A stretch of DNA of 64,000 bases from Chitinophaga sp. SYP-B3965 (GTDB lineage Bacteria; Bacteroidota; Bacteroidia; Chitinophagales; Chitinophagaceae): NCBI RefSeq assembly GCF_009647655.1, contig NZ_WJFD01000001.1, positions 1,364,001 through 1,428,000 on the forward strand, written 5' to 3'. The notes below the pieces were generated by a model. It saw only the letters and a program-made list of their open reading frames with translations, was not told the DNA's origin and did no database searches. This document shows positions 1 to 64,000 of this stretch, one piece after another. The first letter of the stretch is position 1; every line of letters starts with the position of its first letter. The position numbers and the translations under genes are program-made.

Positions 1-124
1 TGATTTTGATTGATATTCAATGGCTCCCCGCAGGTTATCACTACAACTAATAGGGATTTTATATGTGAGAATTTGTAATAATTTTAGCCCCGATAACTAT
101 TTTTAACAGTTTAAATTGACACGC

Positions 125-520
125 ATGTCTAAATTTAACAAAGACGCCGGGAAGTTTATTTCCCTTATTCACGGCGCCAAGCTTACACAAGCTTACCGTA
201 TCGATCAGATCGATCGTAAAAAACACAAAGATCCGCTTTTGGCTGGTTTCTTCGGTCTGAACAAGGTTAATGAACTGCTGAACAAGAAAGAAGCCACCGG
301 CCTCCGGATCTATTATGGCATGGACATTGACGGTGATGGCAAACGTGATAAAAAATTCGTACTGGTTGCAGTAGATGAAAATGGCAATGATATCCTGCCT
401 TCGCAAGGAAATCAAGGCGCTAAAGATCAACCTGCTGATGATATCCTTGGTACAGATACTTATTGCCCTTTCGATTGCCCCAAAGCAAATCCTTTAAATT
501 CAGATTCAGATAACGGATAA
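125..520 (+). CDS. Small conserved hypothetical protein with DGDG motif, 131 aa
   Basis: I do not know a function for this protein. It is soluble, with no signal peptide or membrane segment. The centre (residues 59-89) contains a conserved-looking acidic stretch, YYGMDIDGDGKRDKK, followed by a VLVAVDENGND strand and turn, and the low-complexity tail carries CPFDCP at 114-119, a possible metal or redox site. I chose the ATG at 125 because the TTG nine bases upstream adds only three residues. It is followed after 8 nt by a seven-helix membrane protein and then a histidine kinase and response regulator, so the four genes probably form one transcript. A role as an input or output partner of that two-component system is inference from position only. 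Confidence 0.72.
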   Translation: MSKFNKDAGKFISLIHGAKLTQAYRIDQIDRKKHKDPLLAGFFGLNKVNELLNKKEATGLRIYYGMDIDGDGKRDKKFVLVAVDENGNDILPSQGNQGAKDQPADDILGTDTYCPFDCPKANPLNSDSDNG

Positions 521-528
521 AGAACTAA

Positions 529-1203
529 ATGCATCTTCATCATTATATCTTTTATTCCATGGTGGGGATCGAAGTATTACTTCTGATCCCCTTCTTTTTA
601 AATTTCCGATTCCTTAATAAGGAAGAACGGGTGATCTTCGCATATGCTATCGCGAATGCCTTTATGGGCGTGGTATCGGATATCATAGCCAGGATCTATC
701 ATAATAATATGATCTTCATCACCGCGATGATGCTCGTTCAGTTTTTCATCCTCACGATCTTTTACATTAACGTCCTAAAACATCCCAAAGCCAAAAAGAT
801 CTTACAGATGATACTGGGTGCCACTTTTATTCTTTGTGTCGTAGATTTTGCGATACTGGAAGGCCCCTTCGTATTTAACTCCATTTTCATTTCGTTCCGC
901 ACCTTTGTGCTTATTATTTACGGTGTGATATTCTTCCTCCAGTTAATGAGGGATGAAAGTCTGATCGAACAATCTATTTACATCAATACCCTTCCTGCTT
1001 TCTGGTTTAATGCGGGCCTCTTTGTGAGCCTGTGCTGTTCCTTCCCGCTGGACCTTTGCTTTAATTTCCTCCAAAAGGGCCCTCCGGGTGAAGAACTGCT
1101 CTCTATTTTCAGGGTTACGGCTTCTTTAACATGGAGTGGAGGCATATTTCAGGCAATTCTTTTTTATATTGGGCTCTTAAAAATCAAAGGAGTCAGAAGA
1201 TGA
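529..1203 (+). CDS. Seven-helix integral membrane protein, hypothetical, 224 aa
   Basis: Seven hydrophobic segments can be read at roughly residues 5-28, 34-54, 61-83, 91-110, 115-140, 152-178 and 196-217, so this is an inner-membrane protein with very short loops. No catalytic motif is recognisable. Its TGA stop overlaps the ATG of the downstream histidine kinase in an ATGA arrangement (1200-1203), which usually marks translational coupling. The kinase itself has only one transmembrane helix and no sensor domain, so this heptahelical protein could be the sensing component that passes a membrane signal to it. That role is inference; the coupling is seen directly. Confidence 0.75.
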   Translation: MHLHHYIFYSMVGIEVLLLIPFFLNFRFLNKEERVIFAYAIANAFMGVVSDIIARIYHNNMIFITAMMLVQFFILTIFYINVLKHPKAKKILQMILGATFILCVVDFAILEGPFVFNSIFISFRTFVLIIYGVIFFLQLMRDESLIEQSIYINTLPAFWFNAGLFVSLCCSFPLDLCFNFLQKGPPGEELLSIFRVTASLTWSGGIFQAILFYIGLLKIKGVRR

Positions 1204-2000
1204 ACACACTGCAATTAATATTAATAGGCACCATCGTTATGCTGAGCCTTGGTATTTTTGTTGTGGTAATGGTTGTATTACAGCAAAAGCAGGTGGTTCA
1301 GTATAAACTGAAGCTGAAGGATAAAGACCTTCAAATCCAGAAAGAACGACTGGTAGCTGTATTACAGGGGCAGGAAATTGAGCGCAAACGGATAGCGGAA
1401 GACCTCCACGATGAAGTGGGCGCGCAGTTATCCGTACTGAAACTCAACCTGAACCATCTTCAGCAGCTGGCCAGCAACGGAGAAGTGGAGCGGATCAAGG
1501 AAACCAAGGAATTTACAGACACCATCATACAACAACTACGGTTCATCTCCCAAAGCCTCCACCCTACCACCCTCGAAAATCTTGGCCTTAGCCATGCGCT
1601 GGATTCCTTCTCCAGCCTGATGAACAAGAACAAACAGATCCTGATCTCCTTCCGTACAGATGGTACCAGCTACCCGGTTGACCGGGAAAAGGCCCTGAAC
1701 GTGTATCGCGTTGTGCAGGAACTGATCAATAATATCCTCAAACACGCGGAAGCCCATAACGTGCTGATCACGTATGAAAGCTCTCCCAGCCTGCTAACCG
1801 TTCGCATTGAAGACGACGGGAATAGCAAATTAATTAAGGATCTCACCGAATTCCGCAAAAAAACAGGACATTTAGGGTTGAAAAATATCGAAAGCCGCTT
1901 GAATATTATCGGCGGAAATATCAACTTTGTGGAAAATTTGCCAAAAGGCACTGTTGCTGAGATCCGGGTGGATAACTATCAGCCTGTTTTAGTAAGTTAA
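1200..2000 (+). CDS. Sensor histidine kinase, NarL-associated (HisKA_3) type, 266 aa
   Basis: This membrane-bound kinase autophosphorylates on histidine and passes phosphate to the adjacent response regulator. One N-terminal transmembrane helix (about residues 4-27) is followed by a coiled-coil linker and a HisKA_3 dimerisation box, ERKRIAEDLHDEVGAQ, with His70 as the phospho-acceptor. The HATPase_c domain follows with an N-box (QELINNILKH, near 170-180), a DDG G1-type motif and a GHLGLKNI G2 box near 222. There is no PAS, GAF or periplasmic sensor, so sensing must come from the membrane helix or a partner. I chose the ATG at 1200, which overlaps the preceding stop, over an upstream ATG at 1131 that would lie inside the membrane protein's reading frame. 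Confidence 0.92.
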   Translation: MNTLQLILIGTIVMLSLGIFVVVMVVLQQKQVVQYKLKLKDKDLQIQKERLVAVLQGQEIERKRIAEDLHDEVGAQLSVLKLNLNHLQQLASNGEVERIKETKEFTDTIIQQLRFISQSLHPTTLENLGLSHALDSFSSLMNKNKQILISFRTDGTSYPVDREKALNVYRVVQELINNILKHAEAHNVLITYESSPSLLTVRIEDDGNSKLIKDLTEFRKKTGHLGLKNIESRLNIIGGNINFVENLPKGTVAEIRVDNYQPVLVS

Positions 2001-2013
2001 ACTTATTCCGTTT

Positions 2014-2673
2014 ATGCTACCGCCAATCAAAGTCGCCATTGCTGACGACCATAAAATATTCCGTAGTGGGGTGATCAATACGCTCACGCCCTATGCCAAT
2101 ATTAATGTGGTATTTGAAGCGGAAGACGGGGAACATCTCCTGGAGATCATGCAGGAACAACAACCTGATGTGATCCTGATGGACCTCAAGATGCCTAAAA
2201 TGGATGGTATCCAGGCTACCATCAAAGTAAAAGAAAAATATCCCCAGGTAAAGGTGATCATCCTCACCATGTATGAAGACGACAACTTCATCGTTCACCT
2301 TGTAGAGAACGGCGCCAACGCTTACCTGCTCAAGAACAGTGAGCCGGAAGAGATCTACGAAGCTATCTGCACTACTTTTGATAAAGGTTTCTACTTCAAT
2401 GAAAATGTAAACCTTGCCCTGCTTAAAAAGGTACTCCACAAAAACAAGCAACAATTCAAACCTACTTTCAAGAACGAAGTACAGCTCAGTGACCGGGAGC
2501 TGGAAGTACTGAAGCTCATTTGCAATGAATTCACTACGCAGGAAATTTCTGAGCAGATCTTCCTGAGCCCCCGTACTGTGGAAGGCCTTCGGCAGAAACT
2601 GCTGGAGAAACTTAACGTAAAAAACACTGTAGGCCTTGTACTCTATGCATTCCGGAATGGATTGATTGAATAG
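2014..2673 (+). CDS. Response regulator, NarL/LuxR family, 219 aa
   Basis: This is the cognate regulator of the kinase ending 13 nt upstream. The receiver domain (1-125) has the acidic pair D11/D12, the phospho-acceptor Asp57 in LMDLKMPKMDG, the conserved Thr in IILTMYED and the Lys in AYLLKN. The C-terminal LuxR-type helix-turn-helix begins at LSDRELEVLKLI (about 155) and continues through ISEQIFLSPRTVEGLRQKL. It should act as a cytoplasmic transcription factor. Its targets cannot be read from the window; autoregulation of the four-gene cassette starting at 125 would be the simplest case. Confidence 0.93.
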   Translation: MLPPIKVAIADDHKIFRSGVINTLTPYANINVVFEAEDGEHLLEIMQEQQPDVILMDLKMPKMDGIQATIKVKEKYPQVKVIILTMYEDDNFIVHLVENGANAYLLKNSEPEEIYEAICTTFDKGFYFNENVNLALLKKVLHKNKQQFKPTFKNEVQLSDRELEVLKLICNEFTTQEISEQIFLSPRTVEGLRQKLLEKLNVKNTVGLVLYAFRNGLIE

Positions 2674-2680
2674 GTTTTCT

Positions 2681-2688
2681 TACATTCG
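2681..2688 (+). promoter_or_regulatory. Possible -7 box (TACATTCG) of the DUF2911 gene
   Basis: TACATTCG lies 30 nt before the ATG of the DUF2911 gene and differs from the Bacteroidota -7 consensus TAnnTTTG at one base. The same TAnnTTCGC variant occurs before the genes at 25139 and 48006. No clear TTTG -33 element is present at the right distance, so this is tentative. Confidence 0.35.
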
Positions 2689-2718
2689 CGCAGAATTCTT
2701 ACCACCAAATAATAAACT

Positions 2719-3552
2719 ATGAAACAATTTCTATCTGCTGTGGCGGTTTGCCTGCTAACTGCATCTGCTTCTATGGGCCAGGGTATTAAAACACCAGCGG
2801 CCAGTCCTACCCAAACTATCAAACAGCAATTTGCGCTTTCTGCTGTAGAAGTTACTTATTCCCGTCCGCTGGCTAAAGGGCGTACTATTATGGGCGACCT
2901 CGTACCTTATGACAAATTATGGCGTACTGGTGCTAACAATCCTACCAAGATCACTTTTGGTGAAGATGTTAAGCTGAATGGACAAGCTGTACCTGCTGGT
3001 TCTTATGCATTATATACTGTTCCTTCCAAAACTGGCTGGGAGATTATAATTAACGATGGCCTGAAGAACTGGGGTGTTGATGGTTACAAGAAAGAAAATG
3101 ATCTGGTGCGGTTTCAGACGGAATCACAAAAATTGCCTTTCGCTGTTGAATCGTTCATGATCATGTTTGAGAATGTTCGTCCTACTGCGATGACGATGAT
3201 GCTGGCCTGGGAGAAAACGCTTGTGCCTATTGAGATCACTGCTGATATTGATGGTAAAGTAATGGCGCAGATCGATAGTGCCATGGCGACTGAAAAGAAA
3301 CCTTATTTCTCTGCGGCTTCCTATTATTATGACTCTGGTAAAGATCTGAAAAAGGCGTTGAGCTGGGCTGATGCTGCTACGAAAGAAGCGCCTAAGGCTT
3401 TCTACATTTTTCACCTGAAAGCTAAGATACAGGCTAGATTGGGTGATAAAGCGGGTGCGAAGGCTACTGCTTTGCAGTCTATTGCTTTGGCGAAGGAAGC
3501 GAAGAATGATGACTATGTGGCTTTGAATGAGAAGCTGATGGCTAATTTGTAG
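2719..3552 (+). CDS. Exported DUF2911 family protein, 277 aa
   Basis: A signal peptide (residues 1-20, ending near SMGQG) predicts export to the periplasm. Residues about 23-165 match the DUF2911 pattern familiar in Bacteroidota, including the RPLAKGRTIMGDLVPYDKLW and RTGANNPTKI stretches and PAGSYALYTVPS. The remaining 110 residues are alpha-helical, with a TPR-like alternation of Ala, Lys and aromatic residues (SWADAATKEAPKAFYIFHLK). The biochemical function of DUF2911 is not established. It stands alone, with its own candidate promoter at 2681 and a strong terminator at 3577-3609. Confidence 0.85.
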   Translation: MKQFLSAVAVCLLTASASMGQGIKTPAASPTQTIKQQFALSAVEVTYSRPLAKGRTIMGDLVPYDKLWRTGANNPTKITFGEDVKLNGQAVPAGSYALYTVPSKTGWEIIINDGLKNWGVDGYKKENDLVRFQTESQKLPFAVESFMIMFENVRPTAMTMMLAWEKTLVPIEITADIDGKVMAQIDSAMATEKKPYFSAASYYYDSGKDLKKALSWADAATKEAPKAFYIFHLKAKIQARLGDKAGAKATALQSIALAKEAKNDDYVALNEKLMANL

Positions 3553-3576
3553 TTTGCTTACTGCGATAATTTTTTG

Positions 3577-3609
3577 AGAGGCTGGTCGTTTTGATCGGCC
3601 TCTTTTTTT
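3577..3609 (+). terminator. Rho-independent terminator of the DUF2911 gene
   Basis: An 11-bp stem is formed by AGAGGCTGGTC and GATCGGCCTCT (with two G-T pairs) around a GTTTT loop, followed directly by a run of seven T. It starts 24 nt after the stop codon. Confidence 0.85.
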
Positions 3610-3610
3610 A

Positions 3611-3865
3611 TGTAGAGAGCTTGCCGCGCAGCAAAGGGCGGTGTTTTTTTTCTTTTTAGGGGTGGTTTTTTGTTTAAGGATGGGTGTTTTAGAAGAGGGA
3701 TGTTTTTTCTCTTTGGGGAAGGATGATTTTGCCCGCTGCAGGGGGGAGTTTTTTTTCTTTTAAAGGGATGTTTTTTGTTTAAGGATGGGTGTTTTAGAAG
3801 AGGGCTGTGTTTTTTCTTTGAGGAAAGGATGATTTATTTAAAGAAATAGTATTTCAATTTTAAAT
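3611..3865. repeat. Non-coding gap with two-copy 105-bp direct repeat and a CCGCGC-GGGCGG element
   Basis: The gap between the DUF2911 gene and the symporter gene has no credible gene. It is T/G-rich on the plus strand. A block containing GTTTAAGGATGGGTGTTTTA is present at 3672 and again at 3777, a 105-bp period, with diverged flanks of about 80 bp each. The first block is preceded at 3621-3642 by a copy of the element TTGCCGCGCAGCAAAGGGCGG, which recurs at 8.45-8.8 kb and at 22.8-23.1 kb in this window. The inverted copy at 3866-3903 is listed as a terminator. Confidence 0.7.
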
Positions 3866-3903
3866 AAAAAGTTTACCGCCCTTTGCAGCGCGGCAAACTT
3901 TTT
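3866..3903 (-). terminator. Bidirectional terminator at the 3' end of the symporter operon
   Basis: AAAAAGTTT pairs with AAACTTTTT, then after one A-C mismatch CCGC pairs with GCGG, enclosing a 10-nt loop. The A/T flanks give a T-run on either strand. It begins 6 nt beyond the stop of the minus-strand symporter. The core is an inverted copy of the dispersed CCGCGCTGCAAAGGGCGG element. Confidence 0.75.
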
Positions 3904-3909
3904 CCTTTT

Positions 3910-5610
3910 TTATGGAATTGTGTTAATTTTCTTTGGTGCTATTAATTGCCACAGCCAGGCGAAGAGCATCACGAATGCACATCCAATCAGATTCAGCCAT
4001 AGGAAAGAAACAATATCCAGCAGCCAAACAAGAACTACGCCTATTTCGGCCATGATTGCTCCCTGAAAAACGGCTGTGCCCCTGATCTTTTTCATGCCGA
4101 AGGCGACTACAAAAATACCTAATATGGTGCCATAGAATAAGGAGCCCAGGATGTTTACGGCTTCTATCAGGCTGCCTAAGTTTGTCGCAAACATGGCTAC
4201 GGCTACGCTGAAAATACCCCAGCCTAACGTTATGTATTTGGACATCCGTAAGTTTTCTGCATCAGAGCAGTTGGGATTTATCAGGCGTTGATAGATGTCT
4301 ACCATGGAACTGGATGCTAAGGAATTAAGAGCGCCGGCAATACTTCCCCAGGAAGCGAGGAAAATAATGGCGATCAACAATCCTACTAATCCTTTGGGGA
4401 GATTGTTCACTACGAAATGGAGGAAAATGTAGTTGGTATCATTGTCCTCTGCACCGGGTAAGGCTGTGCGGATCAGCTTTCGGGCGGAATCCCTTGTTTT
4501 CATGGACAAGGTATCTGCATCCTTCAACAACACCTGTAATTCGTTTATCTGTTTCTCGTTATCTGTTTCCAGGGCTGCTGCCATGGCTTTTACATGTGTT
4601 TCTTTTACAGTGAACAGGGAATCATATCGCGCTTCCTGTTCTGCCATTAAGGGTGCATATTTTGTGTTGTGCACCCTGTCCAGTTCGCCTTTATTAAAAG
4701 TGATAGGTGCTCTGAAATACAGGTAGAAAACAAATACCAATGCTCCTATCAGCATGATCAGGAATTGCATGGGTACTTTTACGAGACCGTTCATGAGCAG
4801 GCCTACCCTGCTTTCAGTTAAAGTTTTAGCAGTGAGGTAACGTCCTACCTGGCTTTGGTCTGTACCAAAATAAGAGAGTGCAAGGAAGAAACCTCCTATT
4901 ACGCCGCTCCAAATGTTATATCGGTCTTTTAGATTGAAATCAGTTACGATCACATTCAGCTTTCCCATTTTACCGGATACATGCAGGGCTTCTGAAAAAC
5001 CGATGTTGTCCGGCAGCAGTTTTACGACCATCCAGCCTGAAAGGAACATGCCCGTGAAGATGATGGCTAATTGCAGGGATTGTGTGTAGGATACGGCTTT
5101 GGTGCCACCGTACATAGTATAAAAGATCACCAGCCCACCCATTACAATATTGGTGTAATAGATGTTCCAGCCTAATAAAGAAGACAATATAATAGAAGGC
5201 GCATAGATACTGATACCAGTGGACAAACCGCGTTGTATGAGGAACAGGAAAGAGGTGAGCGTACGTGTTTTCAGGTCAAAACGTTTCTCCAGGAACTCGT
5301 ATGCGGTGATCACTTTCAACCTGCTGAAAATGGGGACGAATGCTATACAGATCACGATCATGGCGAGCGGCAGCCCAAAGTAGTATTGCACGAAACGCAT
5401 GCCATCTGCATATGCCTGGCCGGGAGCGGACAGGAAAGTGATGGCACTGGCCTGTGTACCCATGATAGAAAGCAACACGATATACCATGGCATGGTGCGG
5501 TTTCCCATGAAATAGCTGTCCATGTTCTTTTGTCCGCGGCTTTTCCAGACCCCGTATAAAATGATAGCAGTTAACGTGAAAACAAGTACGATCCAGTCCT
5601 GAAAACTCAT
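3910..5610 (-). CDS. Sodium:solute symporter (SSS family), 566 aa
   Basis: This inner-membrane transporter should couple sodium entry to uptake of a small solute. The N-terminus reads as an SSS protein (WKSRGQKNMDSYFMGNRTMP and GTQASAITFLSAPGQAYADG), and about 13 hydrophobic helices follow. The family signature region SSSMVDIYQRLI is present after residue 430. A hydrophilic insertion of about 100 residues, rich in charged residues and probably helical, separates two helices around residues 330-420, longer than in typical SSS members. I chose the ATG at 5610 because it overlaps the stop of the 40-residue upstream gene (ATGA) and gives the normal SSS start. It is the last gene of a four-gene operon with a PIG-L deacetylase, which suggests import of an amino-sugar or a related released product (inference). 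Confidence 0.9.
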   Translation of the reverse strand: MSFQDWIVLVFTLTAIILYGVWKSRGQKNMDSYFMGNRTMPWYIVLLSIMGTQASAITFLSAPGQAYADGMRFVQYYFGLPLAMIVICIAFVPIFSRLKVITAYEFLEKRFDLKTRTLTSFLFLIQRGLSTGISIYAPSIILSSLLGWNIYYTNIVMGGLVIFYTMYGGTKAVSYTQSLQLAIIFTGMFLSGWMVVKLLPDNIGFSEALHVSGKMGKLNVIVTDFNLKDRYNIWSGVIGGFFLALSYFGTDQSQVGRYLTAKTLTESRVGLLMNGLVKVPMQFLIMLIGALVFVFYLYFRAPITFNKGELDRVHNTKYAPLMAEQEARYDSLFTVKETHVKAMAAALETDNEKQINELQVLLKDADTLSMKTRDSARKLIRTALPGAEDNDTNYIFLHFVVNNLPKGLVGLLIAIIFLASWGSIAGALNSLASSSMVDIYQRLINPNCSDAENLRMSKYITLGWGIFSVAVAMFATNLGSLIEAVNILGSLFYGTILGIFVVAFGMKKIRGTAVFQGAIMAEIGVVLVWLLDIVSFLWLNLIGCAFVMLFAWLWQLIAPKKINTIP

Positions 5611-5729
5611 GAATATGTTTTGGTGAACAGATAGAAAAAAATGATCAATGCCACGAGCCAGCCGGCAATAACCCAATACCAGGTGGACCAACGTGAAAAT
5701 AAGGGTGGCTTCTCGTTTGATTCAGTCAT
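5607..5729 (-). CDS. 40-residue single-helix membrane protein, putative symporter companion
   Basis: A short reading frame begins with ATG at 5729 and ends with a TGA that overlaps the symporter ATG by four bases. The product has a charged N-terminus (MTESNEKPPLFSRWS) and one Trp-rich transmembrane helix (about residues 17-36, WYWVIAGWLVALIIFFYLF). Small one- or two-helix partners are known for several SSS transporters (DUF4212 or DUF485 type), so a role as accessory subunit is plausible, but I cannot assign it to those families. The tight coupling at both ends (2 nt from the upstream gene, overlap with the downstream one) is good evidence that it is translated. Confidence 0.7.
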   Translation of the reverse strand: MTESNEKPPLFSRWSTWYWVIAGWLVALIIFFYLFTKTYS

Positions 5730-5731
5730 GA

Positions 5732-5890
5732 TCAATTCCTTTTAGATAAAAAAGCTCCGCTTAATAATCCTAAAGCAAGGCCTATCAATAATCCAACGCG
5801 TACGTTTTTCATCATGAAACCGAGCAGCAGTGCCAATCCGATACAGAAGAGCGCTGAGATCCTAAAACGGCTGAAGCTTTGATTACTCAT
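5732..5890 (-). CDS. 52-residue two-helix membrane protein
   Basis: The reading frame from ATG at 5890 to TGA at 5732 fills exactly the space between the PIG-L deacetylase stop (5893) and the next small gene (ATG at 5729). It encodes two hydrophobic stretches separated by a short basic turn: ISALFCIGLALLLGFMM and VGLLIGLALGLLSGAFL, the second Gly-rich like a close-packing helix, and ends with a basic SKRN tail. I do not recognise a family. Position suggests it works with the symporter or anchors a complex with it. Confidence 0.65.
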   Translation of the reverse strand: MSNQSFSRFRISALFCIGLALLLGFMMKNVRVGLLIGLALGLLSGAFLSKRN

Positions 5891-5892
5891 AA

Positions 5893-8364
5893 TTATTTCG
5901 ATATCATGTTCACAAATAAACGGTATGCTCCTGGAACACCAGCTGGTAGCTGGCGGAAGAAGGCTAAACCGGTATATACGTATTTTCCTTTACCGTAGTT
6001 GGCTATAATTGTTGATCCATCCAGCGAACGTTCGCCGGGATCATTCATCTCTAATGGTTTCAGGTAGGCGCTGTTTACGCTGGCAGGGTAATATAATCCA
6101 CGTTCCTGTATCCAGCCGTCAAAATCTTTTTGGCCGATTTCGTTTGGATAAGTGAATACTTTATCCTGTGGTAACAGGAATTTTACGGGAGCTGCTTCGT
6201 TTGTTGTCCTGTCGCGAGAGAGGCTGAAAGGGAAAGGGCCGAGCTGGTCTGTGGCCAGGTTGCCGCTTACGTTATATTGGATCAGCAATGTGCCGCCGTT
6301 CTTTACATAATCCAGTAAACGTGGCTGCCAGTAACGGAGACGATCTTGTGTGTTGTATGCGCGAACACCTGTGATGATGGCATCAAATTGTGCAAGGTCT
6401 CCCTGCATGATCTCTTTTTCTCCCAGCAGGCTTACTTCGTATCCTACCTGGCGTAATGATTCTGCTACTTTATCTCCTGCGCCTGGAATGTAACCGAGTT
6501 TGCGGCCATTGTATTTCAGGTTTACCGTAACGAGTCTTGCGCTGGCAGATGGGAAAATAGTGATGGAAGGAATATGATCATATTCGATGGTGGTCATGCT
6601 TTGCGTATACTCCTTTCCGTTAGTGGATACGGCTACGGTCATGGTATCTACGATATTCTGGCCGTTTATTTTTACGGGGGAAACATGGAATATTACTTCT
6701 GTTTCATCTCCTTTTCCTGTGAGGGAATATGGGATGGAAGCTTTATCTGCTTTGAACCCTGCTGGTAATTGCAAACTTACGGTACCACTCACATTGCTCT
6801 TCATGGAGTGGATCTTTACCGGAACAGTTTGTGGTTCTGTTTTGGTGAAGACGAACACCTGGTTGCTGAGTGATGCAATGACTGGTGGTGCTATCACCAG
6901 CGGACGGTATATTTCTCCTTTTACGGGATCTGTGAATTTATAAATGAAAGGTCTTTCTACTGCGATCACTTCATCTTCTACTTTTAAATAGAAAGTAGCG
7001 CTGAGGGCTGGGATGTTTTCCGGGTGGCCTATCAGGCTTTCGTCTTTTATGGTGTAGGTGCCGATCGGATGTGGCTCCTGCAGCCAGTAAGGTTGTGATA
7101 TAGCTGTTTCTGCCGGGATGGCTACTGTTTTCTGGAAGGTGGTGAACTTGTTGTAAGCAAGTGGTTGCTGAATAGCGGTATCTTTTCCGTTGATGCTGAT
7201 CTTTTCCAGCGTTACGGTTATGTTACTGCGGTTGATCAGCTGAAGATTGCTGCCCATTGTTTCACCGGGTACTACTTCTGCGGATGTGCTGAATGCTTCT
7301 GCCCAGATGCCTGCGCAGGCGAGGATCAGTTTATCTGTTTCGCGGAGTTTTAGTGTTTTCCAATAACCGTCCGGTAGTGCTTTGATCTTTTTGCGGATCT
7401 CCAACAGCTGTGGGATGGTGGCTGATGGGTTTTCCATGTTGTAATTTTTGCCGGCGGCGTTTACCAGTTCCTGGATGGCTTTTTGGTTTATACGGGGCCA
7501 GTCGGTTTGGATGCCATCCATCAGGCTGGTCTTTGGTTTATCTCCTTTGATGGTTTCGAAATATTCTATGGAAGTACCTCTGCTGGATGGAACGCCGAAG
7601 CCCTGGCTTTTATGCTGGGAGCGGCTTTCTGCGGCTATTTCTCCGAAACCTTTGCCAAGTAAAGGGTTATAGGCGCCGAGGTCCATTTTGAACTGATCTT
7701 CAGATGTGGTGTTGTTACCACCGAAATTGAAGGTGTTCCATAATATGCGTTTGGCTTGCCATACTTTTACTTTGCTGAGTTGTTCCGGGTATTTTGTTGG
7801 ATCTGCTGCGGCATCAAATGCTTCTGCGGCTAATACTGCGGAGGCGGTGTGATGTCCATGGCCTGCGCGGCTGTCTGCAGGGAACCTGCAGATGATCACA
7901 TCGGGCTGGAAGTTGCGGATGATCCAGACTACGTCTCCTAAGATCTTTTTGCGGTCCCAGATGGTGAAGGTTTCTTCCTGGTTTTTGGAGAAGCCAAAGT
8001 CGTTGGCGCGGGTGAAGAATTGTTCTGCTCCATCTATTCGTCTTGCTGCGAGGAGTTCTTGTGTGCGAATGAGGCCTAACTGTTCTGCTTGTTCGTTGCC
8101 GATCAGGTTTTGGCCGCCGTCTCCTCTTGTGAGGGAGAGGTAACCTGTGCGGTAGAGGCTTTCTTTTGAGAGGAAGCCTAGTAGTTTGGTGTTTTCGTCG
8201 TCCGGGTGGGCGGCGATATATAGTACGCTTCCTAGTGTGGCGAGTTTTTTGAGCTGGAGTTTGATCTCTGCAGCGTTTAGTGCCGGAGCGGTTTGAGCGG
8301 ATGTTCGGATAGTGGCTGGCATTAGCAGGGATGCCAGTAGAATAAAGTTGCGGATATTTAACAT
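5893..8364 (-). CDS. Exported PIG-L family deacetylase with C-terminal glutamine-amidotransferase-like domain, 823 aa
   Basis: PIG-L (LmbE-like) enzymes are zinc hydrolases that remove N-acetyl groups from amino-sugar substrates. A signal peptide (1-24) predicts export. The PIG-L domain has the zinc-binding AAHPDDE motif at 51-57 and the second metal motif GHGHHT at 168-173. A long beta-rich middle (about 330-620) resembles immunoglobulin-like or NPCBM-type modules (inference), and residues about 620-800 resemble a ThuA/GATase-like Rossmann fold, with DAIITGVRAYN and a GGTLLIQYNVSG segment but no obvious catalytic Cys. It is the first gene of an operon with two small membrane proteins and an SSS symporter, fitting periplasmic trimming of a sugar followed by uptake. 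The substrate is unknown. Confidence 0.88.
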   Translation of the reverse strand: MLNIRNFILLASLLMPATIRTSAQTAPALNAAEIKLQLKKLATLGSVLYIAAHPDDENTKLLGFLSKESLYRTGYLSLTRGDGGQNLIGNEQAEQLGLIRTQELLAARRIDGAEQFFTRANDFGFSKNQEETFTIWDRKKILGDVVWIIRNFQPDVIICRFPADSRAGHGHHTASAVLAAEAFDAAADPTKYPEQLSKVKVWQAKRILWNTFNFGGNNTTSEDQFKMDLGAYNPLLGKGFGEIAAESRSQHKSQGFGVPSSRGTSIEYFETIKGDKPKTSLMDGIQTDWPRINQKAIQELVNAAGKNYNMENPSATIPQLLEIRKKIKALPDGYWKTLKLRETDKLILACAGIWAEAFSTSAEVVPGETMGSNLQLINRSNITVTLEKISINGKDTAIQQPLAYNKFTTFQKTVAIPAETAISQPYWLQEPHPIGTYTIKDESLIGHPENIPALSATFYLKVEDEVIAVERPFIYKFTDPVKGEIYRPLVIAPPVIASLSNQVFVFTKTEPQTVPVKIHSMKSNVSGTVSLQLPAGFKADKASIPYSLTGKGDETEVIFHVSPVKINGQNIVDTMTVAVSTNGKEYTQSMTTIEYDHIPSITIFPSASARLVTVNLKYNGRKLGYIPGAGDKVAESLRQVGYEVSLLGEKEIMQGDLAQFDAIITGVRAYNTQDRLRYWQPRLLDYVKNGGTLLIQYNVSGNLATDQLGPFPFSLSRDRTTNEAAPVKFLLPQDKVFTYPNEIGQKDFDGWIQERGLYYPASVNSAYLKPLEMNDPGERSLDGSTIIANYGKGKYVYTGLAFFRQLPAGVPGAYRLFVNMISK

Positions 8365-8450
8365 GAAATAGCTTCCTGGTTTAAATCAAGTTGTCAAAAA
8401 TAATCATTAATCTGGTGAACGGTGTACCGTTTGTGGATTTTCATCTTGGA

Positions 8451-8812
8451 GTTTGCCGCGCTGCAAAGGGCGGTTTTTCTTTCTTTTTGGGATGAGAGTG
8501 TTTTTTTCATTTAAAATTTGCCTCGCTGCAAAGGGCGGTTTTTTCTTCTTTTTTGGGATGAGAGTGTTTTTCATTTAAAGTTTGCCGCGCAGCAAAGGGC
8601 GGTTTTTCTTTCTTTTTTGGGATGAGAGTGTTTTTTCATTTAAAGTTTGCCGCGCTGCAAAAGGCGGTTTTTTCTTCTTTTTTGGGATGAGAGTGTTTTT
8701 TCATTTAAAGTTTGCCGCGCTGCAAAGGGCGGTTTTTCTTTCTTTTTTGGGATGAGAGTGTTTTTCATTTAAAGTTTGCCGCGCTGCAAAGGGCGGTTTT
8801 TTCTTCTTTTTG
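8451..8812. repeat. Six tandem ~64.6-bp repeats with alternating A/B subtypes
   Basis: The 520-bp gap 8365-8884 has no credible gene. It holds six copies of a unit beginning TTTGCCGCGCTGCAAAGGGCG at 8452, 8517, 8581, 8646, 8711 and 8775 (spacings 65, 64, 65, 65, 64). Each continues with a T/C tract, GGGATGAGAGTG, another T tract and CATTTAAAG. Copies 1, 3 and 5 have GGTTTTTCTTTC after the core while copies 2, 4 and 6 have GGTTTTTTCTTC, so the array grew by duplication of a two-unit block of about 129 bp. The core can form a short CCGC/GCGG hairpin with a T-run on the plus strand, opposite to both flanking genes. Confidence 0.9.
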
Positions 8813-8884
8813 CGAGGAAATTTTTCTATTGCAAGAAGTTTTTTTCTTTTTAAGAGGCGGATGGCCTTTTTCATCTAAAACAAA

Positions 8885-9961
8885 CTACATCCTCCCCAAT
8901 AACCTTGCTCCTACACGGTTATCTTCGGAAACATTAGAAAGTACCACTACAGCTACACCCGTTTCTTCATCTACTCCAATAAATGAATGATATCCACCGG
9001 TTTGGCCATTGTGTACTACCCAGTGGCGGCCATCTCTGTTGGCTAAATGCCAGCCCAGGCCTACGCTGCTTTCTCCGGAAAAAGTTTGTATATGGGTTAG
9101 GGCTATCGCTTTTTCCAGCGTGGTGGGTTGTTTGCTCATGTTAGCCCTCGCATAAATGAGCATATCGTGCATCGTGGAACGGATACCTCCGGCACCTGCG
9201 ATCTCCTGGAAGTCCCAGGGGCCCTGTGGGTCCAGTTCTTTTGTGTATCCTTGTGCAAAACGACTTTGCATAGACTCCGTGAGCTTGATCTTTGTGTCCT
9301 TCATTTGCAGTGGTAGCGTAATTTCTCTTTCCAGCAAAGTGGCATAATTCGTATTGGCATTACGTGCTAATAATGCTCCCAGCAGGCCTGCAGCTACGTT
9401 GGAATATTCGTATTTATCTCCCACCCTTCTCTGCGGTTTAAAATTCTTCACGAAGCGGAAGAGCTTTTCATTGGAATATTGGGCATAGGGATTTTTCATA
9501 TCCAGAGCGCCCTGGAACATATTGGGCGCTAAACGCGGGAAGCCGGAGGAGTGATTACTGAGGGATACCATCGTTACCGGCGTGCCATCAAAAACAGGGG
9601 TAGGAACTGAATCCGGCAGGAATTTTCCAATGGGATCATCCAGCTTTACTTTACCACGGTTCACTTGCAGAGCCAATAGCGTACCGGTGAATGTTTTAGA
9701 GATAGAACCTATTTCAAATACGGTATTTTCATCGGGCAATTTGCCATTACCGCGAACGGTTTCGCCATAATTATAAATGGAAATATTCCCGTTCCTTATT
9801 ATTCCTACAACGAGTCCTACACATTGATCCATGGCAAAGCTGGAACGGACAAGGGAATCCACCATCATATCCCGCGGTGTTCTTAGCGGATTATCAGTGG
9901 CTTGTGCAAAGCTGAGTATAGTGTAAAGGGATGCAAACCCTGTAAGGAGCATTTTTTTCAT
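8885..9961 (-). CDS. Exported serine hydrolase, beta-lactamase/class C-like, 358 aa
   Basis: This belongs to the serine beta-lactamase-like superfamily (class C, DD-peptidase and esterase members). A signal peptide (1-21) predicts export. The nucleophile motif SxxK is S86-I-S-K89, the second motif YSN is near residue 186, and the third motif appears as HNGQTGG near 318, where KTG or HTG is usual. The length fits the family. The neighbour 3 nt downstream is a small DMT-type membrane protein, probably co-transcribed. Whether it hydrolyses a beta-lactam, a peptide or an ester cannot be decided from sequence; the surrounding genes give no resistance context. Confidence 0.88.
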   Translation of the reverse strand: MKKMLLTGFASLYTILSFAQATDNPLRTPRDMMVDSLVRSSFAMDQCVGLVVGIIRNGNISIYNYGETVRGNGKLPDENTVFEIGSISKTFTGTLLALQVNRGKVKLDDPIGKFLPDSVPTPVFDGTPVTMVSLSNHSSGFPRLAPNMFQGALDMKNPYAQYSNEKLFRFVKNFKPQRRVGDKYEYSNVAAGLLGALLARNANTNYATLLEREITLPLQMKDTKIKLTESMQSRFAQGYTKELDPQGPWDFQEIAGAGGIRSTMHDMLIYARANMSKQPTTLEKAIALTHIQTFSGESSVGLGWHLANRDGRHWVVHNGQTGGYHSFIGVDEETGVAVVVLSNVSEDNRVGARLLGRM

Positions 9962-9964
9962 AGG

Positions 9965-10294
9965 TTATTTCTTAAACATAAAATATACGGCGCCTAATAA
10001 CAGGGAAAAGGATACCAGGTAATTCCAGCGCAACGGCTCTTTCAGGAAAAAGATGGCAAATACACAAAATACAGAAAGGGTGATCACTTCCTGGATCATC
10101 TTTAACTGGAATCCGTTAAAACCTTCCATATAACCCAAACGGTTAGCCGGCACCATAAAACAGTATTCAAAAAAAGCAATCCCCCAACTGATCAGTACCA
10201 CTTTCCATAAGGGCACATCGGTATGTTTCAGATGGCCGTACCAGGCAAAGGTCATAAATACGTTGGAGACGAGCAGTAATAAGATCGTACGCAT
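9965..10294 (-). CDS. DMT-type small membrane protein (DUF486), 109 aa
   Basis: Four transmembrane helices fill this 109-residue protein. The pattern TFAWYGHLK near the start, an FFEYCFMVPANRLGY motif in the second helix and QLKMIQEVITL in the third match the DUF486 family, distant relatives of the drug/metabolite transporter superfamily. Function is not established. The gene lies 3 nt upstream of the serine hydrolase gene on the same strand and is probably the first gene of that transcript. Confidence 0.85.
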   Translation of the reverse strand: MRTILLLLVSNVFMTFAWYGHLKHTDVPLWKVVLISWGIAFFEYCFMVPANRLGYMEGFNGFQLKMIQEVITLSVFCVFAIFFLKEPLRWNYLVSFSLLLGAVYFMFKK

Positions 10295-10451
10295 GCAGCT
10301 AAACTAATCATTTTTTGCATTGTTCTCAAGCGAACATAAGATGACCGTAATCGAACACTTTATTATAAATATACATTTATATTCTATTCATATGCATATC
10401 ACTCTTCTCTGGCATTCCCTTTGAAAAGGGATTATACCTAAATTCACCTTC

Positions 10452-12788
10452 ATGATCCGTAATTACCTTCTGACTGCCTATAGAAATATCACGCGGCATA
10501 AATTGTTCACCTTCATCAACATATTCGGCCTTGCGTTGAGTATGAGTGTATGCATGAACGTTATTATCGGCATCAGTAAGGAAATGGATTACGATCAATT
10601 CCATCCGCATCCGGAACGCACTTATCGTGTGATCACGGAGATGAAAAACCCTGAAGGCAACAGCTGGAAACTGGCCAGTTCTCCCCTGCTTCTGCGGCAA
10701 GCGCTGCTCACTAATAATAGTGTGGCAGAAGAAGTAGTGCGAATATATCCTGCACTGAACGGCAAGGTAAGTGATGGTAACAAAACGATGAGCATCCATG
10801 GTGCTTTTACAGAACCTTCTTTCTTTAAAGTATTCGGATTTGAACTGGCGAAAGGGAATACGGCCACGGCCTTGCAATTACCTAACAGTGTTGTATTAAG
10901 CGACGAAGCGGCCACACGGTTCTTTGGTTCTGTGGACCCAATCGGGAAGATCATTTCTATAGAGAACGGTGGCGACTACCAGGTAACGGGTGTATTAAAA
11001 CCTCAGCAGGAAAAGAGCCACATTGATTTTGATGCTTATGGTTCTGCCAGCAGTGTGGATGAAAAACCATTTACCTGGGATCCACAGAAAGCATATACTT
11101 ATGTGATGCTGAAGGAACATGTAAATAAAAGTGCTTTGAAGACTGAACTGAACAGCATCGCTTCTGCACTTTATAAAAAGGAAGACCAGGGCAGTATTCA
11201 CTTCCAGTTACAATCACTAGGAAGCATCACGCCGGCATGGGAGGAAACGTATAACAATATGCACAATGGCGGCACCTGGGCTAAACATATGGGCGCATTG
11301 GGTATTATGCTGATCATCCTTATCTCTGCCTGTTTTAATTATACAAATCTTTCCATTGCACGTTCTTTAACAAGGGCGAAGGAAATTGGTATTCGCAAAG
11401 TTTCCGGGGCTACGCGTAAACAGATCTTCGGACAATATATTTTTGAAGCGGTTTCTATTTCTCTTTTCGCATTAGGGACGGCTTACCTGATGCTTTTGCT
11501 CATGGCGCGTTTCAACTTGTTCAACAGTGGTTACGAAAACATTCATGCGGTGAGTGCCAGCTGGAAACTGATATTGGTGTTCCTGTGCTTTGGTGTATTT
11601 ACCGGTTTGCTGGCTGGTACTTTACCAGCCTGGTTACTCTCTGCTTTCAAGCCGGTGCAGGTATTGAAAAGCATGCCCTCCTTCCGCATCTTCGGCAGGA
11701 TGAACCTACGCAAAAGCCTGCTCGTATTTCAATTCGCCATTTCACTGATCATCACTATTTTCCTCACTGCCTTCTATCAGCAGTTTGCATTTATGGCGAA
11801 GGCGGACCCTGGTTTTACACCAGACCGTGTTGTGGCGGTGCAATTGCAGGGAAACAAAGAAACTTTACTGGCGCAGGAATTGAGTGCTATCAGTGGTGTG
11901 GAGACTGTTGCAGCAACTTCCGGCAACTTTGGAAGATATACCAGCGGACGTTTCCCGCTTGCTACACACAAAGAACAGGAACAGCTGCAGGTGGATTACT
12001 ATCATGCAGATGCGGCATTCATTTCCATGATGGGACTCAGTTTCGTAGAGGGTAATAATTTTAATGGACAAAGGGCTACACAACAGATCATCTTAAATCA
12101 GAAAGCTGCGGAAAAACTGAAAGCGAAAGCTGGTCAGCTCATCTGGATGAATGATTCCCTTCAGGTAGAAGTAGCAGGCATTGTAAAGGACTTTCATTTT
12201 GAAAACTTAGGCAAAATGATAGCGCCACTGGCATTCCTTCCTTCCCCTGGCAATTACAACACATTAGATCTGAAAGTGAATACGGATAATAAAGAAGCGC
12301 TGAATAAACAGATCACTGCGGTATGGAATAAATTATATCCCGGTCAGCCTTTACAGATCTCCTGGCTGAAAGAAGAATTGTTTAAAGGCAATTCAAACCT
12401 GAGTGATGTTTCCTTCTTAGGTTTCCTGGCTGCAATGACCATCATTATTGCTGCGATGGGATTGCTGGCATTGGTGATCTATAATACAGCGGTACGGAGG
12501 AAAGAAATTGGTGTAAGGAAAGTAATGGGCGCCAGTATTAGCAGTATTATCACCCTGCTCTCGCGTGGTTTCCTGAAACTGATCCTGATAGCGGCTTGTA
12601 TAGCTCTACCTGTCGGTTACTTTGCGAGCCAGTTCTTCCTGCAGAACTTTGCGATGCGGATCAGTTTCGGCATGGGTAGTTTGCTGATCAGCCTGGCTGT
12701 GTTGCTGCTGATAGGTTTACTCACGATCGTATCACAAACCTGGCGGGCTGCCAGGGTGAACCCTGTAGAGAGTTTGAAGAATGATTAA
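10452..12788 (+). CDS. FtsX/MacB-type ABC transporter permease, 778 aa
   Basis: This is the permease half of a type VII (MacB-like) ABC system that works mechanically across the inner membrane instead of moving substrate through a pore. It has the duplicated Bacteroidota architecture: N-terminal helix in NITRHKLFTFINIFGLALSM, a MacB periplasmic domain (about 60-250), three helices with the FtsX motif LTRAKEIGIRKVSGATRKQI (about 310), then a second helix, a second periplasmic domain (about 450-610) and a final FtsX unit with RRKEIGVRKVMGAS near 680. No ATPase gene is adjacent, so the nucleotide-binding subunit must be encoded elsewhere. Its TAA overlaps the stop of pyrB on the other strand (12785-12788). 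Confidence 0.9.
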   Translation: MIRNYLLTAYRNITRHKLFTFINIFGLALSMSVCMNVIIGISKEMDYDQFHPHPERTYRVITEMKNPEGNSWKLASSPLLLRQALLTNNSVAEEVVRIYPALNGKVSDGNKTMSIHGAFTEPSFFKVFGFELAKGNTATALQLPNSVVLSDEAATRFFGSVDPIGKIISIENGGDYQVTGVLKPQQEKSHIDFDAYGSASSVDEKPFTWDPQKAYTYVMLKEHVNKSALKTELNSIASALYKKEDQGSIHFQLQSLGSITPAWEETYNNMHNGGTWAKHMGALGIMLIILISACFNYTNLSIARSLTRAKEIGIRKVSGATRKQIFGQYIFEAVSISLFALGTAYLMLLLMARFNLFNSGYENIHAVSASWKLILVFLCFGVFTGLLAGTLPAWLLSAFKPVQVLKSMPSFRIFGRMNLRKSLLVFQFAISLIITIFLTAFYQQFAFMAKADPGFTPDRVVAVQLQGNKETLLAQELSAISGVETVAATSGNFGRYTSGRFPLATHKEQEQLQVDYYHADAAFISMMGLSFVEGNNFNGQRATQQIILNQKAAEKLKAKAGQLIWMNDSLQVEVAGIVKDFHFENLGKMIAPLAFLPSPGNYNTLDLKVNTDNKEALNKQITAVWNKLYPGQPLQISWLKEELFKGNSNLSDVSFLGFLAAMTIIIAAMGLLALVIYNTAVRRKEIGVRKVMGASISSIITLLSRGFLKLILIAACIALPVGYFASQFFLQNFAMRISFGMGSLLISLAVLLLIGLLTIVSQTWRAARVNPVESLKND

Positions 12789-13720
12789 TTGAAAACCGGT
12801 TCTTTCCGGGCAAGGAGATATAACACTGCCATCCGTGTAGCTACACCGTTTTCCACCTGGTCCAGGATAATGGACTGGCCGGAATCTGCCACATCTGAAC
12901 TTAACTCTACTCCCCTGTTGATGGGCCCCGGGTGCATGATCACGATCTCTTTCTGGAGACTGTCCAGCAGCGCGCGGTTCACACCATAAGCCAGGGAATA
13001 TTCCCTTAAGGAGGAGAATAAAGGCATGTTCTGCCTTTCCAGCTGAATGCGCAGTACGTTTGCCACATCGCACCAGGCCAGGGCCTCGCGGATGTCGTAA
13101 CTAACGTTCACGTCTAATGCTTTGGCAATGTGTTTGGGTATGAGTGTGGGAGGCCCTACCACGGTTACTTCTGCGCCCAGTTTCTTGAGGCAGTAGATAT
13201 TGGAGAGTGCTACACGGGAATGCATGATGTCGCCACAGATGGCTACCTTCTTGCCTTCCACGCTGCCGAGCCTTTCCCTGATAGAGAAAGCATCCAGCAG
13301 TGCCTGCGTGGGATGTTCGTTGATACCGTCTCCGGCATTTACGATGGGCACATTAATATGTTTACTCAGGAAGTGAGGAGCCCCTGTTGCGGAATGCCGC
13401 ATCACCACCATATCCACTTTCATGGACAGGATGTTGTTGACGGTATCTATCAGTGTTTCCCCTTTGGATACCGAAGAACCGGATGCGGAGAAGTTCACCA
13501 CATCAGCGCCCAGCCTTTTCTCCGCCAGCTCAAAAGAGATGCGGGTACGGGTGGAATTCTCAAAGAAAACATTGACGATAGTGGTATCCCGAAGTGTGGG
13601 AACCTTCTTAATAGGACGTTGCAAAACCTCCTTTAATTGATCTGCTGTTTGGAAGATTAGCTCTATATCCTGACGCGTCAGATCGCGTATACCTAGTAGA
13701 TGTTTAACAGATAATGACAT
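12785..13720 (-). CDS. pyrB: Aspartate carbamoyltransferase catalytic subunit, 311 aa
   Basis: PyrB joins carbamoyl phosphate and L-aspartate in the first committed step of pyrimidine synthesis. The carbamoyl-phosphate loop STRTR is at residues 56-60, the SASGSSVSKGE loop with the active-site Lys is at 78-88, HPTQALLD lies near 134 and HPGPINRGVEL near 264, all intact. The length is normal for the catalytic chain. I start it at the ATG at 13720 because the upstream extension overlaps pyrR. It lies 23 nt downstream of pyrR on the same strand and no regulatory pyrI chain is next to it. Confidence 0.95.
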   Translation of the reverse strand: MSLSVKHLLGIRDLTRQDIELIFQTADQLKEVLQRPIKKVPTLRDTTIVNVFFENSTRTRISFELAEKRLGADVVNFSASGSSVSKGETLIDTVNNILSMKVDMVVMRHSATGAPHFLSKHINVPIVNAGDGINEHPTQALLDAFSIRERLGSVEGKKVAICGDIMHSRVALSNIYCLKKLGAEVTVVGPPTLIPKHIAKALDVNVSYDIREALAWCDVANVLRIQLERQNMPLFSSLREYSLAYGVNRALLDSLQKEIVIMHPGPINRGVELSSDVADSGQSIILDQVENGVATRMAVLYLLARKEPVFN

Positions 13721-13743
13721 TCTAAGGTGCAAATATAAGAGGT

Positions 13744-14274
13744 TTAGGCAATCAACACAACTTCGTCTTTTCCATCCCGTTCTTTCCACAACACTTTTAC
13801 GCGTTCTGTTATGATAGCATCGATGGTTCTTCCGGTGTAATCAGACTGGATGGGAAGCTCTCGGCTGAACCTCCTGTCTATCAGTACAAGCAGCTCCACG
13901 GCGGCCGGGCGGCCAAAATCCAGCATGGCATCCATGGCGGAACGGATGGTTCTGCCGGTGTACAACACGTCGTCTATCAACACCACCCGCTTTTTTTCTA
14001 TGGAAAAATTAATATCTGTTTCGTTGGGCGCCTGGAGCCCTTTCTCACTTTTATAGTCATCCCGGTAAAAGGTAATGTCCAGTTTGCCGTAGGCAATATG
14101 GGTATCGGGAAGCAGCTTTTTCAGATTATGGTAGATCCTGTCAGACAAATAGATCCCTCTTGGCTGCAAGCCAATGAGCACCGTGTCCTTGAATCCAAGG
14201 TGGTTCTCTATCAGCTGGTGACTAAGCCGGTCGATGGTAATCGCTAATTGCCGATCTGTCAAAATAGATTTCAA
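13744..14274 (-). CDS. pyrR: PyrR: pyrimidine regulator / uracil phosphoribosyltransferase, 176 aa
   Basis: PyrR is a phosphoribosyltransferase-fold protein that in Gram-positive bacteria binds pyr mRNA in response to UMP and also makes UMP from uracil and PRPP. The PRPP-binding motif VVLIDDVLYTGRTIRSAMDA lies near residue 95, and the N-terminal GLQPRGIYLSDRI and later LVLIDRRFSRELPI segments match PyrR. It precedes pyrB by 23 nt, the usual pyrR-pyrB order. No attenuator hairpin is visible in the short leader, so regulation by RNA binding here is unproven. A possible -7 box (TATTTTTG on the minus strand, 14294-14301) lies just upstream. Confidence 0.93.
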   Translation of the reverse strand: MKSILTDRQLAITIDRLSHQLIENHLGFKDTVLIGLQPRGIYLSDRIYHNLKKLLPDTHIAYGKLDITFYRDDYKSEKGLQAPNETDINFSIEKKRVVLIDDVLYTGRTIRSAMDAMLDFGRPAAVELLVLIDRRFSRELPIQSDYTGRTIDAIITERVKVLWKERDGKDEVVLIA

Positions 14275-14367
14275 AACAAAAGTGTTTAAGCATCAAAAAT
14301 AAGGATTAATGGGCCAGATTAAAAACTCTGATTTAAAAGGAACTTATCTAACGCATAGTCATTTAAC

Positions 14368-14397
14368 TTTATATTAAGATTTGGCTAGTTATACTTG
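14368..14397 (+). promoter_or_regulatory. Candidate promoter of the beta-barrel gene
   Basis: TTTA at 14368-14371 and TATACTTG at 14390-14397, separated by 18 nt, approximate the Bacteroidota TTTG-N19-TAnnTTTG promoter with one mismatch in each box. The ATG follows 35 nt later. Confidence 0.45.
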
Positions 14398-14432
14398 TAG
14401 AGACAATATTCCTCATAACCCAATTCTCAATT

Positions 14433-15113
14433 ATGAAAAAATTTTACGGAACCATGTTTGCGGCAGCTTTATGTTCAAGTGCCAGTTTATTTGCGCAGGA
14501 TGCGCCGGCTAAGAAATACTTCATTGGAGGAAGTATAGGATTTAACAGCACAACGCAGGAAAATACGGTCAATACAGTTCCTCCCGGTACTGGTACACCA
14601 TCTTCTTATGTTACAACTAAAGGCACCAACACTACGTACAGCATTACCCCGGAGTTTGGTTTTTACATCAGGAAGAACACTGCACTGGGTATTAAGTTAG
14701 GCTATAGCCATTCAGGTGGAGATAATCTCTACACTTCAAATAGTTATACCGCCTCTCCATTTGTTCGTTTTATTGTTCCTATCGGGAGCAGCCGTTTCTC
14801 TGTGTATAACGACCTTGGCATTTCAGCAGGGTATAGCGAAAACGGGGAAAGCATGTCCAGCGGATTCGCTGGTGATGCAAAAACTATCAACCTGGGCGCT
14901 TTTTACGAACCCGGGATCCAGTTCAGGTTAAAGAATAACATTAACCTCATGGCTACCCTGGGTAATTTATTTAATTACAATTATTACGAGAAAACGATAA
15001 GGGCGCAAAGCGATCGTTTCGTTAAAACAAGGAACTCTGGCCATAATGTGGGTATCAATAGCGACTTCTTTGCTTTCAACTCCTTCAGGCTCGGTGTAAA
15101 TCTCCTGTTTTAA
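14433..15113 (+). CDS. Outer-membrane beta-barrel protein, 226 aa
   Basis: A clear signal peptide (1-22, ending SLFAQ) is followed by a chain of amphipathic strands such as KKYFIGGSIGFNS, TTYSITPEFGFYIRK, TALGIKLGYSHSG and SPFVRFIVPIG. The protein ends in LGVNLLF with a C-terminal Phe, the typical outer-membrane barrel end signal. Its size suggests an eight- to ten-stranded barrel of the OmpA/OmpW-like porin class. No substrate can be inferred. It stands alone between the divergent pyrR and a peroxiredoxin gene with its own promoter. Confidence 0.85.
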   Translation: MKKFYGTMFAAALCSSASLFAQDAPAKKYFIGGSIGFNSTTQENTVNTVPPGTGTPSSYVTTKGTNTTYSITPEFGFYIRKNTALGIKLGYSHSGGDNLYTSNSYTASPFVRFIVPIGSSRFSVYNDLGISAGYSENGESMSSGFAGDAKTINLGAFYEPGIQFRLKNNINLMATLGNLFNYNYYEKTIRAQSDRFVKTRNSGHNVGINSDFFAFNSFRLGVNLLF

Positions 15114-15115
15114 CA

Positions 15116-15145
15116 TTTCTGAATGATCCCGGTTTTGTAGCTTTG
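15116..15145 (+). promoter_or_regulatory. Promoter of the peroxiredoxin gene
   Basis: TAGCTTTG at 15138-15145 matches the Bacteroidota -7 consensus TAnnTTTG exactly, and TTTC at 15116-15119 is a near match to the -33 TTTG box at an 18-nt distance. The predicted start of transcription lies about 17 nt before the ATG at 15167. Confidence 0.6.
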
Positions 15146-15166
15146 ATATATCTAATATCAAACATC

Positions 15167-15679
15167 ATGAAATTCATAAAAACCATGCTCCTTACCCTGG
15201 CAATATTTGGCTTTGGCGCTTCTGCCAAATCACAGATCAAGAACGGTGAAAAGATCCCTGATTTTGAATTGAAAGATCAAAATGGGGCTAACTTCAAATT
15301 GTCTTCAGCATTGGCGAAGGGTCCGGTGGTGATCTACTTCTATCCGAAGGATGATACCCCGGGTTGTACAAAAGAAGCCTGTTCTTTCCGTGATTCTTTT
15401 GCAGAGTTCACAGATAAAGGTGTGCAGGTAGTTGGGATCAGTTCAGACAATGTAGCGTCTCATAAGAAGTTTGCTGAAAAATATCATCTGCCTTTTACTT
15501 TACTCAGTGATGAGAAAGGTGCCGTACGGAAGTTATTTGGTGTGCCCAAAACCATGATGATGCCGGGCCGTGTTAGTTATGTTTTGGACAAGAGTGGTAC
15601 AGTTGTACATCAGTTCAATTCGATGACGCAGGCCACGCAACATGTGGAGGAAGCCATTGCAGCGATTAAGAAAATTTAA
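15167..15679 (+). CDS. Exported thiol peroxidase, Bcp/PrxQ type, 170 aa
   Basis: Bcp-type peroxiredoxins reduce hydrogen and organic peroxides with thioredoxin as the usual electron donor. The peroxidatic Cys67 and resolving Cys72 lie in DDTPGCTKEACSFRD, the five-residue spacing seen in E. coli Bcp. Further family features are YFYPKDDTPGC and VGISSDNVASHKKFAEKYHLPF. Unusually for this mostly cytoplasmic family it carries a signal peptide (1-23, ending SAKSQ), so it should act in the periplasm. I chose the ATG at 15167 because it lies just after a consensus promoter and gives a clean signal peptide. A strong terminator follows. Confidence 0.92.
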   Translation: MKFIKTMLLTLAIFGFGASAKSQIKNGEKIPDFELKDQNGANFKLSSALAKGPVVIYFYPKDDTPGCTKEACSFRDSFAEFTDKGVQVVGISSDNVASHKKFAEKYHLPFTLLSDEKGAVRKLFGVPKTMMMPGRVSYVLDKSGTVVHQFNSMTQATQHVEEAIAAIKKI

Positions 15680-15682
15680 AAA

Positions 15683-15714
15683 AAGGCGCCCTGTAAAAAG
15701 GGCGCCTTTTTTTT
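15683..15714 (+). terminator. Rho-independent terminator after the peroxiredoxin gene
   Basis: AAGGCGCCC pairs with GGGCGCCTT around a TGTAAAAA loop, followed by eight T. It starts 4 nt after the stop codon. Confidence 0.92.
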
Positions 15715-15756
15715 GCTTGGCTTAAACCATTTAATTAAAAGAATGTCCAACACCTG

Positions 15757-17358
15757 ATGAAAAAAGCCCTATTGTTATTTGCCATTGGTATCTTCCCGAT
15801 AGAAACCACTATTGCACAGGACCGGCCTAATGTTATCGTTATCCTGGCTGATGATCTTGGGTTTGCTGATCTGGGATGTTATGGCAGTGAAATTCCAACA
15901 CCCAATCTGGATGCCCTTGCTAAAAAAGGTATCCGGTTCACCAACTTTTACAATACAGCACGCTGTTGTCCTTCCCGGGCCGCTTTGCTCACCGGCATAT
16001 ATCCACACCAGGCTGGTGTGGGGCATATGATGGAAGATAAAGGTCCGGAGCACCCGGCTTACCGGGGCCGGTTGAATAACAACACGGTCACTATTGGTGA
16101 AGTAATGAAGAACGCAGGGTATTTTACTGCGATGGCCGGGAAATGGCATGTAGGCTTGCAGCAGGGCGTGGTACCCTGGAAACGTGGTTTTGACAGATCG
16201 CTCTGTGCGCCAGCCGGAGGTTTTTATTATGGCGACCATCCGAATGCAAAACTTTTTTATAACGGTATCCTTTTGGCTAAAAGAAGTTCTTTACTACCTA
16301 AAGACTGGTATAGCACAGATCTATGGTCCCAATACAGTCTAAAGTTTATAGATGGGGCGTTACAGGAAAAAAAGCCTTTTATGCTTTACCTGGCATATAA
16401 TGCACCTCATTTCCCCTTGCAGGCACCCCTCGATGAAATTGAAAAATTCAAAAAGAAATACATGGAGGGATGGAAAAAATTACGAGAGCAGCGATACAAG
16501 AAACAGCTCAAACTTGGATTGCTCGATCCCTCAGCGAAACTGACACCATTTAATCCAAATGTTCCTGACTGGGATCAGCTGAGCCAGCAGGATAAAGAAA
16601 AATTTGATCACATCATGGCCATCTATGCTGCAGTAGTGTCGCATATGGATAAGAGCATCGGAGATCTGGTAGCGGGTTTGAAAAAGAGAAAAGTTTTTGA
16701 TAATACGGTCATCCTCTTTGTTTCAGACAATGGTGGCAATGCAGAGCCTGGGCCGGAAGCAAAATACGACGGCGCCATACCCGGTTCTTCTCAATCCAGT
16801 GTGTTCCTGGGGCAAGGATGGGCTGAGGCTTGCTGTACACCGTTCTGGGGATATAAACACCAAACACACGAAGGTGGCATTTCCTCCCCTTGTATTATTT
16901 CCTGGCCGGCAGGGATACCGGCTTCCAAAAATGGTACTTTTGAACGGCAGCCGGCTCATATTACCGATATCATGGCCACATTGGTTGATCTGGGTAAAAC
17001 GCAATACCCTTCTACATTTGGAGGTAATTCCATTCCTCCTTTGGAAGGCACCAGTATCGTACCTGCCTTTACAGGCGGAAAGATAAAAAGAACAAACCCC
17101 ATTTTCTGGGAACATGAAGGAAACAAGGCTATACTGGATGGTAAGTGGAAACTGGTTGCCGAGCATACAGAACAATGGCAGTTGTATGATATTGAGAATG
17201 ACCGTTCAGAATTGCATGATCTTTCTGCTGAGCAGCCAGAGATAACGGGCAGATTGAAAAGCGAATACGAAAGCTGGTATCAGAAGGTACAGGCAGAGCC
17301 ATTTAAGAGAACATTTAAATGGTTCTATAATTATAAAGATGCCAAGGCAGCACTATAA
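15757..17358 (+). CDS. Exported arylsulfatase-type sulfatase, 533 aa
   Basis: Type I sulfatases hydrolyse sulfate esters using a formylglycine made from the Cys of a CxPSR motif. Here the motif is C70-C71-P-S-R74, followed by AALLTG. The metal-binding DD pair is in ILADDLGFADLGCYG (32-33), GKWHVG follows near 128, and SDNGGNAEPG near 323 supplies further ligands. A signal peptide (1-21) sends it to the periplasm. It resembles the AtsA/arylsulfatase group with HQTHEGGISSP near 370. No sulfatase-maturating enzyme or SusCD pair is adjacent, so the substrate and partner genes are unknown. A strong terminator follows 4 nt after the stop. Confidence 0.93.
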   Translation: MKKALLLFAIGIFPIETTIAQDRPNVIVILADDLGFADLGCYGSEIPTPNLDALAKKGIRFTNFYNTARCCPSRAALLTGIYPHQAGVGHMMEDKGPEHPAYRGRLNNNTVTIGEVMKNAGYFTAMAGKWHVGLQQGVVPWKRGFDRSLCAPAGGFYYGDHPNAKLFYNGILLAKRSSLLPKDWYSTDLWSQYSLKFIDGALQEKKPFMLYLAYNAPHFPLQAPLDEIEKFKKKYMEGWKKLREQRYKKQLKLGLLDPSAKLTPFNPNVPDWDQLSQQDKEKFDHIMAIYAAVVSHMDKSIGDLVAGLKKRKVFDNTVILFVSDNGGNAEPGPEAKYDGAIPGSSQSSVFLGQGWAEACCTPFWGYKHQTHEGGISSPCIISWPAGIPASKNGTFERQPAHITDIMATLVDLGKTQYPSTFGGNSIPPLEGTSIVPAFTGGKIKRTNPIFWEHEGNKAILDGKWKLVAEHTEQWQLYDIENDRSELHDLSAEQPEITGRLKSEYESWYQKVQAEPFKRTFKWFYNYKDAKAAL

Positions 17359-17362
17359 AAAA

Positions 17363-17394
17363 AAGGTTGTATCAAACGATACAACCTTTTTTTT
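17363..17394. terminator. Bidirectional terminator between sulfatase and pruA
   Basis: AAGGTTGTATC pairs perfectly with GATACAACCTT around an AAAC loop, with A-runs before and T-runs after, so it can stop transcription of both the sulfatase (plus) and pruA (minus), which converge here. Confidence 0.92.
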
Positions 17395-17400
17395 ATTTAT

Positions 17401-19032
17401 CTAAGCTTCCTGTAAAAAAGGATACCTGTAATCTGTTGGTGGAACCAGTGTTTCTTTCACTGTTCTCGCACTTAACCAACGATAAAGGTTCAACTGAGAA
17501 CCAGCTTTATCATTAGTTCCGGAAGCGCGGGCGCCGCCGAATGGTTGCTGGCCTACTACAGCACCGGTTGGTTTATCATTCAGGTAGAAGTTACCTGCTG
17601 CGTTCACCAGTTTTTTAGCAGCCAGTTCCAGTGCATAACGGTCCTGTGCCAATACAGCTCCTGTAAGTGCATAGGTACTGGTACTGTCTACCAGGGCCAA
17701 TGCTTCTTCATATTTCTCTGCATCGTAAACGTATACAGTGAGTACTGGTCCAAAGATCTCTTCACACATGGTAGTGTATAAAGGATCTGTTGTTTCTATC
17801 ACAGTGGGTTCAATGAAGTAACCTTCTGTTTTATTATAGTTACCGCCGGCAATGATCTTTGCCTTTTCATCTTTCTTCGCGTTATCAATGTAAGTAGCGA
17901 TCTTATCAAAAGAACGCTCATCGATCACGGCATTGATGAAGTTGGAGAAATCTTCTGTAGTACCCATTTTCATGGTCTTCAGGGTAGCAGCGAGTTTGGT
18001 TTTGATCTCTTCTGCAATGTTGCTGGGCAGGTATGCGCGGGAAGCAGCAGAGCATTTCTGACCCTGGTACTCAAAGGCGCCTCTTGCCAGTGCAGTTACT
18101 ACTGCATCTACATTAGCAGACTTGTGTGCGATCACAAAATCCTTACCACCGGTTTCTCCTACTATGCGTGGGTATGTTTTGTATTTGTGAATGTTGTTGC
18201 CGATGGTTTTCCACATGGTTTGGAATACACCGGTAGAACCTGTGAAGTGAATGCCTGCAAAGTCTGCATGAGCAAAACACACCTCGCCGATAGTGGGTCC
18301 GTCTGCATAAACAAGATTGATCACACCATCCGGTAAACCGGCTTCGATGAGGACCTTCATGAAAAGGCTTGCGTGAAACACTTGTGTATTAGCGGGTTTC
18401 CATACTACAACATTACCGCACATGGCAGCAGAAGTAGGCAGGTTACCACCGATAGCGGAGAAGTTGAAAGGTGTTACTGCCAGTACGAAACCTTCCAGTG
18501 GACGGTATTCCAGGCGATTGTGCACACCGGGAGAACTGATAGGTTGCTGACGATAGATCTCTGTGAGATAATGCACGTTGAAGCGCAGGAAGTCGATGAG
18601 TTCACAGGCGCTGTCGATTTCTGCCTGGTAAGCACTTTTGCTCTGACCTAACATGGTAGCGGCATTGGTATGCGCGCGATATTTGGTGGCGAGTAATTCA
18701 GCTGCTTTCAGGAAGATGGCGGCACGATGTTCCCATGGTGTATCTGCCCATTGCTGGCGTGCGGCCAGTGCGGCGTTGATGGCATCTGTAACATGACTGG
18801 CATTACCGGAATGGAAATGACCGAGTTTATGTTTGATCTCATGTGGCGGGCGAATGTCTACCGTTTTACCGGTACGTACTTCTTTACCGCCGATGTACAT
18901 GGGGATGTCCTGCTCAACAGCTTTGTATGCGGCCAGTTGTTTTTTCAATGCGGCTCTTTCCGGGGATCCCGGAGCAAAGCTCATAACCGGTTCATTGCTT
19001 GGTGCTGCAAAGTCAAAATAAGCATTATGCAT
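17401..19032 (-). CDS. pruA: L-glutamate gamma-semialdehyde (P5C) dehydrogenase, 543 aa
   Basis: PruA oxidises glutamate gamma-semialdehyde to glutamate with NAD, the second step of proline degradation. The aldehyde dehydrogenase fold is complete: FVLAVTPFNFSAIGGNLP near 195, the cofactor-site HFTGSTGVF near 260, the general-base Glu in RIVGETGGKDFVI near 294, and catalytic Cys327 in YQGQKCSAASRAYLP. The length and FNFSAIGGN pattern match the stand-alone P5CDH group, not the PutA fusion. No proline dehydrogenase gene is adjacent. The gene lies 54 nt downstream of prfB on the same strand and may be co-transcribed with it. Confidence 0.95.
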   Translation of the reverse strand: MHNAYFDFAAPSNEPVMSFAPGSPERAALKKQLAAYKAVEQDIPMYIGGKEVRTGKTVDIRPPHEIKHKLGHFHSGNASHVTDAINAALAARQQWADTPWEHRAAIFLKAAELLATKYRAHTNAATMLGQSKSAYQAEIDSACELIDFLRFNVHYLTEIYRQQPISSPGVHNRLEYRPLEGFVLAVTPFNFSAIGGNLPTSAAMCGNVVVWKPANTQVFHASLFMKVLIEAGLPDGVINLVYADGPTIGEVCFAHADFAGIHFTGSTGVFQTMWKTIGNNIHKYKTYPRIVGETGGKDFVIAHKSANVDAVVTALARGAFEYQGQKCSAASRAYLPSNIAEEIKTKLAATLKTMKMGTTEDFSNFINAVIDERSFDKIATYIDNAKKDEKAKIIAGGNYNKTEGYFIEPTVIETTDPLYTTMCEEIFGPVLTVYVYDAEKYEEALALVDSTSTYALTGAVLAQDRYALELAAKKLVNAAGNFYLNDKPTGAVVGQQPFGGARASGTNDKAGSQLNLYRWLSARTVKETLVPPTDYRYPFLQEA

Positions 19033-19086
19033 GGCTTAGATTGTTGTTGTGTTGTTATACAATATGGTTGGTGATGGGTATTCCAA

Positions 19087-20182
19087 TCAACCTTTCTCTT
19101 CTTCTTTCTGCATCATCAGGTATGCCTTGATGAATCCATCCAGTTCACCATCCATTACAGGGCCGATGTTCCCTACTTCATGTTCAGTGCGGTGATCTTT
19201 GATCATTTTGTATGGGTGGAAAACGTAAGAGCGGATCTGTGAGCCCCACTCGATCTTGCGTTTATTTGCATTCGAGGCGTTCTTCAGTTCTTCGCGTTTG
19301 CGGATCTCTTCTTCATACAACCTGGATTTCAACATGGTGAGCGCCTTTGTACGGTTCTCTCCTTGCGTACGTGCCTGCTGACATTCGATGATAATACCGG
19401 AAGGAATGTGTTTCAAACGAACAGCGGTTTCCACCTTGTTCACGTTCTGACCACCTTTACCACCTGAACGGTAAAATTCCCATTCCAGATCGGCCGGGTT
19501 TACGGCTACTTCTATGGTATCATCTACGAGCGGGTATACAAATACGGAAGCAAAGGAAGTATGACGGCGGGCATTGGAGTCAAATGGAGAAATGCGCACC
19601 AGGCGGTGAACACCACTTTCTGCTTTTAACAGTCCGTAGGCAAAATCCCCGTCAAATTCCAGTGTAGCGGATTTGATCCCTGCACCGTCACCATATTGCA
19701 CATCGATCTCACTCACTTTCCAGCCTTGCTTTTCCCCGTACATGCGATACATGCGGAGGAGTATTTCAGCCCAGTCCTGGCTTTCCGTACCACCGGCTCC
19801 GGAATTGATGGTGAGAACGGCCGGCATTTCATCTTCCGGCTGGTTCAGGGTACTCTTGAATTCCAGTTCATCCAATGCCGCAGTGGCATTATCATAAGCT
19901 GCTTTCACTTCTTCCTCTGTTGCTTCGCCTTCCTTTTGAAATTCCAGCAATACGGCGCTGTCTTCAATTGCGTCCTTTACTTGTTGGTAAAGGTCCACCC
20001 AGAATTTGCTAACTTTAATTTCTTTCAGGATAGCAGTTGCCCGTTCGTTATCATCCCAGAATCCGGGCGCGAGGGTCATCTGCTTATCATTTTCTATTTT
20101 GTCTATGCGGTCCTGTACGTTAAAGAAAACCTCCCAGGACGTACAGACGGTCCCTCATAGCCTTCAATTGTTCTATTGTCAT
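19087..20182 (-). CDS. prfB: Peptide chain release factor 2, with programmed +1 frameshift, 364 aa
   Basis: RF2 releases the finished protein at UGA and UAA codons. The gene begins at the ATG at 20182, runs 20 codons (ending LYVLGGFL), meets an in-frame TAA at 20122-20120, and continues in the +1 frame at 20121 with [12 protein letters not shown]. The main frame holds the anticodon-like SPF motif ([13 protein letters not shown]) and the catalytic GGQ ([11 protein letters not shown]). Reading only from the later ATG at 20079 would give 330 residues and lose the N-terminal helix normal in RF2. The combined length of 364 is typical. Frameshifting lets RF2 levels control its own synthesis. The stop here is UAA where E. 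coli has UGA. Confidence 0.93.
20119..20135 (-). promoter_or_regulatory. Programmed +1 ribosomal frameshift site of prfB (CTT TAA C)
   Basis: On the minus strand the sequence reads GGGAGG, then T TTT, then CTT TAA C. It matches the E. coli site AGGGGG TAT CTT TGA C position for position: a Shine-Dalgarno-like GGAGG three bases before the slippery CTT codon, then the stop and a C. Slipping one base forward reads CTT then AAC and enters the long RF2 frame. The only substantial difference is TAA in place of TGA. Confidence 0.9.
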
Positions 20183-20189
20183 AAGTCCG

Positions 20190-20221
20190 CAAAGATAAAT
20201 TAATATTCAGTAAATACGAAA
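20190..20221 (-). promoter_or_regulatory. Promoter of prfB
   Basis: On the minus strand TTTC (20221-20218) and TATCTTTG (20197-20190) are separated by 20 nt; the -7 box is an exact TAnnTTTG match. It ends only 7 nt before the ATG at 20182, so the transcript would have almost no leader. Confidence 0.65.
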
Positions 20222-20280
20222 CAGCAATATCGCTGAATTATGGTTAGATTTTTGCGGAGCAAGTTTAAACCCAGATCACT

Positions 20281-21081
20281 ATGGAAACTCGTCAGAGCAT
20301 TGCCCACTACCGGCAGCAAACTATCTTCAACATAGTAGCCCTGCTTATAGTGATCGGCGTGAACGCCATGGCCAATGTATCAAGACTGAACGGTAAAACC
20401 ACCGGTCAGATCTCTGATGAATACCCTAATCTCTTTGTTCCTGCCGGCATCACCTTTTCCATCTGGCCCCTCATTTACCTTGGCCTGCTGGGTTTTGCCG
20501 CTTACCAATACTGGATCGCTTTTTCCAAAGGACATGAAATAGAACTACAGGCTTTTATCGTGCGGATGAAAGGATGGTTCCTGCTGAATTGCCTCGGCAA
20601 TGCCTGCTGGCTTTTTGCCTGGCATTACGGAACGGTCTTCCTTTCCTTTTGCTGCATGCTGGTGATCCTGGCCAGCCTGATCGTGATCCACCGCAAATTC
20701 CAGATTGCCCATCCTGGCGCATTCCTGCGGGAAAAACTGTTTATACATTTCCCCTTCGGCATCTATTTAGGATGGATCAGTATTGCCACCATCGCTAACT
20801 TTACGGCTTTGCTGGTGGCCTGGGGAGTTCCCTTCCCACAAGTTGCCTGGACGGTGACAATGATGGGTATAGGCGCCCTGCTGGCTGTATTGATGGTATT
20901 CCGCTACAATAATATCTACTATGGCCTGGTCTGCATCTGGGGTTTCTATGGCATTATCCTGAAAAGAGAGGCCATCGGGGGACGGGAATGCGCGCCCATC
21001 GTGGCAATGGGTACCATTGTGATTGCAGTGATCGCCCTATCCATCCTCATGCAGTTAGTTAGAAAAAAGATCACTATATAA
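20281..21081 (+). CDS. TspO/MBR-like (tryptophan-rich sensory) membrane protein, 266 aa
   Basis: Seven or eight hydrophobic helices can be seen, beginning with FNIVALLIVIGVNAMANVS. The segment PAGITFSIWPLIYLGLLGFA near residue 57 is the F-x-IWPxIY motif common to TspO-related and larger heptahelical 'tryptophan-rich sensory protein' homologues in Bacteroidota. NACWLFAWHYG and a YLGWISIATIANFTA helix fit the same group. Classical TspO has five helices and about 160 residues, so this is the longer relative. Ligand and function are unknown. It lies 33 nt upstream of pgi on the same strand, but pgi has its own -7 box. Confidence 0.7.
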   Translation: METRQSIAHYRQQTIFNIVALLIVIGVNAMANVSRLNGKTTGQISDEYPNLFVPAGITFSIWPLIYLGLLGFAAYQYWIAFSKGHEIELQAFIVRMKGWFLLNCLGNACWLFAWHYGTVFLSFCCMLVILASLIVIHRKFQIAHPGAFLREKLFIHFPFGIYLGWISIATIANFTALLVAWGVPFPQVAWTVTMMGIGALLAVLMVFRYNNIYYGLVCIWGFYGIILKREAIGGRECAPIVAMGTIVIAVIALSILMQLVRKKITI

Positions 21082-21083
21082 CT

Positions 21084-21091
21084 TATTTTTG
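21084..21091 (+). promoter_or_regulatory. Possible -7 box of pgi (TATTTTTG)
   Basis: TATTTTTG matches TAnnTTTG and lies 23 nt before the pgi ATG, inside the short gap after the TspO-like gene. No clear -33 box is seen. Confidence 0.4.
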
Positions 21092-21114
21092 TCCTACTAA
21101 TTTAATCTGAAAGT

Positions 21115-22743
21115 ATGTTCCCATCAGTACACCCTACTGCTACCAAAGCCTGGCAACAGTTACAAAAGCACGCAGCAGACATGAAGCAAACGCATATGCG
21201 TGCCCTCTTTGCTGCAGACCCGCAACGCTTCCAATCCTTCTCACTACAGTTTGAAGATATCCTGTTCGACTATTCCAAGAACATCCTGAATGCCGAAAGC
21301 CTGCAGCACCTGCTGGAGCTGGCCAGGGAATGTAAACTGCAAGAGGCTATCAAAGCCATGTTCAATGGAGAGAAGATCAATGCTACTGAACAGCGGGCTG
21401 TGCTGCATACCGCACTGCGCAATGTTTCCGGCCAGCCGGTATTGCTGGATGGTAAAGACGTAATGCCGGATGTGAACGCTGTTCTTTCCCAAATGGAAGA
21501 TTGCTGCGCCCGCATACATTCCGGGGCATGGAAAGGGTTTTCGGGTAAACGTATCCGTTATATCGTGAACATCGGCATCGGTGGCTCTGACCTTGGGCCG
21601 GTAATGGTGACGGAAGCCCTCCGCCCCTACTGGGTACCAGGCATTCAAACGTATTTTGTGTCGAATGTAGACGGTACGCATATTGCTGAAACACTGAAAA
21701 AAGTAACGGCTGATGAAACTTTGTTCCTCATCGCTTCCAAAACCTTTACTACACAGGAAACGATGACCAATGCGCATTCTGCGCGTACCTGGTTCCTGGA
21801 GAATGGCGGTACGGAAAAGGATATTGCCCTGCATTTTGCGGCGCTTTCTACCAATGAGAAATCTGTGAAGGAATTTGGTATTGATCCTAAGAACATGTTT
21901 GCGTTCTGGGATTGGGTTGGCGGGCGTTACTCCCTCTGGTCCGCTATCGGACTTTCTATTGCACTGACCATCGGGTATAAGAACTTCTATGAATTGCTGG
22001 CGGGTGCGCATGCTACTGATGAGCATTTTCAAACTACACCGCTGGAGAAGAATATTCCTGTGATCATGGCGCTGATCGGCCTCTGGTATGGTAATTTCTT
22101 TGACGCGGCTTCTGAAGCGATCCTTCCTTACGATCAATATATGCACCGCTTTGCTGCTTATTTCCAACAGGGGAATATGGAAAGCAATGGCAAAAACGTA
22201 GACAGGAACGGGAAACCGGTGTCCATCCAAACGGGGCCTGTTGTTTGGGGAGAGCCTGGTACCAATGGGCAGCATGCTTTTTATCAGCTGATCCATCAGG
22301 GTACCAAAATGATCCCCTGCGATTTTATTGCACCGGCGATCAGTCATAATCCACTGGGGGATCATCATCCTAAGTTGTTGTCTAACTTCTTTGCACAAAC
22401 GGAGGCGTTGATGAATGGGAAAACGGTGGAGGAAGTGAAAGCGGAAGGTACTGCGGAGGAGTTGGTGCCTTTTAAAGTGTTTACGGGTAACAGGCCTACG
22501 AATTCTTTCCTTATTTCACAGATTACGCCCCGGTCCCTTGGAGCGCTGATTGCTTTGTATGAGCATAAGATCTTTGTGCAGGGGGTGATATGGAATATTT
22601 ACACGTTTGATCAGTGGGGTGTGGAATTAGGGAAACAATTGGCGAATAAGATCCTGCCTGAGTTGAAAGATGATGCGGCGGTTACTTCGCATGATAGTTC
22701 AACAAATGGGCTGATCAATGCTTATAAGAAATTGAGAGGGTAA
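21115..22743 (+). CDS. pgi: Glucose-6-phosphate isomerase, 542 aa
   Basis: Pgi interconverts glucose 6-phosphate and fructose 6-phosphate in glycolysis and gluconeogenesis, in the cytoplasm. The sugar-isomerase fold shows [18 protein letters not shown] near residue 152, [13 protein letters not shown] near 206, [15 protein letters not shown] near 265 and the C-terminal [20 protein letters not shown] with the catalytic region. Length and motif order are those of the long bacterial Pgi form. It is followed by the unusual array of five terminators. Confidence 0.96.
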
Positions 22744-22758
22744 GTTTTCAAATTATAA

Positions 22759-22794
22759 ATAAAAAGCCCTGCCTGCATGGCGGGGCTTTTTATT
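22759..22794 (+). terminator. First terminator after pgi
   Basis: AAAAAGCCCTGCC pairs with GGCGGGGCTTTTT around TGCAT (one G-T pair), followed by more T. It is the first of the five tandem stems and lies 16 nt after the pgi stop. Confidence 0.9.
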
Positions 22795-23290
22795 TTATGC
22801 AGCTTGCTGAGGGTTTGCCGCGCTGGAAAGGGCGGAGTTTTATACTTTTTGGGGGAGGATGTTTTTTAATCAGAAAGTTTCTTTTCAATTAAGGTTTAAG
22901 TTATAAATAAAGAACCCCGCCGTATGGCGGGGCTCTTTATTTTATGAAACTTGCTGAGGGTTTGCCGCGCTGGAAAGGGCGGAGTTTTATGTCTTTTTTG
23001 GGAGGATGTTCTTTAATCAGAAAGCTTCTTTTCAATTAAGGTTTAAATTATAAATAAAGAACCCCGCCTACGGCGGGGCTCTTTATTTTATGAAACTTGC
23101 TGAGGGTTTGCCGCGCTGGAAAGGGCGGAGTTTTATATCTTTTTTGGGAGGATGTTTTTTAATCAGAAAGCTTCTTTTCAATTAAGGTTTAAATTATAAA
23201 TAAAGCCCCCGCCATACGGCGGGGGCTTTATTTTATGGAGGAATGTTTTTTAATCAGGAGGCTTCCTTTCAATCAAGTCTTAAATTATAA

Positions 23291-23326
23291 ACAAAGAACC
23301 CCGCCGTATGGCGGGGCTCTTTGTTT
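23291..23326 (-). terminator. Fifth hairpin of the array, terminator of the minus-strand gene
   Basis: ACAAAGAACCCCGCC pairs with GGCGGGGCTCTTTGT around GTAT. The remaining 50 bp to the stop codon at 23383 are AT-rich and carry nothing else. Confidence 0.8.
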
Positions 23327-23382
23327 TATAGAGGAAATGCCTTTTAATCAGGAGCTTTTTATTTAACGAGGGCTTAATAAAA

Positions 23383-24990
23383 TTAATCCAACGCCTCCCC
23401 CCTTTCCAATTTCTCAATATTACTCTTCGTATCCTGGTTAGGCTCCAGGCCCTTCAGCTTTTCAAAAGCGGCAGCAATAGCGGGAGACCAATTCTCTTTG
23501 CCCCACTTGCTCAATACACGCAGTGAAAAATTACGATGTCTTGTTACTTTGCTGTTCAGCGTTGCTAAAAGAATAGGCTCTCCTTTTGCAGGATATCTTT
23601 CTAAAAATGGCAGGATGAAATCCAGGCCCTGGAATTTTGTGAAATTGGTGCCAAGGCCTAACAGATCTTCAGGGCCGGTGGCTAATTCTTCCAGTGGAAT
23701 GGTTTTAATGGCGAGGTCTATTATTTCATCTGTATGAATATCGGTGTATTCATTGATCACATCATACCAGAGCGATCCTTCATGCGGACTGGCCTGCAGT
23801 TTCTTCCAGTAAACATCCCACACATCCAGCCCCAGCAGCCTGGCAGCCTGTTTCCCGCTCCAGTAAGTAGTATTATCTGTACTGTTTAACGCTGCCCATG
23901 TTTTTTCTTCCCAATCCACCCTGTGTAGGATGGAGGAAATATCTATCAGGCAATTGGAAAGGATGTCCTGTGTCCATCCATTCTCTGCATGGTCCGTCAT
24001 ATCATCCTGGATATCCTGCAGCAGGTTAAAGATGCTGCTGAGTACAATATAATCTCCTACTTCCGTTGCATGTTCCTGGGAGTGCCTTGCATACTGTTCA
24101 ATGGTGATGGAAGCAGATTCGTAATTGGAAATGTCTTCTGCAGGGCCTCCTGATATCAGTGCTTCTATGATCTCGCCTGCGGCTACATATAATGCTCTGT
24201 CTATTTTTGGAAGGGAAAGTTTTTCATCCAGTTCGCCATGCACCGCACAGGTATAGGCGAGGTATTCATACATGATATCATTCTTATACCCTTCCAGCAG
24301 CAGCCAGTCTTTGATAGCAGGCAGGGTTACCATGCTTGCCAGCCTGTCCACGGCCTGGATCTTCCCCCATCCGTTCACTTTCTTAGCCAGTTCCCACAGA
24401 TCGCCTTCGGGATCGTCGGACAGGTTGATGATGGCAATAGTGGTGTAAAGGGTAAATTCATCATGCAGCCCAAGGGTTTTTATTTCATCCAGCACACTTT
24501 CCCGCTGGCATACACCCAGTATGGCAATACCAAATTTTACCGCATTCCGGTTGGTGGCTTTGAATGACAGGTCCTGTGCGTAAGGGAATAAGTAAGGTTC
24601 AATAGGAACACCTAGTTTGCCCATTTCTTCCAGGACGGGATCAATGAGGCTCACAATGTTTTCATTCGCCGCGATCAGTTCATATATTTTCAGATCGCTT
24701 TTCTTATCCCCGTATTGTGCAAATCGTTTTATGATAGTAGACAGCTCATTGATCTGAGCGGTGGTTTCTTCTGATTCACTGTTATTAAAGAGGGTATCAC
24801 TTAATCCGGCTGCAAAGCGGAGATCGTTCTCCCCGTTCTTCTCATCGGGCAGTTCTTCTGCAGATTCTTTCAGCTTTCCCGTGGTATCTATGTTATTACT
24901 AATAAACTGGTAAATGGAGTTTTCATTGCGCCATTCCTCCGTTGCAGGCTCTTCATCCGTATTAAATATATTCTTTATCCAATCCCTCAT
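23383..24990 (-). CDS. Helical-repeat-like cytoplasmic protein of unknown function, 535 aa
   Basis: I do not recognise the family. There is no signal peptide or transmembrane helix. The acidic N-terminus (about 1-75) is probably disordered or helical, and from about 85 onwards the sequence is almost all alpha-helical with short helix pairs, for example TLYTTIAIINLSDDPEGDLWELAKKV and the C-terminal AKGEPILLATLNSKVTRHRNFSLRVLSKWG, which looks like ARM/HEAT-type repeats. Trp residues are frequent in the middle (WEEKTWAALN, LDVWDVYWKK). It is monocistronic, with a possible -7 box (TATATTTG on the minus strand, 25014-25007) and the terminator array downstream. A protein-interaction role is the most that can be inferred. 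Confidence 0.8.
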   Translation of the reverse strand: MRDWIKNIFNTDEEPATEEWRNENSIYQFISNNIDTTGKLKESAEELPDEKNGENDLRFAAGLSDTLFNNSESEETTAQINELSTIIKRFAQYGDKKSDLKIYELIAANENIVSLIDPVLEEMGKLGVPIEPYLFPYAQDLSFKATNRNAVKFGIAILGVCQRESVLDEIKTLGLHDEFTLYTTIAIINLSDDPEGDLWELAKKVNGWGKIQAVDRLASMVTLPAIKDWLLLEGYKNDIMYEYLAYTCAVHGELDEKLSLPKIDRALYVAAGEIIEALISGGPAEDISNYESASITIEQYARHSQEHATEVGDYIVLSSIFNLLQDIQDDMTDHAENGWTQDILSNCLIDISSILHRVDWEEKTWAALNSTDNTTYWSGKQAARLLGLDVWDVYWKKLQASPHEGSLWYDVINEYTDIHTDEIIDLAIKTIPLEELATGPEDLLGLGTNFTKFQGLDFILPFLERYPAKGEPILLATLNSKVTRHRNFSLRVLSKWGKENWSPAIAAAFEKLKGLEPNQDTKSNIEKLERGEALD

Positions 24991-25060
24991 ACATGGTGTT
25001 TATACCCAAATATAATGGCAGTATTTCGATTAAAATAATTATTTGGTTAACGACCTTTTC

Positions 25061-25093
25061 CGTATTGCGTAACTCTTTTTCCCGAATGCGTAA
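25061..25093 (+). promoter_or_regulatory. Two direct repeats (TGCGTAA, 21 bp apart) before the haem-uptake operon
   Basis: TGCGTAA occurs at 25066-25072 and 25087-25093, exactly 21 bp apart, that is two helical turns, on the same DNA face. Both are preceded by a similar CG-A sequence. They lie 46-73 bp upstream of the receptor ATG, just before a possible -7 box TACCTTCG at 25115-25122. Such spacing suits a direct-repeat-binding activator or repressor; the regulator is unknown. Confidence 0.4.
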
Positions 25094-25138
25094 TAAGCAG
25101 AAATTTATCAATCCTACCTTCGCCGGACAATCAATAAA

Positions 25139-27196
25139 ATGCGAAAGATCTTCTGGCTAACAATCTGCATCATGCGGACCGGGGCTTTGTTTGCCCAAAC
25201 GGATTCAGTGAGCAGCAGTAAGGACCTGCAGGAGGTGGTAGTAACTGCCACCCGTAACGAGCAGCTGGTGAATAAAGTACCTATTCCTGTTACCATTATC
25301 AATAAACAACAGCTGCAACGCATGGGCGCAGTATTACTGCAGCAGGTGCTGGCAGAGCAAACGGGTTTGTTCATCACTTCCAACCATGGTACTGGCGTAC
25401 AAATGCAGGGCCTGGAATCTCAATACACCCTGATCCTGCTGGATGGCGAACCCCTCGTTGGCCGCACTGCAGGCACTTTGGACCTCTCCCGCATCATGGT
25501 CAGCAATATTGAAAGGATAGAGATCATCAAAGGCCCCGTTTCCTCTTTATATGGCAGTGATGCACTGGCTGGTGTGATCAATATCATCACCAGGGGGCAG
25601 CAGAAAGAGGCCTACAGCAGCATCGGCGGCAGGTATGGTTCTAACAACACTTATAATATAGACGGAGAAACAAGGATGCCTTATCAGAAAGGGATGTTCA
25701 CCGCCAATGCCGGATACATGCATAGTGGCGGTTATACATTGGGCAGTGGGAACAACACACCTACCATTGCTCCTTTTAAGGCCATCACTTTACAATCCAG
25801 CTGGCAGCAGCAATGGACTGATAAATGGCAAACTGTTCTCAATGGCAGGTATTACCAACAGCGGTACGACAGCTATTTCCAGGATGCCAGCGGTACGGTG
25901 GATGACATCGGCAAAGAAAAAGACGCCAATCTTTCCATCAACCTGAAGAATACGCCCAATAAGCGTTTTACACAGGTATTCCGGATGTATTACTCTTATT
26001 ATAATACAAAGGAAGATATGGTCTACCGGCAGAATAAAAATGTGTATGATGCTTCTTTCTTCACACAACAATACCTGAAACCGGAATACCAGCTGGACTG
26101 GCAACTGCATGAAAAACATCAGCTCACAGCGGGTGCCGGTTATGTGCATGAATCTGTGGAAGCTACCCGTTACGATGATAAAATGGCTTTTAACACGGGG
26201 TATGTTTTCCTGCAGGAGAACTGGAAACCGGCAGACAAATGGAACATCCTCTTAGGTGGCCGTTTTGATCTGCATAATCAATACCCTTCTCAGTTCAGTC
26301 CTAAAATATCACTGTCTTATCAGTTCCTTCCACAGTGGCGGGTATTGGGTTCTGCAGGCCGTGGATACAGAGCGCCGGACTTCCGGCAACTCTACCTGCA
26401 TTTTAATAATGCTGCTGTGGGTTACACCGTGGCGGGTACCAAACTGGCCAAACAAATTATCCAGGATATGCAGGCGAAAGGACAGATCAGCCAGCTGAAC
26501 GTAAACCTGGATGATCTGAAGGACCTGGATGCGGAAAGCTCCTGGTCTTACAACCTGGGCGTGCAGGGCAAGCGGATCAGGGTCAACGGTTTTTACAATA
26601 AAGTAAAGAACCTGATCGATACCAGGGCCATCGCAGAAAAAACAAACGGGCAGCGTGTGTTCAGTTATGTGAATGTAAAAAGCATTACCACTTATGGTGC
26701 TGAAGCAGAGTATAATCAGCCTATTGGCAAATACTGGCAGGCTTCCGCAGGTTATCAGTATCTCCGTACTGTAGACAATGAATTATATGATCAGGTGAAA
26801 GACGGACAGGTATATACTGTAGATAAACAGACGAATGAAACAAGAGCACTGAAACGTAATGAATACTTCGGCCTCTTTTCCCGTTCCCATCATACAGCAA
26901 ATCTGAAGCTTGCATGGATACATGCCCGTTTGGGACTGGACGCCAATGCGCGGGTGATCTATCGCAGCAAATATGGTTTTGCAGATGAGAACGGCAACCA
27001 AACACCTGATCTGAATAGTGAGTTCGTGAAAGGTTATGCGGTGGTGAACCTGGCCGCAGCAAAGGCCTTGTGGGAAAACAGGATACGCATTCAGGCAACC
27101 GTGGAAAATCTTTTTGAACATACAGATGCAGCGCATATTCCCACCTTACCGGGCAGGTTATATACGCTTGGTATCAATTTTAAATTTCCTCATTAA
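25139..27196 (+). CDS. TonB-dependent outer-membrane receptor, HmuR-like, 685 aa
   Basis: This receptor should carry a ligand, probably haem, across the outer membrane using TonB energy. A signal peptide (1-20, ending LFAQ) is followed by a TonB-box-like DLQEVVVTATR, a plug domain (about 33-150) with VLAEQTGLFI and the SLYGSDALAGVINIITRG motif, and a beta-barrel ending ...INFKFPH. It has no carboxypeptidase-like extension, unlike the receptor at 52465. An HmuY-like lipoprotein begins 9 nt downstream and a DUF6607 gene follows, an arrangement familiar from haem uptake in Bacteroidota. Haem specificity is inferred from these neighbours; receptor His ligands cannot be assigned with certainty. 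Confidence 0.9.
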   Translation: MRKIFWLTICIMRTGALFAQTDSVSSSKDLQEVVVTATRNEQLVNKVPIPVTIINKQQLQRMGAVLLQQVLAEQTGLFITSNHGTGVQMQGLESQYTLILLDGEPLVGRTAGTLDLSRIMVSNIERIEIIKGPVSSLYGSDALAGVINIITRGQQKEAYSSIGGRYGSNNTYNIDGETRMPYQKGMFTANAGYMHSGGYTLGSGNNTPTIAPFKAITLQSSWQQQWTDKWQTVLNGRYYQQRYDSYFQDASGTVDDIGKEKDANLSINLKNTPNKRFTQVFRMYYSYYNTKEDMVYRQNKNVYDASFFTQQYLKPEYQLDWQLHEKHQLTAGAGYVHESVEATRYDDKMAFNTGYVFLQENWKPADKWNILLGGRFDLHNQYPSQFSPKISLSYQFLPQWRVLGSAGRGYRAPDFRQLYLHFNNAAVGYTVAGTKLAKQIIQDMQAKGQISQLNVNLDDLKDLDAESSWSYNLGVQGKRIRVNGFYNKVKNLIDTRAIAEKTNGQRVFSYVNVKSITTYGAEAEYNQPIGKYWQASAGYQYLRTVDNELYDQVKDGQVYTVDKQTNETRALKRNEYFGLFSRSHHTANLKLAWIHARLGLDANARVIYRSKYGFADENGNQTPDLNSEFVKGYAVVNLAAAKALWENRIRIQATVENLFEHTDAAHIPTLPGRLYTLGINFKFPH

Positions 27197-27205
27197 TCAA
27201 TTTAT

Positions 27206-27787
27206 ATGAAAGCAGCACAATTCTTCAAGTTTGGCGCAATGGCGCTCACCGTAACATTCTTCGCCGCATGTAGCAAAGATGATGACACACCGGCAAAACC
27301 AACGATCGTATCTACCACCTCCACTAATATTGATGCAGATGCGGCTGGCACTAATAAGTTCACCCTGTTCAGCCTGGCTGAAAATAAAGTGATCGCCAAC
27401 ACGGATTCTGCCACTACGAAATGGGATATTGGTTTCAGGGCTACCACCATCATCGTGAATGGCGGCACCAGCGGTCCTGGTAGTGCGGCAGCACAGGTAC
27501 TCTCAGGTGTGTACAATGATTTAAACACAGCACCTGAAACTGGTTATGTAACAGATGCCACCACCAAAGCTATCACCGGCTGGTATAATTACAACATGGA
27601 TACACATGTGATCTCTCCTGTTACCGGCAAGTTCATTGTATTGAAAACGGCTACCGGCAAATATGCGAAACTGGAGATCACCAGTTATTATAAAGATGCA
27701 CCTGCTGCTCCATCTCAGACTTCTGTAAGCAGGTTCTATCATTTCAGGTTCGTGTTGCAAAGCAATGGCTCCAAAAATTTTAAATAA
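27206..27787 (+). CDS. HmuY-like haem-binding lipoprotein, 193 aa
   Basis: HmuY proteins are surface lipoproteins that capture haem and hand it to the HmuR receptor. The lipobox is FFAACSKD with Cys22 as the lipidation site. The family pattern is visible: a strand with ATTKWDIGFRATTIIVNGGTS near 70, then YNYNMDTHVISPVTGKFIVL and KYAKLEITSYYKD near the end, followed by SRFYHFRFVLQ. In Porphyromonas HmuY two His residues hold haem, while other Bacteroidota homologues use Met; here the MDTH segment offers both a Met and a His as candidate ligands. The gene starts 9 nt after the receptor stop, so they are almost certainly co-transcribed. Confidence 0.87.
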   Translation: MKAAQFFKFGAMALTVTFFAACSKDDDTPAKPTIVSTTSTNIDADAAGTNKFTLFSLAENKVIANTDSATTKWDIGFRATTIIVNGGTSGPGSAAAQVLSGVYNDLNTAPETGYVTDATTKAITGWYNYNMDTHVISPVTGKFIVLKTATGKYAKLEITSYYKDAPAAPSQTSVSRFYHFRFVLQSNGSKNFK

Positions 27788-27795
27788 ACTCAATT

Positions 27796-28725
27796 ATGAA
27801 AAGACTCATCTTACTTGCCATGGCCTTCATTGCGCAGCAAAGCATGGCACAGCAGCAATTATCGCAGGATAAAGCTGCTATTAAGAAAATGTGTGGTTGC
27901 CATGAAGTAACTTTCGAGTATACTGAAACATTCCCCACAGACAGTAATTACAAACCAAAGGGATACAAGAAGATCACGGATGCCATAGAATATATTACCG
28001 TGGCAGAAGAAGGTGATAAACGCATTGTATTACAGCACCTGCTGATCGCTGAAGGCGATGTGATCAAACACTGGACGGAAGACTGGCAATACGAGAACCA
28101 GACCCTGCTGGCGTTTGATAAAGACAATACCTGGAAAAAGAAACAGCTGCCTGCTGCACAGGTAAAAGGCCAATGGACACAGAAAGTATTTGGTGTGGAT
28201 GATGAACCCCGTTATGAGGGTACCGCCACCTGGGTACATGCTGATGGCCGCCATTACTGGGAAGCAGCCAGCGACGCTCCCCTGCCCCGCCGGGAATATA
28301 CAACCCGCAACGATTATAATGTGCTGCGCCGCATCAACCATCATGAAATTACAGCCACCGGATCTGTTCATGAACAGGATAACGAAAAGGTAGTAAGGGC
28401 AGATGGAAAAGATAAAGTGATCGTGAAAGAAAAAGGACTGAACACTTACGATCGTACAGATGAAAGCAAATGCAGCACAGCCAAAGAATGGTGGGAACAG
28501 CATCAGCAATTCTGGGCACTGGTACGCAAGAACTGGGATAAGCTCTATGCCGCTAATTCTACTGTTACCCTGCAGAAGAAAGTCAATAACGAACCATTAT
28601 ACAAAGCCATGAGCACACTGGAAAAGAAGGCTTATGCGAAAGAACTTACCGGCGTTGCGCTGGAGAAAGAGATCGCAGCCACTTTGCAGCAGTTTGCGGC
28701 CAATACGGATATGGGATTGAAGTAG
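27796..28725 (+). CDS. Exported DUF6607 family protein, 309 aa
   Basis: A signal peptide (1-19, ending SMAQ) predicts export. The mature N-terminus carries KKMCGCHEVTFEYTETF (about residues 34-50), a signature of the DUF6607 family as I know it, and Trp-rich strands such as HWTEDWQYENQ and VKGQWTQKVFGVDD follow. The tail is helical with an EWWEQHQQFWALVRKNWDKLY segment. Function is not established. The family commonly follows HmuY-like lipoproteins, and here it begins 8 nt after one. The CGCH motif could bind haem or metal, although it is not the CxxCH cytochrome-c motif. A perfect palindromic terminator follows. Confidence 0.85.
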   Translation: MKRLILLAMAFIAQQSMAQQQLSQDKAAIKKMCGCHEVTFEYTETFPTDSNYKPKGYKKITDAIEYITVAEEGDKRIVLQHLLIAEGDVIKHWTEDWQYENQTLLAFDKDNTWKKKQLPAAQVKGQWTQKVFGVDDEPRYEGTATWVHADGRHYWEAASDAPLPRREYTTRNDYNVLRRINHHEITATGSVHEQDNEKVVRADGKDKVIVKEKGLNTYDRTDESKCSTAKEWWEQHQQFWALVRKNWDKLYAANSTVTLQKKVNNEPLYKAMSTLEKKAYAKELTGVALEKEIAATLQQFAANTDMGLK

Positions 28726-28736
28726 ATCTTTTTAGT

Positions 28737-28768
28737 AAAAGCCCCCAGCATGCTGGGGGCTTTTTTAT
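28737..28768 (+). terminator. Terminator of the haem-uptake operon
   Basis: AAGCCCCCAGCA and TGCTGGGGGCTT form a perfect 24-bp palindrome (28739-28762), followed by a T-run. It starts 13 nt after the DUF6607 stop. Confidence 0.92.
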
Positions 28769-28803
28769 TAGGCATTGAATTTGTGCTTCTTCTATAAAAA
28801 ACC

Positions 28804-29103
28804 ATGGCTACTACCTTCTCCGAGATGATCAACAGCAGTAAACCCGTTCTGGTAGATTTCTTTGCTACCTGGTGTGGTCCCTGCAAAACGATGGAGCCTA
28901 TCTTAAAGAACCTCAAAAGCGAGATCGGCGATACGGCCAGCATCATTAAAATAGATGTAGACAGGAACCCTGCTGCAGCACAGGCTTACCAGGTACAGGG
29001 TGTACCTACCCTGATCCTGTTTAAGGAAGGAAAGATATTATGGCGGCAATCAGGTGTGGTACAAGCTAAACAGTTAGAACAGATCATCCGGCAACATGCT
29101 TAG
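28804..29103 (+). CDS. Thioredoxin, 99 aa
   Basis: This is a cytoplasmic disulfide reductase of the thioredoxin family. The active site [15 protein letters not shown] (Cys31 and Cys34 region) and the cis-Pro motif [14 protein letters not shown] are intact, and the length is slightly shorter than the usual 105-108 residues. There is no signal peptide. It is separated from the upstream operon by a strong terminator and its stop lies one base from the stop of the convergent CxxC lipoprotein gene, so the two thiol proteins are neighbours but not one transcript. Confidence 0.94.
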
Positions 29104-29104
29104 C

Positions 29105-29566
29105 TCACAAGGCAACACCATACTTTGCAGCAATGGTATCTATCTTTTCCAGGTATAGCCAGTCCTGAAAAACAACATCTCCTTTTTCACATTCCAGGAA
29201 TAAGTTCTTAGGCAGGTTAATGCCATACTTATCGATGTTCTGGTGTTCATCTATGATGATACGGAAGCTGGAACCATTGCCGATGGAGTCTTTCACCGAC
29301 GCATTATTCACGGGAATGACCAGCAGTTTTTTATATGGATCAAACCGTTTATCCTGGTCTATTTTTTTGATGAAACGGATGGTCTTCTCCGTGCAGGAGC
29401 CACAATTACCAGATACAATAATGGCAATGGACTTAGGATATTCCTTCAGGTCTACTTTATAAATTTCAGAAAGATAGAGGTCCAGCTGCTCTTTTTCCTT
29501 CGAGTTGGTTTTGCCCGGGCCGCAAGCCAGCACTATGAGGCAGGCTAATAAATAAAAGTACTTCAT
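29105..29566 (-). CDS. CxxC-containing lipoprotein, thioredoxin-like, 153 aa
   Basis: A short lipoprotein signal (LIVLACGPG) places the lipidated Cys at residue 15, so the protein should be membrane-anchored and exposed to the periplasm or surface. Residues 45-62 read SKSIAIIVSGNCGSCTEKT-like, a beta-strand followed by C55-G-S-C58 and a helix, which is the layout of a thioredoxin fold active site. A late NLPKNLFLECEKG segment may serve as the strand after the cis-Pro position. It has diverged from standard TlpA/ResA proteins. It overlaps the preceding DUF4221 gene by four bases (ATGA) and is the last gene of a three-gene transcript with a Cys-rich exported protein, which suggests thiol-disulfide work on that protein (inference). 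Confidence 0.8.
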   Translation of the reverse strand: MKYFYLLACLIVLACGPGKTNSKEKEQLDLYLSEIYKVDLKEYPKSIAIIVSGNCGSCTEKTIRFIKKIDQDKRFDPYKKLLVIPVNNASVKDSIGNGSSFRIIIDEHQNIDKYGINLPKNLFLECEKGDVVFQDWLYLEKIDTIAAKYGVAL

Positions 29567-30744
29567 GGTTGGATCTTTAGTATGTGAAACTTTAATACAG
29601 TACCATCTGCATTTTCATTCTTCTTATGTGTAGGAGATATATAAAGTCCCTTAGGTGTTACAAACCAGGAATAAGAAGCATAACGTTTCCCCGGCAGCAC
29701 TTCTTCATACACCAGTTCAAAATCCTCATTGAAAGCCATTAATACCAGTTCTTTATCCAGTACGGAATTGAAGTACTTCCCGTTTTTATAATCAATCTCC
29801 TTCAGATGGAAACGATAATAGAGATGTTTGTACTTATCATACATCACCGGAAAGAACTGCGAGTTTTCAATCAGGTGGATCCTCCATTCCATCTCTTCTT
29901 TCACTTCTTCCGGCACGAGGGGTTTGACCAGGTTTTTACTGAGAGTGCTTTTACCTCCATAAGCGGTTACATACTGCGTCCGGTAATTGTATTGATAGAT
30001 ATTGGATTCGTAGGTGAAATTATACGTAAGGAAACTATCTTTCTGTGCTTCCGCCACATTGACCTGTCCCAGCATCCCCATATTCCCTTTCTTATCATAG
30101 AAGTAATCGCTATGGTATAAGGGCAGGCTTTGGAGACTGGTATCTTTCATACTCAGTAATACGAACGAAGGCCTTTTAACGGGCATGTCATTAAAGATCT
30201 GCTCCATCAGTATGCCTGATGCGGACCGGGTCATTTTACAGGCATGAGAATAAGTAACCGGCATGCCATATGACTCCCTGCTGTTCGTTCCCCTGGTGGT
30301 TGAAAGATCGATATCCTGTTTTACATGAAAAGATGAATCGATGAGTAACATCCGTTTGTTACTCAGGTTGATAAAAATAGAATCGAAGCTGATCAGTGTA
30401 ATATCTGCCACACTTTTGGATTTATCCAGGTCTTTCCTGTCCAGATTACTGAACAAAGGACTTTCAGACAGGAGGATATGTTTTACAAAAGAAGGTTTGT
30501 CCAGGTTGAAGATATCCAGGCTAACGTTATTGGAATTATATCCTATGAAAAAAGTACTGCCTGCTATCTCCGCTACAGAGAAAGTAAAGTATTGGTAAAA
30601 CGCGTGTTCCGGCAGTGGAATGCTAACTGAATCAATGGTTAGTTGCTGCTTATCAGTTCTTTTTACAGAGAGGATATATTTGTTGTTGCTATTGCATGAG
30701 ATGAAAAGGAGCAACGATAACGTTGCTCCGGATATTTTGAACAT
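29563..30744 (-). CDS. DUF4221 family lipoprotein, predicted beta-propeller, 393 aa
   Basis: The lipobox LLFISCNSN gives a lipidated Cys17. The rest is a run of beta-strands with aromatic and polar residues (for example AGSTFFIGYNSNNVSLDIF, SYSWFVTPKGLYISP) that fits the DUF4221 pattern, which is usually drawn as a six-bladed beta-propeller. The function of the family is unknown. It begins 17 nt downstream of the Cys-rich protein and overlaps the CxxC lipoprotein gene by four bases, so the three are probably made together and may form one envelope complex. Confidence 0.78.
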   Translation of the reverse strand: MFKISGATLSLLLFISCNSNNKYILSVKRTDKQQLTIDSVSIPLPEHAFYQYFTFSVAEIAGSTFFIGYNSNNVSLDIFNLDKPSFVKHILLSESPLFSNLDRKDLDKSKSVADITLISFDSIFINLSNKRMLLIDSSFHVKQDIDLSTTRGTNSRESYGMPVTYSHACKMTRSASGILMEQIFNDMPVKRPSFVLLSMKDTSLQSLPLYHSDYFYDKKGNMGMLGQVNVAEAQKDSFLTYNFTYESNIYQYNYRTQYVTAYGGKSTLSKNLVKPLVPEEVKEEMEWRIHLIENSQFFPVMYDKYKHLYYRFHLKEIDYKNGKYFNSVLDKELVLMAFNEDFELVYEEVLPGKRYASYSWFVTPKGLYISPTHKKNENADGTVLKFHILKIQP

Positions 30745-30761
30745 TCAATCTGTATTGATGA

Positions 30762-31247
30762 TTAAAACTTGATTTCCTCCGTTTCTGGCGCAAATGGTGG
30801 TATTGGACAGCCGGATGGCGTTGTACAAACAACTCCGCCGCCTCCTAATGCGCACATGCTGAGGTTAGGATCTAAAGGACATACATGGTAAGTAAGACCT
30901 CCGGGGCAGGGCATAGGATTAGGGCAAGATGTTCCTGAAGAAGCTGCAGCGCAAGATGTAACGCCGGGTTGTCCCGGGCAAGGCACCTCTTTGAAGGGTG
31001 ATAGAACCGGGCAAACTTTGGAAAAACCGCAGGGTATTGAACCGGTTTCCGCACATCCGTAAGCCACCGGGTTGTTAGGGCATGGAATCCGGTAATAATT
31101 AACAACAGCCCCCTCATATACAACGGGAACATCTGCTGATGCAACATACTCCGCCTTAAATGTTTTAGAAGTGGGAGGTGTTGGGGAAAAGTTTAGAAAT
31201 GGGAAGAAAGAAGCTAAGAGGGTACTTAGCAGGATCAATTGCTTCAT
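30762..31247 (-). CDS. Cys-rich exported protein with degenerate repeats, 161 aa
   Basis: I do not recognise a named family. An N-terminal signal (1-20) precedes a short Pro/Thr-rich linker, and the mature part holds 12 cysteines in about 100 residues with many Pro and Gly. The cysteines fall in degenerate repeats: PCPNNPVAYGCAE, VPCPGQPGVTSCAA and MPCPGGLTYHVCPLDPN, followed by SMCALGGGG and VCTTPSGCPIPP. Such spacing suggests a disulfide-knotted secreted or surface protein. It has its own -7 box (TATTTTTG on the minus strand, 31275-31268) and leads an operon with a DUF4221 lipoprotein and a CxxC lipoprotein. The overall plan recalls NVEALA-type exported peptides with beta-propeller partners, but the match is only loose. 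Confidence 0.72.
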   Translation of the reverse strand: MKQLILLSTLLASFFPFLNFSPTPPTSKTFKAEYVASADVPVVYEGAVVNYYRIPCPNNPVAYGCAETGSIPCGFSKVCPVLSPFKEVPCPGQPGVTSCAAASSGTSCPNPMPCPGGLTYHVCPLDPNLSMCALGGGGVVCTTPSGCPIPPFAPETEEIKF

Positions 31248-31400
31248 GGAACAAAAATTAAAGGGTTCAAAAATAGATTTCGGATATCGGGTAACTCACA
31301 TGTCTATATTTAGAAATTTAACTAATTAAAAAGGGGAATCCTATTCACCTAAATAGTAATGACTATTTGATGACATGGTAATTAAATGGTAATTTACACC

Positions 31401-32186
31401 ATGCTTATACAAGCCTCCTGTTTACTTGATCTTACCTGCGAAACCCCGGTACCTACCACCTTTATGCTCCGTGCAAGAAGTGGTGTTGGCCAGTTTGTGA
31501 TCAAAGATGAAATGCATACCAAACCTTTCCGCACCATGACAGAATTCACCGATAACTACGGAAACCTCTGCCAGCGTGTAGTATTACCTGTCGGCACATT
31601 CCGGATAGAAAGCACTGTACTGGCGGATTGCGCCGAGACCATTGAAGTGGATTACAGCGCAGGGTGGACGGCTATTGAGTATCTGCCTGATTATATGCTA
31701 CACTACCTCCTGCCCAGCAGGTATTGTGAATCTGACAGGATGGGCGATCTGGCCGTAGAGATCACCAAACATGCCACCACAGGTTATGAACAGGTGGAAG
31801 CCATCCGCCAATGGATCAACACCAATATCCGTTATCAATACGGCACAACGAACAGTTCTACATCTGCCTGGGATATCCTCTCCACTAAAGTAGGCGTGTG
31901 CCGGGATTTTTCTCACCTGGGCATAGCACTTTGCAGGGCCATGGATATTCCTGCCAGGATGGTGACCGGTTACCTCTACGGTTTACAGCCAATGGACCTG
32001 CATGCCTGGTTTGAAGTATACCTTACCGGGCGCTGGTATTGTTTTGATGCTACACAAACGGAACCAAAGGGCAACCGGATCAACGTAGCGTATGGAAGAG
32101 ATGCAGCGGATGTAGCTTTTGCCAGTCACTTTGGACCGGTGCGGCTGAATGAGATGATGGTGAAGGTGGACGAATCCAAAGACTAA
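31401..32186 (+). CDS. Transglutaminase-like cysteine protease family protein, 261 aa
   Basis: The C-terminal half is a transglutaminase-like domain with the catalytic triad Cys167 (STKVGVCRDFSHLG), His201 (MDLHAWFEVYL) and Asp216 (WYCFDATQ). The N-terminal beta-domain (1-90) is the usual companion in bacterial members. There is no signal peptide, so it is probably cytoplasmic. Members act as proteases or amide-forming enzymes; the substrate is unknown. I prefer the ATG at 31401 over one at 31386 because the family normally starts with a beta-strand like MLIQASCLLDL. The last 107 nt overlap the minus-strand erythromycin-esterase-like gene. Confidence 0.88.
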   Translation: MLIQASCLLDLTCETPVPTTFMLRARSGVGQFVIKDEMHTKPFRTMTEFTDNYGNLCQRVVLPVGTFRIESTVLADCAETIEVDYSAGWTAIEYLPDYMLHYLLPSRYCESDRMGDLAVEITKHATTGYEQVEAIRQWINTNIRYQYGTTNSSTSAWDILSTKVGVCRDFSHLGIALCRAMDIPARMVTGYLYGLQPMDLHAWFEVYLTGRWYCFDATQTEPKGNRINVAYGRDAADVAFASHFGPVRLNEMMVKVDESKD

Positions 32187-33351
32187 CTGCTGCCGTGGTC
32201 TTATTAATATAGATCAGCCAATCGAATAGATCAGCGAGTTTAACTGGTTTTTCAGAGAACTGGTAATCTGATGCAAAAACACCGACTACCCTGAATTGAC
32301 CTTGCAAAGAAGATGTGTGTAATGGCAGGAGGAAACAGGGTATTCCTTTTTGTTGCAGCACATATTCTGCAGTACCGGGGCCTGCGGGTTTTAGTACATT
32401 GTCCATTTTCATACTGTCTGCGTTTGCAATGGCTGCCCGGTAAGTACCGGCGCTGGTGGCAAAACCAATATTCGTGTACGCTTTACCGTAATGCTGTTTT
32501 AAGTTCTCCCCCATCGTTGTAAAACTGACCATACCATGTTGCCTTCCGATGTGTGCATTGTGTGCCCACAACATGATCTTCTCACCGGGATGCAATTTGG
32601 AAAGGTGCCTGATATTCAAGGCCATCATGGAATCGCGGGTGTTCAATGCCAGCATCCAGTCCTTTTCGTTAAACTGATGTAAGGCTGCGGAAATATTATT
32701 GATCATCCAGTTGGCCTGCTCCCATGCAGTGTCCGGCACCATGGCGGGTTTAGGTGGAAGCGTGCGTAATACGCTGTCCACAATATCCCTGGCCATGTGC
32801 ATGGCATCATTGATAGAATCTGTTCCTTCCCCATCATAATCTGTGAACGGGGTGAAAATGTTTGTTTTGTATTGTGCTTCAAATGTTGTCAGGGCACGGA
32901 CATAACTATCCATCTGCTGGGAATCAAAACCGGCAAAAGTGAGCTTGCGGGTATGATGTGTATTATAATCTTTCATCCATTCAATCAGGTCTGTTAGTTC
33001 TGTTACCTGCCATACGGTATGGAATTCATCTTTGAGTATTTGTTTCGGATCTCCTTTACCGGTAAGGATATAAGTGTTGATCATGTTGGCGCCATAGATC
33101 CCGTCTTCAATAGCAAATACGGAGTAATTCATTTCTTCTACCAGGAATTTAAACATGTCGCTCTTCATGGTAAAACATTCATGGGTACCATGTGTGGCTT
33201 CTCCCATACCTACTACCTGTGTACCTGCCAGCGCTTTTTTCAGCGATCTGAAGTTCGGGTTTGTGCTGTTCAATGGTATTTCCTGCTGTGCTGTTGCAAC
33301 AGTATATACCAGGCATAACATGGCCGTTAACGACATGTGCATTCGTTTCAT
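32080..33351 (-). CDS. Erythromycin esterase family protein, exported, 423 aa
   Basis: A signal peptide (1-21, ending ATAQ) predicts export. The erythromycin-esterase fold is shown by GMGEATHGTHECFTMK with its metal- or active-site His and Glu (48-63), FAIEDGIYGANMIN, GFDSQQMDSYV near 140 and KIMLWAHNAHIGRQHG near 265. Despite the name most family members are not resistance enzymes, so antibiotic hydrolysis should not be assumed. The domain seems complete at FDWLIYINKTT, and the last about 35 residues (AAVSLWIRPP onwards) are read antisense to the end of the transglutaminase gene and look like a run-on tail. It begins 24 nt downstream of a LytTR regulator and may belong to that operon. Confidence 0.87.
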   Translation of the reverse strand: MKRMHMSLTAMLCLVYTVATAQQEIPLNSTNPNFRSLKKALAGTQVVGMGEATHGTHECFTMKSDMFKFLVEEMNYSVFAIEDGIYGANMINTYILTGKGDPKQILKDEFHTVWQVTELTDLIEWMKDYNTHHTRKLTFAGFDSQQMDSYVRALTTFEAQYKTNIFTPFTDYDGEGTDSINDAMHMARDIVDSVLRTLPPKPAMVPDTAWEQANWMINNISAALHQFNEKDWMLALNTRDSMMALNIRHLSKLHPGEKIMLWAHNAHIGRQHGMVSFTTMGENLKQHYGKAYTNIGFATSAGTYRAAIANADSMKMDNVLKPAGPGTAEYVLQQKGIPCFLLPLHTSSLQGQFRVVGVFASDYQFSEKPVKLADLFDWLIYINKTTAAVSLWIRPPSPSSHSAAPVQSDWQKLHPLHLFHTLR

Positions 33352-33375
33352 ATAAAGTGATTTTAGGTATTATTA

Positions 33376-34083
33376 TCAGATGCCCCGCAGTTCCCGGAAG
33401 AGGATGGATTGCCTTCTGGACAAGGGTATTTTTGTGCCGTCTGTTAGTTCCAGCTCCAGCAAATGCTGGTTCAGCGTGGTGATATGCTGCACATGTTCCA
33501 GGTTCACAATGTGTTTACGGCTGGCCCTGAAAAAGTATAAGGGGTTCAGCCGGGATTCCAGGGATTGCAGGCTGCGGGCCAGCAATGGTGCATGTTTCCC
33601 GAAATGGATGCGCGCATAACTTCCGGTGGATTCCAGCAAACGGATATCTGCCAATGGCACAAACCAGCAACGCTCTCCGTCTTTCACAAATATCTTTTCC
33701 TGCAGATCAGGATATTGCTCTGCTTTGGGTTTTATTGTTTCCTGCAAGCGTTCCAGGCTTTCCGCCAAACGCTTTTCCGTAACGGGTTTCAGCAGGTAGT
33801 CCAGTGCATTCACTTCAAATGCTTTAATAGCATAAGCGTCATATGCGGTGGTGAAGATCACTGCAGGCACAGTTCTCAGCTGCTCCAACAGTGCAAATCC
33901 ATTGGCTTCCGGCATTTCAATATCCAGGAAGATCACCTGTGGCCGGGTGCGTTCTATGAGTTCCAAAGCTTCTGCTACATTAGCCGCTTCGCCGGTGATG
34001 GTCACGAAAGGAAATTGTTTTAATATGGCACGAAGGTCTTTCCGCGCCAGCCTTTCATCATCTATGATCACTGCTTCTATCAT
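33376..34083 (-). CDS. LytTR response regulator, 235 aa
   Basis: The receiver domain (1-120) has the acidic pair near residues 8-9 (IIDDERLARKD), phospho-acceptor Asp in VIFLDIEMPEANG (near 56), Thr in VIFTTAYDAYA and Lys in DYLLKPVTEKR. The LytTR DNA-binding domain occupies the last 100 residues, with ESTGSYARIHF and FFRASRKHIVNLEHV. Its first codon overlaps the last codons of the kinase upstream (ATGA, 34080-34083), so the pair is translationally coupled. The erythromycin-esterase-like gene follows 24 nt after its stop. Confidence 0.93.
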   Translation of the reverse strand: MIEAVIIDDERLARKDLRAILKQFPFVTITGEAANVAEALELIERTRPQVIFLDIEMPEANGFALLEQLRTVPAVIFTTAYDAYAIKAFEVNALDYLLKPVTEKRLAESLERLQETIKPKAEQYPDLQEKIFVKDGERCWFVPLADIRLLESTGSYARIHFGKHAPLLARSLQSLESRLNPLYFFRASRKHIVNLEHVQHITTLNQHLLELELTDGTKIPLSRRQSILFRELRGI

Positions 34084-35150
34084 ACCCTGGGTAGTTTTAC
34101 GGTAGCATGTACGGTATGCCGGCCGGTGTTATGGATGGAAAAAGTGGCTTTATCTCCATACAAAAGCGATAATCGTTTAATGGTGCCAGTTATGCCGAAG
34201 CCATTCTGCAAAGTACCATCAGACACCTGCCCTGTATTTTCCACATGAATGAAATAATGTTTGTCCTCCAGATATGCCCTGATCCTGATCTCGCCACCGG
34301 CGGCCTTTTGGGAGATGCCGTGTTTGATGGCGTTCTCCACCAGTGTTTGCAATAACATGGGTGGCATGGATTGTTCCTGTACAGCAGGATCAATTTCATA
34401 CTGTACCTGCAAACGCTCTTCGAACCGGATCTTTTCAATTGCCAGGTAATGCTGCACCACTTCCAGTTCTTTTGCGAAGGTGATCTGTTGCTGGTGTTCT
34501 ACCAGCATGGCACTTCTGAGCACTTCCGATAATTCTCCTACTGCCTGCTGCGCACGGGCCGGGTCTTCTCCTATGAGGCTGCGGATACTGGTGAGCGCAT
34601 TGAAAAGGAAATGCGGATTGAGCTTAGATTTCAGCGTATCCAGTTCTGCCTGTTTTAAGCGGTTTTCAGATTCCAGCCCCATGCGTTTAAAGCGACTTTG
34701 CAGCAGGCTGAAATAAATGATCACCCAACCCCAGACCACCAGGTGCCACATCAACCAGATCACGGCTACGATCGCTGCAAGGGTAATATTCCTGTTGGAG
34801 AACGTTTGTTTAGCTGCATCCAGGGACGTCATAAACTTACTCCATCCTCCTGATTGAATAATTTCATAGGCCAGGAAAGTAAGGGTGATGCCCAGGGAGG
34901 CCAGTAATACACTGAACCACAACTTCAGGACCAATGCACCAAAGCGGTAACGGACAAGGTTCTGCTTACGTAAGTAAAGATGTAAAAGATGCGTATAAAA
35001 GATCCCGGAGAGGATAGCACCATAAAATTCGAGATCCGTAAATACATCCATACGGAATGCGAAACCGTCTATACGGATATTATTATAGAGATAGGTGAAG
35101 AAAGTCCAGCCCAGGATCTGACACATCCAGTAACGGTAACGCATATTCAT
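34080..35150 (-). CDS. LytS-like sensor histidine kinase (His_kinase family), 356 aa
   Basis: About four to five transmembrane helices fill residues 1-165, with no periplasmic domain, followed by a coiled coil and the His_kinase domain with the phospho-acceptor in KSKLNPHFLFNALTSIRSLI. The N-box reads LVENAIKHGISQ, and a GFGITGTIKRL glycine box follows. I start it at the ATG at 35150 because the longer frame would run back through the terminator at 35264-35295 and into the DUF3276 gene. It pairs with the LytTR regulator it overlaps. Ligand unknown. Confidence 0.9.
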   Translation of the reverse strand: MNMRYRYWMCQILGWTFFTYLYNNIRIDGFAFRMDVFTDLEFYGAILSGIFYTHLLHLYLRKQNLVRYRFGALVLKLWFSVLLASLGITLTFLAYEIIQSGGWSKFMTSLDAAKQTFSNRNITLAAIVAVIWLMWHLVVWGWVIIYFSLLQSRFKRMGLESENRLKQAELDTLKSKLNPHFLFNALTSIRSLIGEDPARAQQAVGELSEVLRSAMLVEHQQQITFAKELEVVQHYLAIEKIRFEERLQVQYEIDPAVQEQSMPPMLLQTLVENAIKHGISQKAAGGEIRIRAYLEDKHYFIHVENTGQVSDGTLQNGFGITGTIKRLSLLYGDKATFSIHNTGRHTVHATVKLPRV

Positions 35151-35263
35151 ACAAACAAAGCTATGGGATAGCGGGCAATGTAACCACATCAACCTGATCG
35201 AACGGAATATTTGTTCATTGAATGGAATATTTTCCGGTTGGGGCTCATCTGGCGGTTCCTCAC

Positions 35264-35295
35264 AATAAAAAACCTCCGGAATAGTCCGGAGGTTT
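35264..35295 (-). terminator. Terminator of the DUF3276 gene
   Basis: AAACCTCCGGA pairs with TCCGGAGGTTT around ATAG; on the minus strand it is followed by a T-run (35270-35265). It separates the DUF3276 gene from the LytS-like kinase. Confidence 0.9.
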
Positions 35296-35328
35296 AAAAG
35301 AGTTCTTATTTGGTTGACAGGGAATGTA

Positions 35329-35781
35329 TTACCATTTGTCCACATCCTCACCGGAGGATTGAGCAGCTGGAACTTCTACTTCTTCTACCACTTCGGCAGA
35401 TGCACTTGCAACTACTTCAGCACGTGGTGCAGCAGACTCTCCACCTTCTCCACCTTCTTGCTCTTCTTCACGATTTTCTGAATAGTCGTGATTGTAAGCA
35501 TCAAAATCGAAATCTGGCATCAACTCAGTTTTCACGTAGTTGATGGTTTCTGTTAAAGCGTTCAGAAACTTATTAAAATCTTCTTTGTACAGGAATACTT
35601 TATGCCTGTCGTAACCGTTGTCGTTGAAACGTTTTTTGCTTTCTGTGATAGTTAGAAAGTAATCGTTACCCCGAGTTGTTTTTACATCAAAGAAATAAGT
35701 TCTTCTTTTACCCGCTTTCAATCGCTTGGAAAAGATGCTGTCGTTGTTTCTTTCCTGTTGATTGTTGTTTTCGTACGCCAC
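35329..35781 (-). CDS. DUF3276 family protein, PUR-alpha-like nucleic-acid binder, 150 aa
   Basis: The first 100 residues form a PUR-type module: SKRLKAGKRRTYFFDVKTTRGNDY, then LTITESKKRFNDNGYDRHKVFLYKEDFNKFL. Bacterial PUR-alpha homologues bind single-stranded nucleic acid. A disordered acidic tail (about 100-145, rich in Glu, Ala and Val) ends with the conserved-looking SGEDVDKW. It is a single-gene unit with a near-consensus promoter at 35838-35867 and a strong terminator, which suggests high constitutive expression, as is usual for this small housekeeping-like protein in Bacteroidota (inference). Confidence 0.9.
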   Translation of the reverse strand: MAYENNNQQERNNDSIFSKRLKAGKRRTYFFDVKTTRGNDYFLTITESKKRFNDNGYDRHKVFLYKEDFNKFLNALTETINYVKTELMPDFDFDAYNHDYSENREEEQEGGEGGESAAPRAEVVASASAEVVEEVEVPAAQSSGEDVDKW

Positions 35782-35837
35782 AGTTGATAGATTTAAGTGT
35801 TAACGAATCAAATCCTGTTTGAATGATCAATAATCAA

Positions 35838-35867
35838 CAAATATACTATTGTTTTACAAATATCAAA
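35838..35867 (-). promoter_or_regulatory. Promoter of the DUF3276 gene
   Basis: On the minus strand TTTG (35867-35864) and TATATTTG (35845-35838) are 18 nt apart, an excellent match to TTTG-N19-TAnnTTTG. The ATG follows 57 nt downstream. Confidence 0.7.
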
Positions 35868-35945
35868 ATATTTTTAAATGATTTTGAAAAAACATCTTAT
35901 ATTTCCCGTAAACCTTGATGAGAGCGAGATACAAAGGCATGAATA

Positions 35946-37742
35946 CTACCCATTTATACTCTCTTCTGCCCCTGTTTGTTGACGGGCATACAACTCTGCA
36001 TAGTATCCGTTCAGGGCAATTAATTCATCATGCGTTCCGCTCTCGGCCATCCTTCCTTCGTCTAAAACGATGATCCTGTCAAAGGCAAACAAGGAGAAGA
36101 TCCTGTGGGTGATGATGATGGCAGTTTTATCTTCCAGATAGGCATACAGGTTACCTATTATTTCCTTTTCTGTACGGGCATCTACGGCAGAAAGGCAATC
36201 ATCAAAGAGCATAATATTAGGGTTGCGGATCAGTCCGCGTGCAATAGACACCCGTTGCTTCTGGCCACCACTAAGGGTTACGCCCCTCTCTCCCACTATC
36301 GTGTTAAAGCCTTCCGGGAACTGCAGGATATCTTTTTCCACGGAAGCCTGCCGGGCAGCCTGCTGTACGGTTTCCTCTGTGGCGGTAGGTTCCCCGAAGC
36401 GGATATTATTGCTGATGGTATCTGAAAACAGGAATACATCCTGCGGTACATAACTGATCTGCATCCGTAAACTGTTCAGTTTCATGTTGCGTATGTCTTC
36501 TCCATCCATCTTCACCTGTCCGCTCTGCGGATCATACATCCGTATGAGTAACTGGGCCAGCGTGCTTTTGCCGGAACCGGTACGCCCGATGATGGCTATC
36601 TTCTGGCCGGGTTTGATCTTCAGTTCAAAGTTCTTCAGCGCCTGGATGCCGGTATGCGGATACGTAAAGGATACATTGGAGAAATGGATCTCTCCTTTGA
36701 TAGTCATGTCTTTAGCGCCGGGCTCATCTTTGATCTGCGGCTTTTCATCCAGGAATTCATTGATCCGCTGCTGCGATGCTGCAGCGCGCTGGATCATGGA
36801 AGCCACCCAGCCAATGGAAAAGAAAGGAAAGGTGAGCATGTTCACATACAACACAAATTCCGCCAGGTTACCAATGGTGATATTCCCGTTGATCACCTGC
36901 ATGCCGCCAATGAAAATGGTGAAGATCACACTCAGCCCTATCATCAGTGCCATGGCGGGCTGATAAAGGGCATCGGTTTTGGCAAGGCTCACAGAGCTTT
37001 GCTTGTAAGCTTCACTGGCTTCCTCAAAATGTTTTGCACTGGGTTCTTCCTGCACATATGATTTGATCACCCGGATGCCGGAGTAATTCTCCTGTGCTAC
37101 GGAAGTGATATTAGATAACTGGGATTGAATGCGTTCGCTTTTTTTATGGATCACCCGGTTTACAAAGTAGATGGTGAGGGCCAGCAAAGGCAAGGGCGAC
37201 AAGGTGTACAGGGTAAGAATGGGATTCACATCCCACATGAGCCAGATGATCATCACCATCATAATAATGGTGCGCGCAGCATACATCAGGGCGGGGCCAA
37301 CGTACATGCGTACCCGGGAGACGTCTTCCGTGATACGGCTCATGAGGTCACCCGTACGGTTCATTTTAAAGAAGTTCAGGTCCAGGCGCTGGTAATGCTG
37401 GTAGATCTCGTTCTTGAGATCGTACTCAATATGCCGGCTCATCACAATGAGCGTCTGCCGTTGCAGGAACATGAAAAATCCGCTGAGCAATGCCAGGCCC
37501 AGGATAGATAGCCCGTAGAAGGACAGGCTTTTGGAAAAGGTACTCCGGAAAGCGTCCTTTAAACCGGTATCGCTGATCATAGGGTAACTTTTCAGGTTCT
37601 GCTCCAGGAGATCAAAGATCTGGCGTACAAGAACGGGCTGGAAAACGCTGAACACAACGGATACAGCTGTGAACAACATGCCAAGAAGGAAGCGCCATCT
37701 ATATCGAACGAAATATTTATTTAAAACTGCCAGGTGTTTCAT
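35946..37742 (-). CDS. ABC exporter, fused permease and ATPase (MsbA-like), 598 aa
   Basis: An ABC_membrane domain with six helices (1-320) is followed by a nucleotide-binding domain: Walker A GRTGSGKST (near 390), Q-loop VPQDVFLF, signature LSGGQKQRVSIARG, D-loop SAVDA and H-loop ITHR. The Walker B region reads IMLFDDCLSAVD, with Asp where the catalytic Glu normally sits. Homodimeric exporters normally need that Glu; heterodimeric pairs often have one such degenerate half. I start at the ATG at 37742 because it gives the normal exporter N-terminus. The ClC gene ends 37 nt upstream on the same strand. The substrate (lipid, drug or peptide) is unknown. Confidence 0.92.
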   Translation of the reverse strand: MKHLAVLNKYFVRYRWRFLLGMLFTAVSVVFSVFQPVLVRQIFDLLEQNLKSYPMISDTGLKDAFRSTFSKSLSFYGLSILGLALLSGFFMFLQRQTLIVMSRHIEYDLKNEIYQHYQRLDLNFFKMNRTGDLMSRITEDVSRVRMYVGPALMYAARTIIMMVMIIWLMWDVNPILTLYTLSPLPLLALTIYFVNRVIHKKSERIQSQLSNITSVAQENYSGIRVIKSYVQEEPSAKHFEEASEAYKQSSVSLAKTDALYQPAMALMIGLSVIFTIFIGGMQVINGNITIGNLAEFVLYVNMLTFPFFSIGWVASMIQRAAASQQRINEFLDEKPQIKDEPGAKDMTIKGEIHFSNVSFTYPHTGIQALKNFELKIKPGQKIAIIGRTGSGKSTLAQLLIRMYDPQSGQVKMDGEDIRNMKLNSLRMQISYVPQDVFLFSDTISNNIRFGEPTATEETVQQAARQASVEKDILQFPEGFNTIVGERGVTLSGGQKQRVSIARGLIRNPNIMLFDDCLSAVDARTEKEIIGNLYAYLEDKTAIIITHRIFSLFAFDRIIVLDEGRMAESGTHDELIALNGYYAELYARQQTGAEESING

Positions 37743-37779
37743 AATGCTGTACAAATGTAGGGATTTTGATCCCATGCCA

Positions 37780-39477
37780 TCAGCTTTTCCTGTTAGGTTT
37801 TAAAATCTGCCGCCCCTGCAGGATGAGTTTAAAACCCCTGCGCTTAATGGAAATAGCGCGTTGGTACTGATCATTGCCACGGCGGTTTTCCCGGTAAGCT
37901 TTCAGGATCATTTGCGCATCCAGCTGCCCTACTATTTCCTGTTTATTCGCTTTATTCACTACGGGCAGGGATGTAAGATTGTAGCGGCCCATGATGTCGA
38001 TCGCCAAACCCAGCCTGCTTTCCGGGTACACATAAATGGTCTGGAATTCCAGCGGTGCGTCCATTTCATTTTTCTCCATCACGGTTTCTACGGACAGGTT
38101 TTGCAATACATCCGGTTCATATTTATCTGGCGTATAAACACCCCTCCGCTGAATTTTCTCCGTCATGATGGAACTCTTCATCATAAAAAAGGATACAAAG
38201 TAAGACGCGGTGCAGGCCCCCAGCAAGGGTAACAGCCCATGCGGCTGCACGGTGCATTCAAATGCGAATACGATGGAAGTAAGCAAAGCCCTGGCCGCAC
38301 CGGCAAACATAGCTGCCATGCCGATCAATGCACAAGTGGGCAGGTTGATGGTACTGTTAGGAAAAATGCTGAGTACCAGCATGCCCAAAGCAATACCTGT
38401 GGCCCCTCCTATTGTCAGTAACGGCGCGAGCGTACCACCTGATGTTCCGCTGCCAAGAGAAACGGACCAGGAAATGAATTTCAGGAAACACAAGCCTAAT
38501 ACCAATTGCAAAGGCAATGAGCCAGACAGCAGATCCGTGATATTACTATATCCCACACCCAGCGTGTAAGGTGCAAAATAACCGGTTACACCTACTGCCA
38601 CTGCTCCGATAGCTGGCCACCACATCCAGTGTATGGGAAGTTTTTCAAACAGGTCTTCAATGAAATACACACTCTTGGAAACTACTGCTGCTATTACACC
38701 GATCACCGCTCCCAGCAAAAGATACCAGAGCATATCCTGGTAGCTGGGCGACGGAATGTCCGGCATCGCAAACACAGGTGCCGTGTTAAATAAGAGATAA
38801 TGCATGGCTGCACCGGTGGCACAGGCTAACGCTACCGGAATAATGGAACGTGGCGAAAATTCAAACAGCAATAATTCTATAGCGAGTAATACAGCGGCAA
38901 TGGGCGTTCCGAAAATAGCCGCCATACCTGCTGTGGCACCCGCTGTGAGCATGATCTTCCTTTCACTGGGTGTGATATGCATGATCTGCCCTGCAAAAGA
39001 ACCGAAAGCGCCACCCGTTGCAATAATAGGTCCTTCCGCACCAAATGGTCCGCCGGTACCAATAGAAATGGCGGCAGACAAAGGTTTGAGGATAGTGATG
39101 ATGGGTTTGATCCTGCTTTCATTGGTGAGTACCTGCTCCATAGCTTCCGGAATACCATGCCCCCTGATGGCTGCAGAACCAGTGCGGGCAATGATCCCCA
39201 CGAGTAAGCCTCCTATTACAGGGATCGCTATCACCCATATACCTAATTGATTTAAAGCAGGGCCATGTTCTGCAAAAGAGAACTGACCGTAAAAGGAAAT
39301 ATTGGTGATCAGGTTGATCAATGCCACCAGGGCCTTTGCCACAAAACCGATGATGATAGCATTCAATACTACCTGTATACTTAAAAAGAATACCCGTTTG
39401 GAAACAACCGGCTCTTCAGTTACATCCATGTCTGTGATCAGTGAAGGCGCAACGGGAATTGATTCATCCTTGTTCAT
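37780..39477 (-). CDS. ClC-type chloride channel or chloride/proton antiporter with C-terminal CBS region, 565 aa
   Basis: ClC proteins move chloride across the inner membrane, many in exchange for protons. The selectivity motifs are present: GTGGPFGAEGPIIATGG with the gating Glu (near 155), GSGTSGGTLAPLLTIGG near 350, and AIELLLFEFSPRSIIP near 200, whose Glu may be the inner proton Glu. About 460 residues of membrane domain are followed by a CBS-like stretch (VETVMEKNEMDAP to VGQLDAQMILKAY) and a basic tail. It is read divergently from the Crp-type regulator, with -7 boxes for both in the shared gap, and the ABC exporter follows 37 nt downstream. Confidence 0.93.
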   Translation of the reverse strand: MNKDESIPVAPSLITDMDVTEEPVVSKRVFFLSIQVVLNAIIIGFVAKALVALINLITNISFYGQFSFAEHGPALNQLGIWVIAIPVIGGLLVGIIARTGSAAIRGHGIPEAMEQVLTNESRIKPIITILKPLSAAISIGTGGPFGAEGPIIATGGAFGSFAGQIMHITPSERKIMLTAGATAGMAAIFGTPIAAVLLAIELLLFEFSPRSIIPVALACATGAAMHYLLFNTAPVFAMPDIPSPSYQDMLWYLLLGAVIGVIAAVVSKSVYFIEDLFEKLPIHWMWWPAIGAVAVGVTGYFAPYTLGVGYSNITDLLSGSLPLQLVLGLCFLKFISWSVSLGSGTSGGTLAPLLTIGGATGIALGMLVLSIFPNSTINLPTCALIGMAAMFAGAARALLTSIVFAFECTVQPHGLLPLLGACTASYFVSFFMMKSSIMTEKIQRRGVYTPDKYEPDVLQNLSVETVMEKNEMDAPLEFQTIYVYPESRLGLAIDIMGRYNLTSLPVVNKANKQEIVGQLDAQMILKAYRENRRGNDQYQRAISIKRRGFKLILQGRQILKPNRKS

Positions 39478-39496
39478 ATATTAGTTGATTTACCTG

Positions 39497-39546
39497 CAAA
39501 AGTATTGCATAAACAATATTATTAAGCATTATTTATTGTAAATTTG
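39497..39546. promoter_or_regulatory. Divergent -7 boxes between the ClC and Crp/Fnr genes
   Basis: TACTTTTG on the minus strand (39504-39497) lies 20 nt before the ClC ATG, and TAAATTTG on the plus strand (39539-39546) lies 22 nt before the regulator ATG. Both match TAnnTTTG exactly. The AT-rich DNA between them has no clear -33 boxes, so control by an activator such as the regulator itself is possible. Confidence 0.55.
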
Positions 39547-39568
39547 CATGATTAATATGATTTAAACA

Positions 39569-40240
39569 ATGATTGACCACCCTAATTGCTTTCTCTGCCA
39601 GCATAGTTTACCGGAATGGAGTGGCGCTATTAGTACGCATGCCAGCCTGCTCCGTTTCAAAAAAGGACAGCGCATTTTCCAGGAAGGGGAACCGGCTACG
39701 GGCTTTTACTTTTTGCATGAAGGCAAAGTGAAAGTGCATAAACAATGGGGAGAAGAAAAAGAACTGATCATCAAGTTTGCGAAAGAAGGAGATGTACTGG
39801 GGCACAGGGGGATCGGGTCGCAGCAGCTGAATCCGGTTACCGCTACTGCACTGGAAGCAGGCAGCGCCTGTTTCATCACAGCAGATTTCTTTAAGACCAC
39901 CCTTGCGGTGAACAACACCCTCACCTACCAGATGATGTTATTATATGCGCAGGAATTACAATCGGCGGAACACAGCATGCGGAACATGGTGCACATGGAT
40001 GTGAAAGGCCGCATTGCGGATGCACTGCTGAAGATCAGGGAACTTTTTGGAACGGATGCAGAAGGGAATATCAATAGCCCGCTCACCAAACAGGATATGG
40101 CATCTTATGCAGGCACTACTTACGAAACGCTGTTTAAAGTTTTAAATGAACTGGCGTTGGAGAAGGTGATCACGGTAACGGGGAAAAACATCCAGGTAAA
40201 GAAAGAGAAGAAACTCAGAGAGTGCATACAATACAGTTAA
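39569..40240 (+). CDS. Crp/Fnr family transcriptional regulator, 223 aa
   Basis: A cyclic-nucleotide-binding-like domain (about 20-140) has FKKGQRIFQEGEPATGFYFLHEGKVKVHK and a GDVLGHRG turn, followed by a dimerisation helix and a winged helix-turn-helix (LTKQDMASYAGTTYETLFKVLNEL, about 175-198). The N-terminus carries only Cys7 and Cys10 (NCFLCQHSL), short of the four Cys of an Fnr iron-sulfur site, although a CxxC at this position is common in Bacteroidota members. The recognition helix departs from the usual RETVSR pattern (YETLFK). The effector is unknown. The divergent ClC gene is a plausible target. Confidence 0.92.
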   Translation: MIDHPNCFLCQHSLPEWSGAISTHASLLRFKKGQRIFQEGEPATGFYFLHEGKVKVHKQWGEEKELIIKFAKEGDVLGHRGIGSQQLNPVTATALEAGSACFITADFFKTTLAVNNTLTYQMMLLYAQELQSAEHSMRNMVHMDVKGRIADALLKIRELFGTDAEGNINSPLTKQDMASYAGTTYETLFKVLNELALEKVITVTGKNIQVKKEKKLRECIQYS

Positions 40241-40245
40241 AAGGA

Positions 40246-40276
40246 AAAAAGGGGAACATCGCTGTTCCCCTTTTTA
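40246..40276. terminator. Bidirectional terminator between the Crp/Fnr gene and purC
   Basis: AAAAAGGGGAACA pairs with TGTTCCCCTTTTT around TCGC. A and T flanks allow it to work for both converging genes. Confidence 0.92.
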
Positions 40277-40277
40277 T

Positions 40278-41207
40278 TTATAAACTTTTCAGTGTTTCGA
40301 TGATCTTTTTCTCTGCATCGGCCGGTGTCACTTCTTCTTTCTTAAAGGTCTGCCCGGTGATATTTTCGAACAGTTCTATGTAACGATTGCTTACGCTTTC
40401 CACGAATGCATCCGTCATTTCAGGTACCTGTTGTCCGTCTTTACCCTGGAAACCATTCTCCATCAACCATTCCCGTACAAATTCCTTGCTCAGCTGTTTT
40501 TGTGCTTCGCCGGCTTTTTGTTTGGCTTCATATCCTTCTGCATAGAAGAAACGGGAAGAATCCGGTGTGTGGATCTCATCTATCAGGTAAATGGTATCGC
40601 CGATCTTACCGAATTCATATTTGGTATCTACGAGGATCAGGCCACGTTTAGCAGCTAACTCGCGGCCACGCTGGAACAATGCAAGGGTGTATTTTTCCAG
40701 TTGCACGTATTCCGCCTCACTTACTAAACCACTGGCAATGATCTCTTCGCGGGAGATATCTTCATCATGACCTTCATGTGCTTTGGTAGTAGGTGTGATG
40801 ATGGGCGCCGGGAAATAATCATTTTCCTTCAGGCCGTCTGGCATGGTTACGCCGCAAAGTACGCGCTGACCACTTTTGTAAGTACGCCATGCATGACCGG
40901 TGAGGTTACCACGCACTACCATTTCCACAGGAAAGGTTTCGCATTTCAAACCTACGGTAGCGCTGGGCAGCGGAACAGACTTTACCCAGTTAGGCACGAT
41001 ATCCTTTGTAGCATCCAGCATAATGGCTGCTATCTGGTTCAGCACCTGGCCCTTGTAAAGGATCGGACGGGGTAATACCACATCAAACGCAGAAATGCGG
41101 TCACTAACAAACATCACCATCCACTTATCTTCAATGGTGTAAACGTCCCGAACTTTACCTTTGTAGAAAGCTGTTTGGTTCGGGAAATTAAATGTAGACT
41201 CTAACAT
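40278..41207 (-). CDS. purC: Phosphoribosylaminoimidazole-succinocarboxamide synthase (SAICAR synthetase), 309 aa
   Basis: PurC joins CAIR and aspartate with ATP in purine synthesis. Motifs include [20 protein letters not shown] at the ATP loop (14-33), [31 protein letters not shown] near 90, a [11 protein letters not shown] stretch and [11 protein letters not shown] near 190, then [12 protein letters not shown]. About 309 residues is the long PurC form typical of Bacteroidota and yeast. It has a good promoter at 41281-41249 that overlaps the divergent promoter region of the Rof-like gene. Confidence 0.95.
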
Positions 41208-41248
41208 GCCGGATTATTTTAATAGATTACGTATTTTTTTCGGTGCTG

Positions 41249-41281
41249 CAAAAATACGCTGGTCGGAGTTAACTTTACAAA
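41249..41281 (-). promoter_or_regulatory. Promoter of purC, overlapping the divergent Rof-like gene promoter
   Basis: On the minus strand TTTG (41281-41278) and TATTTTTG (41256-41249) are 21 nt apart. On the plus strand TAACTTTA (41270-41277) is a one-mismatch -7 box for the Rof-like gene, whose ATG is at 41291. The two promoters therefore share bases and should compete for polymerase. Confidence 0.6.
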
Positions 41282-41290
41282 GCATTTTTT

Positions 41291-41545
41291 ATGGAAGGGT
41301 CAGAAAAGATATATCAGCCTATTGATTGCGATTATTATGATCGCCTGGAAGCCTGGGCTACCATGCACACCATTTGCCTGCTGGTTTTCCTGGACGAAAC
41401 TGGTGTGGAACAAACCGTTTCCGGCCGTATAGAAGACCTTTACGCTTTAAATAAAGTAGAATATTTACGGATGGACAACGGGTTACTGATCCGTTTGGAT
41501 CAACTTTTGTCTGTAAACGGCACGCCTCTTCCGGGCGCCTGCTGA
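41291..41545 (+). CDS. Rof-like protein (Rho-binding antiterminator family), 84 aa
   Basis: Rof (YaeO) of E. coli binds transcription terminator Rho and blocks its access to RNA. The N-terminus here, YQPIDCDYYDRLEAWATMHT, matches the Rof pattern YxPINCDxYDxLE closely, followed by a short SH3/Sm-like set of strands (VSGRIEDLYALNKVEYLRMD and GLLIRLDQLLSV). Length is normal. It is followed after 14 nt by an MgtC-like gene, so the two are probably co-transcribed. Whether it acts on Rho in this organism is inferred from family membership. Confidence 0.82.
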   Translation: MEGSEKIYQPIDCDYYDRLEAWATMHTICLLVFLDETGVEQTVSGRIEDLYALNKVEYLRMDNGLLIRLDQLLSVNGTPLPGAC

Positions 41546-41559
41546 TTAAAATAAAGGTT

Positions 41560-42249
41560 ATGCAAGAAATCCATGAATTACTACTGGACCCTTCCTTCCA
41601 GGAAATAAGTATCACCCGTTTATTGATGGCATTACTGGCTGGCGCCATCCTGGGGCTGGAAAGGGAATTTCAGCGCAAAGCCGCCGGCATCCGCACGATA
41701 GCCCTTATTTGTGTCAGTTCTGCACTATTCACCATCCTCAGCGTAGAGATCGGTGGCCCCTCTACTGGGGACCGGATTGCATCTAATATCCTGACCGGTG
41801 TGGGCTTCATTGGTGCCGGGGTTATTTTCCGGGGAGGATTTACCATAGACGGTATCACCACCGCTGCCGTGATCTGGATCTCTGCAGCTATTGGCATGGC
41901 AGTTGGCGTGGGAGAATATAAGATGGCCTGGACGGCAGTGGGGATCTCTTTACTGGTGCTGTGGGGACTTTCTTTTGTGGAGATATACATTATGAAGGAA
42001 CGCGAACGGAAATACTACGCCATCAAATACCAGGAGCGCTCTCTTTTAACGGCCGACCTGGAAGACATCTTTAAAACGCACCGCCTCAAAATAAAACAGA
42101 TCTCCACTACTAAAACCATGCACAACCAGCAGGTGATCCTGGAAGGCAAGTACGAACTAACAGGGCCTACCGCCCAGATGGCTGCAGTAAATGACCTCCT
42201 GCTTAAAAATGAGCACATTATCCAGTTTGAAGTGGAACTCACCAAGTGA
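41560..42249 (+). CDS. MgtC/SapB family membrane protein, 229 aa
   Basis: The N-terminal half has four to five helices with the MgtC signatures LLAGAILGLEREFQRKAAGIRT, GGPSTGDRIASNILTGVGFIGAGVIF and TIDGITTAAVIW (in segments between residues 24 and 110). The C-terminal 75 residues are soluble and ACT-like (TADLEDIFKTHRLKIKQI). MgtC in pathogens affects magnesium starvation survival and ATP synthase; in free-living bacteria the role is less clear. It sits 14 nt after the Rof-like gene, which is suggestive because mgtC in Salmonella is under leader-RNA and Rho control (known there, not shown here). Its stop directly abuts the stop of the convergent EamA gene. Confidence 0.9.
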   Translation: MQEIHELLLDPSFQEISITRLLMALLAGAILGLEREFQRKAAGIRTIALICVSSALFTILSVEIGGPSTGDRIASNILTGVGFIGAGVIFRGGFTIDGITTAAVIWISAAIGMAVGVGEYKMAWTAVGISLLVLWGLSFVEIYIMKERERKYYAIKYQERSLLTADLEDIFKTHRLKIKQISTTKTMHNQQVILEGKYELTGPTAQMAAVNDLLLKNEHIIQFEVELTK

Positions 42250-43164
42250 TCAGTGTTTCTTATTTCCTATTGTCATTAACACCACCCCGCCAATTACGAT
42301 CACGGAACCGATAACGGATTGCCAGGTGAGCACTTCGTCCACCACCAGCCAGCCCAGGAAGATAGCCACTACCGGATTTACGTAAGCATAGGTGGAAGTT
42401 AAATGTGCCGGGGCATTATTCACCAGCCAGCTATATGCTGTATAACCGATCAGCGAACCAAAGATCACGAGGTAAATAATAGCAGACCAGGCACGTACCG
42501 TCATTGTTTCAACTGTATGCCAATCATTGCGTTCGAGGAAATAACTTAAAATTATAGATGAAACCATCCCCGCCAGCATCTGGATGCCGGAAGAGGTAAA
42601 TTGTTTAGGTGTATCCAGCCTCGGAGAAAGCAGGGAACCTAATGCCCAGGCTATGGAACCAACCGTTAATACAGGGATAGGCCATAACGGATATGCCCGC
42701 ACGGCATTCGTAGCAGGAGAAAATAAATGAAACGGATCGAAGATGTAGAACAGGCCCACAAAACCCAATACCAGGCCCCAGAGGGTTAAAGGTTTGGGGC
42801 GTTCCTTGCTGAAAAAGGCCCAGTCCAGCGCAATGAACCAGGCTGGCAAGGCTGCAATGAACAGGGCTACCAGGCCGGAGGGCATATATTTTACGGCTAA
42901 GGCAACACCGGAATTTCCCATCCCTATCAGCAGCAGACCCACCAGGGCTGCATTCAACCATTGCTTGCGGGTAGGTATTTCCTTCTCCCGCCATAACCCG
43001 AAACTCAGCATAATGGTGCCGGACAAAATGAACCGCATGGCAGACAGGAGAAATGGCGGCACTGTTTCCGTACCTATTTTCATCCCCAGGTAAGTGGATC
43101 CCCAGATGATATATACAAGCCCTAAGGCTACGATGAGCTTCGTCTTTTTGGAGCTGGTGGTCAT
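42250..43164 (-). CDS. EamA/DMT family exporter (YedA-like), 304 aa
   Basis: Ten transmembrane helices in two EamA repeats are visible, the first starting LIVALGLVYIIWGSTYLGMK and the second near residue 150. The motif YIIWGSTYLGMKIG and the AMRFILSG segment match the YedA/RhaT-like drug and metabolite exporter group. The substrate is unknown. The ATG overlaps the stop of the CGNR regulator gene by four bases (43161-43164), so the exporter is translationally coupled to that regulator, as is common for efflux genes controlled by their neighbour. Confidence 0.9.
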   Translation of the reverse strand: MTTSSKKTKLIVALGLVYIIWGSTYLGMKIGTETVPPFLLSAMRFILSGTIMLSFGLWREKEIPTRKQWLNAALVGLLLIGMGNSGVALAVKYMPSGLVALFIAALPAWFIALDWAFFSKERPKPLTLWGLVLGFVGLFYIFDPFHLFSPATNAVRAYPLWPIPVLTVGSIAWALGSLLSPRLDTPKQFTSSGIQMLAGMVSSIILSYFLERNDWHTVETMTVRAWSAIIYLVIFGSLIGYTAYSWLVNNAPAHLTSTYAYVNPVVAIFLGWLVVDEVLTWQSVIGSVIVIGGVVLMTIGNKKH

Positions 43165-43787
43165 GACTTCTTTTGTTCTTTTTTCTTGCGGTGATACGCG
43201 TGTTTAACTTTTGAGACATCTCCACAGGTAGCCATACTACACCATTTACGGGACTTGTTCTTACTCCGGTCCAGGAATAACCAGTAACAGGCCGGGCATT
43301 TTTTCAAGAGGGATAACTCCTTGCTGGTCAATAATTCAGCTACACTTTGCAACATTAACCATGAAGGCTGTTCCAGTGCCGGGCGGGTAAAGATCAGCTT
43401 CATTTCCCCGCTGGCTTTTTCAAATTGCAGCTCAAGGTAACTCAAAGCATTGGCAACCTGTGTGCTCAATTGCTGTAATTCCAGTTCCGGGGGTTTCCCT
43501 TTTTCTGTCAACTGGCTCAGTACCCGGTAAAGTAATTCCCGGAGGGCAATGGCTTTTTCGAATTCCTGTTTTGCCTGATCGGGATATGCTTTGGCCAGGC
43601 GTTCTAAAACCTGCCGGGTTTTCGGCGGCATTACTTCCAGCCGTTCACAGAGATCGAGGAGGTGGCGGTAATTTTGGAGGTAGTCAATGCCGGCATCTTT
43701 ACTTCGGTTGTCTTTTGTATTGACGAAGTTAAGACAGGCAATTCCGCCGTCCAGGCGCATGGTTTGTATGGTTTTAGCTTCAGACAT
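43161..43787 (-). CDS. ABATE/CGNR zinc-finger transcriptional regulator, 208 aa
   Basis: The N-terminal ABATE domain (about 8-135, with DGGIACLNFVNTKDNR) is followed by a C-terminal CGNR zinc finger: CPACYWLFLDRSKNKSRKWC (about 163-182) and then SMATCGDVSKVKHAYHRKK. The family name-giving CGNR sequence appears here as CGDV. These proteins are putative DNA-binding regulators with a stress-ligand domain. It has the best promoter in the window (43858-43828) and is coupled to the EamA exporter it probably controls (inference from context). Confidence 0.9.
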   Translation of the reverse strand: MSEAKTIQTMRLDGGIACLNFVNTKDNRSKDAGIDYLQNYRHLLDLCERLEVMPPKTRQVLERLAKAYPDQAKQEFEKAIALRELLYRVLSQLTEKGKPPELELQQLSTQVANALSYLELQFEKASGEMKLIFTRPALEQPSWLMLQSVAELLTSKELSLLKKCPACYWLFLDRSKNKSRKWCSMATCGDVSKVKHAYHRKKKEQKKS

Positions 43788-43827
43788 GGGTAAATACTAA
43801 CCGGCTAAATTGATTTTACTGGTTATA

Positions 43828-43858
43828 CAAAGTTAGGCATAAACGGGTGTTTTCCAAA
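43828..43858 (-). promoter_or_regulatory. Consensus Bacteroidota promoter of the CGNR-EamA operon
   Basis: On the minus strand TTTG (43858-43855), exactly 19 nt, then TAACTTTG (43835-43828). This is a perfect match to TTTG-N19-TAnnTTTG. The ATG lies 40 nt downstream. Confidence 0.8.
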
Positions 43859-44037
43859 CCCAATGTTTAGCTTTAATAGAGAGGGGTTATTAGATTGTAA
43901 ACGAGTGGGTTAAAGGGGGTATTTTGAGGTGCCATAAATCCCTGACTAATAGTATTTTAAGTTGTGGTCTCCATGCAAAATCCTCAAAAATGAGATGAAC
44001 AGATCTAAAATCTCCTGCAAAAGATGTTTCAGGCATA

Positions 44038-44092
44038 CCAATCCCGTGTCAATCCCGTACCAATCCCGTATCAATCCCGTATCCATCCCGTA
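44038..44092. repeat. Five 11-bp direct repeats (YCAATCCCGTR) in a 496-bp gene-free gap
   Basis: The gap 43788-44283 contains no credible gene. At its left edge is the CGNR promoter. Five head-to-tail 11-mers follow: CCAATCCCGTG, TCAATCCCGTA, CCAATCCCGTA, TCAATCCCGTA and TCCATCCCGTA, so the core ATCCCGT repeats every 11 bp, nearly one helical turn. They lie about 190 bp upstream of the prenyltransferase gene. Downstream the gap is AT-rich, with a weak -7-like TATCTTG at about 44268. Confidence 0.9.
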
Positions 44093-44283
44093 TTAAGGTG
44101 GGGTACCTGTCAAAAATGCATCTGATTATTCCAAAATGACAGATTGTATTTATCTGATAAAACTCCTAATAAAACATTGGATATCAATATACAAACCCCT
44201 CTTCTTTTAGTTTATTCTTTCAATAGAAGTAAATCTTTAAGTATACAGTTATTAGAAGATTCATTGTATCTTGCCGCGCATTA

Positions 44284-45183
44284 ATGTTTAATCCCGTGGA
44301 ATATCTCAAACTATTAAGGCCGAAGCATTGGGCGAAGAACTTATTCCTGTTCATCCCCCTTTTTTTTGTTGGTGATATCTTCAATACCCAGAAGTTATGG
44401 GTGGTGTTCACCGGGTTCATTTGTTTCAGCCTGCTGGCAAGCAGCATCTATATCATTAACGACTACCGGGATATTGAGGCAGACAGGTCTCACCCCACCA
44501 AAAGCAAACGCCCCCTGGCATCCGGCTCGGTATCCAAAAGTGCCGCATTGGTGATCTTTGCCTTACTGGTGATCGTGGGTTTTGGCTTTGCCTATTATAT
44601 AGACCAGAAATTCACCTTCGTCCTCAGCCTGTACTTCCTGCTGAACCTCGCATACTCCTTTGGCCTCAAGAACATCTCCATCCTGGACATCTTCATTGTA
44701 TCCATTGGGTTTGTGCTGCGGATCAAAGCAGGTGGCATATTGTCCAAAGTAGCCGTGTCTGAATGGCTGATGCTGATGGTATTCCTCCTGGCCCTGTTCA
44801 TGGCCATCGCCAAAAGAAGGGACGACATTGTACTGAAGATCGCTTCCGGGAAAGACATGCGGATAGCCTCCAAGGGGTACAATATGGACTTCCTGAACAC
44901 CTCCCTGGCCCTTGTGTCTGCCGTGATCATTGTCACCTATCTCATGTACACCATGGACCATGCAACCATGGCCCGCTTTAAAACATACCGCCTTTACTAT
45001 ACCAGCATTTTTGTGATCGCCGGATTAATGAGATATTTACAAATAGCCTACGTGGAGAACAACACGGGCTCGCCAACTTCTATCCTTTACAAGGACCGCT
45101 TCATCCAGATAAACATATTGCTCTGGATCCTGAGTTTCTATGTAATTATTTATCTGCCAACAAATAAGAGCTTTTTTGAATGA
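44284..45183 (+). CDS. UbiA family prenyltransferase, decaprenyl-phosphate phosphoribosyltransferase-like, 299 aa
   Basis: About eight to nine transmembrane helices carry the UbiA aspartate motif NDYRDIEADRSHPTKSKR followed by PLASGSVS (near 59-84). The N-terminal LLRPKHWAKNLFLFIPLFF stretch is typical of the branch that contains decaprenyl-phosphate phosphoribosyltransferase (the DprE pathway of mycobacteria). The second Asp-rich motif of UbiA is represented by KRRDDIVLK near 176. A lipid-linked pentose product is therefore possible, but related enzymes have other substrates. The stop overlaps the HAD phosphatase ATG (ATGA), a pairing that fits prenyl phosphosugar synthesis, where a phosphatase acts on the next intermediate. 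Confidence 0.87.
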   Translation: MFNPVEYLKLLRPKHWAKNLFLFIPLFFVGDIFNTQKLWVVFTGFICFSLLASSIYIINDYRDIEADRSHPTKSKRPLASGSVSKSAALVIFALLVIVGFGFAYYIDQKFTFVLSLYFLLNLAYSFGLKNISILDIFIVSIGFVLRIKAGGILSKVAVSEWLMLMVFLLALFMAIAKRRDDIVLKIASGKDMRIASKGYNMDFLNTSLALVSAVIIVTYLMYTMDHATMARFKTYRLYYTSIFVIAGLMRYLQIAYVENNTGSPTSILYKDRFIQINILLWILSFYVIIYLPTNKSFFE

Positions 45184-45773
45184 GGAACGTGATCGCTTTC
45201 TTTGATTTTGATGGTACCATTACTACAAAAGACACCCTTTTTGAGATCATCCGGTTTCAGAAAGGCCCCACTGCGCTCTACCTGGGCATGGCGCTCTTAT
45301 CTCCTTTACTGGTACTGTTTAAACTGAAAGTGATCTCCAACCAGCAAATGAAAGAGATCGTTCTCCAGTTTTATTTCAGGAATACACCGATAGAAGTGTT
45401 CCAGCAGTTATGCAATGATTTTTGCAGATTACGCCTGCCTTCCATTCTCCGTCCGAAGGCACTCAACGCTATTGCCTGGCACCAGGCGGAAGGCCATAAA
45501 GTATTTATTGTTACCGCTTCCGCAGAAAACTGGGTGGCCCCATGGAGCGAAACCCTGAAAGTAGGCTGCCTCGGCTCCGTTCTGGAAATAAAAGATGGAT
45601 CAGTGACCGGCAAACTGGTGGGAAAGAATTGTAACGGGGATGAAAAGGTCTGCCGGATCAAGGAAGTGGTGCACCTCACCACCTTCGATACCATCTACGC
45701 CTATGGTGACAGCAGCGGGGACAAGCAAATGCTGGCACTGGCGCAGTATCCCGGATTTCGTGCATTTGAATAA
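45180..45773 (+). CDS. HAD-IB family phosphatase, 197 aa
   Basis: Residues 7-13 hold the nucleophile motif FFDFDGT (Asp9 and Asp11), ITTKDTLFEIIRF follows as in SerB/PSPase-like HAD-IB proteins, VFIVTASAENW near 108 provides motif II, and the final YAYGDSSGDKQML supplies the motif IV acid pair. It is coupled by a four-base overlap to the prenyltransferase upstream. In the DprE pathway a phosphatase removes the 5-phosphate from the lipid-linked ribose, so this protein may do that step (inference from context). It lacks transmembrane helices. Confidence 0.9.
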   Translation: MRNVIAFFDFDGTITTKDTLFEIIRFQKGPTALYLGMALLSPLLVLFKLKVISNQQMKEIVLQFYFRNTPIEVFQQLCNDFCRLRLPSILRPKALNAIAWHQAEGHKVFIVTASAENWVAPWSETLKVGCLGSVLEIKDGSVTGKLVGKNCNGDEKVCRIKEVVHLTTFDTIYAYGDSSGDKQMLALAQYPGFRAFE

Positions 45774-45794
45774 TAATATGCTTAAATTCAGGTT

Positions 45795-47345
45795 ATGCCT
45801 GCAATCAAGAAAACTCCTATTGCATACTTCACAGAAGCACCTGCTGTGCTGGAAGCCCTGCAACAACTGGCCGATAAATATGATGAACCCGGCTCCTCTC
45901 ACAATTACAAAAAACTTGTGATCTCTGACACCCTGGACGGTGAAGGATATCAATATGTGAACCTGGTACAGGAAGGTGGTGGTGTATTAGGTATTGCCCT
46001 GGTAGGTTACACTTACATCCTGGAAAAAGCGGGCATCCGTTTCATGCGGCTGGCGGGTACCAGCGCGGGCGCCATCAACACCACGTTGCTGGCTGTTGTA
46101 AAAGAGGACAAAGCGAATAAGCGCACCAGTTCTGAAAGGATCCTGGAATACCTCTGTGAAAAACCCTTCTTTGATTTTGTAGACGGGCACCCCTTCGCCC
46201 AAAGACTAATTAAATGGGTGGTAAAAACGGAGCACTTTGCGAAGCGTATCAAACGTTGTGGCTTATGGCTGGGCATCATTCTAACACTGCTCATCCTGCT
46301 GGACATTACCAGTTTCGGATTACTTTTTCACGACCCGATGTTCGAGGGCGTGGCCATTACCAGTTTTATCCTTACAGGCATTGTACTGATGGCATTAGGT
46401 TTCGTGGGCGGATACTTCGGCTACCTGATCCAACGGCTCAAAAACCGCGGCTTTGGCATTAACCCCGGCAAGAACTTTACGGACTGGATCAAAATGATCA
46501 TGGAAAAGAACGGGGTGAATAACATTGACGACCTGGAAGCGGTATCTGAAAAAATACCGGCCGGTTTGCAGCTCAGGCCTGATGTACCCATCGATAAGAA
46601 CCTGGGAGACAATCCCCTCAAAGGATTAAAACCGGATATCACCCTCATCACGTCGGACATTATCACCCAGAATAAAATTGAATTTCCGCGGATGTGGAAT
46701 CTCTTCCGCGAAAACAAACACGAGATCCATCCGGCGGAATTTGTGCGGGCATCCATGAGTATTCCCATCTTTTTTGAATCTCACATCATCCGGGATATTC
46801 CGCGGCACCTGCCCATTATTCAAACCAACTGGCGCAATCACCTGCTGCTGGAACCACAGGATATCCCTACGGCAGTACGTTTTGTGGATGGCGGCATCTT
46901 ATCCAACTTCCCCATTAATGTATTGTACAACCCGGAAGTGACCATTCCCCGGTTACCCACGCTGGGTATTGAACTGGACGATTCAACACCAACGGATAAC
47001 ACCATGAACCAGGCAGATAATCTCAGCCTGGGCGCTTATATAGGCAAACTGTTCAACACGGTAAGGTATTATTATGATAAGGACTTCCTGTTAAAGAACA
47101 GCCTTTTCCGAAAAGGAATTGGGGTGATCAAGGTAAGCGACTACAACTGGCTGGATTTTAATATCCCGGAAGAGAAACAGCGGGAGTTATTTGTGCTGGG
47201 TGCTCAGGCAGCCGCTAAATTCCTGCTGGAAGATTTTAACTGGGAAGAATACAAAACCGCGCGGATCATTGTACATCAACAGGTGAACACTTCCAGGAAA
47301 GATATGCGCGGCGCATCTGAACTCTTAACGCAAAGCAGGAAATAA
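45795..47345 (+). CDS. Patatin-like phospholipase with two internal transmembrane helices, 516 aa
   Basis: The oxyanion motif GGGVLGIAL (61-69), nucleophile elbow GTSAG with Ser90 (88-92) and the catalytic Asp in RFVDGGILSNFP (near 364) give a complete patatin dyad. Between them, residues about 153-215 form two hydrophobic helices (GLWLGIILTLLILLDITSFG and FILTGIVLMALGFVGGYFGY), so the enzyme is inserted in the inner membrane by an unusual internal hairpin. Patatins cleave acyl esters of phospholipids or galactolipids. It is 21 nt downstream of the HAD gene and one base before a small membrane protein gene, so it is probably in the same operon. Confidence 0.9.
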   Translation: MPAIKKTPIAYFTEAPAVLEALQQLADKYDEPGSSHNYKKLVISDTLDGEGYQYVNLVQEGGGVLGIALVGYTYILEKAGIRFMRLAGTSAGAINTTLLAVVKEDKANKRTSSERILEYLCEKPFFDFVDGHPFAQRLIKWVVKTEHFAKRIKRCGLWLGIILTLLILLDITSFGLLFHDPMFEGVAITSFILTGIVLMALGFVGGYFGYLIQRLKNRGFGINPGKNFTDWIKMIMEKNGVNNIDDLEAVSEKIPAGLQLRPDVPIDKNLGDNPLKGLKPDITLITSDIITQNKIEFPRMWNLFRENKHEIHPAEFVRASMSIPIFFESHIIRDIPRHLPIIQTNWRNHLLLEPQDIPTAVRFVDGGILSNFPINVLYNPEVTIPRLPTLGIELDDSTPTDNTMNQADNLSLGAYIGKLFNTVRYYYDKDFLLKNSLFRKGIGVIKVSDYNWLDFNIPEEKQRELFVLGAQAAAKFLLEDFNWEEYKTARIIVHQQVNTSRKDMRGASELLTQSRK

Positions 47346-47346
47346 G

Positions 47347-47946
47347 ATGATGTTATACTTTACGATCTCCTTTTCGCTGATGCTGTTCACCGCATTGTGG
47401 ATGTGGGCCCTGGCCAGAAAGTTTCAGTACCGCGATGCGGCTGGCGTGGAAACACCTTTCAGTATCCTGGACCTTCAGTTCCCGTCCTCAGAGCAGGAAT
47501 TGTGCAATATTATAGCAGGGCTTTCTCCTGCTGCCAGGAAAGCGCTACGTGGGCACCTCTGGGTGGATTTCCTTTTCATGGCCGGGTTTTATCCTTCTAT
47601 TGCTTTCCTCTGCATCATCGTGGGCGACAAAACGGGCGCAGGCCAATACTTCTTCTGGCTCATGGCCACTCTCCAGCTTTATGCCTGGATGTTCGATATC
47701 CAGGAAAACGGCTATTGCCTTCGCAAACTGCGCAAACCTGTGGTGAGTGCCACTAAAAATGCTTTCCAGTCGTACTCCTTTTTTGTGTACGCTAAATTCA
47801 TACTGTGCCTGACGGGGGTGGCTGTTTCCGTTTCGGCGCTCTTCTATTGCTGGATCACGGGGAATTTTGAAATGGGATCTTTATGGTATGTAGGTGTGCT
47901 GCTGGTGGAATTATTGATTGCCTGGCGGATCAAAGCGGCGCTCTGA
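47347..47946 (+). CDS. Four- to five-helix membrane protein, hypothetical, 199 aa
   Basis: I do not recognise a family. Hydrophobic segments lie at roughly 3-23, 77-97, 104-124, 147-170 and 178-196, with a soluble stretch at 25-75 (FQYRDAAGVETPFSILDLQF). The gene starts one base after the patatin stop, so the two are co-translated and may form a complex with the patatin's own membrane hairpin. No catalytic motif is visible. Confidence 0.75.
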   Translation: MMLYFTISFSLMLFTALWMWALARKFQYRDAAGVETPFSILDLQFPSSEQELCNIIAGLSPAARKALRGHLWVDFLFMAGFYPSIAFLCIIVGDKTGAGQYFFWLMATLQLYAWMFDIQENGYCLRKLRKPVVSATKNAFQSYSFFVYAKFILCLTGVAVSVSALFYCWITGNFEMGSLWYVGVLLVELLIAWRIKAAL

Positions 47947-47990
47947 TACAATATTTACAGGCTTCGATCGTCTTCTCTCCAAGGAACACT

Positions 47991-47998
47991 TAACTTCG
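47991..47998 (+). promoter_or_regulatory. Possible -7 box of the ABC exporter (TAACTTCG)
   Basis: TAACTTCG is one mismatch from TAnnTTTG and lies just 7 nt before the ATG, implying a very short leader. It matches the TAnnTTCGC variant seen at 2681 and 25115. Confidence 0.35.
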
Positions 47999-48005
47999 CA
48001 GCCGT

Positions 48006-49781
48006 ATGGAGCAACAGACAAAACGTGCAAAGATCACATTTTCAGGTATTCGCAACGCATTAAGACTTTACCAATATGCTAAACCCTACCGCTGGCAGTT
48101 TGGGCTGGGGCTGATGATGTTGTTATTATCCACCGGTGCGAGTCTCTCTTTTCCTAAACTTTTAGGAAACCTCATAGATACCAGTCATCAAGGCTCCTAT
48201 GTGGAACACATTGAACGGACAGGGCTTATCCTGGTTGGTGTATTGATCCTGCAATCTTTATTTTCCTATTTCCGCATCCGGATCTTTGTGTCCGTTACAG
48301 AAAAAACACTCGCCTCGCTCCGGCAGGCTACTTATAGCCACCTGATCAAACTCCCCATGAAGTTCTTTGCAGAACGCAGAGTGGGCGAATTGAACAGTCG
48401 CATCTCTTCAGACATTTCCCAGTTGCAGGATATGTTCACTACTACGCTGGCGGAATTCCTGCGGCAGATCATTATCATTGTTGGCGGGATCATCTTATTA
48501 TGGATCACCTCCATGCAGCTGACCCTTTTCATGCTGGCTATCCTGCCCGCCATTTGCATACTGGCGGTATTCTTTGGAAAGTTTATCCGGCGTTTTTCCA
48601 AACAAGTACAGGCGCAAGTGGCTGATTCCAATACAATCGTGGAGGAAACCCTGCAAGGTATATTTAACGTAAAGGCTTTTGCCAATGAATACTTCGAAAT
48701 AGCGCGCTACAGGACTAAAACCAATGAAGCAGCCCGTACCGGTATCAAAGCCGGTGCTTACCAGGGAGCATTTGTGTCATTTATCATCCTGGGATTATTT
48801 GGCGCCATGGTAGCAGTTATCTGGAAAGGGGCATTATTAAATGCACATGGTGATCTCGGATTTGGCCAACTCTTCTCCTTTGTGCTTTATTCCGGTTTCA
48901 TTGGCGGTTCCATCAGCGGACTGGCAGAGATCTATACCCGTATTCAAAAAGCCATCGGAGCCTCTGAAAATCTCCTGGAGATACATGATGAACCGATAGA
49001 AGATATTCACCTGCTCTCTGCAGAACAAAAAATACCGGGCATTTCCGGCGACATCCGTTTTGAAAGTGTGAGCTTTTCTTATCCTTCCCGCAAGGACATT
49101 CCTGTACTGCATGATGTGAGCTTTCATGTGCAGCCAGGCTGGCAGGTAGCTATTGTAGGACCCAGTGGAGCTGGTAAATCTACCATCGTTTCTCTCTTGC
49201 TGCGTTTTTATGATCCTGCCAACGGCGCTATCCTGTTTGACGGTAAAACAGCTTCTGCTTACGACCTTTCTGTTTTGCGAAACCAGATGGCAGTTGTACC
49301 ACAGGATGTATTCCTCTTCGGCGGCACTATCCTGGAGAACATTGCTTATGGTGATCCCACCGCTACGGAAGAGAAGATCATTGAAGCAGCTAAGAAAGCC
49401 AATGCATGGGAGTTCATTCAGAAGTTTCCTGAAGGATTACAAACTATTGTGGGAGAACGCGGTGTGCAATTATCCGGCGGGCAGCGTCAGCGGATAGCGA
49501 TAGCCCGCGCTGTTTTGAAGGACCCGCGTATCCTTATACTGGACGAAGCTACTTCTGCACTGGATTCAGAATCAGAACGTTTAGTGCAGGATGCATTGGA
49601 TAAACTGATGCAGGGGCGTACTTCTATTGTGATCGCACATCGTTTGTCTACTGTACGCAGAGCAGATCTTATACTTGTAATGGATAAGGGTATGATCGTG
49701 GAAGAAGGAACACATGTGGAACTGATGGAGAAAGAAGAAGGGTTATATAAAGGATTGAGTGAATTACAGTTTACGGTGTGA
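48006..49781 (+). CDS. ABC exporter, fused permease and ATPase, 591 aa
   Basis: Six transmembrane helices (about 25-310) precede a complete nucleotide-binding domain: Walker A GPSGAGKST (near 386), VPQDVFLFGG Q-loop, QLSGGQRQRIAIARA signature, Walker B ILILDEATSALD with catalytic Glu, and the IAHRLSTV H-loop. All catalytic residues are intact, in contrast to the degenerate exporter at 35946. The organisation matches lipid, peptide or drug exporters of the MsbA/LmrA type. Its last 11 nt overlap the 3' end of the LytTR regulator on the opposite strand. Confidence 0.93.
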   Translation: MEQQTKRAKITFSGIRNALRLYQYAKPYRWQFGLGLMMLLLSTGASLSFPKLLGNLIDTSHQGSYVEHIERTGLILVGVLILQSLFSYFRIRIFVSVTEKTLASLRQATYSHLIKLPMKFFAERRVGELNSRISSDISQLQDMFTTTLAEFLRQIIIIVGGIILLWITSMQLTLFMLAILPAICILAVFFGKFIRRFSKQVQAQVADSNTIVEETLQGIFNVKAFANEYFEIARYRTKTNEAARTGIKAGAYQGAFVSFIILGLFGAMVAVIWKGALLNAHGDLGFGQLFSFVLYSGFIGGSISGLAEIYTRIQKAIGASENLLEIHDEPIEDIHLLSAEQKIPGISGDIRFESVSFSYPSRKDIPVLHDVSFHVQPGWQVAIVGPSGAGKSTIVSLLLRFYDPANGAILFDGKTASAYDLSVLRNQMAVVPQDVFLFGGTILENIAYGDPTATEEKIIEAAKKANAWEFIQKFPEGLQTIVGERGVQLSGGQRQRIAIARAVLKDPRILILDEATSALDSESERLVQDALDKLMQGRTSIVIAHRLSTVRRADLILVMDKGMIVEEGTHVELMEKEEGLYKGLSELQFTV

Positions 49782-50535
49782 TCCATTCTTTAAACGCCGC
49801 CGCTTTATCTTTACTCACCATTACCTGCGGTGGCTTTTCCATCTTTAACTGCACATTTAATTTCCCGGTATCATCTGAACGGTAGCCTGTTAGAAAGCGC
49901 TTCTGCACAATACACTGCCGGTTGGCACGATAGAATTGCTGGGGGTCCAGCAGTTCTTCCACTTCATCCAATGAACGGCAATCTGTGATCCATTGCCGCC
50001 CGTCTGCCTGGTGCAGATAAATTAATTCCTGCTTTGTAAAACACACGATCTCTCCTACCGGTACCACATACACGCTGCGGCCATAATGGACAGTAAAGCT
50101 CTCTTTAAAAGCCTGCTTGCGCTGCTGGTGCTGCACAAATTGCATCAGCTCCTGCAGGTATACCGGATTGCTGTATTTCTCCCGCAACAATGCGAATTTC
50201 TTAAAGGCATTTTCCAGTTCTTCCACATCCACCGGTTTCAATAAATAATCAATGCTGTTGATCTTGAATGCCCTGATGGCATAATGATCATAAGCCGTGG
50301 TGAAGATCACAGGGCAGGCCGGTTGCAGGTGATTGAACAGGTCCAGGCTGATGCCATCAGATAACTGGATATCTGCGAGGATCAGATCCGGCTGCGGTTG
50401 CTGCGTTAACCATTGTGTAGCTTCCCGCAGGCTGGCCAGCGGGCCCATCAGTTGCCAGTCCGGCTGCAACTGTTTTACCAGCCGGAGTAAATGTGCCGCC
50501 ACCAAAGGTTCATCTTCAAGGATCAGTACTTGCAT
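49771..50535 (-). CDS. LytTR response regulator, 254 aa
   Basis: Receiver domain with LILEDEPLVAAHLL at the start, phospho-acceptor Asp in DLILADIQLSDG (near 56), Thr in VIFTTAYDHYA and Lys in DYLLKPVDVEE. The C-terminal LytTR domain has CFTKQELIYLHQADGRQW and FYRANRQCIVQKRFL. The gene follows the kinase gene by 10 nt and is the last of a five-gene group transcribed leftward from the TonB receptor at 54630. It overlaps the convergent exporter gene by 11 nt. Confidence 0.92.
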   Translation of the reverse strand: MQVLILEDEPLVAAHLLRLVKQLQPDWQLMGPLASLREATQWLTQQPQPDLILADIQLSDGISLDLFNHLQPACPVIFTTAYDHYAIRAFKINSIDYLLKPVDVEELENAFKKFALLREKYSNPVYLQELMQFVQHQQRKQAFKESFTVHYGRSVYVVPVGEIVCFTKQELIYLHQADGRQWITDCRSLDEVEELLDPQQFYRANRQCIVQKRFLTGYRSDDTGKLNVQLKMEKPPQVMVSKDKAAAFKEWITP

Positions 50536-50545
50536 ATACGTTGGT

Positions 50546-51553
50546 TTACAATAAAGGCAATGCTACCGTGAAAGTTTCTGTTTCATCTTTTATCACTACC
50601 GGGCGGTCACTCAGAAAAGCATATAAACTTTTCAACTGCTCCAGTCCTTGTTTATCAGAGTGCGCCAACTGCCTGCGGATCTGTTTGTTATTCGTTACTT
50701 CCAGGTAACCATCTTTCTCCGAAATACTGATGTGCAAAGGATTTCCGGGATGCACCTCATTGTGCTTCAGGGCATTGTCTATCAGCATTTGAAGTGTGAC
50801 CATAGCAATCCCTTTATCATACGATGATGCATCTACCTGGATCTCAATCACCAGCGCTTTCTCAAATCTAATTTCCAGTAAAGCGATGTAATGCGCCAGG
50901 AAATCCAGTTCCGTTTTCAGGTTCACTACTTCTTTATCCCTGTTCTGCAACACATACCGGTACACTTTAGCAAGATGGCCAATGAAGCGGGAAGCCAGGT
51001 CCGGGTTCACTTTTATCAGGCTATCCAAAGAAGTGAAAGCATTAAAAAGGAAATGCGGATCTACCTGGTTCTTTAACTGGTGATATTGCAGTTGCACTTT
51101 TTCTTTTTCCAGCCGTTCTGTTTTTATCACCCCTTCTTTCCAAACCGCCGTGAAATGCTGGCCGATCAATGCCATGTTCACCGCCAGTGATACCAGGTTA
51201 TTGATAGTAGCTATCATGGCCCTGGCCAGGTTGCTGATCTCAAACTGCGGCAGCCTTTCGAGAAAACTCAGCACGATGGTCCTGAGAATAAATACCAGCA
51301 CCAGCCCTATCACTACCTGCAGGATCACACGGCCATAGAGGCTCTTTGAAAATGGCAGGAAGCGGTTCAATAACCGGTGAATAGCAGCGAGTATCGTCCA
51401 GATGATCTGTGTAACAATGATCACCGGAATGGAAAATAACAGGTGCCGCGGAATGGACATGGGCCCAACGGCAGACCGGATGCCCCATGCCACTATTACA
51501 AAGGCCAGTGTAATGGCTACGCGTAATGCATGTTTTTTCAGAAATGATTCCAT
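50546..51553 (-). CDS. LytS-like sensor histidine kinase, 335 aa
   Basis: Four transmembrane helices (10-30, 38-60, 77-98 and 112-135) precede the His_kinase core with the phospho-acceptor in LKNQVDPHFLFNAFTSLDSLI (in parts, near 160). The catalytic part has MLIDNALKHNEVHPG as N-box. The C-terminal ATPase region is short and the glycine-rich G2 box is degenerate (DKQGLEQLKSLYAF). The gene lies 4 nt downstream of a 68-residue 2-TM protein and 10 nt upstream of its LytTR partner. Confidence 0.9.
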   Translation of the reverse strand: MESFLKKHALRVAITLAFVIVAWGIRSAVGPMSIPRHLLFSIPVIIVTQIIWTILAAIHRLLNRFLPFSKSLYGRVILQVVIGLVLVFILRTIVLSFLERLPQFEISNLARAMIATINNLVSLAVNMALIGQHFTAVWKEGVIKTERLEKEKVQLQYHQLKNQVDPHFLFNAFTSLDSLIKVNPDLASRFIGHLAKVYRYVLQNRDKEVVNLKTELDFLAHYIALLEIRFEKALVIEIQVDASSYDKGIAMVTLQMLIDNALKHNEVHPGNPLHISISEKDGYLEVTNNKQIRRQLAHSDKQGLEQLKSLYAFLSDRPVVIKDETETFTVALPLL

Positions 51554-51557
51554 AGTA

Positions 51558-51764
51558 TTATCCTAAGTTACGCAGTTGTTTCTTAATAAGATGCCCTTTC
51601 CACATCCACAAACCACTTAAAACGATCAGGGGGAAGATGATGAATTTCACTGTAAAGGCGGCCCGGGGAATATCTGCCACGGGGCCGTAAATGTATCCTA
51701 CAACGGGTATGCTGATGATGATATGGAACCAGCGCATGATCTTTCTTTCTGTTGATGCTTTCAT
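51558..51764 (-). CDS. 68-residue two-helix membrane protein
   Basis: A small protein with two hydrophobic helices, MRWFHIIISIPVVGYIYG and FTVKFIIFPLIVLSGLWMWK, and basic ends. I do not recognise a defined family. It ends 4 nt before the LytS-like kinase ATG, and the kinase has no extracytoplasmic sensor domain, so this protein might be its membrane partner (inference). The intergenic hairpin at 51779-51821 precedes it. Confidence 0.75.
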   Translation of the reverse strand: MKASTERKIMRWFHIIISIPVVGYIYGPVADIPRAAFTVKFIIFPLIVLSGLWMWKGHLIKKQLRNLG

Positions 51765-51778
51765 GATGGAAGGTTTTT

Positions 51779-51821
51779 GAAAGCGGGATAGAGAATGGCG
51801 GTCTATCCCGGCTTTCGTTTT
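51779..51821. other. Intercistronic hairpin between the 2-TM gene and the exported protein gene
   Basis: GAAAGC-GGGATAGA pairs with TCTATCCC-G-GCTTTC, a 14-bp stem with one bulged G and a 9-nt loop. A T-run follows on the plus strand only, where no gene ends; on the minus strand, which is the coding direction here, it is followed by A-rich sequence. It is therefore more likely an RNA-processing or stability element within the leftward transcript, or an antisense-strand terminator. Confidence 0.5.
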
Positions 51822-51829
51822 TAATAACT

Positions 51830-52453
51830 TTATTGGATCATTTTTTCACAATCTGCTCTCCCCCATTGCGGTGCAACTGCTGATGCAGGTTTTACTTCGA
51901 ATTGTTTTAAGGCCTGCTCAAATAATTCCTTCGCTTTCTTTTTATCTCCTCCCCACATAGCTGGCGTTTTAAATTTGATCAGGCCATCCAGGTATAAAGC
52001 ACGCGGATTAGCAGGGTCCAGCTGCCGGGCTTTGGTAAGCTGCGCACCTGCGGTGGGACCATATTTACGGCCATTCACCATTGGGTCTGCTTCTACCCTG
52101 CTCCTGTTTACGAAGCTATACACCGTATATACTTCAGACAGTTCTTTCTGATTACCACCGGGTTTCACGATGGCTTCTGCTTTTTTAATTTGTTCTTCTG
52201 CCAGGTTACTGAACTGTGCAGCGCGGTCCGGATCCTTTTGCAGAAAAGCGATCTTTGCATTGCTGTATGCTGCATAATAAACGGGCAGCCATTGTGTGGG
52301 TTCCGCAGCAGCGAAACGGCCAAATTCGTTAGCCAGTTGCTGATAATCTGCCACAGAAACAGCTGTATTCAATTTGGCTACAGCGCTTTCCAGTTGGGCA
52401 TTTGCCGTGTTCAGCATAAAAAACACAGCCAAGAGTGCGATCATTTGTTTCAT
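51830..52453 (-). CDS. Exported helical protein, TPR-like, 207 aa
   Basis: The signal peptide (1-19, ending ANAQ) predicts export. The mature part is alpha-helical with Ala-rich helix pairs, such as LANEFGRFAAAEPTQWLPVYYAAYSNAK and LYLDGLIKFKTPAMWGGDKKKAKELFEQALKQF in parts, which look like two to three tetratricopeptide-type units. The function is unknown. It starts 11 nt after the TonB receptor stop and is probably co-transcribed with it, so it may assist the receptor in the periplasm. Confidence 0.82.
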   Translation of the reverse strand: MKQMIALLAVFFMLNTANAQLESAVAKLNTAVSVADYQQLANEFGRFAAAEPTQWLPVYYAAYSNAKIAFLQKDPDRAAQFSNLAEEQIKKAEAIVKPGGNQKELSEVYTVYSFVNRSRVEADPMVNGRKYGPTAGAQLTKARQLDPANPRALYLDGLIKFKTPAMWGGDKKKAKELFEQALKQFEVKPASAVAPQWGRADCEKMIQ

Positions 52454-52464
52454 TGTATATTGTT

Positions 52465-54630
52465 TTAAAGGTTATCATTTAAAAAATCTTCTGTTCTATC
52501 TATGCCCAGGCTCATAAAAATGCCCAGGAAAAAACTTCGTGCAGCCGGTAACGTAACAGGCATTTTGTGCATTCCATTATAACTGTATTCATACCCGAAC
52601 ACCTGTTTGGTACCCAGTACGTTATTCACGCCAAAAGCAATCACGGTAAAGTCTTTCTCCTTCCATTTCGGGAACAGCGTAACCATGTGAGCCAGGCTGA
52701 GATTGACTACATTATAGGATCTGGTGGTACCCTGATCACGGATCTTGCCATAGGAAGTGAGGTCGTAATAAGGCCTGCCCGCAGCAAAAGCATAAGAGAT
52801 ACCTGCGCTGGTGCGGATGGGTTCTATGAACCGGCGGGCCACTACAGATAAAGTATGCGGTGCGGTGAAGGAAGGTTCCATCTGGTAAGGGAATTCCAGG
52901 TGGTCCCGTTTAGTGGCCACGTAGGAATAGCTTACCCAGTAATCCAACGTTTTAACAGATGATTTATCCCGCCAGAATAATTCAAATCCTTTTGCAGCGC
53001 CAGTGCCATTCATGTTTAGCGTGGGTAGTGTTTTCAACAGGCGGTCGTACTGTTTGTAGAACACCTCTGCACGGAACAGCCGGCCATTGGCACGTTGCAG
53101 GTAATTCAGGATGTAATGGGTAGCTTTTGCCTGTGGCAGGTTATTGTTATCTAACAGGTAACGGTTCTCCGGTTTCTGATAGAAGATGCCATAGGCCGCA
53201 TTCAGCGATGCGCCATTTGGTAAACGGTAAGCCATGCTTATCCGCGGTGCCAGGTATACCTCCCTCGAATATTCCAGGCGCAGACCGGTTCGCAGGGCCA
53301 GGTTACGTGCCAGCCGCCATTCAAATTCTGCAAAAGAAGCATAGAACTGATCATCCATCAGGCGATCATGTGTGAACTGGTACTCCGCTCCTGCTTTTAA
53401 TACATGATGCCCCGCGAAGTAATGGCTCAGCACAAAACGGCCGGTGAAGAAATCTTCGCCCAGTTTGAGGTGCTGGTTCTTGTTGGCGTAAGGTGTGTCC
53501 GGAATGATGACCTCTGCTTTGGAAGCATCCAGCAGGTTATTTCGTATATCCGTGGTGTTATGATTGTATGCGGCGGCAAGGTCCAGCTGCCAGTTCTTTG
53601 CCAGCTGGCTGCGGTGGCTGATGTTCACATACAGGTTTCGGTCTTCTGCTGCAAAACGTTTGCGTAAAGTAGTGCTGTCTATATCCTCCTTTGTAAAGTC
53701 TGTTTTATTATAGCCAAAGTTCGCATATACTTTCAGCAGGCCGGTTTTGCCGGTTTTCACACGTACGTTGAGATCATTCATCAGGTAAGCGGGGCCTGCT
53801 GCAAAGTCCTGCTCCTGCGGGATCACCTTCGTGTAAGCGTTGTTATTCATGTACCTGGAATAGAACCCCCAGCTGCTGCGTTTATCTTTTGCCACTTTCT
53901 GCATCCCTGCTACTGCTAGCATAGGAGAAAGGCCAATGACGGCTGATGATTTGTCGTGCATGCCCGTAGATTCCATCACCAGCGCGCCACTGAGGCCCTG
54001 ACCGTATAAAGCAGAGTATCCCCCGCTGCTGAATACAATACCTTCAAAAAGAAAAGGAGAAGAAATGCGGTTGTACTGCGGCAACCCGGGAAGCGTAACA
54101 TAATAAGGCCTGTTCACCAATACGCCATCTACGAACTGGCGGGTTTCTTCACCGGAACCGCCTCTCACAAAAAGACCTTCTCTTTCTCCTATCTGCTGCG
54201 CGCCAGGGAGGGTACGAACAGCATTGGCCACATCTCCTCCGTTGCCGGGAACAGAGATCACATCCATGGCTGTCATCACCGCACCTTTACTTTTATCGCT
54301 GGCTTCAAAACTGCCGGCGGAGATCACCACAGGATCCAATGTGGCCGGGTCTTTTACCAGGATAAAATGTACCTCTCTGGCAACTGGCAGGATCTTAGGT
54401 TTGTAGCCCATATAGGTGGCCACAAGAAATAATTCTCCGGTAACATTGGCTTCAAAGCTGAAATTACCGGCGGAATCAGTGCTTGTGCCCTGTGTACTGC
54501 CTTTCAGGGAAATACTGGCGCCTTCCAGGGGCTGATTATTTTTATCTTTGACACTGCCAATAATTCGTTGCGCAGTGGCGTTATTAAAGGCTAAAACCGC
54601 CAGGAGGCAAAGCATCAGGGAAGTTTTCAT
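52465..54630 (-). CDS. TonB-dependent receptor with carboxypeptidase-regulatory-like N-terminal domain, 721 aa
   Basis: A signal peptide (1-20, ending ATAQ) is followed by a CarboxypepD_reg-like domain (IIGSVKDKNNQPLEGASISLKG), a TonB plug domain (about 115-240, AMDVISVPGNGGDVANAVRTLPGAQ) and a 22-strand-type barrel. I start at the ATG at 54630 because it gives the signal peptide. The plug has the FVRGGSGEETRQFVDGVLV motif. There is no SusD partner, so this is a stand-alone importer. The ligand is unknown. It leads a leftward group with a TPR-like exported protein, a 2-TM protein and a LytS/LytTR pair. It is divergent from the giant helicase gene. Confidence 0.9.
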   Translation of the reverse strand: MKTSLMLCLLAVLAFNNATAQRIIGSVKDKNNQPLEGASISLKGSTQGTSTDSAGNFSFEANVTGELFLVATYMGYKPKILPVAREVHFILVKDPATLDPVVISAGSFEASDKSKGAVMTAMDVISVPGNGGDVANAVRTLPGAQQIGEREGLFVRGGSGEETRQFVDGVLVNRPYYVTLPGLPQYNRISSPFLFEGIVFSSGGYSALYGQGLSGALVMESTGMHDKSSAVIGLSPMLAVAGMQKVAKDKRSSWGFYSRYMNNNAYTKVIPQEQDFAAGPAYLMNDLNVRVKTGKTGLLKVYANFGYNKTDFTKEDIDSTTLRKRFAAEDRNLYVNISHRSQLAKNWQLDLAAAYNHNTTDIRNNLLDASKAEVIIPDTPYANKNQHLKLGEDFFTGRFVLSHYFAGHHVLKAGAEYQFTHDRLMDDQFYASFAEFEWRLARNLALRTGLRLEYSREVYLAPRISMAYRLPNGASLNAAYGIFYQKPENRYLLDNNNLPQAKATHYILNYLQRANGRLFRAEVFYKQYDRLLKTLPTLNMNGTGAAKGFELFWRDKSSVKTLDYWVSYSYVATKRDHLEFPYQMEPSFTAPHTLSVVARRFIEPIRTSAGISYAFAAGRPYYDLTSYGKIRDQGTTRSYNVVNLSLAHMVTLFPKWKEKDFTVIAFGVNNVLGTKQVFGYEYSYNGMHKMPVTLPAARSFFLGIFMSLGIDRTEDFLNDNL

Positions 54631-54775
54631 AAGGTGTTGTTTTACAGCAAAGTAAATCCGCCGGCCAGGTTTGAGCAACTGGAATACAAGCAGGCGGAAG
54701 AAAACAACAACGAAGCGGAAAACACCGGTTTTAAATCATTATTTTAGAGCAGCATTTTCAGCATAAACGTATACA

Positions 54776-57700
54776 TTGACGACTATATCTTTCCCGCAGT
54801 TCCTCGAAACTGCCTTTCAGAACGGAGCCTACACAACAGATGACGTAATTGCAGCTGTATTACCGCTTTTCAAAACCGTTTTAGCCCTGCACGACAGTGG
54901 CCTTGTTGCTCCCTTCGATCAGGAGGATGTGCTGCAGGTACAAAACCGTGCGGTTACATTGGATACGGTATTAGCCCATCCACCGCTGGATGCGTTTGAA
55001 AAAGTTGCAGCGCTCTACAACGGACACAATCCTCATTTTCAGATCGTTGATAAAGTGAAACTGCTGGTGGACCAGGCCGAAGCCATCAACCTGCAGGTGC
55101 ATAAAGATGTAACGTTACCATTGCAACACGGCGCTTACATTCCCGGATACCGCAGTTATGAAATGCTGCTGGGGCACCATGATGCGCAAACGGATATCTT
55201 CTGCCTCGGATTGGTACTGGCCAGCATTTCCTTAGGGATCGATCTCCATGCTCCGGATGGTTTGGATAAACTGGTAGTACAACGCACGCATCCGCTGGCA
55301 TATCGCCCCATTCATCCTGCACTGGGTACCATCATTACGGAGATGACGGAATTAAACCGTACACAAAGAGCACAAGACCTTAACGAACTGATCCACCGCC
55401 TGGAGCATTACCGGGATTTTGACAGTGAGAAACAACTGGACCTTGGCCAGATGGCAGGATGGAAATACCAGGAACGTAAAGAAAGACAAGGATTCATCCT
55501 CAATAAATTACGGAACCGTTTATTTGATGTAAGCAGACGGAACCGCCTGCTGTATTACAAACCTAACGCCCGCTTTGCCAACCTTACCCTGAGCAGTGTG
55601 CCCATGGTATTGCATCACCAAAGCATCCGCCCTGAATTATTATTCACCTGGAATGAAGAGATCGCAGAAAAAGTGATAGGCATGAAAGACCTGTCCCTCA
55701 ACAAATACCTGCGTTTTGAAGATCATCCCTACCTGCCCGGCGTACTGAATAAAGTACGGCTGGAAGCACAAAAGGATATACAGGAATATGGTTTCAGCCA
55801 GTTGAAACTGGTGGTGGCCTTTATGAAATGGCATAACCTGCGCGAAGATCCGGAAGAAAGTATGATGAGCCCGCTCCTGCTGATCCCGGTGGACCTGAAG
55901 AAAAAGAAACAGGTGGGCGAAGATCAGTATGTGCTTACCATCACAGATAACCATGCAGAAGTAAATCCCGTACTGGCCAATCAGCTGCGCGACCTCTACG
56001 GCATTGAATTGCCGGATATGATAGACCTCGAAGAGATGAGCATGGAGCAATTCTATCAAACCCTGCAAACCCAGATAGAAGGCACTAACAAGGGCATTGT
56101 ACTGCAATACATGCAAAAGCCCCGGATCAAACTCATCTATAAAGAAGCACGGGATACCGTTAATCAATACCAGAAGAAATTAGACAAAGCACCGTTACCG
56201 GATCATGAGTTATATGAAGTAATGGAAGGAACGGATAATCCCTACCGCTGGGACTTCGAGACCTGTCATGTTGTGCTGGGCAATTTCAATTACAAGAAAA
56301 TGAGCCTGGTGCAGGATTATAATTCTGTGATAGATCAGCCGCAGCAGCATGAAGTATTTGAGCAGCTTTTCAGCGCACATCCTAAACCGGTACGCGAAGA
56401 AGAAGAATTAGCTTCCACCTTGCCGGAGGAAGAGTGGTTCCATGTGATCCAGGCAGACCCTACACAAACCAAAGCTATCCTGCAAGCACGGAAGGGAGAA
56501 AGTTATATTATACAAGGCCCTCCGGGTACCGGGAAAAGCCAGACCATCACCAACCTGATCGCGGACTTTGTGGCCCGCGGCAAACAGGTATTGTTTGTTT
56601 GTGAAAAGAGAGCCGCGCTGGATGTGGTATTCCATCGTTTAAAACAACAGGGCTTAGATGAACTCTGCTGTTACATTCATGATAGCCAGGCAGATAAACG
56701 TGCTTTCATCAAAGACCTTAAACTTACTTACGAAGCTTTCCTGCGGCCGGGTGAAAACCTGCATAACATCACTGTTCGGCGGAATGCGCTGCTGCATAAC
56801 TTATCTCAGCAATTACAACTGCTGCAACAGTTCCATGATACGCATGCACATGAAACAGAGAATGCCGGTATAGCTGTACGCACACTGATAGAGCGGGTAC
56901 TGGTACTGAAGCCTTTATTGCAAACAGTGGAACCTGCCGTAGAAGAAACTGTACCACATTATAAACAATGGCTGCAATTCGGGAGCATTGTGGAACTGTT
57001 AGGAGAAGCGCTGGAAGAAAGTGGTGCAGAACCAGTGTTTGCCACACATCCACTCAGTAAAGTGAATGAACAGGTATTTGCCGCAGAGCAACCCCAGCAG
57101 TTATTGAACAGCCTGATCGCCAACAGCAGGGCCTTGTTAGACCTTGTGACCCGCGTTATTTCCTCTAACCAGATCACCGCAAAAACAATTGAGGAGTTAC
57201 GTCAATTAGTATTGAATGCCACGCTGTTACTTCCACTGGCTGAAAGTGGTAATTTATTACTGATAGATGCAAAGAACCCGGAAGCACAGGCATTTGAGCA
57301 GGCCATAAAAGAAATTAAAACATTACAGATAGCCGCAGAACAGGCCACACAGCAGAATATTCACTGGCAGCGTAAGTTCAGCGAACAGGATACTTTGCAG
57401 GCCATCACCATTGCAGAGAAACACCAGGATTCTTTCTGGCGTTTCCTTTCCGGCAGCTGGCGTCGCCTGAAGAAACAAATGCAGGAGAGCTATGATCTCT
57501 CTCAACATGCCGTAGTACCAGCTTTCAGCAGTATCCTGTTATTATTGAAAGCGGAATATGATGCCCTGAACCTGCTGGAACAAACCCGTTCTGCTGTGCG
57601 CCAGCAATATCGCATTGATAACATCGACCTTACCTGGCTGACGATAGAAAGATTACGCGTGCGCCTGAGCGATGCCCCTATGCAATACCTGCTGCAACAT

Positions 57701-59986
57701 CCACAGGCACAACAGGTAGTAGAACAACTGGCCCGCCTGCATGAAACCATCCATAAACTGGATATCAGTTTATCTAAAACATTACAGGACCCACCGGTAC
57801 AGGATTTCATAGAACTTACAGACCTGCTGGATTCCATCAACCTGAATGCTCCTGCCCTGGAAGAGTTATTACCCGTATTAAGCAATTACCTGGAAATGCC
57901 CGGCGGCCTGAAGCTCGCGTTACGCACGCTGCCCTGGACGCCGGTAGAAATGGAAGCCGGCATGGCACACAAAACACTTAAACAGATCTATCAGCAGAAT
58001 AAACCCTTTGCCAATACCGGCAGCCAGGTGATAGAAAAAGCAGTGGAACAGGTGAAACATTGCTACGGGGAATTGTTACAGGTGAATGCCTCTTTCATCC
58101 GCGCCAATATCCAACAGCGTTTCGGGCAACATGTGCAATTAAGCAACAAAGCACTTTCGCAGGTACCAGAAGAAGAACAGCCCTTTGCAAAGAATTACGG
58201 TGAAGGCAGAAAGATCCTGGAGAATGAATTTGCCAAAAGCATGCGGTACAAAAGTATCCGCGAACTTACTTCCCGCAGCAGCGGCCTTGTGTTGAAAGAC
58301 CTGAAACCCGTGTGGCTCATGAGCCCGCTCAGTGTGAGTGATTCACTTGCGTTGGATCAGCCTTTCTTTGATGCCGTGATCTTTGATGAGGCCAGCCAGA
58401 TCACACTGGAAGAAGGTGTGCCTTCTCTCTATCGTGCCCCGCAAACCATTATCGTGGGAGACGACCGGCAAATGCCGCCTACTGATTTCTTCACCGCCAA
58501 AGCAGGTGATCCGGATGACCTGGAAAGAAATGAGGAAGAAGATGAGATCCTTAGTGCAGATGCGGACAGTCTGCTTACACAGGGCGCCCGTAAGATGAAC
58601 AGCGTGATGCTGGGATGGCATTACCGCAGTCATTTCGAAACCCTGATCAGTTACAGCAATCATGCGTTCTATGGCGCCAGCCTGCTCACCATCCCGGACC
58701 GCAGTATTCACAGTGGCGTTAAACCGCCTATCAGCATACAACAACCTTCTGATGCGCTCTTCTCCGTATCTGCATTATTTGACCGCAGTATCAGTTTCCA
58801 TCACTTACCTAACGGCACTTATGCGAAAAGAGGGAATACATCAGAGGCTACGTATATCGCACACCTGGTGCGGGAGTTATTAATGAAGCGGACGCCGGAG
58901 AGCATTGGTATTGTGGCTTTCAGCCAGGAACAGCAGCATGCTATTGAAGCTGCGCTGGAAGCATTGGCAGTCAACGATAAAAAGTTTGATGAACTGCTGG
59001 ACGATGCTACTGAGCGAATGGATGATGGTCAGTTCACCGGGTTGTTTGTAAAGAACCTGGAGAATGTGCAGGGAGATGAAAGGGATATCATTATCATGAG
59101 TGTTTGTTATGCACCGGATGCAAGGGGTAAGATGTCCATGCACTTTGGGCCGATCAATAAACGGGGTGGTGAGAAGCGGCTGAATGTTATTTTCAGTCGT
59201 GCCAAGCAGCACATGGCTATTGTGAGCAGTATCCGTCATCACCAGATCACCAATGTATATAATGCAGGGGCCAATTACCTGCGCCGCTTCCTGCAATATG
59301 CAGAAACGGTGAGCACAGGTAATATGACCATGGCGCGCAGTATCCTGGATGGCTTATCTACAGACAAACAAACACGCCGTTACCGTTCAGGAGATACCAT
59401 CATCTTGCAGGAGATCCGGGAACAGCTGATACAACAGGGGTTTTCAGTGTCTGAGCAAGTGGGGCAATCCGGGTTTAAATGTTCGCTGGCCGTGAAAGCG
59501 CAGGAAAGTGATAATGCTTATGCGCTGAGTATTATCGTGGATGATGATAATTACTATCAGCATAGTGATGTATTAGAGCAATATTATCAGCGGCCAGCTA
59601 TCCTCGAAAGCTTTGGCTGGCGTACGATCACAGTATATGCCAAAGACTGGCTGCTACAACCGCAGCGGGTGATGGAGGAAATATTAAAGCGGCTGGATCG
59701 TTTACCGGAAGCAACGCCTCTCTCCTCTTTGATCCCGCAGGAAGCAACACCGGCGGGGACTACGCGGTTAATTTCCGGCGAAGGAAAAACAGCGAAGTTC
59801 TGGGAAATAGCAGTGAGTGGCGGGAAGTTGTTCATCCGGCAGGGACGTGTGGGTACAAAGGGACAGATACAAGTGAAGACCTGTGCGGATGCTGCTGATG
59901 CAGAGAAGGAAAAGGAGTTGATGGTGCAGGAGAAAGTGGCTGCTGGCTGGAAAGATGGTGCAGGTAATTCGAATGAGTTGTTTTAA
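54776..59986 (+). CDS. Giant SF1 helicase: kinase-like C-lobe, DUF4011, helicase, degenerate nuclease fold, WGR; 1736 aa
   Basis: Translation starts at a TTG (54776); an in-frame stop 12 nt upstream excludes a longer start. Residues 1-225 resemble a protein-kinase C-lobe (LALHDSGLVAPFDQEDVL in the catalytic-loop position, YRSYEMLLG near 126, TDIFCLGLVLASISLG near 140) but lack HRD and DFG and the N-lobe. DUF4011-like sequence follows (about 245-470, LRNRLFDVSRRNRLLYYKP). The helicase has Walker A GPPGTGKSQT at 581, then a 600-residue helical insertion, Walker B DAVIFDEASQ at 1199, IIVGDDRQMPP, motif V ENVQGDERDIII and motif VI RLNVIFSRAKQ, all intact. Residues about 1535-1640 resemble a Vsr/MTES-type nuclease fold without its acids, and 1660-1730 a WGR domain. 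Large DUF4011 helicases have been proposed to act in phage defence. Confidence 0.87.
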   Translation: MTTISFPQFLETAFQNGAYTTDDVIAAVLPLFKTVLALHDSGLVAPFDQEDVLQVQNRAVTLDTVLAHPPLDAFEKVAALYNGHNPHFQIVDKVKLLVDQAEAINLQVHKDVTLPLQHGAYIPGYRSYEMLLGHHDAQTDIFCLGLVLASISLGIDLHAPDGLDKLVVQRTHPLAYRPIHPALGTIITEMTELNRTQRAQDLNELIHRLEHYRDFDSEKQLDLGQMAGWKYQERKERQGFILNKLRNRLFDVSRRNRLLYYKPNARFANLTLSSVPMVLHHQSIRPELLFTWNEEIAEKVIGMKDLSLNKYLRFEDHPYLPGVLNKVRLEAQKDIQEYGFSQLKLVVAFMKWHNLREDPEESMMSPLLLIPVDLKKKKQVGEDQYVLTITDNHAEVNPVLANQLRDLYGIELPDMIDLEEMSMEQFYQTLQTQIEGTNKGIVLQYMQKPRIKLIYKEARDTVNQYQKKLDKAPLPDHELYEVMEGTDNPYRWDFETCHVVLGNFNYKKMSLVQDYNSVIDQPQQHEVFEQLFSAHPKPVREEEELASTLPEEEWFHVIQADPTQTKAILQARKGESYIIQGPPGTGKSQTITNLIADFVARGKQVLFVCEKRAALDVVFHRLKQQGLDELCCYIHDSQADKRAFIKDLKLTYEAFLRPGENLHNITVRRNALLHNLSQQLQLLQQFHDTHAHETENAGIAVRTLIERVLVLKPLLQTVEPAVEETVPHYKQWLQFGSIVELLGEALEESGAEPVFATHPLSKVNEQVFAAEQPQQLLNSLIANSRALLDLVTRVISSNQITAKTIEELRQLVLNATLLLPLAESGNLLLIDAKNPEAQAFEQAIKEIKTLQIAAEQATQQNIHWQRKFSEQDTLQAITIAEKHQDSFWRFLSGSWRRLKKQMQESYDLSQHAVVPAFSSILLLLKAEYDALNLLEQTRSAVRQQYRIDNIDLTWLTIERLRVRLSDAPMQYLLQHPQAQQVVEQLARLHETIHKLDISLSKTLQDPPVQDFIELTDLLDSINLNAPALEELLPVLSNYLEMPGGLKLALRTLPWTPVEMEAGMAHKTLKQIYQQNKPFANTGSQVIEKAVEQVKHCYGELLQVNASFIRANIQQRFGQHVQLSNKALSQVPEEEQPFAKNYGEGRKILENEFAKSMRYKSIRELTSRSSGLVLKDLKPVWLMSPLSVSDSLALDQPFFDAVIFDEASQITLEEGVPSLYRAPQTIIVGDDRQMPPTDFFTAKAGDPDDLERNEEEDEILSADADSLLTQGARKMNSVMLGWHYRSHFETLISYSNHAFYGASLLTIPDRSIHSGVKPPISIQQPSDALFSVSALFDRSISFHHLPNGTYAKRGNTSEATYIAHLVRELLMKRTPESIGIVAFSQEQQHAIEAALEALAVNDKKFDELLDDATERMDDGQFTGLFVKNLENVQGDERDIIIMSVCYAPDARGKMSMHFGPINKRGGEKRLNVIFSRAKQHMAIVSSIRHHQITNVYNAGANYLRRFLQYAETVSTGNMTMARSILDGLSTDKQTRRYRSGDTIILQEIREQLIQQGFSVSEQVGQSGFKCSLAVKAQESDNAYALSIIVDDDNYYQHSDVLEQYYQRPAILESFGWRTITVYAKDWLLQPQRVMEEILKRLDRLPEATPLSSLIPQEATPAGTTRLISGEGKTAKFWEIAVSGGKLFIRQGRVGTKGQIQVKTCADAADAEKEKELMVQEKVAAGWKDGAGNSNELF

Positions 59987-60062
59987 ATAACAGCCACGAA
60001 CCATTCTGATAACGATCTGAATAAATTTCTCGTTGAAAACCGAATGGCTATTGCGAATTCAT

Positions 60063-60300
60063 CTAAATAAAAAAACGAACTGAATAAGCTCTTGTGGATC
60101 ATGCTATCTAAACAAAAAAGCGAACTGAATAAGTTCTTGTGGATCATGCTATCTAAACAAAAAAACGAACTGAATAAGCTCTTGTGGATCATGCTATCTA
60201 AATAAAAAAACGAACTGAATGAGCTCTTGTGAATCATTCCATCTAAATAAAAAACGAACTGAATGAGCTCTTGCAAATCATTCCATCTAAACAAAAAAAC
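60063..60300. repeat. Five and a bit 45-bp tandem repeats
   Basis: The 346-bp gap after the helicase holds tandem units starting CTAAAYAAAAAARCGAACTG at 60063, 60108, 60153, 60198 and 60243 (45 bp apart), then a truncated start at 60287. Each unit continues AATAAGCTCTTGTGGATCAT and GCTAT or a variant. The first three are nearly identical and the last two share AATGAGCTC and ATTCCAT, so two subtypes exist. The 45-bp period is a multiple of three, which keeps a frame open on the minus strand, but I judge that frame to be spurious. Nothing else is visible in the gap. Confidence 0.92.
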
Positions 60301-60332
60301 CTCCCGTTTTTGCTCAAAGAGCAAAAACGCAT

Positions 60333-61694
60333 TTACCCTACCAGCGCCTTACGCGCATTGGCATGCTGGCGCAGCAAATTGAGGATGAATTCATTTTCAG
60401 GATACTGCGTCAGCCAGTCTTTCAGCATATTATTATCTGTAACAGCCACATCCCGTGGAACATACCCCATGCCATAGAACTTCCCTTTCTCCATGAGGAT
60501 ACAACTGCGTTCCGTAGCTTCCCGGCCACTATCCACAATCACAAAAGAAGGTTGTTCTGACTTCAGGTGTTCAATAGCAGCTGCTACACGTTGGTTATAT
60601 TTAACCGGTTTTTCTTTCTTATCACAGGCGCCCTTACAGGATTTATCCGCTATCCCAATGCAGGCATCATTATCCGTTTGCAGGAAACAAAGTTTCGGGC
60701 ATAGTTTGAATTCGCGCACCAATTCCCGCATGCGCTGATGCCCGTCTATGAGCAGGTTGAAAGTATATACAGGAGAAGAATATTTCCTTCGTTTTTCAAT
60801 AGCCAGCCGCAGGTAACCACCCTGGTCTTCAAAAACATAAAACCCAAACTTAGATTCAATACGTTTCTGTGCATTATTATAAGGCGGCCATAAACGACGG
60901 ATCTCAATAGATTCCAGGATAAAAGCCATCAGCTCCGTACCCGTTTTTTCATAAGAGATCCCATATATGTTCCGGATAAATTCCTGTTTCTTCCGGCCGG
61001 AACTATTGCCGGTAAAGTGACTGGTCACCCGTTTCTTAATATTCCTGGCCTTCCCCACATACACCACTTTCCCTTTTTCATTATGAAAGTAATACACCCC
61101 GGGACAAATGGGCAGATCCGCCACCTGTTCCTGCGGCAAATGCAGCGGCAGCCACTGTTCTTTAGAACGGACATTCAATGCCACCGCAATAGCACCATCC
61201 ACATCCGCCGCCATGATCCTTTCAAACAGCTGTACGGTAGCCAGGGCATCTCCTGTAGCGCGATGGCGCTGCTGGATATTGATATTCAGCTGCCGGCATA
61301 AATTCCCCAGGCTGTAAGAAGGAAAACCCGGAAAAACCTTACGGCTGAGGCGTACGGTACAGAGTTTCCTGCTTTGGAGTTTATACCCCGCCGCATCCAG
61401 CTGGAATTTGAGGAAAGAGTAATCGAAATTAACGTTGTGGGCGATGAAGATCTGGCCCTGCAGTAAGGTGAAAACCTGCTGCGCCACCTCTTCAAATGAG
61501 GGGGCATCAGCCACCATTTCGTTTGTGATACCCGTAAGGGCCTGGATATACCTCGGAATAGGCATGCCTGGATTGACCAGCGTTTCGTACTGCTGTACGA
61601 TCTGCTTCCCATCATGAATAAAAATGGCTATTTCCGTGATACTCCCGGCACTGGCGTGCCCTCCCGTGGTTTCGATGTCTACGATGGCGTACAT
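60333..61694 (-). CDS. DEDDh exonuclease fused to GIY-YIG (UvrC-N-like) nuclease, 453 aa
   Basis: The N-terminal domain (1-165) is a DnaQ/epsilon-type 3'-5' exonuclease: VDIETTG (Asp6 and Glu8), FIAHNVNFDYSFLK near 84 and RHRATGDALAT near 145 give the DEDDh residues. The middle (about 195-280) is a GIY-YIG domain (CPGVYYFHNEKGKVVYVGKA, then NIKKRVTSHF). A Cys-containing segment (CPKLCFLQTDNDACIGIADK) follows around 335-350. This fusion is known in actinobacteria and Bacteroidota and resembles a Cho/UvrC-like incision nuclease joined to a proofreading exonuclease, pointing to DNA repair. It is monocistronic. Confidence 0.93.
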   Translation of the reverse strand: MYAIVDIETTGGHASAGSITEIAIFIHDGKQIVQQYETLVNPGMPIPRYIQALTGITNEMVADAPSFEEVAQQVFTLLQGQIFIAHNVNFDYSFLKFQLDAAGYKLQSRKLCTVRLSRKVFPGFPSYSLGNLCRQLNINIQQRHRATGDALATVQLFERIMAADVDGAIAVALNVRSKEQWLPLHLPQEQVADLPICPGVYYFHNEKGKVVYVGKARNIKKRVTSHFTGNSSGRKKQEFIRNIYGISYEKTGTELMAFILESIEIRRLWPPYNNAQKRIESKFGFYVFEDQGGYLRLAIEKRRKYSSPVYTFNLLIDGHQRMRELVREFKLCPKLCFLQTDNDACIGIADKSCKGACDKKEKPVKYNQRVAAAIEHLKSEQPSFVIVDSGREATERSCILMEKGKFYGMGYVPRDVAVTDNNMLKDWLTQYPENEFILNLLRQHANARKALVG

Positions 61695-61825
61695 AATGGC
61701 AAATATAGTATATCATACGCAAGGTATGTGCGCAGGGTGAGTAAAGAATTACCCGTTTTCCCGGTGGTTCGGATTTTGCAGCATTATAAGTGGAAACAGA
61801 TCTGTTCATCCTAAAATTTCTACTT

Positions 61826-62125
61826 ATGCAATCGCCTAAAAAAACAGCATCACAAGCTGAACCGAAAGATGAATTTATTGATTATGAAGACGTATCCGAA
61901 GAAAAACGGGAAGAGGCAGTTCAAGAGGCGGAAGACGAAGACCTCGAAGAGAACGATTTTGCCGGAGCAGTGCGGGATAGTATAGAAGATGCTCCCGGCC
62001 CCGAGGATGAAGAAGAAGATGAGGACGAAGATGATGATGAAGAAGATGAGGATTTCGAAGAGGACGAACTGGAAGATGAACTGGAGGACGAGGAAGAGGC
62101 AGAAGAAGACGAAGATGTAAGGTAA
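61826..62125 (+). CDS. Highly acidic, probably disordered protein, 99 aa
   Basis: After a short basic N-terminus (MQSPKKTASQ) more than half of the residues are Asp or Glu, with runs such as EDEEEDEDEDDDEEDEDFEED near the end (positions 70-90). There is no predicted fold; it is expected to be a disordered polyanion. The start at 61826 avoids a weak upstream ATG that adds a hydrophobic prefix. Similar short acidic proteins occur next to unrelated genes in Bacteroidota. A role as a histone-like mimic or metal buffer would be speculation. A strong bidirectional terminator follows. Confidence 0.72.
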   Translation: MQSPKKTASQAEPKDEFIDYEDVSEEKREEAVQEAEDEDLEENDFAGAVRDSIEDAPGPEDEEEDEDEDDDEEDEDFEEDELEDELEDEEEAEEDEDVR

Positions 62126-62167
62126 TTTCCCTCGCCCCGAAAGAGGCCCGCTCCAACATGAAAAACT

Positions 62168-62200
62168 AAAAAGGTTCCGTGTGATAACGGAACCTTTTTC
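62168..62200. terminator. Bidirectional terminator between the acidic protein and DUF2188 genes
   Basis: AAAAAGGTTCCGT pairs with ACGGAACCTTTTT around GTGATA. It stands 42 nt after the acidic protein stop and 20 nt beyond the stop of the convergent DUF2188 gene. Confidence 0.92.
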
Positions 62201-62219
62201 TTATGAAAAAAAATTATAA

Positions 62220-62444
62220 TTAACCTTCCGGCGGGTATGGATCATTACCATAGCTGTTTCGCTCTCTGATCCTTCCGTCTCTACGATGAATAATAACCTC
62301 CGAACGTTGTTTTTTAGCAACATCTTTGGCATATGAAATAGCTTCCGATTGGCGGGTAGTTATTACAGAAGCTGTTTTACGCCCTTCTGCCAGCACAGCC
62401 CAACCATTTCCCAAAGGGACTACATGTTGACTTTTCCTTGCCAT
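62220..62444 (-). CDS. DUF2188 family protein, 74 aa
   Basis: The sequence matches the DUF2188 pattern: QHVVPLGNGWAVLAEG at the start, then helix SEAISYAKDVAKKQRSEVI and the end IHRRDGRIRERNSYGNDP. Members are small basic proteins of unknown function that are common in plasmids and stress-related loci. It starts 18 nt downstream of the HEPN protein gene on the same strand, so they are probably co-transcribed. Confidence 0.92.
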   Translation of the reverse strand: MARKSQHVVPLGNGWAVLAEGRKTASVITTRQSEAISYAKDVAKKQRSEVIIHRRDGRIRERNSYGNDPYPPEG

Positions 62445-62462
62445 GACTCAATTTTTATAAAG

Positions 62463-62909
62463 TTACAAATTTTCAATGATGATCTTGCTGTTCCTGATAA
62501 ACTCGGCTGCTGTGGCTTTCCTGATTATTCTTGCTGAATATCGTTGATCTGGCCCCCAGCCACTTATACCAGCCCATTCACCGGGACACCTGGCCAAAAC
62601 AGCGACCTCTTTTCCCGAATATTTCAATAAGTCGGCTAAATTATGGTTTTTTATTTGCCGGAGTTTTGTAATGGTTGTTGAGAGCAAAGATGCCCCATCT
62701 GCAGTAGCTTTATACGCATTGAATTCAGTTTCGTTTTCCGGGAATCCGCGTTTGAATCTAAGCAGGCCGCAAATTTTCAATTTAAGCATTAACTCAATTG
62801 CATATCCCGCCAGGTACATTGCCGCACTATAACGTTTGTTCTGCAAAAGTATATTGGAATCTTTGAGTCGATTTTGAGCAATTTTTCTTAAATCCTCTTT
62901 TAACAGCAT
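62463..62909 (-). CDS. HEPN domain protein, 148 aa
   Basis: The helical core KEDLRKIAQNRLKDSNILLQNKRYSAAMYLAGYAIELMLK (in parts, residues 4-45) is a typical HEPN start, with a YSAAMYLAGYAIE second helix. The later KLRQIKNHNLADLLKYSGKE segment (about 86-105) contains an RxxxxH pattern (R-Q-I-K-N-H), which in HEPN ribonucleases is the catalytic motif, although in many nonenzymatic HEPN members the same His belongs to an HDL pattern. I start at the ATG at 62909 because a -7 box (TATATTTG on the minus strand, 63002-62995) lies upstream; an alternative ATG at 63020 would add a hydrophobic 37-residue prefix. It sits with DUF2188 rather than with a nucleotidyltransferase. Confidence 0.82.
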   Translation of the reverse strand: MLLKEDLRKIAQNRLKDSNILLQNKRYSAAMYLAGYAIELMLKLKICGLLRFKRGFPENETEFNAYKATADGASLLSTTITKLRQIKNHNLADLLKYSGKEVAVLARCPGEWAGISGWGPDQRYSARIIRKATAAEFIRNSKIIIENL

Positions 62910-63040
62910 AATCTTTTCACTCTTTAATATCTTAAGAGATGAAAATTTAGAAAATAGGTGAACGTAAATCCCGAGAAAATAAACAGTCCACCAACAAATA
63001 TATCGGCGGACTGCATTCATTCAGACAAATATAATTTGGA

Positions 63041-63757
63041 TCAGCTATTCGCGATCTTTTTCTTCTTTTTACCTTCTACATAATTTTTAAAATTCCTTAC
63101 ATCATTCTTCACCATACTGGCGAAAGCGGGATTCAGCAACCTGGCCAGCCCTGCTCCCACATAACCTGCCGGTGGCCTGTAACTGATAGTCACATGTAAT
63201 TCCGTTCCACCATCCGGCGCATCGCGGAAAATTATTTTACCGGCATTAGAAATATCTGCACCTTCAGTAGAACGCCATGCCAACACTTCATTTTCCTCGT
63301 CTTCCACAATTTCCGCATCCCATTCCAGCGCAAAACCACCCACCAGTTTCACTGTCCAGTGAGAATGCCTTTCGTCTATCACTTCCACATCATACAGATG
63401 CGCCATAAAAGCAGGTAAATGATCTAATTGCCGCCAGTAGGCATACACCTCATTACGCGGGCGGTTCACATTGAACTTTGTACGGATATTTACAGCTCTT
63501 GCATGGTGCGGCCGGAGATTGTCTTCTACCATGGCAGAAACGGGACAATTACCGGAAATACCCCTGTAAAGGAGGTATCCACCAGCCAGCATTCGGCCCA
63601 GGCTTTTTAAGGGAGATTTGGAAAAATTAGCGCAGGCGAGGTATAATAAAGAAGCCCCTGCCGCAGAAGAGATCATTCTTCCTGTTTTACTCACATTGAT
63701 CACTGTTGAACTATCGTAGAATGATTCCGGGCGGGGATGGTTAATGTCATGCTCCAT
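63041..63757 (-). CDS. SRPBCC (polyketide cyclase/dehydrase-like) protein with N-terminal DUF2892-type membrane segment, 238 aa
   Basis: Residues about 22-75 form two hydrophobic helices (GRMISSAAGASLLYLACANF and SLGRMLAGGYLLYRGISGNCPV) that resemble DUF2892. Residues about 90-225 are an SRPBCC beta-sandwich (NVNRPRNEVYAYWRQLDHLP, then WTVKLVGGFALEWDAEIVEDEENEVLAWRS in parts). The protein may bind a hydrophobic ligand at the membrane. No partner gene is evident. It ends with a Lys-rich tail. Function unknown. Confidence 0.87.
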   Translation of the reverse strand: MEHDINHPRPESFYDSSTVINVSKTGRMISSAAGASLLYLACANFSKSPLKSLGRMLAGGYLLYRGISGNCPVSAMVEDNLRPHHARAVNIRTKFNVNRPRNEVYAYWRQLDHLPAFMAHLYDVEVIDERHSHWTVKLVGGFALEWDAEIVEDEENEVLAWRSTEGADISNAGKIIFRDAPDGGTELHVTISYRPPAGYVGAGLARLLNPAFASMVKNDVRNFKNYVEGKKKKKIANS

Positions 63758-63868
63758 ATAATCGGTTTTGTGTTATTTTATACCAAAACCCTGCTGCTTT
63801 TCAATCAAATGATTTACAATGCTTTAGGTTTTTCACACACAACACAGCCTGTGTAGAAAAATACACAG

Positions 63869-64000
63869 CTATTTCAGGGAATGTAACGCTACACGATTCC
63901 CTTCGCTATCGATAAAAACAGCCATATAACCGATATCTTCTGTAATGAGCCGTTTAGGCAGGTGCAATTTACCGCCTGCAGCTTCCACCTTATCCAGTTC
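63869..64000 (-). CDS. C-terminal end of a VOC/glyoxalase-type protein (partial)
   Basis: The frame ends at the TAG at 63871-63869 and runs off the right edge of the window. The 43 visible residues, including KLHLPKRLITEDIGYMAVF and IDSEGNRVALHSLK, match the C-terminal strand pattern of vicinal-oxygen-chelate (glyoxalase/bleomycin-resistance-like) proteins, where the final Glu or His-containing strand carries a metal ligand. The N-terminal part and start lie outside the window. Confidence 0.8.
   Translation of the reverse strand, partial: ELDKVEAAGGKLHLPKRLITEDIGYMAVFIDSEGNRVALHSLK

Follow-up and report, generated by a model that had tools for sequence, protein, structure and literature searches.

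Described relatives of the helicase

The closest described proteins are ProA and the candidate defense system PDC-S37 (PADLOC PDLC05009), which share with the helicase studied here the DUF4011 domain, a superfamily 1 (SF1) motor with a stretch of about 600 residues between motifs I and II, and an MTES-type nuclease fold towards the C-terminus, together with Hhe, which shares the DUF4011 helicase core. A further parallel comes from eukaryotes, in which FANCJ and SPRTN jointly repair protein-DNA crosslinks and likewise combine a helicase with a soluble HExxH metalloprotease, with a proposed unfold-then-cut logic (PMC12279946). According to PMC10250203, a DUF4011 gene is present in every P. aeruginosa isolate as the core flank of a defense hotspot. 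DUF4011 alone is therefore no mark of defense, and DUF4011 helicases labelled anti-phage should be handled as a mixed set.

Against the ProA profile (NF058533, cut-off 1500 bits) the helicase scored 696 bits and against the Hhe profile (NF042953, cut-off 2000 bits) 489 bits, and identity with either was rejected on these scores. The PDC-S37 profile, which has no stated cut-off, matched with 717 bits at positions 208-1350 of 1550. Three ProA-type paralogues of the same bacterial family reached 1596-2111 bits with NF058533 and 1146-2083 bits, over nearly the full length, with PDC-S37. The ProA-scoring proteins L066, L070 and L063 differ from the helicase here in having DUF3320 and in keeping the nuclease Asp; the tail differs in 3/3 and the N-terminus in 2/3, with a long N-terminal extension in L066 and L070 (weak transglutaminase-like match in L066, E = 0.061). 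Beside 10 paralogues (loci of 16-20 kb), we found neither a kinase lobe nor an M48-type gene at E ≤ 10. Our literature search, whose coverage leaves out most subscription journals and preprints, returned no publication with the architecture described below.

Gene and domain layout

The gene lies on contig C1 of a 7.14-Mb genome, within the stretch of 64,000 nucleotides that we analyzed (positions 1364001-1428000, hereafter the window), and a match in a genome of the same genus is 74% identical. The nearest named relatives indicate that this genus is Chitinophaga. A preliminary description of the window had reported a single 1736-residue multidomain frame at 54776..59986, which we confirmed. 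The features are listed in window coordinates.

54776..59986, + strand: helicase gene, TTG start, 1736 aa, stop codon within the coordinates
54782..55417, + strand: kinase C-lobe, residues 3-214, N-lobe missing, APF at the HRD position
54959..55129, + strand: kinase-lobe loop, residues 62-118, 57 aa here
55517..55987, + strand: DUF4011 domain, residues 248-404, Pfam 52.9 bits (cut-off 22.2)
56165..56239, + strand: site of a segment absent here, residues 464-488, about 50 aa extra in peptidase-bearing relatives
56516..56539, + strand: SF1 motif I GPPGTGKS, residues 581-588, identical in 52/52 aligned members
56675..58315, + strand: long stretch between motifs I and II, residues 634-1180, compared in length with two ProA-type paralogues
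58385..58396, + strand: SF1 motif II DEAS, residues 1204-1207, identical in 52/52
58592..59230, + strand: second RecA domain of the SF1 motor (AAA_12), residues 1273-1485, holding motifs V and VI
59408..59695, + strand: MTES_1575/Vsr-like nuclease fold, residues 1545-1640, Ser1570 at the catalytic Asp position and Ile1587 at the Glu position
59777..59956, + strand: WGR domain, residues 1668-1727, from the Pfam profile and a C-terminal profile search
60333..61694, - strand: neighboring gene, DnaQ-type 3'-5' exonuclease with a UvrC/Cho-like part, a possible functional neighbor only

Pfam profiles above cut-off in the 1736-aa protein were DUF4011, AAA_11, AAA_12, MTES_1575 and WGR, and the same search returned no kinase match and no PARP catalytic domain. 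A first scan of genome contigs with the single protein as query yielded 26 stretches, none of which was confirmed. Conservation of the architecture was surveyed in 52 aligned members (8 of the 52 named loci, shorter than 1600 aa, were excluded and 7 further relatives added).

Conservation of the motor and of the degenerate domains

The protein is a DUF4011 SF1 helicase, with PF13195 and AAA_11/AAA_12 above their cut-offs and with motifs I, II, III, V and VI, a different motor from that of FANCJ, which is an SF2 XPD-like helicase. Besides motifs I and II, the motif HYRS is identical in 52/52 members and motifs III, V and VI show little variation, in agreement with the intact motor that had been read from the single sequence. 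The insertion between motifs I and II reported at the same time is present as a long stretch, but two ProA-type paralogues have one of similar length, and it was rejected as a peculiarity of this helicase.

The N-terminal part resembles PknB, IRAK4 and pseudokinases in the fold of the C-lobe, which extends from roughly the hinge as far as the last helices. Structures were predicted for this lobe and for the peptidase described below. It keeps Glu129, Asp140, Gly145 and Arg198, and we take the conserved lobe residues to be the kinase APE Glu, the alphaF Asp and the late Arg. Judged as a member of the Pkinase family, it has the C-lobe fold and the structural residues and is missing the N-lobe with its glycine loop and Lys, the alignment starting only at column 84 of 250 of the kinase profile. 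Unlike Ser/Thr kinases it also has no HRD Asp, the position being Phe in 51/52 members and Leu in 1/52, so no ATP site is expected. The degenerate kinase lobe first described in the single sequence is supported in 52/52 members. We considered and rejected an upstream N-lobe missed by the choice of start, the frame being open for just 3 codons before it; the sole aligned relative with an upstream extension (L052, about 150 aa) has that extension overlapping its peptidase gene. The helicase of L061 is missing the kinase lobe.

The nuclease fold matched the MTES_1575 family profile with 57.6 bits (cut-off 38.2). At the catalytic Asp position the 52 members have Ser (47), Ala (2), Thr (2) or His (1), and at the catalytic Glu position Leu, Ile or Gln (52/52), so that the catalytic substitution noted in the single sequence extends to the whole alignment. 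The Asp is kept in 10/10 paralogues, 5 of which have also lost the Glu (L113, whose contig ends early, is misaligned in this comparison).

WGR domains of PARPs bind at DNA ends. The tail of the helicase matched the WGR family profile with 46.3 bits (cut-off 22), and a simple pattern found it in 48/52 members. An HHpred-type search had been suggested for this tail, and a profile of the C-terminal part matched Bacteroides 2ra8 (E = 3.4e-13) and PARP3 (E = 9.3e-4) across the domain; in contrast to these two proteins, the domain is here attached to a helicase with no PARP catalytic domain among its Pfam matches. The four members in which the simple pattern saw no WGR-like tail (L117, L121, L128, L060) all keep the peptidase, and in L117 the pattern may simply have missed the tail.

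We computed dN/dS by region for eight Chitinophaga pairs, obtaining 0.045-0.16 for the kinase lobe (6/8 pairs measurable), 0.03-0.13 for the nuclease fold (4/8), 0.04-0.14 for WGR (4/8) and 0.01-0.06 for the second motor part (8/8), all rough figures with synonymous change near saturation in most pairs. The closest pair (L084/L085, dS 0.25-0.55 by region) gave 0.01-0.13. From these sequence comparisons the kinase lobe and the nuclease fold look constrained, that is, they appear to be kept. The suggestion that a dead kinase and a dead nuclease act as sensors or scaffolds is accordingly a reasonable one, as would be a role as clamp. The gating of the helicase proposed along with it is a hypothesis.

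A metalloprotease gene precedes the helicase in relatives

In most relatives outside Chitinophaga, the helicase gene follows an M48-type metalloprotease gene, which is missing from this genome. Such a gene beside the helicase was found neither in the window nor in the whole genome, and a search for peptidase remnants in 48001-61000 of the window returned two matches (E 0.04-0.05), neither at the start of the locus. Across 394 genomes of the family, the helicase is present in 30, with the M48-type gene beside it in 24; the full-length peptidase is present in 24 and adjoins the helicase in 24/24. The peptidase of these loci appears more similar to Ste24/BepA/HtpX than to SPRTN. Its C-terminal 140 or so residues gave no clear structural match, and a TerB-like identity for this part was a guess that found no support. 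The preliminary description was right in what it observed and is partly supported in its interpretation; the main clue, the M48-type gene of relatives, could not be seen from this locus.

Our preferred reading, held tentatively, is that helicase and metalloprotease form a two-part machine, of which this genome has kept the motor and not the protease. It is very improbable that the helicase stands alone, with its extra domains inert fossils, and that the operon of relatives reflects chance or a loose association: Chitinophaga does retain the gene without the protease, and in L125 and L129 the gene is in broken frames, but all 24 full-length peptidases of the family sample sit with a helicase and both dead domains look constrained.

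Two gene frames deserve mention. The peptidase beside the helicase in L113 (8227-8859) has lost about 95 residues including HExxH while its remaining frame is open; this protease is in the process of being lost. In the genome of L056, a 596-aa frame lies between peptidase and helicase (L122:4812-6910).

Two helicase elements vary with the presence of the protease gene

The motor tree, built with a quick method, has 52 rows (36 peptidase-bearing, 13 without peptidase, 3 unlabelled), with long branches at L036, L128 and L060, of which those of L128 and L036 meet. The peptidase label changes three times on it, at the Chitinophaga clade (SH-aLRT 100), at L036 and at L124. The tree alone does not give the direction of change, and losses are the simpler reading because the branches near the root also include peptidase-bearing forms; the lineage of this bacterium thus appears to have lost the protease.

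Two parts of the helicase vary with the label. An extra segment after residue 470 or so, whose core reads PLGLEIFR or a close variant, is found in 41/41 peptidase-bearing and 0/15 peptidase-less proteins, the pattern having been drawn from the same sequences as were counted. For this count duplicates were collapsed, five too-short rows and L113 were set apart, L054 was taken as peptidase-bearing (its peptidase lies on another contig), and the 15 include L061, also without kinase lobe. The conserved core reads roughly YxY...YKPLGLExFR, and L113, with its broken peptidase, still has the PLGLEIFR motif in its helicase. The second part is the kinase-lobe loop (residues 62-118), which is 60-64 aa long where the peptidase is intact, 55-57 in Chitinophaga, 25 in L036, 39 in L124 and 24 in L113 (L061, without the lobe, and two outgroup proteins were not counted). 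In L124 a footprint of the deletion is visible, peptidase-like start codons running on into the helicase.

That both parts share the fate of the protease is as expected of a contact or of an enzyme-substrate relation. The events number just three or four, and Chitinophaga supplies most of the rows without a peptidase. Since the segment disappears and the loop shortens with the protease, the two proteins probably interact, and the apparently repeated loss would point to a surface of contact open to experiment in ordinary soil bacteria. One form of such a relation would be regulatory, with the M48 enzyme cutting the helicase at the extra segment, freeing the motor from the kinase lobe and DUF4011 as an on/off switch, and the site decaying where the protease is gone. 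In its favor, the segment falls within the variable linker that joins DUF4011 to motif I, and helicases without a protease partner lack it. Against it, the conserved core seems long for a typical cleavage site and the kinase-lobe loop differs too, and we regard such a switch as improbable.

Returning to the two-part machine, a more specific version, to which we give slightly less credence, is that of a new bacterial class in which a kinase C-lobe without ATP site would serve as docking plate for a cytosolic M48-type protease and the motor would feed the latter DNA-bound proteins, such as crosslinked host or phage proteins, Chitinophaga having a motor-only derivative. In the two-part machine as first stated, the kinase-lobe loop and the linker segment would dock the protease, unless the segment is its substrate. 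The motor would load on DNA, where the dead nuclease and WGR could hold an end, nick or junction, as WGR does at DNA ends in PARPs. Moving along the DNA, it would then meet a protein bound or crosslinked there and unfold it, and the docked protease would cut the unfolded protein, on the model of FANCJ with SPRTN (PMC12279946). In Chitinophaga the motor alone would persist, for unwinding or for stripping proteins off DNA. If so, there are bacteria in which a protease coupled to a helicase is dedicated to proteins on DNA, and a kinase lobe whose recruitment served only to dock another protein. Helicase and protease may also work on RNA.

Distribution and genomic neighborhood

The helicase is patchy, being present in 5/10 sampled Chitinophaga genomes. 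On the motor tree the copies from Pedobacter and Cesiribacter fall within Chitinophagaceae, so the gene moves between lineages and orders. Read by eye, the neighbors in 11 loci of other genera mostly resemble ordinary chromosomal genes. Pfam matches of 10 neighbors at 5 of these loci include a UvrD helicase, a DnaQ/GIY-YIG exonuclease, a phage-type integrase (L126) and an IS200-type transposase (L096), and PADLOC matched only the UvrD and DnaQ/GIY-YIG proteins among them, both wide families. Neighbors are conserved across nine Niastella/Longitalea loci. Searches of 72,556 plasmid and 50,697 phage records returned no match to the kinase lobe, and neither the lobe nor the peptidase was confirmed when viral contigs were scanned by pattern.

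These data bear on an anti-phage system, in which WGR and the dead nuclease would recognize invading or damaged phage DNA and the helicase would release or activate the protease, which would kill or arrest the cell or cut a phage protein, peptidase-less forms being relics or using another effector. The relation of the core to ProA, Hhe and the candidate PDC-S37 (696, 489 and 717 bits), the patchy spread (30/394 genomes in the family, half of those sampled in the genus), the transfer between orders and the integrase and transposase genes nearby speak for it. Set against this, the scores fall below the curated ProA and Hhe cut-offs, the one peptidase tested has no PADLOC match, the 10 scored neighbors include no clear defense gene, the Niastella/Longitalea neighborhoods are conserved, and plasmid, phage and viral sequences gave the negative results above. 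Defense, which the preliminary description had also raised, is a weak but serious alternative, and we hold it somewhat less likely than the two-part machine.

The phage-type integrase gene of L126 (4819-6024) lies two genes upstream of the peptidase, and the operon there may travel on an integrative element. In parts of Chitinophaga the orphan helicase gene may be decaying, the broken frames of L125 and L129 lying near 9001-9730. The DnaQ/UvrC-like gene adjoins the helicase in the window and in most Chitinophaga loci, and lies in other orientations near the helicase of L118 and L127; these are at most three independent sites (Chitinophaga, L118, L127), too few to use. Downstream of the helicase, a short frame (59983-60324, - strand) carries a repeated unit around LDSMIHKS and is probably a repeat array rather than a gene.
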